54,964 bases of DNA, from assembly GCF_007990755.1 (NCBI RefSeq), contig NZ_BJXA01000062.1, positions 1-54,964 of the forward strand, read 5' to 3'. Origin of the DNA: Nocardia ninae NBRC 108245 (GTDB lineage: Bacteria; Actinomycetota; Actinomycetes; Mycobacteriales; Mycobacteriaceae). The notes under the pieces were generated by a model, which was given only the letters and a program-made list of their open reading frames with translations, made no database searches and was not told the origin of the DNA. Position 1 is the first letter of the stretch, and every line of letters begins with the position of its first letter. Both the position numbers and the translations under genes were made by a program. Below, in pieces: positions 1-54,964 of the stretch.

Positions 1-1
1 C

Positions 2-1207
2 CAGGCGGCCGCCGCCGTCCCGACCGCGCTGCCCGCACTGCCCGCCGACCCGGTCTCCGCGCTCATGCAGGGCGTCGCGGTGCCCGCGCTGCCCGGCGTC
101 GACCTGTTGATGAAGCCGATCCTCGACCTGCTCAGCAGCTTCGGCACCGGCGTCATCGGCGCGCTCGACCCGACCGCCATCCTGAGCCAGTCCTCCAAGG
201 TCATCGATATGGCCATGCAGGTCGGCAAGGGCAGCATGACCACCGTCGAGCAGCTGTGGCAGAGCCAGGCCGCCCGCAACGCACAGGCCACCAGCCAGCA
301 GGCCAACGTCGAAGGCCAGGAGACCAGCAAGCGCGGCATCGACATCTCCGAACTCACCCAGCGGGCCGCCGCGGTGGTACAGCAGGGGAACGCGCAATTG
401 CTCACCGTCGCTTCGTCGTTCGCCACGCAGGCGACCGCCATGGCGCCGGTCATCCTGACCCCGCCCGCCCAGGCCACGCTGATGGCGTCGGCGACCGAGC
501 ACCTCGGTCAAGCCGTCGGCATCGTCAACGCCACCCGCGGTGACCTCGCAGGCAAGACCGGCGAGCTGAGCGGCATGGTGCAGCAGCTGGTCGCCCCCGG
601 CGGCGGTCCGGCACCGCAGGAGATCGCGCAGGCGCTGGCCCAGAACGTCGGCCAGCCGATCCTGGAGCAGGCGCAGTCGACCGCGTCGGACACGGCGACG
701 CAGGCCGCGGGCCTGAATTCGTCCACCGGCGCCCCGACTTCGACGTCGCCCGCCTCGGTGAACAGCACCGGCAGCCCGAGCACGACCAACCACGGCACCC
801 CGGTCGGTGTGCCAGGCAGCCCGTCGAGCCGTACCGGCACGGGCAGTCCGAGCAGTCGGCCCAGCACCGGTACCCCGTCGATGCCCAAGACCACCGCCTT
901 GCCCGGCACCAGCATGTCGCCGCTCCGATCGATCAGCGGTGTCCCCGGCACCACCGGTTTCGGCCCGACCTCGACCGGCACGCCGAGCACGACCGCGGCA
1001 GGCGCGGGCAGCGGTTTCATGGGTGCGCCCGGCGCTGCAGGCGGTCAGCGCAACGAGGACGAGCACTCGCGGAATGTGCAGCCTTACCAAAGTGCCACCG
1101 GGAACGACGATCTCACCGGTCCGCTCGGTGAATCCACGCCGGATGTGATCGGTGCGACGCACTCGGATGAGATCATCGGCTCCGACTACGAGCAGGATCA
1201 GTTCTAG
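2..1207 (+). CDS. Hypothetical Ala/Ser/Thr-rich protein, 5' end outside window
   Basis: The frame is open from base 2 with no stop, so the gene almost certainly begins upstream; the first ATG inside the window (65) is probably internal. The first half (about residues 20-235) is alanine/glutamine-rich and predicted helical, with a hydrophobic stretch at its start. The second half (bases about 715-1030) is a low-complexity Ser/Thr/Pro/Gly tail with repeated GTP, TGSPS and STGTP-like motifs, and the end is acidic (EIIGSDYEQDQF). This build, a helical body followed by a disordered Pro/Thr tail, is common in actinobacterial exported or cell-wall-associated proteins, including ones near ESX loci, but no family motif (WxG, YxxxD) is visible in the part seen. 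Function unknown. Reading-frame confidence is high, identity low. Confidence 0.7.
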   Translation, partial: QAAAAVPTALPALPADPVSALMQGVAVPALPGVDLLMKPILDLLSSFGTGVIGALDPTAILSQSSKVIDMAMQVGKGSMTTVEQLWQSQAARNAQATSQQANVEGQETSKRGIDISELTQRAAAVVQQGNAQLLTVASSFATQATAMAPVILTPPAQATLMASATEHLGQAVGIVNATRGDLAGKTGELSGMVQQLVAPGGGPAPQEIAQALAQNVGQPILEQAQSTASDTATQAAGLNSSTGAPTSTSPASVNSTGSPSTTNHGTPVGVPGSPSSRTGTGSPSSRPSTGTPSMPKTTALPGTSMSPLRSISGVPGTTGFGPTSTGTPSTTAAGAGSGFMGAPGAAGGQRNEDEHSRNVQPYQSATGNDDLTGPLGESTPDVIGATHSDEIIGSDYEQDQF

Positions 1208-1424
1208 GAACGCATCGTTCGGGGTAGCCCGGCTCGAGCAGTGGAAGTTTGCTCGGGTCGGGCTCTTTGCCGTTATGGGTGGTTGGCCCGAGAAGTTGCT
1301 GTGCTGCGCGGAATCGCTGGGCCGCACCCGGATACTCGGCCGGCGTAGGGAAGCTGCTCCGCAGCAGCGTCATCCATACGGTGCTGCGGAGGTTAAGCCG
1401 AACCGGTGTTCCGTGCTTCACCGA

Positions 1425-2025
1425 ACGGACGTGGTGGCGAGGAATGTCGAGTGGCGCCGCCGCTATTACCCTTTCGGCGGAGCTGGCGAGGTCGTGGTTC
1501 GCCGTGCGGGACATGGCGGCGTGGGATGTCGAGTGGTGCCGCCGTCGTGTCCCGCCCGGTGAAGCTCGCGAAGTCGAATGGGAAATGATGGCGGCAAATG
1601 TCCAGTGGCGGTGCCGTCACGTCCCGCTCGGTGGAGCTGGCGAGGTCGAATGGGGCGTGGTGGCGGGGAGGGGTAAGTGAGGCCAGCGCTATGTCCGCTC
1701 GGCGCAGGTAAGTCGAGCGGGCCGCCGACTGCGTGCGAAAGCTGGGCTGTGGCGCGAGGTGTCGAGTGGCGGGGGCCGTCATGTCCCGCTGGGTGGAGCT
1801 GGCGAGGTCGAACGGGACGTGGAGGCGTGAGATGTCGAGTGGCGCTGCCGTCATGTCCCGCCCGGTGAAGCTGGCGAGGTCGAATGGGACACGGTGGCGG
1901 GGAATGTCGAGTGGCGACTTCGCTATGTCCCGTTCGGCGGAGTTGACGAGGTCGTGGTTCTCCGAGCGGGACATGGTGGGGAAGTCGAGTGGTGTCGCCA
2001 TGTTCCGCTCGGCGGAGCCGGGCGC
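1425..2025. repeat. Tandem array of eight degenerate 72-bp hairpin repeats
   Basis: Unit starts fall at 1425, 1507, 1579, 1651, 1741, 1813, 1885 and 1967. Four of the seven steps are exactly 72 bp; two are 82 bp because of the same 10-bp insertion, and one is 90 bp around the most diverged unit. Each unit carries a GGGACATGGTGGCG-like arm, a GTCGAGTGGC core, and the opposing CGCCGTCATGTCCC arm, so it can fold as a hairpin, then a GAGCTGGCGAGGTCGAA spacer. Since 72 is divisible by 3, the reverse strand stays open over most of the array and spells a 24-residue repeat, but no start signal supports a protein. The same family recurs at 13811-13962 and 21774-21900. The whole stretch 1208-2028 has no credible gene. 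Confidence 0.85.
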
Positions 2026-2028
2026 GGG

Positions 2029-2562
2029 TCAGGGGACGGGGATGAAGGCGTCGAGTAGCTTGCGGTAGAGGTCGGCGAAGCGCTTGCGGGCGGATTGTTG
2101 GTCCGGGGACAGCCCTTCGGTGGAGTCGGGGGCGTAGACGATGAGGTGGGCGTCTTCCTCGGGGGCCTGTGGCATCAGGTCGATGATCTGGCTGCCCTGG
2201 TCGGTGATGGTCGGCATGCCGAAGTCGACGGCGGCGAGGGCTCGGGTTTCGGCCAGGGCGGCGGTGAGGACCTCGGGTGGGATGTGGCCGTTGACCTTCT
2301 GCGGTGGGCTGTCCGGATGTCGTTCCGCGGCAACGGCATCGGGGATCTTGACGGCGCGGCCGTCACCGGATACCTCGAGTTGGGGGCGGAGGTCGATGCG
2401 GGTCTGCCAGCCGTTCGGGATGGTGGTGAGGGTGAGCAGCGCCAGCGGAGCGGAGACGGGACCGTGCGCCGCCGGCTGATCGGGCGGGTCGGCTGCCGCG
2501 GTTCCGGTGCTGATCGCGAGCGTCAGCATGGCGACCAGCAGTGCGGCTTTCGTTTGTCGCAT
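2029..2562 (-). CDS. Secreted hypothetical protein
   Basis: A 177-residue protein with a clear Sec signal peptide: MRQTK, a hydrophobic core (ALLVAMLTLAIS), and an AxA-type cleavage site (TAAADPP) near residue 24. The mature part is about 150 residues, with LLTLTTIPNGW near its start and a conserved-looking ITDQGSQIIDLMP segment, and ends in FIPVP. No cysteine pair or catalytic motif is obvious. The start at 2562 is chosen because GGAGG lies 8 nt upstream and the signal peptide begins there; the frame extends further upstream but would read through the terminator hairpin at 2589-2627. It follows the zinc peptidase gene on the same strand but is separated from it by that terminator, so it is probably transcribed alone. 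It resembles no family I can name; a subtilisin-inhibitor assignment was considered and rejected. Confidence 0.75.
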   Translation of the reverse strand: MRQTKAALLVAMLTLAISTGTAAADPPDQPAAHGPVSAPLALLTLTTIPNGWQTRIDLRPQLEVSGDGRAVKIPDAVAAERHPDSPPQKVNGHIPPEVLTAALAETRALAAVDFGMPTITDQGSQIIDLMPQAPEEDAHLIVYAPDSTEGLSPDQQSARKRFADLYRKLLDAFIPVP

Positions 2563-2588
2563 AGTTCGCAACCTCCGTATCGATGAAA

Positions 2589-2627
2589 ACGCTCCGCTGA
2601 CATCGCACAGGGATGTCAGCGGAGCGT
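2589..2627 (-). terminator. Rho-independent terminator of the zinc peptidase gene
   Basis: A perfect 16-bp stem (2589-2604 against 2612-2627) encloses a 7-nt loop. On the minus strand it is followed directly by TTTTC. It lies 50 bp past the stop of the metallopeptidase gene and 27 bp before the start of the next gene on that strand. Confidence 0.88.
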
Positions 2628-2676
2628 CAAATCCGCGCGTGGCGAATACCGTTGGCGTGTTGGGCAATCCGACCGG

Positions 2677-3603
2677 TCAGCGCAGTGCCGGCGGGTTGTC
2701 CACACTCGGCGCAGAGTAGGTGTCGCAAGCTTTGACCTGACCGGTCTTGTACCCGGTGAGGAACCACTTCTGCCGCTGCTCCGACGACCCGTGCGTCCAA
2801 GCCTCCGGATTCACCCGTCCCCGGGACGCCTGCTGGATCCGGTCGTCGCCGACGGCCGACGCGGCCGAGAGCGCGTCGCGGATGTCGTTGTCCGACAGCG
2901 GCTTCAAGAATGGCTGGTTGCTGCCCGGCGCCGGGGTCTTGTCCGCGAAGTGCGCCCAGAGACCGGCGTAGCAGTCGGCCTGCAGTTCGGTGCGCACGGC
3001 GGCGGAGTTCGCGCCCTGCGGATCCCGTTGGGCGCGGTCGATATCGCCGAGCTGGTTCTGGATGTGGTGGCCGATCTCGTGCGCCACCACGTACTCCTGG
3101 GCGAGCGGTCCACCGCTGGCGCCGAAGCGGTCGACGAGCTCCTGGAAGAAGCTGACGTCGAAGTAGGCGGACTGGTCTGCCGGGCAATAGAACGGGCCGA
3201 CCGCGCTGGTCGCATTGCCGCATCCGGTGCTGATGGCGCCGGAGAACATCCGGACCTTCGGCTCCACATAACGCTGGCCGGTCTGCTTCGGCAGTTCGGG
3301 TGCCCACACCGAGTCCAGACTCTGGATGGTGAGCGCGACCCGGCAGTCGACGTATTTGTTGGCGCTCGCTCCGTCTGTGCAGTGTTCCGGCAAGCCACCA
3401 CCGGGCGCCTGTGCCACCTGGGAGTCCTGGGCGCCGGTGAGATCGCCGATCAACGAACCCGGATCGCCGCCGAGCAGCAGTGCCAGCACCAGCACGATCA
3501 GTCCGCCCGCACCACCCCCCAGCGCGATTTTGCCGCCCCTGCCCGGTCCGCCACCTACCGAAACCCGGTCGGGGTCGATCTGCATGCCCTCGTTGAAGGT
3601 CAT
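2677..3603 (-). CDS. ypfJ: YpfJ-type neutral zinc metallopeptidase, membrane anchored
   Basis: A 308-residue protein of the putative neutral zinc metallopeptidase family (YpfJ/KPN_02809 type). A glycine-rich N-terminus (VGGGPGRGGK) leads into one membrane helix (GGLIVLVLALLLGG, about residues 33-46), then a large exported domain. The zinc site is visible as VVAHEIGHHIQNQLG (HEXXH). Further family marks are YVEPKVRMFSG, GPFYCPADQSAYFD, and the helical ELQADCYAGLWAH, whose acidic residues probably supply the third ligand. The start at 3603 (MTFNEGM) matches the usual short N-terminus; an upstream in-frame GTG at 3633 is possible. It is transcribed divergently from aspS and ends in a strong terminator. 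The M. tuberculosis homologue near aspS (Rv2575) has the same design. Physiological substrate unknown. Confidence 0.9.
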   Translation of the reverse strand: MTFNEGMQIDPDRVSVGGGPGRGGKIALGGGAGGLIVLVLALLLGGDPGSLIGDLTGAQDSQVAQAPGGGLPEHCTDGASANKYVDCRVALTIQSLDSVWAPELPKQTGQRYVEPKVRMFSGAISTGCGNATSAVGPFYCPADQSAYFDVSFFQELVDRFGASGGPLAQEYVVAHEIGHHIQNQLGDIDRAQRDPQGANSAAVRTELQADCYAGLWAHFADKTPAPGSNQPFLKPLSDNDIRDALSAASAVGDDRIQQASRGRVNPEAWTHGSSEQRQKWFLTGYKTGQVKACDTYSAPSVDNPPALR

Positions 3604-3859
3604 CGTCGTCGCTCTCTGTGTTGTCGCCTGCACGGGCGCCGCGTGGTCTAAAGCTTGACACAGGCGGGGCGAGGTCTGTTTCCACCCGGCGGACGTGTTT
3701 CGCTACGAGGACGGGATGCCACGTTCCGGGCGATTCAACCGGTGAGCGGCGCAGCGGAATCGACGTGGCGGACGGATCGAGCGGGAACGGCGGACCCACG
3801 CCGTCGCGACTGAGGTGAACAGCATGGATATCGGTTTCCGGCTCAGCGGCCGGGCTGGC

Positions 3860-3865
3860 TACGAT
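3860..3865 (+). promoter_or_regulatory. Candidate -10 box for aspS
   Basis: TACGAT fits the actinobacterial TANNNT -10 consensus and lies 53 nt upstream of the GTG start, in the 315-bp divergent region between ypfJ and aspS. No convincing -35 is seen. Apart from this and a TTGACA at about 3656, the divergent region shows nothing. Confidence 0.35.
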
Positions 3866-3918
3866 GACTACCGCACCTGGCCATTGCCTGCCGGTGCGAA
3901 GTCGTCGAAAGGAACCTT

Positions 3919-5724
3919 GTGCTGCGCACCCACTTGGCTGGTTCGCTGCGAAGCGAGCATGCCGGTCAGACCGTGACCCTCACCGGATGGGTGGCCAGGC
4001 GGCGTGACCACGGTGGCGTGATCTTCATCGATCTGCGCGACGCGTCGGGTGTGTCGCAGGCGGTGTTCCGTGAGGGCGAACCGGCCGAGCAGGCCCACCG
4101 GCTCCGCGCCGAATACTGCGTGCGCGTCACCGGCGTGGTAGAGCTGCGCCCGGACGGCAACGAGAACCCGGAGCTGCCGACCGGCACCATCGAGGTGAAC
4201 GTCACCGAGCTCGAGGTGCTCAACGAGAGCGCGCCGCTGCCGTTCCAGCTGGACGAGCAGCCCGGCGAAGAAGCCCGGCTGAAGTACCGCTACCTGGACC
4301 TGCGCCGCGAAGGCCCGGCGCACGCGATCCGGCTGCGGTCCAAGGCGAACGCCGCCGCCCGCGCGGTGCTGGCGAACCACGAGTTCGTCGAGGTCGAGAC
4401 GCCGACGCTGACTCGCTCCACCCCCGAGGGTGCCCGCGACTTCCTGGTGCCCGCGCGCCTGCAGCCCGGCAGCTTCTACGCGCTGCCGCAGAGCCCGCAG
4501 CTGTTCAAGCAGCTGCTCATGGTCGGCGGCATCGAGCGCTACTACCAGATCGCGCGCTGCTACCGCGACGAAGACTTCCGCGCCGACCGCCAGCCCGAGT
4601 TCACTCAGCTCGACATCGAGATGAGCTTCGTGCGCCAGGACGATGTGATCCTGCTCGCCGAGCAGATCCTGGTCGGGCTGTGGAAGCTGATCGGCTACGA
4701 CATCCCCACCCCGATTCCGCACATGACCTACGCGGAAGCCATGCGGCGCTTCGGTTCCGACAAGCCGGACCTGCGGTTCGGCATCGAGATCACCGAGTGC
4801 GCCGAGTACTTCAAGGACACGCCGTTCCGGGTGTTCCAGGCGCCGTACGTCGGCGCGGTCGTCATGCCGGGCGGCGCGAGCCAGCCGCGGCGTCAGCTCG
4901 ACGCCTGGCAGGAGTGGGCCAAGCAGCGCGGCGCCAAGGGTCTGGCGTATGTGCTGATCAACGAGGACGGCACGCTCGGCGGCCCGGTCGCCAAGAACCT
5001 GAGCGACGCGGAGCGCGACGGGCTGGCCAAGCACGTCGGCGCGGTGCCCGGCGACTGCGTGTTCTTCGCGGCAGGCCCGGCCAAGGCGCAGCGCGCGCTG
5101 CTCGGTGCGGCGCGTGGCGAGATCGCCCGCAAGGTCGGGCTGATCGACGAGAACGCGTGGGCGTTCGTGTGGATCGTGGACGCGCCGATGTTCGAGCCCG
5201 CCGCCGAGGCCACCGCGAGTGGCGATGTGGCACTTGGACATTCGGCCTGGACGGCGGTGCACCACGCGTTCACCTCGCCGAAGCCGGAGTCCGTCGACAC
5301 CTTCGACACCGACCCCGGTTCCGCGCTCGCCTACGCCTACGACATCGTCTGCAACGGCAACGAGATCGGCGGCGGAAGCATCCGTATCCACCGCCGCGAT
5401 GTGCAGGAGCGCGTCTTCAAGGTGATGGGCATCAGCCAGGAGGAGGCGCAGGAGAAGTTCGGATTCCTGTTGGACGCCTTCGCCTTCGGCGCACCGCCGC
5501 ACGGCGGCATCGCGTTCGGCTGGGACCGCATCGTCGCGCTGCTCGCCGGGCTCGACTCGATCCGTGAGGTGATCGCGTTCCCGAAGACCGGCGGCGGCGT
5601 CGACCCGCTCACCGACGCGCCCGCACCGATCACCGAGCAGCAGCGCAAGGAGGCGGGGCTGGACGCCAAGCCCGCGTCCAAGGGCGACAAGGCCGACGCG
5701 AAGGCGGACAAGCCCGCCGAATAA
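3919..5724 (+). CDS. aspS: Aspartate--tRNA ligase
   Basis: 601 residues, the usual length of bacterial-type AspRS. It charges tRNA-Asp with aspartate in the cytosol. An N-terminal OB-fold anticodon-binding domain ([20 protein letters not shown], residues 5-24) is followed by the class II catalytic core: motif 1 near FVEVETPTL, motif 2 as [20 protein letters not shown], the bacterial GAD insertion in the middle, and motif 3 as [14 protein letters not shown]. The C-terminus has a Lys/Ala/Asp tail. Residue 31 is His (RRRDHGG), the state reported for non-discriminating AspRS enzymes that also charge tRNA-Asn for later amidation by GatCAB; this is inferred, not proved. The start is a GTG with GAAAGGA upstream. 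M. tuberculosis aspS (Rv2572c) has the same neighbourhood. Confidence 0.97.
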
Positions 5725-5797
5725 CGGTGGGAACGGTACCTTCTGGACAGTTTCGATCCGTCGACCCGCCGGGCGACGCTGACCACGAGGGGATCCG

Positions 5798-6766
5798 TTG
5801 CTGCATCTGCGCATGATCAGCCCGTCGGACACCACCGACAAGGTGCTGGCCGTGCTCGCCGCGAATCCAGGGGCCACCCATGTGACCCTGGCTCGCGGCG
5901 TCGCGGTGGAACCCGTCGGCGACCTGATCCAGGCCGACGTCGCGCGCGAGGCCGCCAACGAGGTGCTGGCCGAGGTGACCGCGCTCGGGATCTGCGAATC
6001 CGGCGGCATTACCCTCGGCCCGGTCGAGACCGTGTTGTCCGAAGCGGGAGACCGGGCGGTCAAGGCGGCGCCGGGCGATCCGACCGACGCGGTGGTGTGG
6101 GAAGAACTGCTCGCGCAGACGAAAGAGGAGTCGACACTCAACTCGACGTTCATCGCCTTCCTCACCATCGCCTGCCTGCTTGCCGCGGTAGGTGTGGCCA
6201 CCGATTCTCCGGTGACCATCGTGGGAGCGATGGTGGTCGGGCCGGAGTTCGGTCCGCTCGCCGCGTTCGCGGTCGGCATGGTGCGCAGGGATTTTCGGCT
6301 CGCGCGCCGATCCGCGATCGCGTTGGCTGTCGGGTTCCCGATAGCGATGGTGATCACGCTGTTCGCAACGTTGATGTGGGAACAGTTCGGCTGGATCAAG
6401 CTGAACGGCGTGGAGAGCCTGCCCAACGTCGACTTCATCTATGAGGTAGGGCCGTTCTCGCTGGTCGTCGCGTTGCTGGCCGGGGCGGCGGGCATGCTGT
6501 CGCTGGTTACCTCGAAATCGGCGGCGCTGGTCGGTGTGTTCATCTCGGTGACCACTGTGCCCGCTGCCGGATTCGCCGTCGTCGCAGCCACTTTGGGGGA
6601 GTGGAACGCGGCGTTCATGTCCGCGGGTCAGCTCGCGGTGAACCTGGCGGGCATCGTTACGGCCGGTGTGATAGTGCTTGCGCTGCGGCCTCGGGCGGGA
6701 AACGAGTCCGGTCCCATGGAACGTTTCAAGCGGTGGATCGGTATGCGCTCGTTGGTTGAGAAGTAG
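5798..6766 (+). CDS. DUF389 family integral membrane protein
   Basis: 322 residues. Residues 1-85 form a soluble N-terminal domain (LHLRMISPSDTTDKVLAVL and later CESGGITLGPVETV), typical of DUF389 proteins. The rest holds about six membrane helices, starting at FIAFLTIACLLAAVGVATDS and including the family mark IVGAMVVGPEFGPLAA. The start is a TTG with GAGGGG 5 nt upstream; an internal ATG at 5813 would cut into the soluble domain. The role of DUF389 proteins is not established. It follows aspS by 73 bp and faces a convergent membrane-protein gene across a long palindrome. A similar membrane gene (Rv2571c) follows aspS in mycobacteria. Confidence 0.88.
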   Translation: MLHLRMISPSDTTDKVLAVLAANPGATHVTLARGVAVEPVGDLIQADVAREAANEVLAEVTALGICESGGITLGPVETVLSEAGDRAVKAAPGDPTDAVVWEELLAQTKEESTLNSTFIAFLTIACLLAAVGVATDSPVTIVGAMVVGPEFGPLAAFAVGMVRRDFRLARRSAIALAVGFPIAMVITLFATLMWEQFGWIKLNGVESLPNVDFIYEVGPFSLVVALLAGAAGMLSLVTSKSAALVGVFISVTTVPAAGFAVVAATLGEWNAAFMSAGQLAVNLAGIVTAGVIVLALRPRAGNESGPMERFKRWIGMRSLVEK

Positions 6767-6888
6767 CACCACGGCCCCGTAACCGCACCGGTCAATCTGC
6801 AGTGGGGCAGGGGCTGGATGTCAAAGCGGCGCGTTCCGTCATCGGTCGATCTGCCGCGCACCAAGCGGTTACCCCGACCGCAGGAGCA

Positions 6889-6966
6889 CAGCCGCACACT
6901 TTCTGATGTGACGCACATGGAATCGCATGCAATTTCGTGTGCGCCACATCAAAAGTTGTGCGGCTG
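6889..6966. repeat. 78-bp near-perfect palindrome between convergent genes
   Basis: Two 39-nt arms meet at GCATGC (6925-6930). The outer arm begins CAGCCGCACA and the right arm, reverse complemented, begins identically; only a few mismatches or bulges occur over the length. It lies 122 bp past the DUF389 stop and 38 bp past the convergent gene's stop, so it could act as a bidirectional terminator. A related element with the same outer arm lies at 30002-30074. The rest of 6767-7004 shows nothing else. Confidence 0.9.
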
Positions 6967-7004
6967 CCGGGTTGTGCGTGCGGCTTACGCCGACATGTGG
7001 CGGA

Positions 7005-8552
7005 TTAGAGAGGGGAGACGGTGCCTCCGGTGAGGGTGCGGTAGGCGTAGGTGACTGCCATGACTGCCACGGGTCCTGCAACGAGTAAACCGAGGCCGCA
7101 CAGTAGAACACCGACGAAGGTGACGAACAGGACGGAAAGGGCAAGCAGTAGCACCGGCCAGATGTTGGTGACCACCAGCGTGGCGCTGGACTTGATCGCC
7201 TCGAATGGCCCCTCGTTCTGGTCGACGACGAAGTGCAGGGAGAACATGCACAGGATGCCGGCGATCAGTCCGGGCACGAGGCAGAGCGCTGCACCGATGA
7301 CGGTCAGGAGGAACGCCAGCAGGGCGGTGATCAGCACATTGCCGGCGTTCACGAAACGGAAGTACGAACCGAAATGCGGTTTGTAGCCGTCGGTTTCATA
7401 GAGTGCGCCGCGCACCATGGCGGCTTGCAGCAGCCAGACGGCGGCGAGTACCGCGAGGAAGATCAGTAGTACCGGCAGCAACGTCGTGGGGTCGGTGAGT
7501 TGCACGACGAGCACGAAGCCGAGGTAGATGACCAACCCGCATGCGATCACTCCCATCCACGGCCCTGGATTCGAGCGGAACCGTTCCCAGCCGTAGCTGA
7601 GCGCCTGGCCCACATCGAGGGTGCCGGGGGCGGAAGCGGCGGCTTGCTGGTAGCCGTAGGTGGGTGGTGTTCCCTGCGGGGGCAGCATGCCCGGTTGTTG
7701 CATGCCGCCTTGTGGTGGCGCACCGTAGGACGGCACGTTCCCTTGTGGCGGCATCGATCCCGGTGGCATGGTGCCTTGCTGCGGCATCGAGCCGGGTGGC
7801 ATGCCTTGTTGCGGCATGGGTCCGGGTGGCATGCCCTGTTGCGGCGTGGATCCGGGTGGCATGCCCTGTTGCGGCGTGGATCCGGGTGGCATGGTGCCAT
7901 GCGGTGGTGATCCAGTTGGCACGTTTCCTTGGTGTGGTGATCCCGACGGCATGTTGCCGTGTGGCGGCAGCGATCCGGCTGGCGATGTCCCCTCTTGCGG
8001 CATGGAACCCGGCGGTACGTTTCCTTGCGATGGCATGGAACCCGACGGCATGTTTCCTTGTTGTGGCGAGCCGGTCGGCATATTTCCTTGTGGCGGCAGC
8101 GATCCCGGCGGCACGTTCCCCTGCGAGGGCATCGCTCCCTGCGGCCCAGCGCCTGATGGTGGCGTAGCGCCTGGAGGCATACCCGCGGATGCCGCACCGG
8201 CCCCGGACCCTGGCCCCGGAGGCATACCCGCGGGTTCCGCTGCGGGTCCGGTCCCTGGCGCACCGTAACTCGGCTGCGCCGTTTGCTCAGGATGTGCTGA
8301 TTGCTGCGGCGGCGCTACCGGCGGCGGTGGCTCGACGGGTTCGCTGCCGTACTGCGCGGCACCCGGACCTTCGAACTGCGGGTACCCGGCCGACCCCGCC
8401 ATCTCGTGCTTGCCGTGCTCGGTGCTCGTGCCCGGCGGCTGCGGTGGGTGACTTTCGTGCTGGCCCTGTTGCGCCGCGCGGCGTTCGTCGTCTCCGTGCT
8501 CGGGAGGGTCGCCAGCTGATGCGTGGGGCGGGGGAGGCGGTGTGCCGGTCAT
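7005..8552 (-). CDS. Pro/Gly/Gln-rich multi-pass membrane protein
   Basis: 515 residues. Roughly the first 310 are disordered and rich in Pro, Gly, Gln, Met and Ser, with about twenty tandem units of the type QGxMPxGSxP (QGNMPSGS, QGMPPGS). The C-terminal 200 residues start with VGQALSYGWERFRSNPGPW and contain about five membrane helices with short loops, such as GVIACGLVIYLGFVLVVQL and LALSVLFVTFVGVLLCG. The layout matches the 'proline and glycine rich transmembrane protein' encoded near rarA in M. tuberculosis (Rv2560). The start at 8552 is preferred because AAAGG lies 8 nt upstream; a TTG at 8573 is the alternative. Function unknown; the membrane part resembles small DUF975-like membrane proteins. 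Confidence 0.85.
   Translation of the reverse strand: MTGTPPPPPHASAGDPPEHGDDERRAAQQGQHESHPPQPPGTSTEHGKHEMAGSAGYPQFEGPGAAQYGSEPVEPPPPVAPPQQSAHPEQTAQPSYGAPGTGPAAEPAGMPPGPGSGAGAASAGMPPGATPPSGAGPQGAMPSQGNVPPGSLPPQGNMPTGSPQQGNMPSGSMPSQGNVPPGSMPQEGTSPAGSLPPHGNMPSGSPHQGNVPTGSPPHGTMPPGSTPQQGMPPGSTPQQGMPPGPMPQQGMPPGSMPQQGTMPPGSMPPQGNVPSYGAPPQGGMQQPGMLPPQGTPPTYGYQQAAASAPGTLDVGQALSYGWERFRSNPGPWMGVIACGLVIYLGFVLVVQLTDPTTLLPVLLIFLAVLAAVWLLQAAMVRGALYETDGYKPHFGSYFRFVNAGNVLITALLAFLLTVIGAALCLVPGLIAGILCMFSLHFVVDQNEGPFEAIKSSATLVVTNIWPVLLLALSVLFVTFVGVLLCGLGLLVAGPVAVMAVTYAYRTLTGGTVSPL
7670..8130 (-). repeat. Coding tandem repeats, 24-48 bp, Gly/Pro/Met/Gln rich
   Basis: Within the membrane protein gene, near-identical units (for example ATGCCTTGTTGCGGCATGG-like blocks on the plus strand at about 7800-7880) repeat many times and encode QGMPPGSTP-like peptides. 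Several neighbouring units are almost identical in DNA, suggesting recent slippage. Confidence 0.75.
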
Positions 8553-8743
8553 GCCATAGACCTTTCCACTCAACTGGTTTGCGGTGTGGCGCAGAGCAGT
8601 TGACGATGAGAAAACCTGACGGGTGCAATCGTGTCAAGCAACGGGCGTCCGTCCCGTAACCTCGAGAGAGACACGCCGAACGACGCGGAAAGGTTGTGTA
8701 TCCGCTCGCTAGAAGTGACCTGATGCGAGTAACTTGAAGGGCG

Positions 8744-9913
8744 ATGACCGCACTATTGGCCGAACGCGCCGCCGAAGTCGTGTCCGCAGCGCAACAGTTG
8801 CTCACAAAGCGAATGGGTGCTCCGGTAAAGCTGAGCGATCCGATCGAACTCAGCGGTAGTGGTAGAACGACGGTTCTCCGTGTGCGTGTAGCGGAAAACC
8901 CCTACTCGCTGCCGCGAACGCTCATCGTCAAACAAGTTCGCGGACACTCGCAGGACCGCACCACGGGTGGTCTCGCGCCCGGAGTCGCCAGCATCGATTC
9001 CGCGTTCCTCCGTGAAGCGGTCTCGTACCAGTTCACCACCGCCCTGAGCCGCGAACAGCGACCGGGCGCGTACCTGATCGCGCACAGTTTGCCTGAGCGT
9101 TTGCTGATCCTCAGTGACCTCGGCGAGAATTCGCTGCTCACTCAGATGTTGCGGTCCGGCGCCGAACCGGCGACCAGGAACGGGATGATGGCGTTCGCGC
9201 AGGCGCTCGGCCGTATGCACGCCGCCACCGTCGGCCGCGAAGCCGATTTCGTCGCCCTGCTGCGCCGCGTCGACGTGGTGCATCGCGTGGACGGCATTGC
9301 CCAGCAGGCCGAATCCGCGATCGCCGAGGTGCCCGGACTGCTGCAGCGTGAACTCGGCATCGAGGTGCCCGGCGAGATCGCCGAACGGATCGTGCGCGGC
9401 AACCGACTGTTCTCCGCCGGGCGATTCCGCGCGTTCAGTCCGTCGGATCTGTGCCCCGACAACGTGATTCTCAACGAGGAAGGCGCACGCTTCCTCGACT
9501 ACGAGTGGGGCGGGTTCCGCGACGCCACCCTCGACATCGCCTACGCACTGGTGTCGTTCCCCGGTTGCCTGTGCGACTTCGAACTGTCCAGGGAACGCGC
9601 CAGGCAGATGGTCGAAGCTTGGCGTTCCGAAGTGGTCGGCGTGTGGCCCGCGCTGGCCGACGACGAGCTGATGTCCGAGCGCATCCTCGAAGCTCGCCTC
9701 ATCTGGGTCTGGTTGTCCACATACTGGTTCCTCCCCGCAGACCACGCCCGCATCGCAGCCGCGCGCGAACACGGCATGTCCGTGCCACGCTCGGAAGCGC
9801 TGATCAACCGCTGGGCCGCGTTGGCCGAAGACGCCCGCTGCACCGGCGACGACATCATCGGCGACTTCGCCGAAGACGTCTCAGCGATGCTGGAAGAACG
9901 CTGGTCGGAGTAG
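8744..9913 (+). CDS. Kinase-fold phosphotransferase (APH/choline kinase-like)
   Basis: 389 residues. The kinase-like fold is shown by the catalytic loop SDLCPDNVILNEEG (Asp and Asn of the Brenner motif, about residues 233-246) followed by the metal-binding FLDYEWGG, and by an N-terminal lysine in TLIVKQVRG that fits the ATP-binding lysine. This pattern is shared by aminoglycoside, choline and other small-molecule kinases; nothing identifies the substrate. A TAACTT box lies 8 nt before the ATG and AAGGG overlaps it, so initiation could be leaderless or weakly SD-led. It is divergent from the Pro/Gly-rich membrane protein gene across a 190-bp region that shows no other feature. Confidence 0.85.
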   Translation: MTALLAERAAEVVSAAQQLLTKRMGAPVKLSDPIELSGSGRTTVLRVRVAENPYSLPRTLIVKQVRGHSQDRTTGGLAPGVASIDSAFLREAVSYQFTTALSREQRPGAYLIAHSLPERLLILSDLGENSLLTQMLRSGAEPATRNGMMAFAQALGRMHAATVGREADFVALLRRVDVVHRVDGIAQQAESAIAEVPGLLQRELGIEVPGEIAERIVRGNRLFSAGRFRAFSPSDLCPDNVILNEEGARFLDYEWGGFRDATLDIAYALVSFPGCLCDFELSRERARQMVEAWRSEVVGVWPALADDELMSERILEARLIWVWLSTYWFLPADHARIAAAREHGMSVPRSEALINRWAALAEDARCTGDDIIGDFAEDVSAMLEERWSE

Positions 9914-9942
9914 CTGGAACGCACCACCGTTCCGTACCGCCG

Positions 9943-10012
9943 ACTTGACGTAGATTCCGCGCTCTTGACTGAGGTTGCAGCGTGCGTCAAGAGTGCGGAA
10001 CTTACGTCAAGT
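9943..10012. repeat. 70-bp imperfect palindrome downstream of the kinase gene
   Basis: The left half starts ACTTGACGTAGATTCCGC and GCTCTTGAC; the right half, reverse complemented, starts ACTTGACGTAAGTTCCGC and ACTCTTGAC. Each arm is about 27 nt with four mismatches, around a 16-nt centre. It begins 29 bp after the stop and may terminate transcription, though no T-run follows. Its sequence differs from the CAGCCGCACA palindromes. Confidence 0.88.
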
Positions 10013-10075
10013 GAGATGACTTGGGTTCGGTGTTGAAGCCTTTGGTGGTTTGCGCTGTGGTTGTCGGGTGAGTGG

Positions 10076-10100
10076 CACGTGACGGTCGGCTCGTCACGTG
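10076..10100. repeat. Short inverted repeat with CACGTG
   Basis: CACGTGAC (10076-10083) and GTCACGTG (10093-10100) form a perfect 8-bp stem with a 9-nt loop. Outside it, GTGGC and GCCAC also pair. Otherwise 10013-10397 shows no gene or clear signal. Confidence 0.6.
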
Positions 10101-10397
10101 TGCTGCCACCAGCGCCAGGCCGACACCTTTCAGTCCGCGGTGGCAACGGCTTTGTTGGACGAGTAGTCGCCGAACGGGACAGCCCGGGGGTCCACTCGCG
10201 GTCTAGTGCCGCCAGTCCCGCTCGGCGGTTGGTGACCTCTAGGCGTTGCCAGGAGTGGCAGCGTCGCTGAATTGGATTGGCGCTGCGGCGAATCACGCGG
10301 GTCGCCCCCGAAAGTTGCGCTAGCGACGGGCCGATAATAAATGGCACAATGCGTAAGAGTCCGACTTCAAGCGTCGGAATTGATCGAGGGGGCCATC

Positions 10398-10709
10398 ATG
10401 GGTTACCTGCTATCAGCGATTGCCGTGCTGGCCATCCTTGCCGCCGCATTCACAATCCTGGTCATCCGCCGCCGCAACGCGGACCGCCACGAACCTGGAA
10501 ACCCCCTGACCCGCGCCCAACAGGCAGGCACCCAGCTGAGCGGACAGTTTCCCGGTGGTGGTCGAAACCGTCGGCGCCGCAAGAAAGGTTCCCGCGGCTG
10601 GGCCGCCGGCGGCGCGGGCATCGGCATCGGTGGTGGCTGCGGTGGCGGTGGCGACAGCGGTGGTGGTGGCTGCGGAGGCGGCGGTGGAGGGGGCGGCGGC
10701 GGCGAGTAA
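10398..10709 (+). CDS. Small membrane protein with Gly/Cys-rich tail
   Basis: 103 residues. One N-terminal membrane helix (YLLSAIAVLAILAAAFTILVI, residues 3-23) is followed by a basic stop-transfer segment (RRRN), a polar linker, a second basic stretch (GRNRRRRKKGSRGW), and a tail of about 35 residues that is nearly all glycine with two cysteines (GGGCGGGGDSGGGGCGG) and ends in Glu. The start is fixed by GAGGGGG upstream of the ATG at 10398; an earlier in-frame ATG at 10341 has no such site. Gly/Cys tails of this sort occur in several uncharacterised actinobacterial membrane proteins. Function unknown. The repetitive tail could reflect DNA slippage, but the good start and membrane segment support a real gene. 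Confidence 0.7.
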   Translation: MGYLLSAIAVLAILAAAFTILVIRRRNADRHEPGNPLTRAQQAGTQLSGQFPGGGRNRRRRKKGSRGWAAGGAGIGIGGGCGGGGDSGGGGCGGGGGGGGGGE

Positions 10710-10719
10710 CGCCGCACGG

Positions 10720-11481
10720 TCAGCTCAGATCGCCGGCGAGGAACGGTGAAACGCGCGGCAGCACCTCCGTTGCATTACTCCACGCGGTGATGTGGTCGTG
10801 GTCGGGTATCGACAGGAACGTCGTGCTGGTCCGTTCGGCGAATGTCCGCATCGGCTGGTACCAGATGTCGCCGGTGCCTGCGTAGAGGAGCATCGGGACG
10901 GGCGACTCGGCCAACCGGTCATGCAGGCCGGGCTCGGCGGAGAACGCCGCGTAGTTCGCGCGCAGCGCCGCCGGGTCTGCGGCTTCGATCACGGCGGCGA
11001 GCGCGGGATCGGCGGTGGATCCCTGCTCGATCAGCGGGTACACATCGGCGTCGTCGGGCAAGCCCAGTTGGCCGCGCATCAGGGCTAGGGCCGAACCGAA
11101 TCCATCGATCGGGTCGAAGGCGCCCGCGACGAGCCTGGTGAGACGCTCGGGTGCGTGCACGGCGACAGCGAATCCGGTCAGCGCGCCGAGCGAATAGCCC
11201 CAGTACGCGGCCCGATCCGCGCCGGCCTCGTCGAGCACCGCGGTCACGTAATCGGTTCGCCGCTCCAGTGCGTAGTCGATCGGATCCCGCGGGCTGTCAC
11301 TGCCGCCGAGACCGAGTGGGTCCACGGTAATCACCGTGTGGGTCGCCGCCAAGACCGCGGTGTATCCGGCGTCGGTCCAGTGCGCGCCGACCTGGAACAT
11401 GCCGGGGTGCAGCACCAGCGGCGGCCCGTCCCCGACCACGTCGAAGGCGATCTTGTGTCCGTTGCTGCGTGCGATAGGCAC
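10720..11481 (-). CDS. Alpha/beta-hydrolase
   Basis: About 253 residues with the standard alpha/beta-hydrolase layout: oxyanion-region LVLHPG, the nucleophile elbow WGYSLGAL (Ser), a late Asp region (LLYAGTGDIWY), and His in PDHDHITAW. Most similar in style to the small cytosolic esterases/haloperoxidase-like hydrolases; substrate unknown. The start is uncertain. GTG at 11481 has AAAGGA 6 nt upstream and gives MPIARSNGHKIAF, a common beginning in this family; ATG at 11496 lacks an SD site. Its stop faces the end of the small Gly/Cys-tailed protein only 10 bp away. Confidence 0.85.
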   Translation of the reverse strand: MPIARSNGHKIAFDVVGDGPPLVLHPGMFQVGAHWTDAGYTAVLAATHTVITVDPLGLGGSDSPRDPIDYALERRTDYVTAVLDEAGADRAAYWGYSLGALTGFAVAVHAPERLTRLVAGAFDPIDGFGSALALMRGQLGLPDDADVYPLIEQGSTADPALAAVIEAADPAALRANYAAFSAEPGLHDRLAESPVPMLLYAGTGDIWYQPMRTFAERTSTTFLSIPDHDHITAWSNATEVLPRVSPFLAGDLS

Positions 11482-11496
11482 CTTGATTCCTTTCAT

Positions 11497-12095
11497 CGAC
11501 TGTTCGAAAGCCGGATGAGCGTACCGATCGTCAACCCCGCCTCGGTGCGAACCTCGGGGCTGTGGTGTCCGTTGAGCTTCCTCCGGCACGGCTCGCGTTT
11601 CCGAGCGGAAACCGTCCGATCGACCTGCCACGCAAGGCCTCTGGTTGATCCGACGGAAGCCAGGTCAGCAGTGACAGCTCAGGACCCGGGGAACGTCTCG
11701 CGAATGCGCGCATCCGTCAACACGGTGTCGTCCTACCAAAGACCCAGCCCTCGTCCTTTGATCTGTCCTTGGACAGAAAGCGAACCCGCCTCGTTCGATG
11801 CCGGTGGTTGGCAATGTGGTGGCTTCGCGGTGTCGGCTTGCCACAAGTCAGCGCGCCGGTGTCGCTTTGTCAGACTGCGGCCATCGACTTAGGGCTTGCC
11901 GGACAAACTTTCAGCCTGCCGGCGTGGAACGAGGATCGAGGCGCCCACCTGTCTGAACAGGCCAGCGAAGTTCTGTCGCAGCCAGTCGGCCGCGCCGCGC
12001 AGCCAGTCGGCGTGGCGGGGCTTGCCGAGTGGACTGTCCGTGTGCCGGGGCTAGCCGCGCGGACTGTCAGTGTGGTGGCCGCACCGCGCGGACTG
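11497..12095. other. 600-bp gene-free stretch with short repeats
   Basis: No credible gene was found on either strand. It contains a short palindrome CTGTCCTTGGACAG (11766-11779) near a likely hydrolase promoter zone and, at its right end, three imperfect copies of a GCGCGGACTGTCAG-type repeat (about 12020-12110) that run up to the end of phoD. Confidence 0.5.
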
Positions 12096-12112
12096 TCAGC
12101 TTGCCGGTGTGG
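12020..12112. repeat. Three imperfect tandem repeats near the phoD 3' end
   Basis: Units GCCGAGTGGACTGTCCGTGTG, GCCGCGCGGACTGTCAGTGTG and ACCGCGCGGACTGTCAGCTTG follow each other at roughly 34-36 bp spacing. The last one reaches into the final codons of phoD, so the repeat may have shaped its C-terminus. Confidence 0.65.
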
Positions 12113-13745
12113 AGCGCGGTTCGAGGCGTCCGCCGGATCGGACGGCGAGCGAAGTTCCGTGGCGTACAGCGGAGTTCGGGTCGGTGACGTCGATGAGGTA
12201 GAACCAGTCCATTTGGGTCTGTTCGGAAGTTACCTCTAGTACGCCGTAGCCGTGGGAGTCCAGTTCGGTGTACTGCAGGTGGCGGTTGACGCTTCGGATC
12301 GAGTCCGCGATGGGGGCCGAGTTGAGCTTCAGTAGGTCGCCGATGCTGGTGGAGGTGACCGAGGGGATGACGAATTCGGTGCCTGCGGTGGCGCCTGCGG
12401 GGTAGTTGGCGGCGTCGACGGGGAGGTCGGCGGCCCAGGAGGTGTGGATGTCGCCGGTCAGGAACACGACGTCGGAGATCTGCTGGTCGGTGATCGTGCG
12501 AAACAGGTGCTGGCGGTCGGCGGTGTAGCCGTCCCACTGGTCGCCGTTGATGGTGAGGCCGGACTGCGGGAGGCCGAGGGTGCTGGTGATGGCGGCGGTG
12601 GTGGCCGGTTCGAGCGGCGGGAAGACGAGTGGGGCGATCATCACCGAATTGCCGACCAGCTTCCAGCGCACCGGCGCGGACGCCAAACCGGCAGTGAGCC
12701 AGTCCATTTGGGCTTTTCCGGTGATGGTGCGTGCGGGGTTGTCCGCCTCGCGCCAGCCCGCGCCGGGCTTCGCCTCTTGGTCGCGATAGCTGCGCAGGTC
12801 CAGCATGGACAGCTCGGCGAGCGTGCCGAAACGGAGCCTGCGGTAGATCTGCACCTCCGCGCCGGAACCCTGCGCGCGCACCGGCATCCACTCCAGATAG
12901 GCCTGCGCGGACGCGGCGCGGCGGTCCTGCCAGTTGCCCTGGGTTGCCGGGTTGTGGTTGTTGGCACCGCCGGACCACGAGTTGTCGGCGGATTCGTGGT
13001 CGTCCCAAGTGCAGATGAACGGCTGGCGGGCGTGCAGCTCGAGCAGGTCGGGGTCGGTCTTGTACTGCGCGTGCCGGATTCGATAGTCGGCCAGGCTGAC
13101 GATCTCGTTCGCCGGATCATGCGGCCGCACAGTGCCATTGCGTCCGCCATACACGCCGCGGCCGTACTCGTAGATGTAATCGCCGAGGTGCACGATGGCG
13201 TCGAGATCGGTGCGGGCGGCGAGATGCCGGTAGGCCCCGAAGTATCCGGCCTCCCAGTTCGCGCAGGAGACGATCCCGAAGCGGAGGCGCTCCGGCGAAT
13301 CGCCGAGCGCCGGGGCGGTCCGGGTTCGGCCGATCGGCGAGGTTTCGCCGAGGGCGGTGAACCGGTAGAAGTACTCGCGACCCGGCGCGAGGCCCGCGGC
13401 ATCGATCTTCACGGTGTGATCGGAAGTCGCTGCGGCCGTGACGTTCCCGGACGCCGCGACGCTACCGAACCCCTCGTCCTCAGCGATTTCCCAACGCACA
13501 CTTGCCGATTCGCCCACACCTGAGCCGGGCGTCGCCTCGTCGGACACGGTGACGCGGGTCCACAGGATCACCCCGTTCGGCAACGGATCGCCAGAGGCGA
13601 CCCCGTGCCGGAAAACCGCACTCGCCGCTCGCGCCGGAGCCGCGCTCAGCACCGCCGCCGCGGTAGCAGCCGCGCCACCTTTCAGCAGGGTGCGCCGCGC
13701 GAAGGGCCCGAACGGAGAATCTGAAACGACCGTGTTTTCAGCCAC
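12096..13745 (-). CDS. phoD: Tat-exported PhoD-type alkaline phosphatase
   Basis: 549 residues. A twin-arginine signal (FARRTLLKGGAAATAAAVL, about residues 15-33) ends at an AxA site (APARAASAVF). An N-terminal Ig-like domain follows (FRHGVASGDPLPNGVILWTR, typical of PhoD). The catalytic domain shows the metal sites: FGIVSCANWE, IVHLGDYIYEYG, FICTWDDHESADN and VFLTGDIHTSWAADL. PhoD enzymes release phosphate from mono- and diesters outside the cell, using Fe and Ca. The start is a GTG; the next in-frame codon upstream is closed by a stop three codons earlier. Located between gene-free repeat regions; no Pho box was recognised. A related phosphoesterase gene is not seen nearby. Confidence 0.93.
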   Translation of the reverse strand: MAENTVVSDSPFGPFARRTLLKGGAAATAAAVLSAAPARAASAVFRHGVASGDPLPNGVILWTRVTVSDEATPGSGVGESASVRWEIAEDEGFGSVAASGNVTAAATSDHTVKIDAAGLAPGREYFYRFTALGETSPIGRTRTAPALGDSPERLRFGIVSCANWEAGYFGAYRHLAARTDLDAIVHLGDYIYEYGRGVYGGRNGTVRPHDPANEIVSLADYRIRHAQYKTDPDLLELHARQPFICTWDDHESADNSWSGGANNHNPATQGNWQDRRAASAQAYLEWMPVRAQGSGAEVQIYRRLRFGTLAELSMLDLRSYRDQEAKPGAGWREADNPARTITGKAQMDWLTAGLASAPVRWKLVGNSVMIAPLVFPPLEPATTAAITSTLGLPQSGLTINGDQWDGYTADRQHLFRTITDQQISDVVFLTGDIHTSWAADLPVDAANYPAGATAGTEFVIPSVTSTSIGDLLKLNSAPIADSIRSVNRHLQYTELDSHGYGVLEVTSEQTQMDWFYLIDVTDPNSAVRHGTSLAVRSGGRLEPRSTPAS

Positions 13746-13810
13746 GAGTATTGATCACATCCGATGTGCGGTCGACACGCAAATCGGCTCGCCGCACACC
13801 GCCCAGATCG

Positions 13811-13962
13811 CCGAACGGAACATTGAGGCGGCCCACGCGGCGTGTCCCCACCGACAACGGTCTTGCTGCCGAGCGGGACGTCGTGGCGGCCGATGCGGTG
13901 CGTCGTCGCCGCCATGTCCCTTTCAGCGACGACTGTGCTGTCGAGCGAGACATCGTGGTGGC
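13811..13962. repeat. 72-bp-period hairpin repeat, second locus
   Basis: About two units. TGTCCC occurs at 13843 and 13915 and CGGGAC/CGAGAC at 13873 and 13945, each exactly 72 bp apart. GGGACGTCGTGGCG and CGCCGCCATGTCCC can pair. Same family as 1425-2025, here between phoD and rarA, which are divergent. Confidence 0.8.
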
Positions 13963-14078
13963 GTGCCCGCACGCATAGGACGCAGCGTCGAGCAGATCGC
14001 GACACGTCTTCGCCACCGTGTCCCGCGGCAGCGTGCGGGTGGCGGTGCAGCGCGTTCGGTCTTGTCGGTGTACCTCGG

Positions 14079-14084
14079 TAACGT
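14079..14084 (+). promoter_or_regulatory. -10 box, probable leaderless start of rarA
   Basis: TAACGT matches TANNNT and ends 8 nt before the GTG at 14093, the spacing expected when transcription begins at the start codon. No Shine-Dalgarno sequence precedes that GTG. Confidence 0.5.
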
Positions 14085-14092
14085 TGCCGGAT

Positions 14093-15439
14093 GTGACCGA
14101 TGGCTTGTTCGACGTGCCCGGCGACGGTGTGCCTGCAGAGCACAGCATCGACAATGTGGTGCGCCGTGATTCCGGGGCGCCGCTTGCGGTGCGGATGCGG
14201 CCTGCGTCGTTGGACGAGGTGGTCGGGCAGCAGCATTTGCTCGGGCCGGGGTCGCCGTTGCGGCGGTTGGTGGAGGGGTCGGGGGCGGCGTCGGTGCTGC
14301 TGTACGGTCCGCCCGGGACGGGTAAGACGACGTTGGCGTCGCTGATTTCGCATTCGACCGGTCGCCGGTTCGAGGCACTGTCCGCCTTGTCGGCGGGGGT
14401 GAAGGAAGTGCGGGCGGTGATCGATGTCGCGCGACGCAGGCTGTCGGCGGGCGAGCAGACCGTCTTGTTCATCGATGAGGTGCATCGCTTCTCGAAGACG
14501 CAGCAGGACGCGCTGCTCGCCGCAGTCGAGAACCGGATTGTGCTGCTTGTCGGCGCCACTACGGAGAATCCGTCGTTCTCGGTGGTGTCGCCGCTGCTGT
14601 CCCGCTCGCTGGTGCTGCAACTGCAATCGCTCACCGAGGACGACATCCGTCAGGTACTCCTGCGGGCGATCCACGACAAACGCGGACTGGACGACCAGTA
14701 CACGGTCTCGGACGAGGCGCTCGACCACATCGTCCGCATCGCGGGTGGTGACGCACGCCGCGCGCTCACCGCGCTGGAAGCCTCGGCCGAATCCTCGCTC
14801 GACGGCACCGTCGGCGTCGAACTCGTCGAGGCCAGCGTGGACAAGGCCGCCGTCCGCTACGACCGGGCAGGCGACCAGCACTACGACGTGATCAGCGCCT
14901 TCATCAAATCCATCCGCGGCTCCGACGTCGACGCCGCACTGCACTACCTCGCGCGGATGCTCACGGCGGGTGAGGACCCACGCTTCATCGCGCGCAGGCT
15001 GATGATCCATGCCAGCGAGGACATCGGCATGGCCGACCCGACCGCCCTGCAAACCGCCACCGCCGCCGCGCAGGTCGTCCAGCTGGTCGGTCTGCCGGAA
15101 GCCCGTCTCGCCTTGGCGCAGGCCACCATTCACCTGGCCAGCGCACCCAAATCCGGCGCCGTGATCGCCGCGCTCGGCGCCGCCATGGCCGACGTGGCTG
15201 CTGGCAAAGCAGGTGCGGTACCGCCGCATCTGCGCGACGGCCACTACGCAGGCGCCGCGAAACTCGGCAACGCCAAGGGCTACAAATACCCGCACGACAA
15301 CCGCGACGGCGTGCTCGCCCAGCAATACCCGCCGGACGAGCTGGTCGGCGTCGACTACTACCAACCCACCGACCACGGCAACGAACGCGAAATCGGCCCA
15401 CGGGTGGACAAGCTGCGCCGGATCATCCGCGGAAAGTAG
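14093..15439 (+). CDS. rarA: Replication-associated recombination protein RarA/MgsA
   Basis: 448 residues, normal for the family. This AAA+ ATPase acts at stalled replication forks. Walker A is [10 protein letters not shown] (about residues 80-89) and Walker [12 protein letters not shown]; sensor 1 is in [12 protein letters not shown]. The C-terminal half carries the family marks [14 protein letters not shown] and SEDIGMADP, and the oligomerisation domain ends at [10 protein letters not shown] and KYPHDNRDG. The GTG at 14093 is chosen because it gives [10 protein letters not shown], the usual beginning, and has a well-placed -10 box; longer in-frame starts run into the repeat region. The M. 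tuberculosis homologue Rv2559c also lies next to the alaS cluster. Confidence 0.95.
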
Positions 15440-15533
15440 GCGGAACCGGCGTACGTACCCGCGGTCGATGCCCAGCCTGGTGGGGCCGCGCTGCGCTGGG
15501 CCATCCGCAGATGTAGACGGAAAGTTGGCAGAG

Positions 15534-15654
15534 CTCGGCCTTCGCACCCACCGTCGGCGGCCTATCGGCGGGACCGTGCCGCGCCGGTCCGCCCGCGGAA
15601 GCGAGGTCGAACTCGCCCTTCGCACCCACCCTCGATGCCCTGCCAGCGGGACCG
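15534..15654 (+). repeat. Two 43-bp direct repeats upstream of alaS
   Basis: Copies at 15534-15576 and 15612-15654 have the same length and agree at 35 of 43 positions; both contain CTTCGCACCCACC and end GCGGGACCG. They lie in the 318-bp gap between rarA and alaS, which holds no gene. Confidence 0.75.
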
Positions 15655-15743
15655 AGCACCGACAGCTCGTCAGACAATCGCCGCAAGGTTGCCGGGTGTC
15701 CCACAGCACCCGACTCGATGAAAAACCACGTGCACGGCACCGG

Positions 15744-15749
15744 TAGGCT
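15744..15749 (+). promoter_or_regulatory. -10 box, probable leaderless start of alaS
   Basis: TAGGCT (TANNNT) ends 8 nt before the GTG start at 15758. No SD sequence is present, so the alaS mRNA is probably leaderless. Confidence 0.5.
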
Positions 15750-15757
15750 GGATATCT

Positions 15758-18424
15758 GTGCAGACCCACGAGATTCGACGGCGCTTCCTGGACCATTTCG
15801 TCCGTGCCGGCCACACCGAGGTGCCGAGTGCCTCGCTGATCTTGGCCGACCCGAACCTGCTGTTCGTCAACGCAGGCATGGTCCAGTTCAAGCCGTACTT
15901 CCTGGGCCAGGAGGCTCCGCCGTACCCGCGCGCGACGAGCGTGCAGAAGTGTGTGCGCACCGGTGACATCGAAGAGGTCGGCGTCACCACGCGGCACAAC
16001 ACCTTCTTCCAGATGGCGGGCAACTTCTCCTTCGGTGACTACTTCAAGGAAGAGGCGATCCGCCTCGCCTGGGAGTTGATCAGCAAGTCGCAGGAGGACG
16101 GCGGTTTCGGCTTCGATCCCGAGCGGATCTGGGTGACCGCGTACGAATCCGACCCCGAGGCGGCCGAGATCTGGCGCCGCGTCGCGGGCATTCCCGAGGA
16201 GCGGATCCAGTTCCGCGACGGCAAGGACAACTACTGGGACATGGGCGTGCCCGGTCCCGGTGGTCCGTGCTCGGAGATCTACTTCGATCGCGGACCCGAG
16301 TACGGTCGCGACGGCGGCCCGGTCGCCGACGAGGACCGCTACCTCGAGATCTGGAATCTCGTGTTCATGCAGGACGTTCGCGGTGAGCTGAGCCCGAAGG
16401 AGGGCCATCCGCCGATCGGTTCGCTGCCGAAGAAGAACATCGACACCGGCATGGGCGTCGAGCGGGTCGCCATGCTGTTGCAGGGGGTCGAGAACGTCTA
16501 CGAGACCGACCTGCTGCGCCCGATCATCGACAAGGCCGAGGAACTCACCGGCCGCTCCTACGGCGTCGAGCACGAAAACGATCGCCGCTTCCGGGTGATC
16601 GCCGACCACACCCGTTCCAGCGCCATGCTCATCGCCGACGGTGTGAACCCGGGCAACGACGGGCGCGGCTACGTCCTGCGCAGGCTGCTGCGCCGGATCG
16701 TGCGCTCGGCGCGACTGTTGGGCGCGGAAAAGCCGGTGATGGCGGAGTTCATGAAGGTCGTCAGCGACCTGATGGCGCCGTCGTACCCCGAACTGGCCAC
16801 CGATTTCCAGCGCATCGAGACGATCGCCGTCGGCGAGGAGACGGCCTTCCTCAAGACGTTGAACACCGGCTCCGCGCTGTTCGACAACACCGCGAGCGCG
16901 GTGCAGGCCAAGGGCGGCAACACGATTCCCGGATCGGATGCCTTCAAGCTGCACGACACCTACGGCTTCCCGATCGAGCTGACGCTGGAGATGGCGGCCG
17001 AGGCCGGGCTGACGGTGGACGAGAACGGTTTCCGTGAGCTGATGGCCCAGCAGGTGGCCAACGCCAAGGAAGACGCGCGCAAACGCAAGCACGGCCACGC
17101 CGACCTGACCGTCTACAAGGAGCTGGTCGACCGCGGCGCCACCGAGTTCACCGGTTTCGACGAGCTGACCTCCGAGGCGAACGTGCTCGCCCTGATCGCC
17201 GACGGCGTGCGGGTGCCCGTGGCCTCGGCGGGCCAGGACGTCGAGGTGATCCTCGATCGCAGCCCGCTCTACGCCGAGGCCGGCGGCCAGATCGCGGACC
17301 GCGGCTCCATCACGGCTTCGGGTGTGAAGCTGCGTGTCAACGACGTGCAGAAGATCGCCAAGAAGCTGTGGGTGCACAAGACCACCGTCGAGCAGGGGCA
17401 GATCACCGAGGGCGATGTCGTTCTCGCGCAGGCGGATCCGGCTTGGCGGCGCGGCGCCACCCAGGGCCACTCCGGCACGCACATGGTGCATGCCGCGCTG
17501 CGGCAGATCCTCGGCCCGAACGCGGTGCAGGCGGGCTCACTGAACAAGCCGGGCTACCTGCGGTTCGACTTCAACTGGCAGGGGCAGCTCTCCGAGAGCC
17601 AGAAGGCCGATATCGAGGCCGTGTCCAACGACGCGGTAGGCGCGGACTTCCCGGTCAACACCTTCGTCACCGACCTCACCAAGGCCAAGCAGATGGGCGC
17701 GATGGCGCTGTTCGGCGAGAACTACGGCGACGAGGTGCGCGTGGTGGAGATCGGCGGCCCGTTCTCGATGGAGCTGTGCGGTGGTACGCACGTGCAGCAT
17801 TCCTCGCAGATCGGCCCGATCACCGTGCTCGGCGAGTCCTCGGTCGGTTCCGGCATCCGCCGCGTGGAGGCCTTCGTCGGCCTCGACTCCTACAAGTACC
17901 TGGCCAAGGAGCGCGCGCTGCTGGCCGGTGTGGCGTCCTCACTGAAGGTGCCCTCGGAAGAGGTGCCCGCGCGGGTCGAGCAACTGGTGGAGCGGCTCAA
18001 GGTGGCCGAGAAGGAACTCGAGCGCACCAAGATGGCCGCCGTGCTGTCGTCCGCGGGCAAGTTCGTCGAGGAGGCCGAGCGGATCGGTGCCGTGCTGCTG
18101 GTCGCCGTCGCGGCGCCCGAGGGCGTCACCGCCGGCGATCTGCGCACGCTGGCCACCGACATCCGCGGCCGGTTCGGCACGAACCCCGCCGTGGTGGTGC
18201 TGCTCGGCAACGCCGACGGCAAGGTGCCGTTCGTGGTGACCGTCAACAAGGGCGCTCAGGACCTCGGCTTCAAGGCCGGCGAACTGGTCGCCGCCTTCGG
18301 CCCGAGCATCGCCGGGCGCGGTGGTGGGAAGCCGGAGATGGCGCAGGGCGCCGGATCCGATCCGTCGGGGATTCCCGCCGGCCTTGCCGCGGTCCGCGCT
18401 CGGGTGGCCGAACTGGCCGGGTGA
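15758..18424 (+). CDS. alaS: Alanine--tRNA ligase
   Basis: 888 residues, full length. Class II catalytic domain at the N-terminus ([56 protein letters not shown]), then the tRNA-recognition helices, the editing domain with zinc motifs [13 protein letters not shown] and [16 protein letters not shown], a coiled-coil linker ([19 protein letters not shown]), and the C-Ala domain ending in [14 protein letters not shown]. It charges tRNA-Ala and clears mischarged Ser/Gly. It is the first gene of a tight cluster: the ruvX ATG overlaps its TGA. Confidence 0.98.
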
Positions 18425-19038
18425 TGGCTTCGCCGAGCGATTCCGAGGGGGGTGGCGGTCGGGCACGTGACGTGGCCGACCCTGACCATCCCGAGAGGTC
18501 GGCGCCGCACGGCGCCGACCGGCCCCATCCAGACACCGACCCGGGTCGTGGTCGGCGGATCGCCGTCGATGTCGGCAGTGTCCGTATCGGCGTCGCGTCG
18601 AGCGACCCCGACGGTGTCCTCGCCACGCCCGTGGAGACCGTGCCGCGTGCGAAGCCGAACAAGCGCTCGGCCGCGCCCGCGCCCGATATCGCCAGAATTG
18701 CTGAAATTGTGCGGGAGTACGAGGCCGTCGAAGTGATCGTGGGTCTGCCCCGAACATTACGCGGGGAGAAGGGCACTGCCGCTACCATTGCCACCGCATT
18801 CGCCGATCAGTTGCGGGCCGCCGTGTCGCCGGTGCCTATACGACTTTCCGACGAACGTTTGACTACGGTGTCAGCTGCACGTGCATTGCGGGACAGTGGA
18901 GTTCGCGCGCGTGGCCAGCGGCAAGTGATCGATCAGGCGGCGGCCGTCTCGATCCTGCAAGGATGGTTGGACGAACGGAGTGCGGTGTTGAGGTCGGTTG
19001 AAGCGGTGCGGCACGCGTCGTCCGAGGACGACGCATGA
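18424..19038 (+). CDS. ruvX: RuvX/YqgF, putative Holliday junction resolvase / pre-16S rRNA nuclease
   Basis: 204 residues. RNase H-like core begins at [20 protein letters not shown] (about residue 42) with the catalytic Asp in VDVG, then [14 protein letters not shown], the acidic site LSDERLTT, and a final [14 protein letters not shown]. The first 41 residues are an extra low-complexity, charged extension not found in the shortest homologues. The ATG shares a base with the alaS stop, so translation is coupled; it in turn overlaps mltG by 4 nt. In other bacteria YqgF acts in 16S rRNA 5' maturation; recombination roles are also reported. Confidence 0.94.
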
Positions 19039-20561
19039 CGGATCGATGGGCACGGGCCGAGGAACGGTACCGGCAGCGCGAAGCTGACCGGCGTTACCGG
19101 CGTGACGACCGAGCCTGGGGCGGGCAGAACAGCAGAGACACGCGCGGCAAGACGAACCGGGTGGTCGGCCGGGAGCAGGACGACTGGGACGACTACGAGG
19201 ACGACACCACCGTCATCCCGCGCTACACCGACGACATGGAGCCGCCCGAACCCGCGCCACGCCCGCGGGCCGACGCGGAGCGCCCGCCGCGTAAGCGCGT
19301 CGGCCGCCGGGAAGCGGCCCGGCACGAGGACGACGAGCCGGAGGAAGGCAGCCGGCGGTCGCGCAGTGCGCAGCGCGGCAAACGCTCCCGTGCGGCCTCA
19401 CGCAAGGCGCAGGAGCGCAAGCGGCGCAGGCGCACCATGTGGCTGTTCGCCGGTGTCTTCGTGCTGCTGTTCGCCGGTGCCGCGGTGTTCGCGGGCATGA
19501 AGCTGATCGAGAAGCTCGGTCCGCCTGAGGATTTCGCCGGACCGGTCGGCCCGTTGGTCGTGGTGCAGGTGCACGACGGCGACACCTCGCAGCAGATCGC
19601 GGCCAGCATGAAGGAAAAGGGCATCGTCGCCAGCACCGGCGCGTTCATCGAAGCGGCCGTGCGCAATACGAACATGAACTCGGTGCAGCCCGGCTTCTAC
19701 GCGATCCCGAGCCGCAGTCCCGCCGTGCAGGCGGTGTCCGCGTTGACCGGTAAGCAGGCCAGGGTCGGCAACCTCGTCATTCCCGAGGGACGGTTGCTGC
19801 ACGACCAGTTCGAGGTGGGCTCCGGCAGGCGCACCGACGGCATCTACCGCATGATGGCCGAGGCCAGCTGCATCGGCACCGGCACGAACCAGAAGTGCGC
19901 GACCTACGAAGAACTCCAGGCCGCCGGTTCGAGCGTCGACCTCGCCGCGCTCGGCGTGCCCGCCTGGGCCGCGCAAGGCGTGCAGAACTGCCCCGACCGG
20001 ACCAGGCAGCTGGAAGGCCTGATCGCTGCGGGCACATTGGACTTCGACCCGAGCGGCACGCCGGTGGAGATGCTGCGGCAGGTCGTGACGGCCAGCGCCA
20101 AGGCCTATGAATCCACCGGCCTGTTGCAGTCCGGCGGCGAGACCAAGTTGACGCCGTATCAGACGCTGATCGCCGCGTCGCTCGTCGAACGCGAGGCCAA
20201 GCCGCAGGACATGGGCAAGGTCGCGCGGGTGATCGTCAACCGGCTGCGGGTTCCGCAGATGCTGCAGTTCGACTCGACGGTGAACTACGCACTCGACCGC
20301 ACCGAGGTGCAGACCACCGACGCGGACCGCGCGCAGGAAACGCCGTGGAACACCTACGCGATGTCCGGGCTGCCCGCGACGCCGATCGCCGCGCCGTCGC
20401 TGAACGCGTTGCGCGCCATGGAGAATCCGGAACCCGGGCCGTGGTTGTACTTCGTGACGGTCGACAAACAGGGCACCACCCTGTTCACCGACGATTACAC
20501 CCAGCATCAGCGCTACATTCGGCAGGCCCAGGCGAGCGGAATCCTCGACAGTGGTCGCTGA
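19035..20561 (+). CDS. mltG: Endolytic murein transglycosylase MltG
   Basis: 508 residues. About 130 N-terminal residues are cytosolic, disordered and strongly charged ([35 protein letters not shown]), followed by one membrane helix ([20 protein letters not shown]) and the exported YceG domain with LysM-like start ([16 protein letters not shown]). The catalytic Glu sits in [11 protein letters not shown], and [11 protein letters not shown] and [17 protein letters not shown] are family signatures. It cuts nascent glycan strands and so sets chain length. The long charged cytosolic part is typical of actinobacteria and larger than in E. coli. Coupled by ATGA overlap to ruvX and overlapping aroE by 11 nt. 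Confidence 0.96.
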
Positions 20562-21366
20562 ACGCAAAGCGGCGGTGCTGGGTAAGCCCATCGCGCACTC
20601 GCGTTCGCCGCAGTTGCACCTGGCCGCGTACCGCGCGCTCGGGCTCGACTGGAGCTACGAACGCATCGAGTGCACGGCCGAGCAGTTGCCCGGACTGGTC
20701 GACGGGCTCGGGGCCGAATGGGTCGGGCTGTCGGTGACCATGCCCGGCAAAGAGGCGGCGCTGGTCTATGCCGCTGAGCGCACCGAGCGGGCGATGCTGG
20801 TCGGGTCGGCCAACACGCTCGTCCGGCGTGACGGTGGCTGGCTGGCCGACTGCACCGATGTGGACGGTGTGCTCGGTGCGCTGCGCGGGGGTGGGATTGT
20901 CGGTTTGGACGAGGCCGTGGTGCTCGGTGCCGGTGGTACCGCGCGGCCTGCGCTGCTCGCGTTGTCCGAACTCGGTGCGAAGACGGTGACCGTGATCGCG
21001 CGGGATGCCGGTCGGGCAAGCAGCGCTTTGGATCTCGCGGAGCGGCTCGGCATGAATGCGGCGGTGACGGCGTTCGATCCGGACGCGCTCGTCGGACTGT
21101 GTGAGCGGGCGAGCGTGGTGGTGAGCACGATTCCGGCCGAGGCCGCTGCGGTCGTTGCGGAGGCGGTGGCGAAGGCGCCGGTGGTGCTCGACGCGATCTA
21201 CAACCCGTGGCCGACGCCGCTGGCCGAGGCAGTTACGCGGGCTGGACATACGGTGGTCAGCGGGTTGCAGATGCTGTTGAACCAGGCGTATGGGCAGGTC
21301 GAGTTGTTCACTGGGTGTCCGGCTCCGCGCGCGGAAATGGCTGCGGCGCTGGAGAGTCCGGGCTAG
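20551..21366 (+). CDS. aroE: Shikimate dehydrogenase
   Basis: 271 residues. Reduces 3-dehydroshikimate to shikimate with NADPH. Substrate-binding SRSP is in LGKPIAHSRSPQLH, the catalytic Lys in LSVTMPGKEAAL, the Asn in SANTLVRRDGGW, the Asp in DCTDVDG, and the dinucleotide motif is VVLGAGGTARPALLA; the C-terminal mark is GLQMLLNQA. The start is a GTG that overlaps the mltG stop by 11 nt. Last gene of the alaS-ruvX-mltG-aroE cluster; the other aro genes in the window are on the opposite strand. Confidence 0.96.
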   Translation: MVAERKAAVLGKPIAHSRSPQLHLAAYRALGLDWSYERIECTAEQLPGLVDGLGAEWVGLSVTMPGKEAALVYAAERTERAMLVGSANTLVRRDGGWLADCTDVDGVLGALRGGGIVGLDEAVVLGAGGTARPALLALSELGAKTVTVIARDAGRASSALDLAERLGMNAAVTAFDPDALVGLCERASVVVSTIPAEAAAVVAEAVAKAPVVLDAIYNPWPTPLAEAVTRAGHTVVSGLQMLLNQAYGQVELFTGCPAPRAEMAAALESPG

Positions 21367-21374
21367 CTCGCCTC

Positions 21375-21643
21375 GTGTAGGCGTGCGTCGGCTGGAAGTG
21401 GCCGTGGTGCTGGGGTGTTCGGGCTGACCCGGCTGGTGTTGGCGTGTGTCGGCTGGAGGTGCCTTGGCGCTGAGGAATTCGCACTCGTTCTCGGGATCCG
21501 CGCTTGCTATTGGTCCCTAGACAGTGCGGATCCCGAAACATGGTGTGCCTGCTGACTTCAGCGGTTCTAAGCCGCGGCCTGACGCGGCGGATGTGGGTGT
21601 ACGTCGGCTGGAAGTAGCTGCAGTGCTGGTGAGTTCGGCCGCA
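21375..21643 (+). repeat. Three dispersed ~50-bp direct repeats after aroE
   Basis: Copies at about 21375-21426, 21435-21484 and 21591-21643 share GTCGGCTGGAAGTGG-like and GTGCTGG...GTTCGG segments. They flank a 11-bp perfect inverted repeat (21491-21501 / 21526-21536, TCGGGATCCGC). No gene is seen in 21367-22257. Confidence 0.75.
21491..21536. repeat. Inverted repeat TCGGGATCCGC, possible aroE terminator
   Basis: A perfect 11-bp stem with a 24-nt loop. It lies 125 bp past the aroE stop; no T-run follows, so a terminator role is only possible. Confidence 0.55.
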
Positions 21644-21773
21644 CGGGCTGATGGAGGCGTGGCTGCGGGGCGTTGCGGGTGCTGGCGAGGGGGACCTGGA
21701 CCGGCCGGTGTTTGGCGAAATACTCGGTGGTCCGACGCTCCGGTGGCTCCCTCGCCCAATCATGAGCGACGCT

Positions 21774-21900
21774 GCCATCATGTCCCGTTCGGAGGTGGTC
21801 ATCGTGTCGTGGGGGACATCGTGGCGTCGAATTGCGGGTGAGGCCGCCGTCATGCCCCGTTCACGGGTGGTCATTGTGTGGAGGGGGACATGATGGCGCT
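21774..21900. repeat. 72-bp-period hairpin repeat, third locus
   Basis: Two units at 21774 and 21846, exactly 72 bp apart. GCCATCATGTCCCGTTCGG pairs with the downstream GGGGGACATCGTGGC arm, and the second unit ends GGGGGACATGATGGCG. Same family as the arrays at 1425 and 13811. Confidence 0.82.
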
Positions 21901-22244
21901 GAATTGGGCCGTTGCGCTTGGTGCGGGGTGATCGTTCGATGGGGTGCCGTGGGTTCGTGTGGTCCGGGTGGTCGACGTCGGCGACGGTTGCGCTACAGAC
22001 CCGGCGCGGTGGACACGAGATGCCGGTGGGGACGAGATGCTGTTCAGACAGGCCGACCTTGCTCGGTCCCATGGCCTACCTGGGGTGGGAATGGCGCGCA
22101 GCCGGGAGTGCGCGCCCGTGTGCGGCCGACGAGTGTCGGCGTAGTTCTGGTGCTGGAGTCGGGTCAGTCGACGCTGTCGTCGGTAGGAGAACACTTCGTC
22201 AGAAACTGATACCGGTTCTAGTTTGGTTCGGCGACGGGCAGGGT

Positions 22245-22250
22245 TATGGT
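22245..22250 (+). promoter_or_regulatory. -10 box, probable leaderless start of the small membrane protein
   Basis: TATGGT ends 7 nt before the ATG at 22258, supporting that ATG rather than the one at 22246, which lies inside the box. Confidence 0.5.
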
Positions 22251-22257
22251 GGTGCGC

Positions 22258-22716
22258 ATGAATGCTTGGGTGTTGCGGGCCATCGTGCTCGGCGCGCTGG
22301 TCGTTTTCCTGCGTGCCGCGCTCGGGTTCGCGATGGTGAACTGGCCGACCCACGGGGTGTGGATGCGGATGTTCGGCCTGTTTCTGCTCGTCGCGGTCGT
22401 TCTGTACTGGGGATTGCTGGACGGGCGCAAGGACCGGTCGGCCGAGCCCGATCCCGAACGCGGCACCGACCTCACCCTGCTCTGGCTGAAAGCCGCAGTG
22501 GCGGGCGGTGTCGGCAGCGGGCTCGGCGCATGGCTCCTCGACTGGCTGCCCAAGTTCGACCTCGGCGACAACGGCCTCCTCTTCGAACTCACCGCAGGCT
22601 CCGCATTCATCGTCCTGCTCATCTTCATCCCCGCCCTCATCGGCGTCGGCCTCGGCCGCATCCTCGCGGACCGCGCCAACAACAAGCAGCCCACCCCCGC
22701 ACCCACCCCGGTCTGA
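22258..22716 (+). CDS. Small four-helix membrane protein (B-4DMT transporter-like)
   Basis: 152 residues with four predicted membrane helices: VLRAIVLGALVVFLRAALGF, MFGLFLLVAVVLYWGLLDG, LWLKAAVAGGVGSGLGAWLL and AFIVLLIFIPALIGVGLG. The loop after helix 2 is RKDRSAEPDPERGTDLT. A similar gene lies by the aro operon in mycobacteria (Rv2536) and I recall the family being named B-4DMT; the transport role is unproved. Start as ATG 22258 from the placed -10 box. Convergent with aroB across a hairpin. Confidence 0.75.
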   Translation: MNAWVLRAIVLGALVVFLRAALGFAMVNWPTHGVWMRMFGLFLLVAVVLYWGLLDGRKDRSAEPDPERGTDLTLLWLKAAVAGGVGSGLGAWLLDWLPKFDLGDNGLLFELTAGSAFIVLLIFIPALIGVGLGRILADRANNKQPTPAPTPV

Positions 22717-22797
22717 CCCGGCGAGCCCCACTTTCAGCCGACCTCACGGCGGTTTTGTGGCTCGCTGATCACGCTCGAGCAGAGGTTCGAGGCAAAC

Positions 22798-22832
22798 AGA
22801 ACGGCGCACCCCGTGGGAGTGCGCCGTTTCTG
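22798..22832. terminator. Bidirectional hairpin between convergent genes
   Basis: ACGGCGCAC and GTGCGCCGT form a perfect 9-bp stem with short flanking pairs. TTTCTG follows on the plus strand and TCTGTTTG on the minus strand. It sits between the ends of the small membrane protein gene and aroB. Confidence 0.75.
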
Positions 22833-22847
22833 CTGTGCGCGTGCGGG

Positions 22848-25065
<2,218 letters not shown>

Positions 25066-25069
<4 letters not shown>

Positions 25070-26277
25070 GGCGTGCTGGTGTCAGCGGGCGCGTTGTGCG
25101 GGCGGGCGCTGATCCGCTTGACGTAGCTGGTGATGTTCTCCAGGGTCTCGCCGAGCGAGTCGCCGCCGAACTTCTCCAGCGCGGCCTGCGCGACGACCAG
25201 CGCGACCATGGACTCCGCGACGACGCCGGCTGCGGGCACGGCGCACACGTCCGAGCGCTGGTGGATGGCGACGGCTTCCTCGCCGGTGGTCATGTCGACG
25301 GTGGCCAGGGCGCGCGGCACGGTGGAGATCGGCTTCATCGCGGCGCGCACGCGCAGTGCTTCGCCGTTGGTCATGCCGCCCTCCAGGCCGCCGGCCCGGT
25401 TGGTCGAGCGCAGCACGCCGTCGCTGCCGGGCCGCATCTCGTCGTGCGCCTGGCTGCCGCGCCTGCGCGCGGTCTCGAAACCGTCGCCGACCTCGACGCC
25501 CTTGATGGCCTGGATGCCCATGAGTGCGGCGGCGAGCCGCGAATCGAGACGGTTCTCGCCACTGGTGAACGAGCCCAGTCCGACCGGCAGACCCTCGACG
25601 ACCACCTCGACGACGCCACCGAGGGTGTCACCGTCCTTCTTGGCCGCCTCGATCTCGGCGATCATCGCGGCCTCGGCGTCCTTGTCGAACGCGCGCACCG
25701 GGCTCTCGTCGATGGCGGCGAGGTCGGCGGCGGCCGGGATGACACCCGTGGTGTTCTGGGCGGTGCCGATCGAGACGACGTGCGAGATCACCTCGACGCC
25801 GAACGCCTGCCGCAGGAAGTTCCGCGCCACGGTGCCCGCCGCGACGCGCGCCGCGGTTTCCCGGGCACTGGCGCGTTCCAGCACGTTGCGTGCGTCGTCG
25901 AAGTCGTACTTGAGCATGCCGGAGTAGTCGGCGTGGCCGGGGCGTGGCCGGGTGAGCGGGGCATTGCGGGCCAGTTCGGCGAGCTCGTCCGGGTCGACCG
26001 GGTCGGCGGACATGACCGTCGTCCACTTGGGCCACTCGGAGTTGGCGATCTCGATGGCGACCGGTCCGCCCATGGTGCGGCCGTGCCGGACACCGCCGAC
26101 GACGGTCACCTTGTCGGCCTCGAACTTCATCCTGGCGCCGCGGCCGTACCCGAGCCTGCGGCGCGCCAACTGCGCGGAGATCTCGTCGGACGTGACCTCG
26201 ACACCGGCCACCATCCCCTCGAGGATGGTGACGAGAGCGGGACCGTGGGATTCTCCGGCAGTTATCCAGCGCAACAC
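25066..26277 (-). CDS. aroC: Chorismate synthase
   Basis: 403 residues. Makes chorismate from EPSP, with reduced FMN. Starts [15 protein letters not shown], contains [21 protein letters not shown], the signature [15 protein letters not shown], and [11 protein letters not shown] and [11 protein letters not shown]. The GTG at 26277 gives the standard N-terminus ([12 protein letters not shown]); ATG at 26286 would add three residues. First gene of the aroC-aroK-aroB operon, with 4-nt overlaps at both junctions. Confidence 0.97.
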
Positions 26278-26534
26278 GTGCTCCATCTTCCCATGTCGGC
26301 GCGCCCGCTCCGGCACGCGGCCCGCAGTGATGACGGGCACGTTCGGCGCACCCACCGTCCCCGCACCCGGTGAGGCGCTGTCGCATCGGCCCGAACCCCC
26401 GATGCCCGACGCCGCAATCCGCCGACGCCTTGCCCGTCGCCCGACGCACCTTGCGGTACTCGCGGGCGGCCGTCGCCCGGCCGCAATGCGGTTCAGCCCG
26501 GGATTGGCAGAAGCAATGCCTGCCGCTGTCCGCA

Positions 26535-27152
26535 TCATCCGGCACTCGCGGTGGCCAGCGCACACACTGTGGCTATACACATAGCAGGCCCGTGCGGTAC
26601 CGCGATTCGGCCGGGCCTGTTGCACTTGCCCGTGGCGACCAATTCGGCGCGCGGCGGCGCATTCGAAGGGCTCGGTGGAATCCGACTAAGGCGTGTTCGC
26701 GCTCGCTTCCACACCCCGTGCCGGTCATGAGCATCAGGCGCCGATCGACCGGCGGGATCGCGGGTTCGGCGGGAGAAATTGATGGGACCACGAATCCGGC
26801 ACAAGACAACCACGGCAATCCCCGCGCACGCCGTGAGCAACGGCGCGGCCACCGCCGCCTGAACCCACACGTCCCCACCACCGAGCGCCGCCGCCGCACC
26901 CAACCCGACGGCAAGCTTCACATCTCCGGCACCGAACGCCGCGGGTAGCGCCAGATGCACCAGCAGATACGGCACCGCGAGCAGCACGGCACCCAGTAAT
27001 GCGGCTGTGCATTGATCTGTGGACAAGGCATAACCGAACACCGTGACCGCACCCCATCCGGTCAGCGAATTCGGCAATCTCCGCCGCCGAAAATCGATGA
27101 CGCTCAACACAACACACCACGCGAGGAGGGCGGCGAAGGCAACATTCGGCAT
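26535..27152 (-). CDS. Type IV prepilin peptidase (A24 family)
   Basis: 205 residues. A membrane aspartyl protease: the first active Asp is in [15 protein letters not shown] and the second in the GXGD motif [11 protein letters not shown]. About four helices are seen. It lacks the N-terminal methyltransferase domain of full-length PilD, as in Rv2551c of mycobacteria, which also lies between aroE and aroC. After the last core helix there is an unusual insert of about 60 polar residues (about 130-190) before the typical end [16 protein letters not shown]. The start at 27152 matches the family; the frame is open further upstream. The 257-bp gap to aroC has no other feature. Confidence 0.85.
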
Positions 27153-27374
27153 GCCGTCCACTCTCGTCCGATCGCGGCGCGTGACAACCCCGCTCGACCC
27201 GAATGTGGATAGCTTTCCGACATGTGGACAACGATCGATCCCCATGCCGCCCGGTTCGTAAAACGGCGAGTACCAACGGCATCCGCGATCGCAAGCATGA
27301 TCTTCCGCACGAGGTCAGCGCACTCGCGGCAGCCCGAGCACGTGTTGTATGCGGGCGATACGGCGTGTCGGCGG

Positions 27375-27380
27375 TAGCTT
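27375..27380 (+). promoter_or_regulatory. -10 box, probable leaderless start of pepQ
   Basis: TAGCTT (TANNNT) ends 6 nt before the ATG at 27387, with no SD sequence in between. Confidence 0.5.
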
Positions 27381-27386
27381 TGAACC

Positions 27387-28514
27387 ATGTGTGCTGATCA
27401 CGTGGGCCAGACGCCCGACTACGCCGCGCGGCGTGGCGCGCTGCGGAGCCTGCTGGTGGAGAACGGAGTCGACGCTCTGCTGGTCACCGATCTGGTGAAC
27501 CTCAGATACCTGACGGGGTTCACCGGATCCAACGCGGCGCTGCTCGTGCACTCCTGGGACATGCGCAATGCTGAAGAGCGCACGGTGATCGGCACCGACG
27601 GCCGCTATCGCACCCAGGTCGCCGAGCAGGTTCCGGATCTCCGCGCCGAGATCGCCAGGGCGACCGCCCGCCGGATCCTCGAGCTGGCCGGGGAGTGGCA
27701 GCTCGGCCGGGTCGGCTACGAGAGCCACATCGTCACCGTCGAGCAACATCGCGGCTTCGTCGAGCAACGCACCGGCCTGGATTTCGTCCCCACACCCGGC
27801 CTGGTCGAGCAGCTGCGCATGGTGAAGGACGCCTACGAGGTGGCCCAGCTCCGGGCGGCCTGCGCGGTGGGCGACGCCGGGCTCGCCACGCTGCTGGAAC
27901 GCGGCCTGCTGCGCCCCGGCCGCACCGAACGACAGGTCGCCAGGGACCTGGAGTGGGCCATGTACGAGCACGGCGCCGACGCGGTGTCGTTCGAGACCAT
28001 CGTCGCGACCGGGGTGAATTCGGCTGTCCCGCATCATCGGCCGACCGAGGCGGTGCTGGCCGCCGGTGATTTCGTCAAACTCGACTTCGGCGCCACGGTC
28101 GGCGGCTACCACTCGGACATGACCCGCACCTTCGTGCTCGGCACCCCCAGCGACTGGCAACGCGAGGTGTATGAGCTGGTCGCAGCCTCGCAGCGGGCCG
28201 GGCGAGAGGCACTGCGACCCGGCGTCAAGGTCGCCGACGTGGACGCGGCGTCGCGCGCGGTGATCGAGGCGGCCGGACACGGCAAGCTGTTCGTGCACGG
28301 CCTCGGGCACGGGGTGGGATTGCAGATCCACGAAGCGCCGGGCATCGCGAAAAACGGAACCGGTACACTTCTTGCTGGCGTGGCGGTGACCGTCGAACCC
28401 GGTGTGTACTTTCCCGGCCGCGGCGGGGTCCGGATCGAGGACACGCTCGTGGTGCGCGAAGGGGGCCCGGAGTTGCTCACCAACACCAGCAAAGATCTGA
28501 CCGTCGTCGATTGA
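27387..28514 (+). CDS. pepQ: M24 family Xaa-Pro aminopeptidase/dipeptidase
   Basis: 375 residues. The N-terminal creatinase-like domain ([20 protein letters not shown]) precedes the pita-bread catalytic domain with the five metal ligands: [17 protein letters not shown] (two Asp), [16 protein letters not shown] (His), [11 protein letters not shown] (Glu) and VRIEDTLVV (Glu). It cleaves the bond before proline in peptides. It comes just before efp in related genomes too (Rv2535c in M. tuberculosis), as here. Confidence 0.95.
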
Positions 28515-28561
28515 CGTCGGTCGACCACCATGTTGTTTACGAATTAGGAGATCCGAGGACA

Positions 28562-29125
28562 GTGGCGGACACCAGCGACTTCAAGAACGGCCTTGTGCTG
28601 AAGATCGACGGTCAGCTCCAGCAGATCGTCGAATTCCAGCACGTCAAGCCGGGCAAGGGTCCCGCGTTCGTGCGGACCAAGCTGAAGAACGTGCTGTCCG
28701 GCAAGGTCGTCGACAAGACCTTCAACGCGGGCGTCAAGGTGGAGACCGCGACGGTCGACCGCCGCGACATGACCTACCTGTACCACGACGGTTCGGACTT
28801 CGTCTTCATGGACGGCGACACCTTCGACCAGATCTCCATCGCCGAGGCGACCATCGGCCCCGGCGCGCGCTTCCTGCTGGAGAACATGACCGTGCAGGTC
28901 GCCACGCACGAGGGCGCGCCGCTGTACGTCGAGCTCCCGGTCACCGTCGAGCTCGAGGTCCAGCACACCGACATCGGCCTGCAGGGCGACCGCTCCACCG
29001 GCGGCACCAAGCCCGCCACGCTGGAGACCGGCGCCGAGGTTCAGGTCCCGCTGTTCATCAACACCGGCGACAAGCTGCGCATCGACTCGCGTGATGGCAG
29101 CTACCTCGGCCGAGTCAACGCCTGA
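28562..29125 (+). CDS. efp: Elongation factor P
   Basis: 187 residues, exact family length. Relieves ribosome stalling at polyproline. Three beta-barrel domains; the tip loop carries Lys in [14 protein letters not shown], the position modified in some bacteria; signature [15 protein letters not shown] at the end. The GTG at 28562 follows GGAG and GAGGA 6-14 nt upstream and gives the usual [10 protein letters not shown] start; earlier in-frame codons overlap pepQ. Confidence 0.97.
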
Positions 29126-29217
29126 TCGCCCCCCGCGGTGGGAGCGTCAGGCCCGGAGGCGGTAGCGAAGCGTAACCACGCAGGGCCCGCTCCGACCGCC
29201 ATAGATACAGCGACTGG

Positions 29218-29223
29218 GATAAT
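29218..29223 (+). promoter_or_regulatory. -10 box, probable leaderless start of nusB
   Basis: GATAAT ends 7 nt before the GTG at 29231 and overlaps the ATG at 29222, which favours the GTG as the start. Confidence 0.45.
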
Positions 29224-29230
29224 GGTGACT

Positions 29231-29737
29231 GTGGCTGAACAGCCGTTAGACAAAAAGTCGTTCAAGAAGCTCGGCACGCGGCACAAAGCCCGCCGCCGGG
29301 CCGTGGATCTGCTCTTCGAGGCAGAGGCACGCGACGTCGACCCGGCCGACCTGCTCGACGAGCGGGTCGAGCTGGCCGCCCGCGACCAGGGGGTCGCGCC
29401 GGTGCACGCCTACACGCACACGCTGGTCGAGGGCGTCGCCGACGACCTCGATCGGGTGGACGGCACCATCGAGTCCTACCTGAAGGACTGGGAGCTGTCC
29501 CGGCTGCCCGCCGTCGACCGCGCCATTCTGCGGATCGCGGTGTGGGAGTTGTTCCACGCCAACGATGTTCCGCCGGTCGTCGCGGTGGACGAGGCGGTGG
29601 AGCTGGCCAAGGAGCTGTCCACCGACGACTCCCCGTCGTTCGTGAACGGCGTGCTCGGCCAGGTCGTGCTGATCGCGCCGCAGGTGCGGGCCGCGGCCGC
29701 CGCCACCCGCGCGCCGCGCCCCGAGGCCGAGGCGTGA
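29231..29737 (+). CDS. nusB: Transcription antitermination factor NusB
   Basis: 168 residues. All-helical NusB fold: [21 protein letters not shown] at the start, [20 protein letters not shown] and the [27 protein letters not shown] signature. With NusE (S10) it binds boxA of rRNA transcripts. The start is uncertain between ATG 29222 and GTG 29231. It overlaps the following gene by 4 nt. Confidence 0.95.
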
Positions 29738-29997
29738 AGAAGTACCTGATCCTGGCGATGCGCACACCGCGCTTCGACCCGGCCGTGATCGAGCCGCACA
29801 AGCTCTTCCTGAAGCAGCTGAGCGAGCGCGGTCAGCTGGTGGAGAGCGCCCGCTTCACCGACGGCACCGGTGGGGCATACTTCATTACCGCCGAAAACCT
29901 CGACGCCGCAACGGAACTCGCGTTCGCCGACCCGGTGCACACCACCGGCTCCTCGACCGTGACCGTTCACGAGTGGGAACCCACCACCCCCAACTAA
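29734..29997 (+). CDS. YciI family protein
   Basis: 87 residues with the ferredoxin-like YciI pattern: [13 protein letters not shown], a His near position 22 ([10 protein letters not shown]), [19 protein letters not shown] and FADPVHTTG with the second His. The exact role of YciI proteins is unknown. The GTG overlaps the nusB stop (GTGA), so it is translationally coupled. Last gene before the accessory region; a long palindrome begins 4 bp after its stop. Confidence 0.85.
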
Positions 29998-30001
29998 CGC
30001 C

Positions 30002-30074
30002 CAGCCGCACACCTTCTGACTGAGCGCATAGGGGATCGCATTCCCTATGCGGGACATCGGAAAGCGTGCGGCTG
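30002..30074. repeat. 73-bp palindrome of the CAGCCGCACA family
   Basis: Outer arms CAGCCGCACACCTTCTGA and, reverse complemented, CAGCCGCACGCTTTCCGA; the inner stem is GCATAGGG/CCCTATGC. It starts 4 bp past the yciI stop, a likely terminator position. Same family as 6889-6966, including an ATCGCAT near the centre. Confidence 0.88.
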
Positions 30075-30110
30075 TCGCTTTGTGCGCGCTGACCGACGCG
30101 TGACCCTTGC

Positions 30111-30161
30111 GCTCCCGCCGGGGGTGTACGGGACCGGCGGGAGCGGGATGCCGAGGCATCC
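30111..30161. repeat. Two adjacent perfect hairpins
   Basis: GCTCCCGCCGG/CCGGCGGGAGC is an 11-bp stem with a 12-nt loop (30111-30144); GGATGCC/GGCATCC follows at 30146-30161. No T-run. Together with the palindrome upstream these make 29998-30386 a highly structured, gene-free stretch. Confidence 0.65.
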
Positions 30162-30356
30162 GGGCCTGCTGCCGCCGAGTGCTCGGCGACCGGTTCCCAT
30201 CCTGTTTCCTCAACTGCACTCGAGGTCAAGGGGGCCGGATGTGGGCTGGAGCACGCTGCGTCGGCAGGGAAGCCTTGTGCCTGCGCACTTGTGAGCCTGC
30301 CGAGTGTTGGCGCGCACTACTTCCGCTTTCTTTCGCGGCGGGTCGACGGCTGCCTC

Positions 30357-30362
30357 TATCCT
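30357..30362 (+). promoter_or_regulatory. Candidate -10 box of the FKGGTG operon
   Basis: TATCCT lies 24 nt before the ATG at 30387 and leaves room for the GGAGGG ribosome site. Confidence 0.35.
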
Positions 30363-30386
30363 GGGGGGAATAGAGGGGAGGGCCGC

Positions 30387-31277
30387 ATGGGGCGGTTGCT
30401 GATCTGGTTGCGTAACAACGTCGACGGTGTGGTCGCGTTGGTGCTCGCCGTGGTGGTCGGCCTGCTCGCAGTCCTCGACGTGATCAGCGTGGACAACGTC
30501 AACGCGGCGGTGCTCCTGGTACTCGCGTTGCTGGCGACCACCCTGCTGCGCGATCGGCACCTGTCGGCTCAGGCTGTGCGCGACGCGAATTCGGTGCAGC
30601 TGCTCTACGGTCCGGAGATCGGGCACGCGCACACGCTCGCCCGGCGCGGCACCGAGCAGTGGATCTTCAAGGGCGGCACCGGAACCTACATCCGCGCGGT
30701 GACGCTGCGCGAGTGCGTGGAGAACGCCCGGCGCGAACAACGCCCGCTGCGTGTGCAATTGGAGATTCTCGACCCGACCAACGAAGCGCTGTGCAAGACC
30801 TACGCCCAGTTCCGTTCGTCGTTGTCGCCCGAGGCCGACCGCACCGGCGAGTCGTGGACCACCGAGCGCACCCGCAAGGAAGCCTTCGCCACCGTGCTGG
30901 CCGCCTGCTGGTACCGGCAGCGGTTCACCTTCCTGACCATCGACGTCGGCTTGTCGACGGTGATGACGACGTTCCGCTGGGATCTGTCGTCCAGCTGCGT
31001 GATCGTCACCCAGGACAATCCGAACACGCCCGCGCTGATGTTCGAGCGGGACAAACCGTATTACCGCGATTTCAACCGCGAGCTGGTCGCCAGCTTCAAG
31101 CAGACCCGGCAGGTCGCGCTGAGCCGTAGCGAGGAACTGCCGCTGTCCGACGAGCCGACCGTCGACCAGGTCCGCAGCCTGTTCCAGCTGCTCTCGCTGG
31201 AACTCCCGGCCGCTTTCACCGATCGCGACGTCGCCGACATCGTGCGTCGCGCGCTCCAGCCGAGGAACCCGTATTAG
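30387..31277 (+). CDS. Membrane-anchored FKGGTG-family protein, copy A
   Basis: 296 residues. Two N-terminal membrane helices (VVALVLAVVVGLLAVLDVI and VNAAVLLVLALLATTLL, within residues 1-55) with the rest predicted cytosolic. The cytosolic domain carries motifs shared with the second copy at 39865-40932: GTEQWIFKGGTG, LEILDPTNEALC, VLAACWYRQRF, TFRWDLSSSCVIVTQ, PYYRDFNREL, EPTVDQVRSLFQLL and a final NPY. I do not recognise a named family. GGAGGG precedes the ATG. The stop overlaps the GTG of the cupin gene by 1 nt, so it starts a three-gene operon. As a paired family around a TIR-NACHT gene it may be a membrane partner or sensor; that is inference. Confidence 0.85.
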   Translation: MGRLLIWLRNNVDGVVALVLAVVVGLLAVLDVISVDNVNAAVLLVLALLATTLLRDRHLSAQAVRDANSVQLLYGPEIGHAHTLARRGTEQWIFKGGTGTYIRAVTLRECVENARREQRPLRVQLEILDPTNEALCKTYAQFRSSLSPEADRTGESWTTERTRKEAFATVLAACWYRQRFTFLTIDVGLSTVMTTFRWDLSSSCVIVTQDNPNTPALMFERDKPYYRDFNRELVASFKQTRQVALSRSEELPLSDEPTVDQVRSLFQLLSLELPAAFTDRDVADIVRRALQPRNPY

Positions 31278-31963
31278 TGAACGAATATGCCCGCGTCCGC
31301 ACGTTGATCGGTTCCGATGCCACCGGCGCCGCGGTGCGCCGCTGGGCCCGCGACGTGCTCGCGGGTGTCGTCGACGGTAGCTCGGAGCTGACCGCGGTCC
31401 GGCATCCGTTGGGGTTCTTGTGTTTTCCCGCGTGGCGCGGCGGCGGTCTCGGTATCTGCGTGCACGTCTGGACCGAGGGGGTGCGCGACGACTCGACCAC
31501 CTCGAAGGTGCACGCGCACAGCTGGGATCTGCTCAGCACCGTGCTGTACGGCACCGTCGGCAACGAGATCATCGAGATAGACAGCGCGCCGGCCCGTCCG
31601 ACGCATCGCCTGTTCGAGATCCAGAGCACCGCGGACGGCGACCTGGTGCGGGCGACGCAGCGGCTGGTCAGCTACCGGACCCGCTCCCGCGAATACTTCC
31701 ACTCGGGCGAGGTATACACCCTTCCGAACGGTGCGTTCCACGTGTCCGATGTGCACGGCGAGGCGGCGACGGTGGTGCTCGGCGAGGACAATCGCGACCG
31801 GCCGGACCTGTCGCTCGGTACGATCGCCACCAGCGACCACTGGGTGCACCGCACGCTGTGCACCCCCACCGAGACCCGGCGCGCCGCGCACACCGTGCTG
31901 GCCCACCTGCGGGATCAGCCGCTACCGAAGCAACTGGAGAACCGATGCGAGCGGGCAACGTAA
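31277..31963 (+). CDS. Cupin-like protein
   Basis: 228 residues. The cupin fold is suggested by two motifs: VHAHSWDLLSTVLYGTVGNEI (His pair and later Glu, about residues 77-97) and LPNGAFHVSDVHGEAATVVL (His, about residues 149-168). The layout resembles cysteine-dioxygenase-like cupins, but no clear Cys crosslink or substrate motif is seen. The GTG start shares the last base of the preceding TAG, and the next gene's ATG lies 19 nt inside its end, so all three are likely translated together. Substrate unknown. Confidence 0.75.
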   Translation: MNEYARVRTLIGSDATGAAVRRWARDVLAGVVDGSSELTAVRHPLGFLCFPAWRGGGLGICVHVWTEGVRDDSTTSKVHAHSWDLLSTVLYGTVGNEIIEIDSAPARPTHRLFEIQSTADGDLVRATQRLVSYRTRSREYFHSGEVYTLPNGAFHVSDVHGEAATVVLGEDNRDRPDLSLGTIATSDHWVHRTLCTPTETRRAAHTVLAHLRDQPLPKQLENRCERAT

Positions 31964-32817
31964 TGAACCAGGTACTCCCGGACACCTTGCTCGATATCGC
32001 GGCCGAGGTGGCCGTCACGGCGGCGGTCGAGGCGGGCCACGCGATCCGGGCCGGGCTGCTGGGCGCGCTGACCGTGCACACCAAGGACGCGACCGGCGAC
32101 GTGGTCACCGACCTGGATCTGCGCGCGGAGCAGATCATCCTGGGCCATCTGCGGCGCGTCTTCCCGGACCATCGCATCCTCGCCGAGGAGTCCGGCGTCC
32201 TCGGCAGCACCGACGACACCTGGTGCTGGGTCGTCGACCCGCTGGACGGCACCAACAACATCACCATCGGCCTACCGGTCTGCACGGTCGGTATCGCGCT
32301 GTGCCACAACGGGACACCGGTCCTCGGCGTGGTGCACGAGCCGATCGCCGACCACACCTGGACCGCCGTCCGCGGCCGCGGCGCCTTCGGCCCGAACGGC
32401 CCGCTGTGGCATCCGGCGCGCCGTCCCGCGGCCGCCCCGGTGCTCGCGTGGCTCCAGGGTTACCCGGTGACTCGCGCCGACCCGACCGCCCGCGCCCTGC
32501 GCCTCACCCTGGAGTCGGCGTCCCGCCGCCTGATCCAACTCTGGTCCCCGCTGCTGTGCTGGGTCATGTTGAGCAACGGTGACATCGACGGTTTCGTCGG
32601 CTACCGCGCGGGCCTCGTCGACCTCCCCGCCGGCGCCCTGCTCGCCCGCGAATCCGGCATGCACCTCACCGACTTCGACGGCACCACCCTCGACGAGCGC
32701 CTCGAATTACCCGTCGGCGAAGTGGATTTCATCGCAGGCAGCGCCGAGATGATCCCCGAACTGACGCTGCTGGTGAAGTCCGCGGCAGAGGTCACCGTCA
32801 CCGGTCTACCCGACTAG
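31945..32817 (+). CDS. Inositol monophosphatase-family phosphatase
   Basis: 290 residues. IMPase/FBPase fold: first metal Glu pair in LAEESGVLG, then VVDPLDGTNNITIGLPVC (metal Asp residues), and the C-terminal VDLPAGALLARESG, which stands for the usual WDxAAG with Asp kept but Trp lost. The family includes inositol phosphatases, histidinol phosphatase and the PAP phosphatase CysQ; the substrate cannot be told. The ATG at 31945 has GGAG 7 nt upstream and overlaps the cupin gene by 19 nt; ATG 31963 lacks an SD. Its stop codon and that of the convergent transporter share the sequence CTAG. Confidence 0.88.
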   Translation: MRAGNVMNQVLPDTLLDIAAEVAVTAAVEAGHAIRAGLLGALTVHTKDATGDVVTDLDLRAEQIILGHLRRVFPDHRILAEESGVLGSTDDTWCWVVDPLDGTNNITIGLPVCTVGIALCHNGTPVLGVVHEPIADHTWTAVRGRGAFGPNGPLWHPARRPAAAPVLAWLQGYPVTRADPTARALRLTLESASRRLIQLWSPLLCWVMLSNGDIDGFVGYRAGLVDLPAGALLARESGMHLTDFDGTTLDERLELPVGEVDFIAGSAEMIPELTLLVKSAAEVTVTGLPD

Positions 32818-34082
32818 CCGAAGACGAGCAGGGCCGCGACAGCGCCGGTGGTGCCGACAACGGCGAGCCCGAGTCCGGTCAGCACGAAGCGCAGCATGGG
32901 GACTCGAACGTTGTGTGTGCGGCAGAATTCCAGGCAGAGCAGCGTTGCCAGCGAGGCCCAGGGGGTGACGATCGGGCCGATGTTGGTGCCGATGAGCAAG
33001 GCCAGCAGTTGATTGTGGTTCTCCGGCGGTACGACCGCTTCGCCCGCGGTGTAGGCGGGGAGATTGTTGGCGATGTTCGACAGCGTCGCGCCCGCGCCCG
33101 CCGCGCGGAAGGCACCGGCCGCGCCCGAGTCGGACCCGATCAACGTGTGCATCAGATCGGATAGGCCGAGGCGGCCGAGGGTGGGTACCACCAGGAATAG
33201 CCCGACGACGAAAACCAGTAGCCGCCAAGGGAACAGCGCCCAGCGCAGCGACGGGCGGTCGAAGACGGCGAAGGCGAGCACCGCGATGGCGGCGGCGATG
33301 GTCGCGGCGATGCCGATGCGATGGCCGACGAACGGGATAGCGAAGATGAACAGCAGGCAGGCACCCGCCGTGGTGTACATCAACACCCGTTCCTTCGCAT
33401 TCTGCGGCCGGATCGGCTCGGGCGGCAGGTAGCGGTCGTTGTCGCGGCGTCCGCGCCGCCAGTACCACACCCAGAGGCACAGCATCGTCGCCGCCAGCGA
33501 AACCAGCTGGGGCGCCCACATTTTCGCGGCGAACTCGGTCGCCGTGAGCGCGACCCGGTCGGCGGCGAGCAGATTGGTCAGGTTGGAGACCGGCAGCAGC
33601 AGGCTGGCCGTGTTGGCGAGCCAGATGGTGGTGATGGCCAGCGGGAGCGGCGGGATGCGGGCCGGCGCGGCGAGCGCGAGCATGACCGGGGTGATCAGGA
33701 CGGCCGTCGTATCGAGGTTCAACAGCGTTGTGGTGGCGGAGGCGAACAGCACGCACAGCACGAACAACGCCGGATAGTAGCCCCGCCCGAGAATGGCCAG
33801 CCGGTGCGCGATCACGTCGAACACCTTGGCCTGACGGGTGAGTTCGGCCAGCACGATCACGCTGCCGAGGAACAGCAGCAGCGGGCCGATCCGGCGCATG
33901 TTGTCGGCGGCCTCGTCGCGCGGCAACAGCCCAGTGAGCACGCACAGCAGCCCGGCGAGCAGCAGCCCGATCCGGACCCAGTCCAGCACGCTCAAACCCC
34001 AGTGCAGGCGTTCGGCCGCCGCCGCGGCGCTCGCCGGAGGGTTCCGTTCGGAGGAGTCGACCTGTTCGGGCACAACTGCCAT
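32814..34082 (-). CDS. SLC13/ArsB-like ion transporter
   Basis: About 422 residues with ten or more membrane helices. Typical of the ArsB/NhaD/SLC13 group: LNLDTTAVLITPVMLALA, the internal-repeat motifs TIWLANTASLLLPVSNLTNLL and TLSNIANNLPAY, and LLIGTNIGPIVTPWASLATLL. The repeated SN/NN-containing hairpins are the family's substrate site. Substrate (arsenite, dicarboxylate, sulfate or another anion) unknown. The start is 34082 or 34100; the first has a weak AGG upstream. The gene is divergent from the TIR-NACHT gene with only about 10-27 bp between start codons and ends inside the stop of the phosphatase gene. Confidence 0.88.
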   Translation of the reverse strand: MAVVPEQVDSSERNPPASAAAAAERLHWGLSVLDWVRIGLLLAGLLCVLTGLLPRDEAADNMRRIGPLLLFLGSVIVLAELTRQAKVFDVIAHRLAILGRGYYPALFVLCVLFASATTTLLNLDTTAVLITPVMLALAAPARIPPLPLAITTIWLANTASLLLPVSNLTNLLAADRVALTATEFAAKMWAPQLVSLAATMLCLWVWYWRRGRRDNDRYLPPEPIRPQNAKERVLMYTTAGACLLFIFAIPFVGHRIGIAATIAAAIAVLAFAVFDRPSLRWALFPWRLLVFVVGLFLVVPTLGRLGLSDLMHTLIGSDSGAAGAFRAAGAGATLSNIANNLPAYTAGEAVVPPENHNQLLALLIGTNIGPIVTPWASLATLLCLEFCRTHNVRVPMLRFVLTGLGLAVVGTTGAVAALLVFG

Positions 34083-34109
34083 GCTATTGGCCTGGGCCAT
34101 ACTGGGTGC

Positions 34110-37100
34110 GTGACACAGCAGGGTGGGCGGGCACGGGACTTCTTCATCAGCTATTCCCCGGCGGACGAACGATGGGCCACGTGGCTGGCTTGGCAGTTGG
34201 AGAGCGCGGGATATCGCACCCTGATCCAGGCCTGGGACTTCGTGCCCGGCACCAACTTCATCGACTTCATGGACCGCGGCGTGCGCGACTCGACCGTCGT
34301 GCTCGCGGTGCTCTCCGAGAACTACCTCCAATCGCGTTACGGGACAATGGAATGGCAAGCCGCGTTCCGGACAGACCCCGGCAAGCTGCTGCCGATCCGC
34401 GTCGCCGACTGCGCGCTGGAGGGGCTGCTCGCCACCATCACCTACATCGACCTGGTGGGTGTGCCGACCGACGAGGAAGCCCGCCGCATCCTGCTGGAGC
34501 GGGTGCGGCACCTGCTCGCGGGCCGGGGCAAACCGCACATCGAACCTCGCTTCCCGAACGAACTCGGTGTCGGCGCGCTACCGGACCGCTACGGCGAAGA
34601 GGACCCGGCAGGCACCGTCGAGTCCCCGATGAGCAGGCGTACTCCCGTTGCGGCCCCGGCCTTTCCGGGTGGCAAGCACCGGGACGAGCACCGTTCCGGA
34701 GTCAGCGTGCTGCACGTGGCCGGTCCCCGCTTCGGCCGTGGCCTGTTCGCCGCCGACGAGCCGAGCACCGCCCGCGAACTCCAGTCGCGCATCTACGCGA
34801 ACGTCACCCAGCTGGTCGGTCAGGGCGTGCCGAAACCCGACCTGATCGTCGTGACCGGCGATGTCACCGAATCCGGTCGCCCGCGCGAGGTGGACGAGGC
34901 CCTCACCTTCCTGACCGGGTTGCGCGTGCTGCTCGGACTCGAACCCGACCGGCTGATCGTGGTACCGGGCAATCACGATGTCTCCAAGGTGGCGTGTCAC
35001 GCCTACTTCCTGAATTGCGAAGCGCGCGATCGTAAACCGCAGCCGCCGTACTTCCCGAAGCTCGAGCAGTACGCGCGGTTGTTCGCCGAGTTGTACCAGG
35101 GTCTGGACCATCTGGTGTTCGACGTCGGCCAGCCGTGGACGCTGTTCCCGATCCCCGAATTGCGGGTGGTGGTCGCAGGTTTGAACTCGACCATGGCGGC
35201 GACACACCTGCCCGACGACGACTATGGGAGCATCGGCGAACCCCAGGCCGCCTGGTTCGCCGAGCGCCTGCGGCAGTTCGAGGAGAGCGGCTGGCTCCGC
35301 CTCGGCGTGGTCCGGCACGACCCGCTGCCCGGCCCGGCCGCGTCGCCCCGCGATCCCGCGCTGCTGCGCGACGCGGACACCCTGTCGCGGCTGCTCGGCG
35401 GCCGGCTGAACCTGCTGCTGCACGGCCCGGGTCCCGGTGGGCCGCACCTGGATCGGCTGGACGGCAGGCTGCCCGTCATTCCCGGGGCCGCGGCCGGCCG
35501 TGATGAGATCATCCAGCTGACCCACGAGGGCCTCGCCCGTTTCTCCGCGACCGCAAAGGATCCCGCGGAACCCACCGCACGCCTGGCCGAGCCGTGGACG
35601 AATGCTGTTGCGGCACTGGCCTCGGACGCACCGGCCGAACTCACCGGTCCGGACGAGCTCACCGAGCCCGCCGCCCTGGAGGCGCCCGCCGTGCTCGACC
35701 CGCACGGGCGGCTGCTGGAACGGGTGGTCGAGGTGTGCGAAACCCGGTATCCGGAGGCCAAGATCCGCCGCGTCGAGACCGATCCGCCGCACCTGCTGCT
35801 CACCCATCAGCGCGACGAGGTCACCGCGCAGTGGCGCGTCGGCGTGCACGTCGGCGACATGACCAGGCGGGTGGTCGAGGAATTCCTGGGCCACGACCCG
35901 GAATACGGCTCCGAACTCGTCTATCGCGGTGCGCCGCCGCCGCGTTCGCTGCGCGACGAAGCCGCCAGCCATGGTCTGCGGGTACGCAGCTTCACCGAAT
36001 TCCAGGGCCTGCTCGACCTGGACGAGTACCTGGCCAAGCAGGTGGAGCGGTTGCGCACCGACCGCCGCTACCCGCCGGATCTCTATGTGCCGCAACGTTT
36101 CCGGCTGCTGGAGCACGGCGAACAGCCGGTGCACGACGACCTGGTCGCCGAACTGCTGCGCCTGGTCGCCGTCGACCACGGCCGATTCGTCCTGGTGCTC
36201 GGCGACTTCGGCCGCGGCAAGACCTTCGCGCTGCACGAGGTGGCCCGCCGCATCACCGAGACGATGCCCGCGCTGATCCCGATCCTGATCGACCTGCGCA
36301 CCCTCGACAAAACGCATTCGGTGGACGCGCTGGTCGCCGCGCACCTGGCCAACCACGGCGAGGACCGGATCGACCTGAAAGCGTTGCGTTACATGCTCCG
36401 TGAGGGCCGGGTGGTGCTGCTGTTCGACGGCTTCGACGAACTCGTCACCCGGATCAGCTACGAGTTCGCCGCGGACCATCTGGAGACGCTGCTGCAAGCC
36501 GCGGTCGGCAAGGCGAAGATCATTGTGGCCAGTCGCACTCAGCATTTCGAGTCCCGCGCGCAGGTGCTGACCGCGCTGGGGGAGCGGGTCGGGCTGCTCC
36601 AGGATCGGCAGATCCTCAGCATCGAGGAGTTCGCGCCCGCGCAGGTGCACGCCTTCCTCACCAACCGCTACGGCGGCGACGTGCCGCGCGCCGACGCCAG
36701 GATGCGGCTGATCACCGGCATCCAGGACCTGCTCGGCCTGGCCCAGAACCCGCGCATGCTCAGCTTCATCGCCGATCTGGACGAGCGGCGGTTGCGGGCC
36801 GCGGCGGGCGCCCAGCAGACCGTCGGCGCGGCCGGGCTGTATCGGGAGATCCTCGAATCCTGGTTGTCCTACGAGGCCGATCGCACCGCCGCGACGGCGG
36901 GCTCGCTGCCCGGTCTCGGCCTGCACGAATTGTGGCTCGCCGTCACCGAATTCGCGTTGCGCATCTGGGAGACCGGCGAGCCGTACCTGCGGCTGGCCGA
37001 ATTGACCGAGGTGGCACAGCATCTGGTGGAGATGACCGGCGCGAACCGGATGTCGGTGCAGCAGTCCACGCACGCCATCGGGTCCGGCAGCCTGCTGGTG

Positions 37101-39863
37101 CGGACCGAGGACAACCTGTTCGGCTTCATCCACTCGTCGGTGCCGGAATGGCTGGTGGCCAACCACATCGCCGAACAGTTCGCCGCTGGTGTCGCCGCAC
37201 CGCCGCAGCTCGCGCACGCGCCGCTGTCCCAGCTGTCCATCGACTTCCTGTGCGACCTGGCCGATATCCGGTCCGCGCGCACCTGGGCCGACGGCGTGCT
37301 CGACGACCCGGCCGCCGACGAGGTCTCCCGGACCAACGCGATCCGGCTGACCACCCGGCTGCGCACCGCGCCCACCGCCGACCTGCGCGGCGCGGTGCTG
37401 GCCGGTGAGGATTTGTCCTATCGCGACATGCAGCAGGTCGATCTGACCGGCGCGGATCTGTCCGGCGCCCGGCTGGTCGGGGTGAACCTGGACCGGGCGA
37501 TCCTGCGTGGTGCCCGGCTGGTCGGTGCCCGCCTGGACGAGGCGAGTCTGGTCGGCGCCGACCTCACCGACGCCGATCTCACCAGGGCGCGGCTGGCCCG
37601 CGCGGATCTGACCGGGTCGCGCGCACCGGGTAGTCGCTGGAACCGCGCGGCACTGCTCGATGTCGTCGGCACGCCGGCGGGCACCGATCTGCGCGGCGCC
37701 GCCCTGGTGCCCGGCTCGGAGGCCAGGACCGAATTCGCCCCTGCATCGATCGGTGTCCGGCACGGATTCCATGCCAGGCACGGCCGGTTGCCGCAGCCGG
37801 TCGCCTACAGCCCGGACGGCGGCACCCTGGCCATCGGCAGCGATGACGGCGGCGTGCTGATCTGCGACTCGGAGACCGGGCTGCCGCTGCGCACGTTGCA
37901 GGGGCATCGCAATCGCTCGTTCGCGGTCGCCTACACCGACACCGTGCTGATCAGCGGGTCCAGCGACGGCACCGTCGGGCTCTGGGACGTGACGACCGGC
38001 GAGCTGCGCCGAATCCTGCACGGCCACAGCCAATGGCCGTGGCCGGTCATGCTGAGCCGCGCGGGTGACCTGCTGGCCACCGGCGATGCCGAGGGCATGC
38101 TGCGGCTGTGGTCGCTACCCGGCGGTGACCTGCGGCACGAATGCGTTCCCGCAGACGGCAGCCGAGAGTTGATCTACAGCTTGGCTTTTCACGACGGCGT
38201 GGTCGCCGCCGCGTATCGCGACGGTGTGGTGCGGCTGTGGGATGCCGAAACCGGTCGGGAGCGCGGCAAGTTCGTCGGCGCTCCGGGTTCGGTGTTCCGG
38301 GTCGCGTTCAATCCAGCGGGTGATCTGCTCGCGGTCGGCGATGTCCGCGGCCTGGTCGCGCTCTGGGATCCGGTGCGCTGCACCTTGGTTCGTGAGCTGC
38401 CCGGCCACACCGGACGGGTGTACACGCTGGCCTTCCATCCCCGGTTGCCGCTGCTGGCCAGCGGGGATACCGATGGGGGACTGCGCCTCTGGGATGTCGA
38501 GACCGGTCAGGTGCGGCACGCGCCGTCCGACCACAACGCGGCCATCTACTGGGTGGTCTTCGATCCGACCGGCGACCTGCTGGCCGCCGGTGACAGCGCG
38601 GGTCTGCTCACGCTGCGCGACAGCGCGACCGCCGAACTGCGGCACCGGATCACCGCGCACACCGGCTCGATCTGGCCGTTCGCCTTCCGGCCGGACGGCG
38701 GGCAGCTCGCGGTCACCGACGACCAATTCACCACGCGGCTCTGGGATCCCGTGACGGGCGGCTCCAGGCACGTGCTCACCGGGCACGGCAGGCAGGTCCG
38801 GTCGGTGACGTTCAACGCGGACGGCACGCTGCTCGCGGCAGGCGGCAACGACGGCGTGGTGCGGCTGTGGGATCCGGTGACGGCCAAGCAGATCCGGCGT
38901 CTGGTCGGCAGCGAGGACCGGCTGATCACCTTCGAAACGGCGCTGTTCAGTCCGGTGCAGCCGCAGCAGCTCGCGGTGGTCGGCAACGACGGGCGGTTGA
39001 GCCTGCTCAATCTCGACACCGGTCTGTTCCAGCGGCACATCAATGTCGAGGCCGCGCCGGTCTGGGCGATCGCCTTCGATCCCACCGATCAGTACGTGGC
39101 CACCGCGAACGACGACGACACGGTGATCATCTGGTCGCGGACCACCGGCGCGCTGCACATGGTGTGCTCGCAGCACCACGGACGGGTGCGGTCCATCGCC
39201 TTCGACGCCGAGGGCGCCACCATGGCCACCGGCTGCGACGATGCTGTGGTGCGGCTGTGGGACGTCGAATCCGGCAGGCTGCTGCGCGAACTGCACGGGC
39301 ACCGCGATCGGGTGTATGCCGTAGTCCTGCACGGTGACCGCGTGGCGAGCGTTTCCTGGGACAAGACGGTGCGCATCTGGGATGCCGACTCCGGGGCCTG
39401 CCTGCACGAGCTCACCCGGCACACCGGCCGCGTGTGGGCGGCGGCGGTCGACCCGCAGAGCGGCATCCTGGCCACCGGCGGCGAAGATCTGGTGGTTCGC
39501 CTGTGGGACATGGCAACCGGGCGGCACCTGCACACCATGGAGGGGCACAAGCGGCAGGTGTGGTCGCTGGCCTTCCACCCGTCCGGGCGGCTGCTGGCCA
39601 GTGGTGGCGACGACGGCAACACGATTCTGTGGACCGTGCCGGGCGGCGACTATCCGGACCCGGAGACGGCGCCGACCATTCGCGCGGAACTGCTCGGACT
39701 GTCCGAGGGGTGGGCGGCGCTCGCCCCCGACGGGCGGTACAAGTTCGAGGGCAATACCGCGGGTCAGTTCTGGCATGTGATCGGCATGGCGCGGTTCGAA
39801 TCCGGGGAGCTGGATCCTTATCTGCCCGAGGTCGGGCAGATACCGCTGGACGCGCCGTTCTGA
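34110..39863 (+). CDS. Giant TIR / degenerate phosphoesterase / NACHT / pentapeptide / WD40 protein
   Basis: 1917 residues. (1) TIR domain 9-125: RDFFISYSPADERWATWLAW, LIQAWDFVPGTNF, VLSENYLQS, E81-W82. (2) Calcineurin-type domain about 198-480 with GD250-251 and GNHD 287-290 kept, but the first DxH is G205-P-R207 and the last GHxH is G439-P-G-P442, so it is probably inactive. (3) Residues about 537-660, alpha/beta, possibly nuclease-like (VYRGAPPPRSLRDEAASHG; SFTEFQGLLDLDEYLA). (4) NACHT: Walker A GDFGRGKT (K704), Walker B LLFDGFDE (D773, D776), IIVASRTQHF; helical region to about 1090. (5) Pentapeptide repeats 1091-1197 (ADLSGARLVG). (6) About 15 WD40 repeats, 1233-1875, probably two propellers, then a conserved cap. 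STAND proteins with TIR domains often act in phage defence; the trigger here is unknown. GTG start, likely leaderless (CATACT 6 nt upstream). Confidence 0.93.
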   Translation: MTQQGGRARDFFISYSPADERWATWLAWQLESAGYRTLIQAWDFVPGTNFIDFMDRGVRDSTVVLAVLSENYLQSRYGTMEWQAAFRTDPGKLLPIRVADCALEGLLATITYIDLVGVPTDEEARRILLERVRHLLAGRGKPHIEPRFPNELGVGALPDRYGEEDPAGTVESPMSRRTPVAAPAFPGGKHRDEHRSGVSVLHVAGPRFGRGLFAADEPSTARELQSRIYANVTQLVGQGVPKPDLIVVTGDVTESGRPREVDEALTFLTGLRVLLGLEPDRLIVVPGNHDVSKVACHAYFLNCEARDRKPQPPYFPKLEQYARLFAELYQGLDHLVFDVGQPWTLFPIPELRVVVAGLNSTMAATHLPDDDYGSIGEPQAAWFAERLRQFEESGWLRLGVVRHDPLPGPAASPRDPALLRDADTLSRLLGGRLNLLLHGPGPGGPHLDRLDGRLPVIPGAAAGRDEIIQLTHEGLARFSATAKDPAEPTARLAEPWTNAVAALASDAPAELTGPDELTEPAALEAPAVLDPHGRLLERVVEVCETRYPEAKIRRVETDPPHLLLTHQRDEVTAQWRVGVHVGDMTRRVVEEFLGHDPEYGSELVYRGAPPPRSLRDEAASHGLRVRSFTEFQGLLDLDEYLAKQVERLRTDRRYPPDLYVPQRFRLLEHGEQPVHDDLVAELLRLVAVDHGRFVLVLGDFGRGKTFALHEVARRITETMPALIPILIDLRTLDKTHSVDALVAAHLANHGEDRIDLKALRYMLREGRVVLLFDGFDELVTRISYEFAADHLETLLQAAVGKAKIIVASRTQHFESRAQVLTALGERVGLLQDRQILSIEEFAPAQVHAFLTNRYGGDVPRADARMRLITGIQDLLGLAQNPRMLSFIADLDERRLRAAAGAQQTVGAAGLYREILESWLSYEADRTAATAGSLPGLGLHELWLAVTEFALRIWETGEPYLRLAELTEVAQHLVEMTGANRMSVQQSTHAIGSGSLLVRTEDNLFGFIHSSVPEWLVANHIAEQFAAGVAAPPQLAHAPLSQLSIDFLCDLADIRSARTWADGVLDDPAADEVSRTNAIRLTTRLRTAPTADLRGAVLAGEDLSYRDMQQVDLTGADLSGARLVGVNLDRAILRGARLVGARLDEASLVGADLTDADLTRARLARADLTGSRAPGSRWNRAALLDVVGTPAGTDLRGAALVPGSEARTEFAPASIGVRHGFHARHGRLPQPVAYSPDGGTLAIGSDDGGVLICDSETGLPLRTLQGHRNRSFAVAYTDTVLISGSSDGTVGLWDVTTGELRRILHGHSQWPWPVMLSRAGDLLATGDAEGMLRLWSLPGGDLRHECVPADGSRELIYSLAFHDGVVAAAYRDGVVRLWDAETGRERGKFVGAPGSVFRVAFNPAGDLLAVGDVRGLVALWDPVRCTLVRELPGHTGRVYTLAFHPRLPLLASGDTDGGLRLWDVETGQVRHAPSDHNAAIYWVVFDPTGDLLAAGDSAGLLTLRDSATAELRHRITAHTGSIWPFAFRPDGGQLAVTDDQFTTRLWDPVTGGSRHVLTGHGRQVRSVTFNADGTLLAAGGNDGVVRLWDPVTAKQIRRLVGSEDRLITFETALFSPVQPQQLAVVGNDGRLSLLNLDTGLFQRHINVEAAPVWAIAFDPTDQYVATANDDDTVIIWSRTTGALHMVCSQHHGRVRSIAFDAEGATMATGCDDAVVRLWDVESGRLLRELHGHRDRVYAVVLHGDRVASVSWDKTVRIWDADSGACLHELTRHTGRVWAAAVDPQSGILATGGEDLVVRLWDMATGRHLHTMEGHKRQVWSLAFHPSGRLLASGGDDGNTILWTVPGGDYPDPETAPTIRAELLGLSEGWAALAPDGRYKFEGNTAGQFWHVIGMARFESGELDPYLPEVGQIPLDAPF

Positions 39864-39864
39864 G

Positions 39865-40932
39865 CTAGGCGACGCCGCGCGCCAGATTGTCCCCGGCGCC
39901 GCGCAGGAACGGATTGCTGTCGCGCAGCGCCTTTTCGATGATCACCTGGACGTCGGCGTCGTCGTAGTCGTCGGGAATGTCCAGGCCGAGGACCTCGAAC
40001 AGCGTCCGTACCTCCGCGACGGTCGGTTCCTGATCGAGCGGAACCCGGGGCGCCAGTTCGATGGGTACGCGACGGCATTCGTGGAAGCTGGTCTGCAACT
40101 CGGTGCGCCACGAGTCGTAGTAGGGCTGGCCGCGTTGCACGATCATCGCCGGAAAGCGCGGCCCGCGTTGGGTGACGATCAGATAGCGCGAGGACATATC
40201 CCAGCGAAACATCGACACGCTCGAGGTGAGCGCGATCTCGATATCGAGGAATTGGCGCAGCCGCTGTTTATACCAGCAGACGGCGAGAATCGTTGCGTAC
40301 AACTCGATTTGGGTGCCTTTGGCGGTCCAGGTGAGCGCGTCGTCGTTCGCGCCTTCGGCCAGCGTTCGATACAGCGCCGCATAGCGGTGGCAGACATCGA
40401 GATCGGTGGGATCGAGGATCTCGATGCGCGCGTGGAAATCCCGGCCGTCGTGATGGGCCTGCTTGAGGCAGTCGGGCAGCGTCACCACGCGTGTGTGCGC
40501 GCCGGTGCCACCTTTGAACGTCCAGCGTTCGGTGCCTTGCCGTGCCTTGGCAAGTGCCTCCGAGACCTCGGCGCCGACGGCGAAGCGGACGGCGGCCAGG
40601 TCGTCGAGTGTGCGCTGGGTTCGTTCCAGCACGCCCTCGACGGGTGTCAGGGTGGCGACCCGCTCATGCAGTTCGCGCAAAGTGCCCGCGACCTCGGTGA
40701 TCGTCTGCCGGATTTCCGCGTTCACCGATTCCTGGCGCCACCGGTCCCGGAGCATCGCATAGGCGACCACACCGAGCGTGAGCGGAATGACCTTGCTGAC
40801 CAGATCGGTGGGAATCACGTCGACGAGGCCTAATACGCTCATGGTCACGGCTAGCGCCACCGCGACCACGCTTTCCGCATTGGATTTGATCCACTCGAGA
40901 TCGGTTCGCAGCTGCGCTGAAAAACGCCCCAT
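39865..40932 (-). CDS. Membrane-anchored FKGGTG-family protein, copy B
   Basis: 355 residues, clear paralogue of 30387-31277: GTERWTFKGGTG, IEILDPTDLDVC, ILAVCWYKQRL, MFRWDMSSRYLIVTQ, PYYDSWRTEL, EPTVAEVRTLFEVL and SNPF. Two membrane helices near residues 22-61 (VVAVALAVTMSVLGLVDVI; VIPLTLGVVAYAML). It differs from copy A in having about 55 extra residues after the helices, predicted coiled coil (IRQTITEVAGTLRELHERVA). Its stop is one base from the stop of the TIR-NACHT gene (convergent). GAAAGAG precedes the ATG. Function unknown. Confidence 0.87.
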   Translation of the reverse strand: MGRFSAQLRTDLEWIKSNAESVVAVALAVTMSVLGLVDVIPTDLVSKVIPLTLGVVAYAMLRDRWRQESVNAEIRQTITEVAGTLRELHERVATLTPVEGVLERTQRTLDDLAAVRFAVGAEVSEALAKARQGTERWTFKGGTGAHTRVVTLPDCLKQAHHDGRDFHARIEILDPTDLDVCHRYAALYRTLAEGANDDALTWTAKGTQIELYATILAVCWYKQRLRQFLDIEIALTSSVSMFRWDMSSRYLIVTQRGPRFPAMIVQRGQPYYDSWRTELQTSFHECRRVPIELAPRVPLDQEPTVAEVRTLFEVLGLDIPDDYDDADVQVIIEKALRDSNPFLRGAGDNLARGVA

Positions 40933-41088
40933 CTGCGCTCTCTTTCCACCCCGCGGGCCCCGACAGACGACCTCAGAGTAATCGTCTGCCAGTCGCTATG
41001 CCCGGCGATTCGCCCAGCGGCACAACGGATAACCCGACAGACCAGTCCCGTTCCGCCCCGCGCACCCCGGGCGGCTCCGACACAGAGA

Positions 41089-41094
41089 TAGAAT
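41089..41094 (+). promoter_or_regulatory. -10 box of the DUF4334 gene
   Basis: TAGAAT lies 36 nt before the ATG. A small hairpin (GTTGC ATCATC GCAAC, 41099-41114) and the GAGGAG ribosome site follow. Confidence 0.45.
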
Positions 41095-41130
41095 TAGTGT
41101 TGCATCATCGCAACAGTGAGGAGATCGGAC

Positions 41131-41691
41131 ATGGCCGACACGAACGGAACGGCAGCGGCCGCGCTGGCGGCACTCCGCGCTCATCGCTGCACCCCCGAGC
41201 AGGCCTCGGCGTTGTTCGACAGCCTGCCCGCGGTGTCGTTCGACGAGATCACTACCGGACGCTGGCAAGGTGACGAGCTGGACACCGGGCATCCGTTCGC
41301 CGGTGTGCTGGTCGCGTCGGGGTGGTACGGCAAGCAGTTCGACGACGCGGATACCGTGCATCCGCTGCTGTTCGCCGCCGACGGCGTGGTGTTTCCGGTG
41401 GATCCGCGGCGGGTGCCGCTCGGTCTGGCGGGACGCGTGCCGATGGCGGGCGTGCGGGCCGGGAAGAAAATGCTCGGCTACCTACGGTTCGCCTTCCAAA
41501 CGCACCGGCCGACAGCGCGTTTGCGGAATGTGGAGTATCGCGGCGTGCTCAGTGCGGCGATGATCTACGACCACCTGCCGATCATCGATCACTTCCGGCG
41601 GGTCGACGCGCACACGCTGCTCGGTGTGATGGATATGCGCGGTTTGGCCGAACCGTACTTCTTCATCCTGTGGCAGGAATCCACCTCCTGA
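41131..41691 (+). CDS. GXWXG/DUF4334 domain protein
   Basis: 186 residues. N-terminal GXWXG domain (FDEITTGRWQGDELDTGHPF, about residues 36-55) followed by DUF4334 (LRNVEYRGVLSAAMIYDHLPIIDHFRRVD; GVMDMRG...FFILWQ). The two domains usually occur together; function unknown. GAGGAG 9 nt upstream of ATG 41131 fixes the start. Followed at 117 bp by the FAD monooxygenase gene on the same strand. Confidence 0.9.
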   Translation: MADTNGTAAAALAALRAHRCTPEQASALFDSLPAVSFDEITTGRWQGDELDTGHPFAGVLVASGWYGKQFDDADTVHPLLFAADGVVFPVDPRRVPLGLAGRVPMAGVRAGKKMLGYLRFAFQTHRPTARLRNVEYRGVLSAAMIYDHLPIIDHFRRVDAHTLLGVMDMRGLAEPYFFILWQESTS

Positions 41692-41808
41692 ACCGGGACG
41701 ACCGAGTTTCGATCCGCGACAGCGCATCTCGGCCCGGCGCGCAGCCACAGGCAGTAGCATTTCCAGCACAGGCGATACCTTGCGGCACCGACCGAGGAGG
41801 GACAGTCG

Positions 41809-43044
41809 ATGGAGCACACGACCTGCCTGGTGGTCGGCGGGGGACCGGCCGGGATGATCCTCGGATTGCTGCTCGCGCGGGCCGGCGTAGAGGTGACGGT
41901 GCTGGAGAAGCACAAGGATTTTCTGCGTGACTTCCGCGGCGATACCGTGCATCCCACCACCCTCGACCTGCTCGACGAGCTCGGGCTCGGTGCGGAATTC
42001 GCGAAACTGCCGTCGCGCAAGCTGGAACAGATACAGCTGGCCACCGCCTCCGGGTTGCAGACGTTCGCCTCGCTGCGGGATCTGCCCGGCAAGCACAAGT
42101 ACATCGCCATGGTGCCGCAGTGGGACCTGCTCGACCTGCTGGCGCGCGCCGCCCAGCAGGAGCCGACCTTCCGGCTGCGGATGAATACCGAAGCGACCGA
42201 GCTGATCTGGTCGGACGGCAAGGTCGCCGGCGTCGGTTATCGGACCACCGACGGCGGCACCGGCGAGATCCGCGCGGACCTCACCGTTGCCTGCGACGGG
42301 CGCGGTTCGGTGCTGCGCGGCGCCGCCGGCCTGCCGTCCCGGAATTGGCCGACGCCGATGGACGTGTGGTGGTTCCGCTTGCCGCGCACCGAGATCGACC
42401 CCGCCGGCGCGGTACCGATCGTCACCGCGCACCGCGCCGCGGTCCTGCTCGACCGCGGCGATTACTGGCAGTGCGCCACCCTCATCGCCAAGGGCACCGA
42501 CGCGGTGGCGCGACGGGGGCCGGTCGAGGAGATCATGCGCACCATGGCCGACGCGGTGCCCTGGTTGAAAGATCGGGTCGACGCGCTCACCAGCTGGGAC
42601 GAGGTGAAGCTGCTCGACGTCCAGCTCGACCGCCTGACCACCTGGTACAGCGGGGGACTGCTGTTCATCGGCGACGCCGCGCACGCCATGTCCCCGGTCG
42701 GTGGCGTCGGCATCAACCTGGCCGTCCAGGACGCCGTCGCGGCCGCGAGAATCCTTGCCGCGCCGCTGCTCTCGAAATCCGTGAGCACCCGCGACCTGGC
42801 CAAGGTGCAGCGTCGACGCACCCTGCCGACCGTGGTAACTCAAGGCATGCAACGGATTCTGCATGCCCGGGTGCTCCGTCCGGCGCTCCAGGGCGGCATC
42901 AATATCGCCAACGCCCCGCAAGCCCCACTGCCGGTCCGCGTGCTGCGCCGAATCCCCGTGGTGCGCAGCATCCCACCATTCCTGATAGCCCGCGGCGTTC
43001 TCCCGGAGCACGCCCCAGCCTTCGCCCGCCGCGCCCCCAGCTGA
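41809..43044 (+). CDS. FAD-dependent monooxygenase (PHBH-like)
   Basis: 411 residues. FAD-binding GxGxxG as LVVGGGPAGMILGLLLARAG with Glu at the end of beta2 (VLEKHKDF), the GD motif in LLFIGDAAHAMSPVGGVGIN, and the DG-type motif VACDGRGSVLR. These define class A flavoprotein monooxygenases (aromatic hydroxylases and relatives). Substrate unknown. GGAGG lies 10 nt before the ATG. The next gene is convergent. Confidence 0.92.
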   Translation: MEHTTCLVVGGGPAGMILGLLLARAGVEVTVLEKHKDFLRDFRGDTVHPTTLDLLDELGLGAEFAKLPSRKLEQIQLATASGLQTFASLRDLPGKHKYIAMVPQWDLLDLLARAAQQEPTFRLRMNTEATELIWSDGKVAGVGYRTTDGGTGEIRADLTVACDGRGSVLRGAAGLPSRNWPTPMDVWWFRLPRTEIDPAGAVPIVTAHRAAVLLDRGDYWQCATLIAKGTDAVARRGPVEEIMRTMADAVPWLKDRVDALTSWDEVKLLDVQLDRLTTWYSGGLLFIGDAAHAMSPVGGVGINLAVQDAVAAARILAAPLLSKSVSTRDLAKVQRRRTLPTVVTQGMQRILHARVLRPALQGGINIANAPQAPLPVRVLRRIPVVRSIPPFLIARGVLPEHAPAFARRAPS

Positions 43045-43081
43045 CCTCCCGCGCAGGTCTCCGCCGAGCGGTACTCCCCGG

Positions 43082-44062
43082 TTACAATTCGTAGTCCGGG
43101 CGGAGAATGATCCTGCCCAGTGGTGTGCGGCTCTCGATGAGCTGGTGGGCGTGTGCTGCTTGGTCCAGCGGCAGCACCGTCTCGACCAGCGGATCCAGAC
43201 CTCCTGCCGCGGCGCGGTCCAAAGTCGCGGTGTGGGCAGCGGCGACCCGGGCCAGCCAGGCGGGGCCCGCGCAACCAGTGAGAGTCAGGCCGCGGGTGAT
43301 CAGATCGGCGGCGCTCAGCTGGGCGGGGGCGCCGGAGAGCCAGCCGTAGCTGAGCATGCGGCCGTGCAGCGGCGTCATGAGGTCGAGGAGATCGCGGGCG
43401 GTGCTGCCGCCGATCGAGTCGAAGACCACGTCGAGCGTTGCGCCACCGAGGATTTCGCGCAGTAGCGTCGGCCATTCGGGGTCGTTGTGATCGATCACCT
43501 CGTCCGCGCCGAGCTTGCGTGCCTGTTCGATCTTCGCGGGACCGCCCGCCGTGGCGATGATGCGCGCGGCGCCGTACTCCCCGGCGAGCTGGGTGAGGTA
43601 GCTGCCGATACCTGTTGCGGCGGCTTCGATCAGCACCGTTTCGGTGCCGGTGAGCCGGGCCGTTTCCAGCAGTGGCAACGCCACCGACCCGCTCATCAGC
43701 ACCGCCGCCGCGTCCACCGAGGACAGGCCGTCCGGGATCGGCGTTACGGAATCTGCTGGGGCGCTGACGAATTCGGCGTAAGCGCCAAAACCCATGGTGG
43801 CCACTGTCACGCGACGGCCGATCAGTGCGGGATCCACCTCCGCGCCCACCTCGGTCACCACGCCGGCGGCTTGGAAACCGAAGACCAGCGGCGGCTCGGC
43901 ACCGATAGGGAACTCGCCGGAGCGCAGCTTGGTCTCCGGGAACAGGACCGGGATGGCCTCGGCGCGGATCACGACCTCACCCGCACCTGCCTGCGGCGGC
44001 GCAACCTCCTCGAGGACCAATACCTCGGGTCCGCCGGTCCCCGTCATTACGATTGCCTTCAT
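43082..44062 (-). CDS. Zinc-type/quinone oxidoreductase (MDR family)
   Basis: 326 residues. Medium-chain dehydrogenase/reductase fold of the quinone oxidoreductase type: GEVVIRAEAIPVL, VFGFQAAGVVTEVGAEV, and the cofactor motif AAATGIGSYLTQLA, then DVVFDSIGGSTARDLL. No catalytic or structural zinc Cys cluster is seen, so it is probably an NADPH quinone reductase type. The start at 44062 has GGAG 6 nt upstream; the frame extends further but through the operator. Divergent from a TetR regulator with a 54-bp dyad in between, so it is very likely that regulator's target. Confidence 0.9.
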   Translation of the reverse strand: MKAIVMTGTGGPEVLVLEEVAPPQAGAGEVVIRAEAIPVLFPETKLRSGEFPIGAEPPLVFGFQAAGVVTEVGAEVDPALIGRRVTVATMGFGAYAEFVSAPADSVTPIPDGLSSVDAAAVLMSGSVALPLLETARLTGTETVLIEAAATGIGSYLTQLAGEYGAARIIATAGGPAKIEQARKLGADEVIDHNDPEWPTLLREILGGATLDVVFDSIGGSTARDLLDLMTPLHGRMLSYGWLSGAPAQLSAADLITRGLTLTGCAGPAWLARVAAAHTATLDRAAAGGLDPLVETVLPLDQAAHAHQLIESRTPLGRIILRPDYEL

Positions 44063-44074
44063 CATGAACTCCAT

Positions 44075-44128
44075 AAGTTGACTATCGGTCCAGTTGCTCC
44101 GGCAACGATATGGACCGGCGGTCAAGTT
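44075..44128. promoter_or_regulatory. TetR operator dyad between QOR and tetR genes
   Basis: TTGACTATCGGTCCA (44079-44093) and its inverse TGGACCGGCGGTCAA (44111-44125) flank a GTTGC/GCAAC inverted repeat (44093-44106). The 54 bp are symmetric with few mismatches and fill the space between the two divergent starts. Confidence 0.75.
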
Positions 44129-44148
44129 TGTCAATGAAAGCGGGTGTG

Positions 44149-44724
44149 ATGACCGACGGGCGTCCGAAGGAACGGGCCGACGCCGCGCGCAACCGGCGTG
44201 CGATTCTCGACGCGACGACCGCGCTGCTGGCCGAACACGGCGCCGAGGCGATCACCATGGACCGGGTCGCCGCCGCGGCCGGGGTGGGGAAGGGCACCAT
44301 CTTTCACCGCTTCGGCAACCGCGCGGGACTGCTGCACGAGATGGTCGCCGAGAGCGCACTCACCTTGATGGACGCCATCACCAGCGGGCCGCCACCTTTG
44401 GGGCCCGGCGCACCGGCCGACGCGCGACTGCTCGCCTATTTCGACGCGATGACACGACTGGTGATCGAGAACTCGGAGTTGATGGTCGCCTATCGCACGG
44501 TGCCGCCGCACCCGCGCACCGGCGAGTTCCACGCGTTCTGGGACAACCACATCACCGCATTACTGCACGAAGCCCGCCCCGATCTCGACGCCCAGGTGGT
44601 CGGCAGGTTGCTTCTCGCCACGATCGGCGGCGAACTGGTGCCGACCATGGTCCGCTCCGGTGCGACCGACCGGCTGCTCGGCGCCGTGCGCGAACTCGTC
44701 GAATCCGTGCTGCGTCGGCCCTGA
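44149..44724 (+). CDS. TetR family transcriptional regulator
   Basis: 191 residues. N-terminal helix-turn-helix of the TetR type: AARNRRAILDATTALLAEHG and ITMDRVAAAAGVGKGTIFHRFGNRAGLL (about residues 10-60). The C-terminal ligand domain is not recognisable to a subfamily. ATG 44149 gives the normal N-terminus and leaves the operator free; ATGs at 44110 and 44134 are possible, but the first lies inside the operator. Expected to repress itself and the divergent quinone oxidoreductase. Confidence 0.92.
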   Translation: MTDGRPKERADAARNRRAILDATTALLAEHGAEAITMDRVAAAAGVGKGTIFHRFGNRAGLLHEMVAESALTLMDAITSGPPPLGPGAPADARLLAYFDAMTRLVIENSELMVAYRTVPPHPRTGEFHAFWDNHITALLHEARPDLDAQVVGRLLLATIGGELVPTMVRSGATDRLLGAVRELVESVLRRP

Positions 44725-44737
44725 AAGATGCTGTGCG

Positions 44738-45559
44738 CTAGAACATTGCGGCAATCATCGCGAGCGGCAGATTGATGATGCCGTGCACCAGGAACAGCAA
44801 CCAGGGATTCCGGTACCGCGACCACAGGTAGCCGAGGAACAGGCCGTAACCGCCGACGTGGACGAAGGTGGCGGCGAGGTCGATGCCGAAACCGTTGCCG
44901 CCGTGGATCTTTACGTGCCAGGCGGCGAATATCAACGAGGAGACCACGATCGCGGGCCAGCGTCCGACCGTGGCTTCCAGTCTGGTCTGCAACCAGACCC
45001 GGTAGAAGATCTCCTCCAGCACCGCGTTCAGGAAGAACACTCCGACCACCGCGATGAGATCCGGAGGCGGACCGGTGTATGGCCGACCGAACAGGGTGAA
45101 CAAGGCCAGGAAGGTCACTACTGCGGGCATCGGGCGCAGCCATCGGCCCTGTGTGTCGATCCGATACCACTCGCGCCCCGCCACCAACCGGTACAGCAGC
45201 GGAATGGTCACCAGCAGAAGCAGTTTCAAGCCGACGAACCACAGGTCGCCACCGGGGGAGAGGTAGAAGCCGACCGCGAAGGCGAGCCCGAGCGCGAGGA
45301 GCCACCACGCCTGACGTTCGACCGCGCGTGGATCGGCGGTCGGAAAGAGGACGTCGTCGCGTCGCTTCGGCGGCACCAGCCAGGCGACCGCCAGCCCGCC
45401 GGCCACCGTCAGGACGGCAATCCACAGCGCCACGGTGTCGTCGGAGGTGGCCGAGACACGCATCATCGTGTGCCCCGTCGCGATCAGCGTCACCACCGCG
45501 GCCAGGTACACCGAGCCCCCCGCTGTCAGCAGGAGTCCGCCGGCCCTTCGAAGTCGCAT
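44738..45559 (-). CDS. CPBP family intramembrane metalloprotease
   Basis: 273 residues, about eight membrane helices. The glutamic protease/CAAX-processing motifs are present: EEIFYRVWLQTRLE (EExxxR), FAAWHV (FxxxH) and LVHGIINLP (HxxxN). Such proteases handle prenyl-like or signal-peptide substrates, in some bacteria bacteriocin self-immunity. ATG 45559 is preferred; a GTG at 45568 is in frame. Convergent with the TetR gene (13-bp gap). Confidence 0.88.
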   Translation of the reverse strand: MRLRRAGGLLLTAGGSVYLAAVVTLIATGHTMMRVSATSDDTVALWIAVLTVAGGLAVAWLVPPKRRDDVLFPTADPRAVERQAWWLLALGLAFAVGFYLSPGGDLWFVGLKLLLLVTIPLLYRLVAGREWYRIDTQGRWLRPMPAVVTFLALFTLFGRPYTGPPPDLIAVVGVFFLNAVLEEIFYRVWLQTRLEATVGRWPAIVVSSLIFAAWHVKIHGGNGFGIDLAATFVHVGGYGLFLGYLWSRYRNPWLLFLVHGIINLPLAMIAAMF

Positions 45560-45642
45560 GCGCCTCACGATGCCATCGGCGCGCTATCGTGCCGACCCGG
45601 CGGACCGAATGTCATCCGAAAGGACGAGACCCGCCGTCGAAG

Positions 45643-46356
45643 TCACTCCGGGGCGAGGATGGCGTCGAAACGTTCGTCCGCGCTGTCGAGTTGGCCGAGG
45701 ATGTGCTGCTTCACCTCGTCGTCCAGGGGTGTGTCCGCTCGGGTGACGAGGTCGCGGTAGATGGCGGTCAGTGGACGGTATTTGGCAGCGAGCTTGTGCA
45801 TGGCGGGCTCGGTCGCATACAGAATGCCCACCCCGTTGTCGGTGAAGTCGGAGAGCTTGATGATCCTGGCCCACGGGGCTTGCTCGAGATTGGCGGCGAC
45901 GTGTTCGCGGTATTGGAGGTGCCGGTCGATCGACGGGTCCGGTTCGGGATTGGTGACGGCCGCGACCAGCTCGGCCACCCGCTCGCCGAAGCGGTCGGCG
46001 AGTTCGGCGAGGGCCGCCGCGGTGGCCGGACCGGGCCGGTCGCCGGCCAGTTCCACGGGGTGATCCTCGACGGCATCGTGCAACAGGCCCGCGGCGACCA
46101 GATCGCCGTCGCGCACCCGGTAGTGGCTGATGATCCGGATGGCCACGCGCAGTAGATGATTGAGATACGGTTCGCGTCCGTAGCGGTCGTCACGGTGGAG
46201 TTCGGTGGCCAGGTCGAGCGCGTCGGTGAGCCGGTCGGCGTCCGGCAGGTCCGCGATCTCCAGCAGTAATCGTTCGCGCAGCCCGGCCTCGCCGTAGACC
46301 TCGCTGATCGTGTGCAGCGGCATCACGGCCAAGACCCCCGCCCCAGGATTGCTCAT
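45643..46356 (-). CDS. HD domain hydrolase, SpoT-hydrolase-like
   Basis: 237 residues. The HD site is visible: PYLNHLLRVAIR (His), GLLHDAVEDH (HD) and a later IIKLSDFTDN (Asp). The order and the HDxVED form resemble the (p)ppGpp hydrolase domain of SpoT and small alarmone hydrolases, whose KLADxxxN corresponds to KLSDFTDN here. No synthetase domain is attached. A TAGATT box on this strand (46363-46368) ends 6 nt before the ATG, so it is probably leaderless. Whether it acts on ppGpp is untested. Confidence 0.85.
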   Translation of the reverse strand: MSNPGAGVLAVMPLHTISEVYGEAGLRERLLLEIADLPDADRLTDALDLATELHRDDRYGREPYLNHLLRVAIRIISHYRVRDGDLVAAGLLHDAVEDHPVELAGDRPGPATAAALAELADRFGERVAELVAAVTNPEPDPSIDRHLQYREHVAANLEQAPWARIIKLSDFTDNGVGILYATEPAMHKLAAKYRPLTAIYRDLVTRADTPLDDEVKQHILGQLDSADERFDAILAPE

Positions 46357-46362
46357 GCTGTC

Positions 46363-46368
46363 AATCTA
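46363..46368 (-). promoter_or_regulatory. -10 box, probable leaderless start of the HD hydrolase
   Basis: TAGATT on the minus strand ends 6 nt before the ATG at 46356. No SD sequence lies between. Confidence 0.45.
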
Positions 46369-46467
46369 ACGGCGCACCGCGCTCGGCGTCGCGGTAAAAA
46401 TCCGTTGCCGCCGCCGGTGGGGCCGTGGTGTCCTGAATGGAACGCGAGGCAGGAACCGGAGGTACAC

Positions 46468-47310
46468 GTGGCCGCGCAAGACAAGCGGCCGCGACACTGC
46501 TCGGCCACCGACGAGATGTTGAAGCTGCACCGGCGCACGATGGTGCTCGACGGACGGGTGTACACCGTCGTCAGCCTGCGCCCCGGCAGCGATTTCCGCT
46601 TCGCCACCAACCGTTTTCACGACACCTGGCATGTGCTGACCGACTGGCGCGGTGCGCGGGTGCTCGCACGGTTGGTGTGGGGGCTGGCGTATCAGCGGCG
46701 GCCGGGCACCCTGGTCGTGCTCGATCCGGCGCAGCTGGACTCGAATCCGTTCGACGGTGCGCCGTCGGATCCGATTGTGTTCGTGCCGTCCGAGCTGACC
46801 GTCTTCACCAGGGCGGCGGCGGTGGCGTTGCGGCGCCGGTTGCCGTTCCGCGAACGTTCCGAAGGCACCGTGCGCTGGCAGACCTTCGGGTTGAACGGGG
46901 CGGTCGACGAGGTGCGGGCGTGGCGTGCCAAGGTCGTGAGCGAACGATTCGACCACTACCTGCCGCAGCCCACCGGTTGGCTGCGGGTGGATCGGATCGG
47001 CGGCTTGGTCACCCTTTTCGGCGCGGCCGACCAATTGCGTGAGCTGGCGCAAAGTCTCGCCACTCTGGGCACCTATGACTACTTCGGCATGGACTATCAC
47101 TATCTGGATTACCCGGAAACCAACGGTGAGGTGCAGATCTTTCGGGACTACCGCAGTCGGGTGACCACCGCCCGTCGCGCCCGCATGGACATCCTCGGGC
47201 CCGATCACTACGGACCCATCACCGAGGATGACGAACGCGCCATCTGGGCCCACGCCGCCGCCCTGCGTCGTAATCGCCTCCCGCGCCTCCCCGAACCCGC
47301 ACCCAACTAG
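46468..47310 (+). CDS. Conserved hypothetical protein
   Basis: 280 residues, no signal peptide or membrane helix, mixed alpha/beta. Recognisable segments are LDGRVYTVVSLRPGSDF, HDTWHVLTDWRGARVL, TLVVLDPAQLDSNPF and, near the end, MDYHYLDYPETNGEVQIFRDYRS. I do not recognise the family. GGAGG with 5-nt spacing fixes the GTG at 46468. Its stop is the first base of a perfect terminator hairpin (47310-47351), and the antisense strand of the whole gene is open (see the SnoaL-like gene). Confidence 0.82.
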   Translation: MAAQDKRPRHCSATDEMLKLHRRTMVLDGRVYTVVSLRPGSDFRFATNRFHDTWHVLTDWRGARVLARLVWGLAYQRRPGTLVVLDPAQLDSNPFDGAPSDPIVFVPSELTVFTRAAAVALRRRLPFRERSEGTVRWQTFGLNGAVDEVRAWRAKVVSERFDHYLPQPTGWLRVDRIGGLVTLFGAADQLRELAQSLATLGTYDYFGMDYHYLDYPETNGEVQIFRDYRSRVTTARRARMDILGPDHYGPITEDDERAIWAHAAALRRNRLPRLPEPAPN

Positions 47311-47351
47311 GCGCAGCGCCGCACCCCTCGGTGCTGTTGCGGCGCTGCGCC
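47310..47351. terminator. Perfect 14-bp hairpin between convergent genes
   Basis: GGCGCAGCGCCGCA (47310-47323) and TGCGGCGCTGCGCC (47338-47351) pair perfectly around a 14-nt loop. No T-run, as often in actinomycetes. It begins at the stop of the hypothetical gene. Confidence 0.7.
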
Positions 47352-47352
47352 G

Positions 47353-47790
47353 TTGGGGGAGGTGGTTCTGCCTGGCTGCGGTCCACCAGCGCCCGTCCTC
47401 TTTGATCAGGACGTAGAGCGCGATCATCGCGTGGTCGAGATCGATCAGCTCGCCGTCGGCCGTGGTCGCCCGCGCCACCTTGTGGGCGACCGCCACGTCG
47501 GGGCGCAGGAAGGTGATGTCGGTGACCTCGTAGCGGACGTACTGGTCCTTCAAGAATCCGGCCAGCCCACGACGATTCGCTTCGAGCAGCGCGTCGCGTC
47601 CGGTCAGCAGTGCGCCCACCGCATTGACGACGGCGGCGTTCGCGGTGAAGTCGGCGGTCATCAATTCGGCGTCGTTGGTGTTGTACGCGGTCTCGACATT
47701 GCCGATGATCTGCTCGATGGCCGCGATATCGGCGGTGTGGTCGACGGTCGTGTCGCTGACCATGGGCGGCTGAAAGGTCTCCGTGTTCAT
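47353..47790 (-). CDS. SnoaL/SgcJ-like NTF2-fold protein, C-terminal stop missing
   Basis: The domain covers about 145 residues from ATG 47790 (GGAGG 7 nt upstream): AAIEQIIGNVETAYNTNDAELM, FTANAAVVNAVGALLTGRDAL, DQYVRYEVTDITFLRPDVAVAHK and EDGRWWTAARQNHL, which is where such proteins normally end. Here no stop follows. The frame passes through the terminator hairpin and stays open to a stop at 46366, which would give 474 residues, the last 330 antisense to the neighbour. A +1 shift near 47360 would end at a TAG (47310-47312 region). I give the supported domain only; a lost stop codon or an indel is likely. SgcJ/EcaC-like proteins have varied or unknown functions. Confidence 0.7.
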
Positions 47791-47848
47791 GGGATCAGCC
47801 TCCAACCTCAACAATGGTTCATGTCAAGGCCAGCGGCGTGCACCGTCT

Positions 47849-48475
47849 TCAGCGCACGCCGCGGGTGCGGAACTGGATGCTGATCCGCGGACCGGTCGGC
47901 TTCCGAGTTTTCGGCACGGCGTGCTCCCAGGTGCGCTGACAGGAGCCGCCCATCACCAGCAGATCGCCGTGCCCCACCTGGTATCGGATGCTCTCGCCGC
48001 CGCCGCGCGGGCGCAGCAACAGTGCGCGTGGCGCACCGATCGACACGATCGCCACCATGGTGTCCTGGGTCGCGCCGCGGCCGAAGTTGTCGCCGTGCCA
48101 GGCGACGCTGTCCTGTCCGTCGCGGTAATAACACAGCCCGGCCGTGCGGAACGGCTCGCCGAGTTCGCGCCGGTAGTGCTCGCTCAACGCCTGCCGCGCG
48201 TCGGCCAGTGCCGGATCGGGCAGCGGCTCGTGCTCCTCGTAGAACTTGAGCAACCGCGGCACATCCACCACGCGGTCATACATCGGCCGCCGTTCGGCCT
48301 GCCATGGCACGTCGTCGACCAGCCGGTCGAACAGCGCGTCGGCACCCGACAGCCACCCGGGCAGCACGTCCACCCAGGCGCCGTGGTCCAGCACCGTGCG
48401 CCGCGCGGCGCGCAGCGACCCGAATTCGGTATCACCGAACCCGTCGAGCAGTGATCCCTGCAGCGGTGTCGACAT
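47849..48475 (-). CDS. AlkB-like 2-oxoglutarate/Fe(II) dioxygenase
   Basis: 208 residues, full AlkB type. Iron ligands in SVAWHGDNFG (HxD) and RTWEHAVPK (His), 2-oxoglutarate Arg in GPRISIQFRTR; nucleotide lid region PMYDRVVDVPRLLKFYEE. AlkB proteins reverse alkylation in nucleic acids by oxidative demethylation. Divergent gene control is not seen. Ends 58 bp from the start of the SnoaL-like gene on the same strand, so it may be read first and that gene second. Confidence 0.9.
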   Translation of the reverse strand: MSTPLQGSLLDGFGDTEFGSLRAARRTVLDHGAWVDVLPGWLSGADALFDRLVDDVPWQAERRPMYDRVVDVPRLLKFYEEHEPLPDPALADARQALSEHYRRELGEPFRTAGLCYYRDGQDSVAWHGDNFGRGATQDTMVAIVSIGAPRALLLRPRGGGESIRYQVGHGDLLVMGGSCQRTWEHAVPKTRKPTGPRISIQFRTRGVR

Positions 48476-48604
48476 GTCAGCGAATCTACCCGTAATCGAA
48501 CATATGTGCTAGCGCTGATCGGACGTGGCGGTCTCGATCCTCGGGCGTAGCGGCACGCCATTCGCTTAACTGGCGGGGCCGGTAGACACGAAGGGGAGCG
48601 GACG

Positions 48605-49450
48605 ATGAGCGGAACTGGACCGGAAGCGCCGATGGCGGGGGTTGCGATGACCGCGATAGGAGTCGCGGTAATCCGAGTGCGGGAATCGGATCGGCCGGAC
48701 CGGCTGTACGACGATCCACTGGCCCGGAATTTCGTCGCGGCCGCCCGCAGCGGTTTCCTCGAGACCGAGGACGGCGCGCAGCGTTGGGCGCAGCTGGAAG
48801 CGCTGGCCGACACCTTCTTCGAGGGCCGGACGGTCACTGTCCGGCTGATCGACGATCAGGTGACCGAGGCGGTGGCGCAGGGTTGTCGGCAGGTCGTGGT
48901 GCTCGGCGCCGGATTGGATACGCGCGCATTCCGATTGGGTTTGCCGGCCGACATTCGCTTCTTCGAGCTCGACCTGCCGGAGCTGTTCGCGTTCAAGGAG
49001 CCGGTCCTGGCGGGTGCCGTGCCGACCTGCGATCGTCGGGTGGTTGCCGCCGATCTACGGGGTGACTGGGCAGAAGCGCTGCGCGCGAATGATTTTCAGC
49101 CCGACGTCCCGACGCACTGGGTCGACGAAGGCGTACTCGGATACCTGTCCCGCGCGGATGCCCTGCGGCTCGCCGAAAGGCTGACCGAGCTCTCCGCTCC
49201 GGCAAGCCGTTTCGACGTCCTCCGGTTCGCGGTCGACGAAAACCCCGCCCAGTACAGCGAACTCCGCCGGCTCGTCCGCGCCGGGCACGAAGGCGAGGAC
49301 CGGCTCGCCGGCTTGGGTCCCGACGCCGAGGAATGGCTCGCGGACCGCGGGTGGCACACCACCTTCCGCAGCTGGGCCGAACTCGTCGCACCGCTCGGCC
49401 GTCCGGTGGACAACCCAGGGGTCGGCTTGATCATCGCGGTGCGTGCATGA
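48605..49450 (+). CDS. SAM-dependent methyltransferase (LCMT-like, TIGR00027 type)
   Basis: 281 residues. Typical of the large actinobacterial family of putative S-adenosylmethionine methyltransferases: MAGVAMTAIGVAVIRVRES, DRLYDDPLARNFV, VVLGAGLDTRAFRLGLP (SAM motif I), FFELDLPELFAFKE, VAADLRGDW and HWVDEGVLGYLS. Substrates are unknown for most members. GGGGAG precedes the ATG. Its last 28 bases are the left copy of a direct repeat whose other copy is at 52620-52668. Confidence 0.92.
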   Translation: MSGTGPEAPMAGVAMTAIGVAVIRVRESDRPDRLYDDPLARNFVAAARSGFLETEDGAQRWAQLEALADTFFEGRTVTVRLIDDQVTEAVAQGCRQVVVLGAGLDTRAFRLGLPADIRFFELDLPELFAFKEPVLAGAVPTCDRRVVAADLRGDWAEALRANDFQPDVPTHWVDEGVLGYLSRADALRLAERLTELSAPASRFDVLRFAVDENPAQYSELRRLVRAGHEGEDRLAGLGPDAEEWLADRGWHTTFRSWAELVAPLGRPVDNPGVGLIIAVRA

Positions 49451-49471
49451 TCCAGCGTGGCCCCGCTCACA
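49423..49471 (+). repeat. Direct repeat flanking the SUKH/CPBP segment, left copy
   Basis: Contains CTTGATCATCGCG and GCATGATCCAGCGTGGCCCC (49445-49464). The first part encodes the LIIAVRA end of the methyltransferase. The right copy is 52620-52668: 25 of 27 bases match in the GCATGATC...CTCACA part. A partial copy is at 51344-51365. Confidence 0.8.
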
Positions 49472-49646
49472 AAGCTGCGCGTTGGAAGGCCTTGTCCACC
49501 AACCGCTCCGGTCGTTGACCAGCGCGCAGTAAGCAGCCATACAGGGCGTTGTGGGCCGACAGGCCAGTGCCTGCCGGTAGGTGAGGGTTACCGACCGTGG
49601 CCTGCGGGCAGGCATCGGTGTCAGAGGTGGCTGTGATGATCGGACG

Positions 49647-51338
49647 ATGCACGTTAGCTCCATTGAAGAGTCCTGGCGACGGATCGACTCATGGCTCGCC
49701 GCGCATGCGCCGCGTACCTTCGCATCTTTGCGCCCACCCGCCTCACGGGAGGCCATCGCCGCCGCAGCTACCGAGTTGGAGGTGGAGTTCCCCACGGATC
49801 TGATCGCTTATCTGCGCCACCACGACGGAGTCTCGCCCGGGTCGCGGGGTTACGTCTCCCCAGAGGAGGGCGGGTTCAGCTTCCCCGGTTTCGAGCCCTA
49901 CACCCTCGCCCAGATCCTCTCCTCGGGTCGGAGCCAACAGGAGTCGTGGGCCAGGTACGAAGACGACCCGGTGATGGAGGGCTTCTGGCACCACGATTTC
50001 GTACCCTTCGCCCGCGATATCAGTGCGGACGGGCTGGTCGTGGACTGCCGTCGAGGCGAGTCCTTCGGCGCGGTGGGCTGGCAGCGGGAGGCCGATACCG
50101 TGAGCTTCGGAGAATGGGGAAGCCTCGCGGCCTTCCTGGAACAGATCGCCGAATCCCTCGAAGGCGGAACCGCCATAACGGTGGGGCTGTCGTATGTGCC
50201 TGTCGTCGACGACGGGATGCTGCTGTGGGAGCACGCTCCCGAACCGCGCGCCGAGCCTCGGTCCCTGTTCGACCTCGCGCTCGCCGACCCGGCCACCGCC
50301 GCGCCAGGCCGGACGACTTCCCACGCCACGCCGAACCAGACCTGGCCCAGCGGTTACGACAATTTCTGCCTGACCTTCGCGCAGGACTTGGACGAGACCG
50401 AACTCCTGCGCCGGTTCGGCGCGTTCCCCGAGACCCGACGCCCACGGTGGCGGGAGGAGGCCGCGATTTTAGAACAGCGGCAGGACGCTAGCGTGCTGCT
50501 GCCGGTGGTCCGCGTGGGAGCCCACGGCGGGTGGGCGTTCGGCATCGAGGAAGGTCTTCATCTTTTCGAGGGCATACGCGACGAGGTGCTGCGCCGTGTG
50601 TCCGGTGGCACCCGCGCGGTGTCCGTGAGCTATTGGGAGGACGGCACGACCCCGGTCGCCCTTGTCGACAACGGCGAACTGGTGACGAGGTACGACACCC
50701 GACCGCCCGTCCCACACGGCGCGCGCGACCCGTTCGAGGTCTTCCCCGGTCTGCCGTCGCCCGTTCCGGAACCCACACCTGAGCAGCGGCGGGAACGGCT
50801 GCTGGCGGTGTGTGACGCGGTCGTTCGCCGCTGTGGCATCCCCCTGCCCCCGCCCGGCCTGGCGGGGGAACTCGACAGCGCGCGGATCCTTCCCCTGCTC
50901 CCGGACAACAACTTCGGGTACCCGGAGGACAACTTCAAGACACCCGTGCCCGACCGGTTTGCCGCCCTCGTCGACGCCGCGACGCCCGAGCGCCTGCGCC
51001 GCGTACTCGCCACACAGATGTCGTCACTGGCCACCGAGACCGGACTCGACACCTATGCCGAGGTCACTGCCGCACTGTCCGTGCTGAGCGAGGAGGATCA
51101 CCCCGGCATTACCGACGATTCCGCCCTTGACCTGCGCCTGCGCCGCGTGCACGCCGAGGCCCAAGTGATATACGCCGACTGGAAAGACCGGTCCCTCTGG
51201 CAGGACCGCGCCATGGCCGCCCGCGCCCTGGCCGACGCGCTCAACCTGCCGGCCCGGGAAGCCCTGGGCTTGGTCGTGGGGCTGCGTCAGGACCCCCACT
51301 GGCGGCAGGAGTTTCGCAAACAGTTGACCGACGACTGA
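49647..51338 (+). CDS. SMI1/KNR4 (SUKH) protein with DUF6461-like domain
   Basis: 563 residues. Residues 1-190 are a SUKH-1 domain: SWRRIDSWLAAHAPRTFASL, EVEFPTDLIAYLRHHDGVSP, WHHDFVPFARDISADGLVVD and VSFGEWGSLAAFLEQ. SUKH proteins are common immunity proteins of polymorphic toxins. The middle third (YDNFCLTFAQDLDETELLRRFG, GGWAFGIEEGLHLFEG, VSVSYWEDGTTPVALVDNGEL) looks like DUF6461, the last third is helical and unrecognised (ALNLPAREALGLVVGLRQDP). No toxin gene adjoins, so it would be an orphan immunity or regulatory protein. The start at 49647 gives the normal SUKH beginning. It lies between direct repeats, a sign of an inserted segment. Confidence 0.82.
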   Translation: MHVSSIEESWRRIDSWLAAHAPRTFASLRPPASREAIAAAATELEVEFPTDLIAYLRHHDGVSPGSRGYVSPEEGGFSFPGFEPYTLAQILSSGRSQQESWARYEDDPVMEGFWHHDFVPFARDISADGLVVDCRRGESFGAVGWQREADTVSFGEWGSLAAFLEQIAESLEGGTAITVGLSYVPVVDDGMLLWEHAPEPRAEPRSLFDLALADPATAAPGRTTSHATPNQTWPSGYDNFCLTFAQDLDETELLRRFGAFPETRRPRWREEAAILEQRQDASVLLPVVRVGAHGGWAFGIEEGLHLFEGIRDEVLRRVSGGTRAVSVSYWEDGTTPVALVDNGELVTRYDTRPPVPHGARDPFEVFPGLPSPVPEPTPEQRRERLLAVCDAVVRRCGIPLPPPGLAGELDSARILPLLPDNNFGYPEDNFKTPVPDRFAALVDAATPERLRRVLATQMSSLATETGLDTYAEVTAALSVLSEEDHPGITDDSALDLRLRRVHAEAQVIYADWKDRSLWQDRAMAARALADALNLPAREALGLVVGLRQDPHWRQEFRKQLTDD

Positions 51339-51343
51339 TTCCT

Positions 51344-51415
51344 GCATGATCCAGGGTGCGGCCCAGCCAGTACGGCGAGCGCAGGTAGCGGCCATGGCGC
51401 GCGTTGGGAAGCGCT
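51344..51415 (+). repeat. Partial copy of the flanking repeat between SUKH and CPBP genes
   Basis: GCATGATCCAGGGTGCGGCCC (51344 on) resembles the start of the repeat at 49445, and GCGCGCGTTGGGAAG (about 51396) resembles GCTGCGCGTTGGAAG near 49473. The spacing differs. Confidence 0.5.
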
Positions 51416-51550
51416 GTCGGCCAACAGGTTTCGGCGGCCGACCCACCTCTGCGTCGCGGCAGGTGCGGATGAGTCGACAGCCGCCCCAGCCACGGAACTC
51501 ACTGCATAATTCGGGTTCGGCGGCGATTTCGTATGCGGCAAGCTGGTGCG

Positions 51551-52360
51551 ATGGGTTCTGAACTGGATTCCGACCGGCGTCCGCTGCTGTTCCTGACGTT
51601 GGTCACCGCGATGTCGTTGCCTTTCTTCGTCTTGGGCGCGTTCGTCGACAGTGTGCGGGTGGGTGCGCTGGAATTGCCTGCCAGCGCGGCGATGTTCCTG
51701 GTGCCGGTACTCGCGGCGGTGTTCCTCGTCCGCCGGGACGAAGGCAGAAAGGCGGTCTGGGCGCTGCTGCGGCGCGCGTTCGACTATTCGGCCGCACCGC
51801 ACAAGGTTTGGTACCTCGTGGCGGCGGGGGTGCCCGTAGTCGCCGGAATAGCTGCCTACGGGATCGCCCGGGGGTTGGACGCGGTCGGCGCGAGTCTCCC
51901 AATTGCCCTGTCGGCGTTGCCTTTCGTGCTGATCGCAACGTTGTTCTCGGCGACCTGCGAGGAACTGGGCTGGACCGGCTACGCGACCGATCCGCTGCAG
52001 CGGCGCTGGGGTCCGGTGTGGGCGGGCATTGCCCTCGGAATCTATTGGGCGGTCTGGCATCTGGTGCCGCTCGCGCAGGTCGGGCACGGGTTCTGGTGGA
52101 TCTCCGGATGGTTCGTCGGGACCGTAGCCGGGCGAGTGCTGATCGTCTGGCTGCACAACCGAACCGGCCAGGGGGTCCTGGCCGCGATTCTGTTTCACGC
52201 CATGCTCAATGTAACCGCTGTGGTGACACCGGATTACGGCGAGCCGATCGTCCTGATTCTCGGCGGAGCGCTCCTGACCCTGGCCGCAGTCCTGGCATAT
52301 GTTCTTGGGCCACTACGCGACCGGGCGGCATCGCCGGCTACCACAACTGTCGATGGCTGA
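51551..52360 (+). CDS. CPBP family intramembrane metalloprotease
   Basis: 269 residues, about eight membrane helices. Motifs CEELGWTGYATDPLQRRWG (EE with WxGY), YWAVWHLVPL (WH) and LFHAMLNVT (HxxxN). This matches the CPBP protease/Abi family of the EELGWRGY subtype. ATG 51551 is favoured; ATG 51533 is in frame. It follows the SUKH gene by 212 bp and precedes a gene-free stretch containing the right direct repeat. A second, different CPBP gene is at 44738. Confidence 0.88.
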   Translation: MGSELDSDRRPLLFLTLVTAMSLPFFVLGAFVDSVRVGALELPASAAMFLVPVLAAVFLVRRDEGRKAVWALLRRAFDYSAAPHKVWYLVAAGVPVVAGIAAYGIARGLDAVGASLPIALSALPFVLIATLFSATCEELGWTGYATDPLQRRWGPVWAGIALGIYWAVWHLVPLAQVGHGFWWISGWFVGTVAGRVLIVWLHNRTGQGVLAAILFHAMLNVTAVVTPDYGEPIVLILGGALLTLAAVLAYVLGPLRDRAASPATTTVDG

Positions 52361-52619
52361 TAGGCCAGATCCATGGACCACTCAGCCGCAGGACCGTCTG
52401 GCCACGACGCAGCCTGCCGGCGGGTTGACGCTAGGCGGTGGCGGGCACCGTAGCGGTACGTGTTCGGGTTCCGGATGGAAAATTTGCTGGCGCACGGCCA
52501 CGGCCGCACAGCCGACTGTTCCGCTCGACGCGGATGGTCAAAGGTGGTGCCACCATCAGGTTTCCGGCGATGACCGTGCATTGTGCAGATGAGACCGGAG
52601 CAACCGGTGGGACGGGCAG

Positions 52620-52691
52620 CCGACTTGATCATCGCGTCCGCGCATGATCGTGCGTGGCCCCGCTCACAGCCCGGCCGTGGCCCCGCTCACA
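52620..52691 (+). repeat. Direct repeat right copy plus tandem CGTGGCCCCGCTCACA
   Basis: Right copy of the 49423-49471 repeat, including a fragment that would encode DLIIAS like the methyltransferase end. Within it CGTGGCCCCGCTCACA (52653-52668) is repeated at 52676-52691. The 430-bp gap 52361-52793 holds no gene. Confidence 0.78.
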
Positions 52692-52751
52692 CCGCGCTAC
52701 ACCTGGTGAAAGCCGGGTTTCGGCCGCTGTTACGCTGCTTGCCGTAAGACA

Positions 52752-52787
52752 TCCTTTAACGGACCGTCCGGTGAGGCGGGGAAGGAG
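52752..52787 (+). promoter_or_regulatory. PyrR-binding RNA loop at the pyrR start
   Basis: CCTTTAAC, GTCCGGTGAGGCG and GAAGGAGG follow in order. The GTCC-G-GAGGC core matches the Bacillus PyrR-binding loop and TCCTT can pair with AAGGA, which is the pyrR ribosome site 6 nt before ATG 52794. PyrR with UMP would then block translation, as reported for mycobacteria. Confidence 0.78.
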
Positions 52788-52793
52788 GTCGGC

Positions 52794-53426
52794 ATGGCCG
52801 TGCCCGAACGGGCCGCCAAGTCCGGCGCTGCCGAGACATCGCAGCGACACACCCCCGAGGGGGTGGAGGCGGGGCGGGAGCTGTTGTCGGCTTCCGATGT
52901 GAGCCGGACCATCGCGCGCATCGCGCATCAGATCATCGAGAAGACCGCGCTGGACGCGGGCGAGCAAGGCGCGCCACGCGTCGTGCTGATCGGCATCCCC
53001 ACCAGGGGCACATCGCTGGCCGCGCGGCTCACCGACAAGATCGAGGAATTCTCCGGCGTCCGCCCGGCCCTCGGCTCGCTCGACATCACCCTCTACCGCG
53101 ACGATCTGCGCACCCGGCCGCACCGGCCGCTGGAGCGCACCTCGGTCCCGGAGGGCGGCATCGAAGACGCGCTGGTCGTGCTGATCGACGACGTCCTCTT
53201 CTCCGGCCGCACCGTGCGCTCCGCCCTGGACGGGCTGCGCGACCTCGGCCGTCCGCGCGCCGTGCAACTCGCGGTGCTCATCGACCGCGGCCACCGCGAA
53301 CTCCCGATCCGGGCCGACTACGTGGGCAAGAACGTGCCCACCTCGCGCTCCGAAGACATCTCGGTCCTGCTCACCGAACACGACGGCCGCGACGGCGTTT
53401 ACCTGCGCCAGGAGGTTGAGTCGTGA
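52794..53426 (+). CDS. pyrR: Bifunctional PyrR: pyr regulator / uracil phosphoribosyltransferase
   Basis: 210 residues. PRTase fold with the PRPP motif [39 protein letters not shown] and [16 protein letters not shown] 25-residue N-terminal extension precedes the normal beginning ([19 protein letters not shown]). It senses UMP and UTP and controls this operon through the RNA loop at its own start. The pyrB GTG overlaps its TGA. Confidence 0.97.
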
Positions 53427-54382
53427 GGCATCTTTTGACGGTCGGCGATTTGGATCGCGCCACCGCGACGGAGTACCTGGACGAGGCCGAACGTTTCGAG
53501 CAGGCGCTGCTCGGCCGCGAGGTGCACAAGCTGCCGACCCTGCGCGGACGCACCGTGATGACGGTGTTCTACGAGAACTCCACCCGCACCCGGGTGTCGT
53601 TCGAGGTCGCGGGCAAGTGGATGAGCGCCGACGTGATCAACGTCAGCGCCAGCAGCTCCTCGGTCTCCAAGGGCGAATCGCTGCGCGACACCGCGCTCAC
53701 CCTGCACGCCGCGGGCGCCGACGCGCTGATCGTGCGGCATCCGGCTTCCGGTGCGGCACACCAGATCGCGCGCTGGATGGACGCCTGGGCGGTGCAGTCG
53801 GGCCGCACCTCCGGCCCAGCCATCATCAATGCGGGTGACGGCACGCACGAGCACCCCACCCAGGCGCTGCTCGACGCGCTGACCCTGCGCCAGCGGCTCG
53901 GCGATATCGAGGGCAAGCGAGTCGTCATCGTCGGTGACATCCTGCACAGCCGGGTGGCCCGCTCGAACGTCTTCCTGCTGGCGACCCTCGGTGCGGAGGT
54001 GGTGCTGGTCGCGCCGCGCACGCTGCTGCCGGTCGGGGTGGACGCCTGGCCCGCCAGGATCGCGCACTCGCTGGACGCCGAATTGCCCGGCGCCGACGCG
54101 GTTCTCATGCTGCGAGTGCAGGCGGAGCGGATGAACGGCGGCTTCTTCCCGTCGGCCCGCGAATACTCGATCAATTACGGACTGTCCGAGCGCAGGCTGG
54201 CGCTGCTGGACGAGCATGCGACGGTCCTGCATCCCGGCCCGATGCTGCGCGGCATGGAAATCGCGTCGCCGGTGGCCGATTCGGCGCAGGCCGCGATCTT
54301 GCAACAGGTGACGAACGGAGTACACATGCGCATGGCCGTCCTGTTCCGGCTGCTGGTCGGTACACAGGAGGCGGTGGCATGA
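53423..54382 (+). CDS. pyrB: Aspartate carbamoyltransferase catalytic subunit
   Basis: 319 residues. Carbamoyl-phosphate site [44 protein letters not shown], and the aspartate loop with [10 protein letters not shown]. Makes carbamoyl-aspartate, the first committed step of pyrimidine synthesis. GTG start overlapping the pyrR stop by 4 nt; overlaps pyrC by 4 nt. Confidence 0.98.
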
Positions 54383-54964
54383 GCGAGCTTCTGATCAAGG
54401 GCGCCTTGGTTTATGGCGAGGGCGAACCGGTCGACGTGCTGGTCGCTGACGGTGTGATCCGAGAGATCGGTACCGATCTCGGTGCAGGCGACGACGTGGA
54501 AGTCATCGACGCCGCCGGCCAGATCCTGCTGCCCGGCTTCGTCGATCTGCACACGCACCTGCGCGAGCCGGGCCGCGAGGACACCGAAACCATCGAATCC
54601 GGTTCCGCTGCAGCCGCGTTGGGCGGTTACACGGCGGTGTTCGCGATGGCCAACACCAGCCCGGTGGCCGACTCGGTGGTCGTCACCGACCACGTGTGGC
54701 GGCGCGGGCAAGAGGTCGGCCTGGTCGACGTGTACCCGGTGGGCGCGGTCACCGTCGGCCTCGAAGGCAAGCAGCTCGCCGAGATGGGCACCATGGCAGC
54801 AGGTGTCGGCGCGGTGCGGATGTTCTCGGACGACGGCCACTGCGTCTACGACCCGCTGCTCATGCGTCGCGCGCTGGAATACGCGAACACCCTCGGCGTG
54901 CTGATCGCCCAGCACGCCGAGGAGCCACGGCTCACCGTCGGCGCGATCGCGCACGAGGGCCCCA
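54379..54964 (+). CDS. pyrC: Dihydroorotase, 3' end outside window
   Basis: First 195 residues of a class I dihydroorotase: [19 protein letters not shown], metal motif [17 protein letters not shown] (HxH), FAMANTSPV and AQHAEEP with a further metal His. Closes carbamoyl-aspartate to dihydroorotate. The ATG overlaps the pyrB stop by 4 nt. The window ends within the gene. Confidence 0.97.

Follow-up and report, generated by a model that had tools for sequence, protein, structure and literature searches.

The window, that is, the whole 54,964-nucleotide stretch of Nocardia ninae DNA that was analysed, contains a TIR-phosphoesterase-NA-iREase3-NACHT-pentapeptide-WD40 STAND gene on the forward strand at 34110..39863. 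A preliminary description made from the letters had read it as a single frame of 1917 residues, and that frame is intact, running from a GTG start to a TGA stop without an internal stop. When the protein was compared with Pfam, the TIR, NACHT, pentapeptide and WD40 domains named in that description all matched and Metallophos matched partially. The TIR_2 domain occupies residues 11-128 (34140..34493, E 1e-35) and is followed by a degenerate phosphoesterase related to class III cyclic-nucleotide phosphodiesterases at approximately residues 193-439 (34686..35426), within which the partial Metallophos match covers about residues 232-318 (E 5e-7). A possible nuclease-like region had also been proposed; it corresponds to PF22739 (NA-iREase3, residues 533-637, 35706..36020, E 4e-38), so the nuclease-family fold is there, but the family is termed inactive by Pfam, under the full name 'NACHT-associated inactive Restriction Endonuclease 2'. 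The NACHT ATPase (about residues 692-850, 36183..36659; PF05729, E 2e-10, 41 bits vs 26.7) has the Walker A and Walker B motifs of a NACHT-clade STAND NTPase, read directly as GDFGRGKT and LLFDGFDEL and intact, as claimed. The pentapeptide repeats (approximately residues 1089-1171, 37374..37622, E 1e-26) and the roughly 15 WD40 repeats of the description were recovered as well. The WD40 repeats number 15, at about residues 1230-1843 (37797..39638), with repeat ends spaced by about 42 residues between 1250 and 1840, and are enough for two seven-bladed propellers. All of these features lie on the forward strand.

The phosphoesterase did not prove to be the working extra module that had been supposed, as its active site is degenerate and most of its metal ligands are gone. 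In a profile search its best solved relatives were Rv0805 entries (E 1.8e-8), and an origin from Mre11/SbcD-type nucleases was rejected on the comparison of SbcD (E 0.011) and Mre11 (E 0.068) with that Rv0805-type phosphodiesterase value. The seven metal ligands were assumed to be those of the Rv0805 ligand list, in Rv0805 numbering. The window protein retains three of the seven (D251, N288 and H403), and the 95 TIR-type rows of the ligand alignment, the window protein counted among them, retain one ligand in 38 cases, two in 34, three in 22 and five in a single case (L194). The Asp of motif I is retained in 1 of 95 rows and its His in none, D63 is retained in 54, N97 in 19 and H169 in all 95, and the two His of the last motif, GHxH, are retained in 5 and 3 rows at a position with many gaps. 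The alignment misplaced this last motif in two relatives outside the cassette clade described below (L194 and L201), where direct reading gives GHTH in both. These two relatives retain nearly all motifs (SDTQ or SDVQ, GDL, GNHD, HH and GHTH) and a third (L220) has the same motif I, so the degeneration is a real, lineage-specific loss. The window copy still has GD, GNHD and one His, and because D251, N288 and H403 remain, weak residual metal binding is possible.

Phosphoesterase-NACHT proteins have already been reported in defence. According to the DefensePredictor study (PMC13092281), DS-8 is a metallophosphatase-NACHT antiphage protein whose predicted phosphatase catalytic residues are essential for defence. 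The window protein resembles DS-8 in joining a calcineurin-type domain and a NACHT domain in one protein, and it differs in having a degenerate version of that domain with a TIR ahead of it. The dependence of DS-8 on these residues, together with the GD, GNHD and His left in the window copy, would favour a calcineurin-type domain that is still an active phosphodiesterase and acts as a second effector. Such a second effector was rejected on the motif loss and is considered very improbable: the intact metal motifs of a DS-8-type protein were not found, with three or fewer ligands in 94 of 95 TIR-type rows and with motif I and the gappy GHxH nearly always lost, GD and GNHD are mostly replaced by GN and GPRD in the Micromonospora copies, and the motifs survive nearly complete in L194 and L201. 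Since the live metallophosphatase of DS-8 suggests, by analogy, that such a domain can be used as an effector, the dead phosphoesterase is plausibly a retired one.

The TIR domain presents a different picture. Glu81, which we take to be the putative catalytic glutamate from its position, is conserved in 94 of 95 TIR-type rows, the remaining row being a gap at this position. The protein thus combines a TIR domain with the putative catalytic Glu of TIR NADases, and the TIR is a putative live effector with NADase activity. Two dead enzyme folds, the phosphoesterase and the REase domain that Pfam terms inactive, sit between this conserved-Glu TIR and the NACHT domain.

Four genes immediately upstream of the STAND gene, which the preliminary description had missed, are of interest. 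A two-TM protein with a PLD-like domain (30387..31277), a cupin with a predicted cysteine-dioxygenase-like fold (31277..31963) and an inositol-monophosphatase-superfamily (IMPase-type) phosphatase (31963..32817) are encoded on the forward strand with a one-base overlap between each pair, and a CitMHS/ArsB-type permease is encoded on the reverse strand (32814..34082, with 34082 or 34100 as candidate starts), convergent with these three genes and divergent from the STAND gene. Neither the two-TM protein, which has predicted TM helices, nor the cupin had a Pfam match up to E 10. The catalytic motif of the PLD superfamily is HKD (HxKx4D), and it was present in 0 of 67 two-TM homologues; the predicted PLD-like fold nonetheless matches, which suggests a PLD-like protein lacking the catalytic motif. 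In the cupin, H79, H81 and H155 are invariant across 16 aligned rows, and a cupin fold with a three-His metal site is consistent with a putative thiol-dioxygenase-like protein; its profile gave no match against PDB sequences (best E 0.54). The motif DP[LIV]DGT is found in 61 of 62 IMPase homologues. The metabolic names used here for cupin, phosphatase and permease are at the superfamily level only. A second copy of the two-TM PLD-like gene, a 41% identical paralogue, lies just downstream of the STAND gene on the reverse strand (39865..40932); a copy at this flank was found in two loci (L055 and L066) among the best 80 of 252 relatives. Another Nocardia genome (G903) has two adjacent two-TM copies near the cupin gene. 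The upstream flank (25066-29737) encodes chorismate synthase, a prepilin-type peptidase, an M24 peptidase, EF-P and NusB. With housekeeping genes around it, the cassette shows no obvious sign of belonging to a defence island, which speaks against the defence reading.

The STAND protein is a member of a family and not a one-off, and proteins with the same domain order do exist. When 397 genomes of the order were searched with residues 190-1080, 23 of them matched. In a comparison of 20 loci, 16 ORFs align without a break from residue 7 (10 in some) to about 1085 at 48-56% identity, and 5 further ORFs in the same regions align from the phosphoesterase onward only; the shared architecture is far beyond chance. 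Over the 471 residues queried, the STAND protein shows 100% identity to a record of Nocardia suismassiliense S-137. A collection-wide scan gave 286 pattern matches, among which 252 relatives were confirmed; the named loci (L055-L134) are the best 80 of these 252, a choice that is biased to close relatives and covers Nocardia, Pseudonocardiaceae, Micromonospora, Actinomadura, Streptosporangiaceae and a few MAGs.

The preliminary description had treated the gene as a stand-alone giant, and this is not supported by its neighbourhood in relatives, where it belongs to a conserved multi-gene cassette. The permease gene adjoins the STAND gene in 78 of the best 80 of 252 loci; in the two exceptions, L087 and L096, the locus begins at a contig edge. 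In the same 80 loci the two-TM gene was found in 67, the IMPase in 62, the cupin in 61 and all four partners together in 58, compared with 8-9 for each of four other window neighbours. When the comparison was restricted to the 66 of these 80 loci with a core identity below 62%, the permease was found in 64, the two-TM gene in 55, the IMPase in 50, the cupin in 49 and the four other neighbours in 0. Each of the 78 permease genes is divergent from the STAND gene, at a distance of 517-1004 bases from the point where the aligned core begins (about residue 190). By lineage, again among the best 80 of 252, it is present in 10/10 Nocardia a, 6/6 Nocardia b, 4/4 Pseudonocardiaceae, 5/5 Micromonospora and 53/55 Streptosporangiales loci. 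The cupin and IMPase genes are present in 0/6 Nocardia b loci, and the common core is therefore taken to be STAND, permease and two-TM protein. Additionally, 90 of 104 loci examined had a strong TIR type (local profile >100 bits); 88 of these had the permease, with L199 and L200 as the exceptions, and the cupin was found in 74. The remaining 14 loci had the permease once (L192, whose N-terminus is cut by a contig edge) and the cupin never; L087 and L096, among these 14, are likewise contig edges. The partnership of TIR and these genes gains nothing from a TIR found beside the trio in one locus (L211, genome G609), which was discounted since this 7.6-Mb actinobacterial genome has 35 TIR_2 matches.

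One caveat of these counts is that 55 of the best 80 of 252 loci are Streptosporangiales, including MAGs grouped with them, and that most of these share one inherited chromosomal site, so they are not independent. The caveat emerged from a search for a sixth conserved partner among the 12 widest clusters of neighbouring ORFs, which yielded no candidate: these clusters were antisense or stray frames, GNAT, a helicase fragment, an S1-domain protein, a histidine kinase and a frame matching the endonuclease/exonuclease/phosphatase family. In the Streptosporangiales loci GNAT is present in 46 of 55, a uvrB-like gene in 41 and an rpsA-like gene in 34, where GNAT and the S1-domain protein were confirmed by Pfam, the latter being read as RpsA, and the uvrB-like piece is a helicase-type fragment read by eye as UvrB. 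The position of these markers varies about as little as that of the partners, which would fit a stand-alone defence gene whose neighbours are linked to it by common ancestry of the site. At two such uvrB/rpsA sites (L205 in G536 and L206 in G632) the two-TM and cupin genes persist, and STAND, permease and IMPase were undetected within 20 kb; such persistence would also fit a stand-alone gene, and the pair could represent partial loss or an ancestral pair. However, Nocardia a and b, Pseudonocardiaceae, Micromonospora, f32 and f33 retain the permease without the three markers, of which none was found in Nocardia a (nusB/efp instead in 8/10), Nocardia b (0/6), Micromonospora (0/19, some from the same genome), Pseudonocardiaceae (nusB/efp in 1/4), f32 (0/7) or f33 (0/3). 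The gene order also differs in the f32 lineage, where the permease lies downstream of the STAND gene on the same strand and two loci (L186 and L188) hold all five genes; three f33 loci hold all five genes in the divergent order. The cassette therefore occurs in two gene orders and several chromosomal contexts, and trypsin-type and other-TIR relatives have 0/4 partners in their flanks. Linkage by shared site ancestry is thus considered improbable, and functional partnership is preferred.

Co-occurrence in whole genomes points in the same direction. In a class sample of 394 genomes, 23 had the cupin, 39 the STAND core and 20 both (P=5e-20, relatedness ignored); the cupin was present in 18/18 genomes with a STAND match above 450 bits, and 19 of the 39 STAND-positive genomes had no cupin match. 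Among 121 Micromonospora genomes the STAND core (all types) was found in 32, the cupin in 33, the two-TM gene in 31 and all three in 28, and STAND and cupin were 3.5-43 kb apart in the 25 genomes with both on one contig. Among 93 Nocardia genomes the corresponding numbers were 22, 20 and 25. The two-TM gene was found in 22/22 STAND-positive Nocardia genomes compared with 3/71 STAND-negative ones (P=2e-18, relatedness ignored), and a cupin match was present in 17 and absent in 5 of those 22; two-TM and cupin matches occurred together in 3/71 STAND-negative genomes, one of them weak. Two-TM and cupin genes were also found without STAND, in G536, G632, G710, G766, G780, G849 and G890, and weakly in G909. 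The STAND gene is patchy within genera, as its counts for Micromonospora (32 of 121 genomes) and Nocardia (22 of 93) show.

The N-terminal effector slot is swapped among relatives. A Trypsin_2 N-terminus was found by Pfam in L050 and L051 and by local profile in L052 and L053, an HTH N-terminus by Pfam in L199, and more distant TIRs by Pfam in L194 and L197 and by local profile in L195 and L198, and in four relatives (L219, L222, L224 and L228) a TIR is fused directly to iREase-NACHT without the phosphoesterase. In a tree of 106 rows, made with a quick method and with several long branches flagged, the cassette type forms one clade of 91 rows (SH-aLRT 99), 88 with TIR and 3 cut by contig ends, and the trypsin and other N-terminal types fall outside it.

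No named system that accounts for this architecture was found. PADLOC matches were partial only and NCBIfam hits, from a scan that covered STAND residues 1-1330, were far under their cut-offs (DS8, 38 bits vs 790; DS9_1, 70 vs 420), and no PADLOC, NCBIfam or Pfam hit model covers the whole domain order, in agreement with the earlier failure to match it. Avs and other STAND defence proteins have an N-terminal effector, a central STAND NTPase and a C-terminal repeat sensor, with a swappable effector, and in Avs (AVAST) the sensor is TPR-like. The window protein is likewise built of effector, STAND NTPase and C-terminal repeats with a swappable effector, but it has WD40 repeats rather than a TPR-like sensor and has partner genes, and no Avs model was among the 9 PADLOC hits. 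Thoeris is TIR signalling with a separate effector, and the likeness lies in a TIR as probable NAD-using enzyme with possible downstream partner proteins. However, the window TIR is part of a NACHT protein, and a Pfam scan of 9 neighbours found no SIR2, SLOG or macro domain of a ThsA-type effector.

Two further papers, PMC7159879 and PMC8195603, are presumably from the Aravind group. They describe STAND NTPases with interchangeable effectors, calcineurin and TIR included, in multicellular bacteria, and the conflict systems described there share with the window protein the swappable effectors and the pentapeptide or beta-propeller repeats. The terms cupin, inositol, permease, phospholipase D and PLD are absent from the main texts of both, and 'transporter' appears once in each, in an unrelated context. 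Among the matches listed in a literature search, which were mostly abstract openings, no published account of the architecture with these partners was found.

The very large STAND protein has a resemblance to the immune sensors of animals and plants. Because four little-known genes travel with it in many soil actinobacteria, it is probably a component of a multi-gene system of immune type that has apparently not been described. The preferred reading, to which we assign a probability of roughly 0.6, is a TIR-STAND conflict system with a live TIR, non-catalytic phosphoesterase and REase domains and neighbours that are functional partners. From the logic of its domains, sensing would be NLR-like and the output would come from the TIR. 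The WD40 propellers and the pentapeptide coil would detect a trigger, the NACHT ATPase would then assemble the protein, and the clustered N-terminal TIR domains would consume or convert NAD+. As for the two dead domains, calcineurin-type and REase, they may serve as linkers or bind a ligand, and they are possibly what is left of earlier effectors. The membrane-anchored dead-PLD protein and the permease would be functional partners of this version of the TIR, joined in most lineages examined by the cupin and the IMPase-type phosphatase. A guess at their roles is that a phosphorylated ligand, derived from the TIR or from elsewhere, is bound by the dead-PLD protein, which would act at the membrane together with the permease, and that the phosphatase keeps the signal in check.

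Of the roles considered for the cassette, defence is the likeliest. A sulfur/thiol or phosphate-ester metabolic or stress pathway, with the TIR-STAND protein as its NTP-dependent regulator or guard, is possible though rather unlikely. The cupin, the CysQ/IMPase-like phosphatase and the anion permease do resemble metabolic enzymes or transporters, and the cassette is chromosomal and often inherited at a fixed site. Plasmid carriage was rejected, since the one cupin match and the one STAND-core match in a plasmid collection of 72,556 records fall in the same Nonomuraea record of 11.85 Mb. However, the patchy distribution within genera and the TIR-NACHT-WD40 layout with swapped effectors are the pattern of a conflict system, and the resemblance to metabolic proteins goes no deeper than superfamily names.

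An extension of the conflict-system reading, put forward tentatively and judged unlikely, is that the cassette represents a class of NLR-like bacterial immunity in its own right. A TIR-STAND protein built on retired effectors would make a nucleotide or other phosphorylated signal, a membrane-anchored dead-PLD receptor would read it, and permease, cupin and phosphatase would execute or buffer the response. The N-to-C order of TIR, dead phosphodiesterase and dead REase would then record successive effector replacements. The family makes the evolution of bacterial NLR-like proteins testable, including effector swaps and the survival of old effectors as inactive domains. It also draws attention to four uncharacterised genes that accompany a TIR-STAND protein across several actinobacterial families and of which two lack a Pfam match. 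If these partners act downstream of the TIR, they would form a new branch of nucleotide-based bacterial immunity.

Some loci show irregular arrangements of the STAND gene itself. One (L052, genome G083) has a tandem pair of trypsin-type STAND genes, the first of which encodes 1056 residues and ends about 500 residues past the iREase region, without most of the C-terminal part. In two others (L199 in G752 and L200 in G814), a STAND ORF with the phosphoesterase-iREase region is followed by the cupin gene and then by a separate ORF that consists of a TIR and part of a phosphoesterase.
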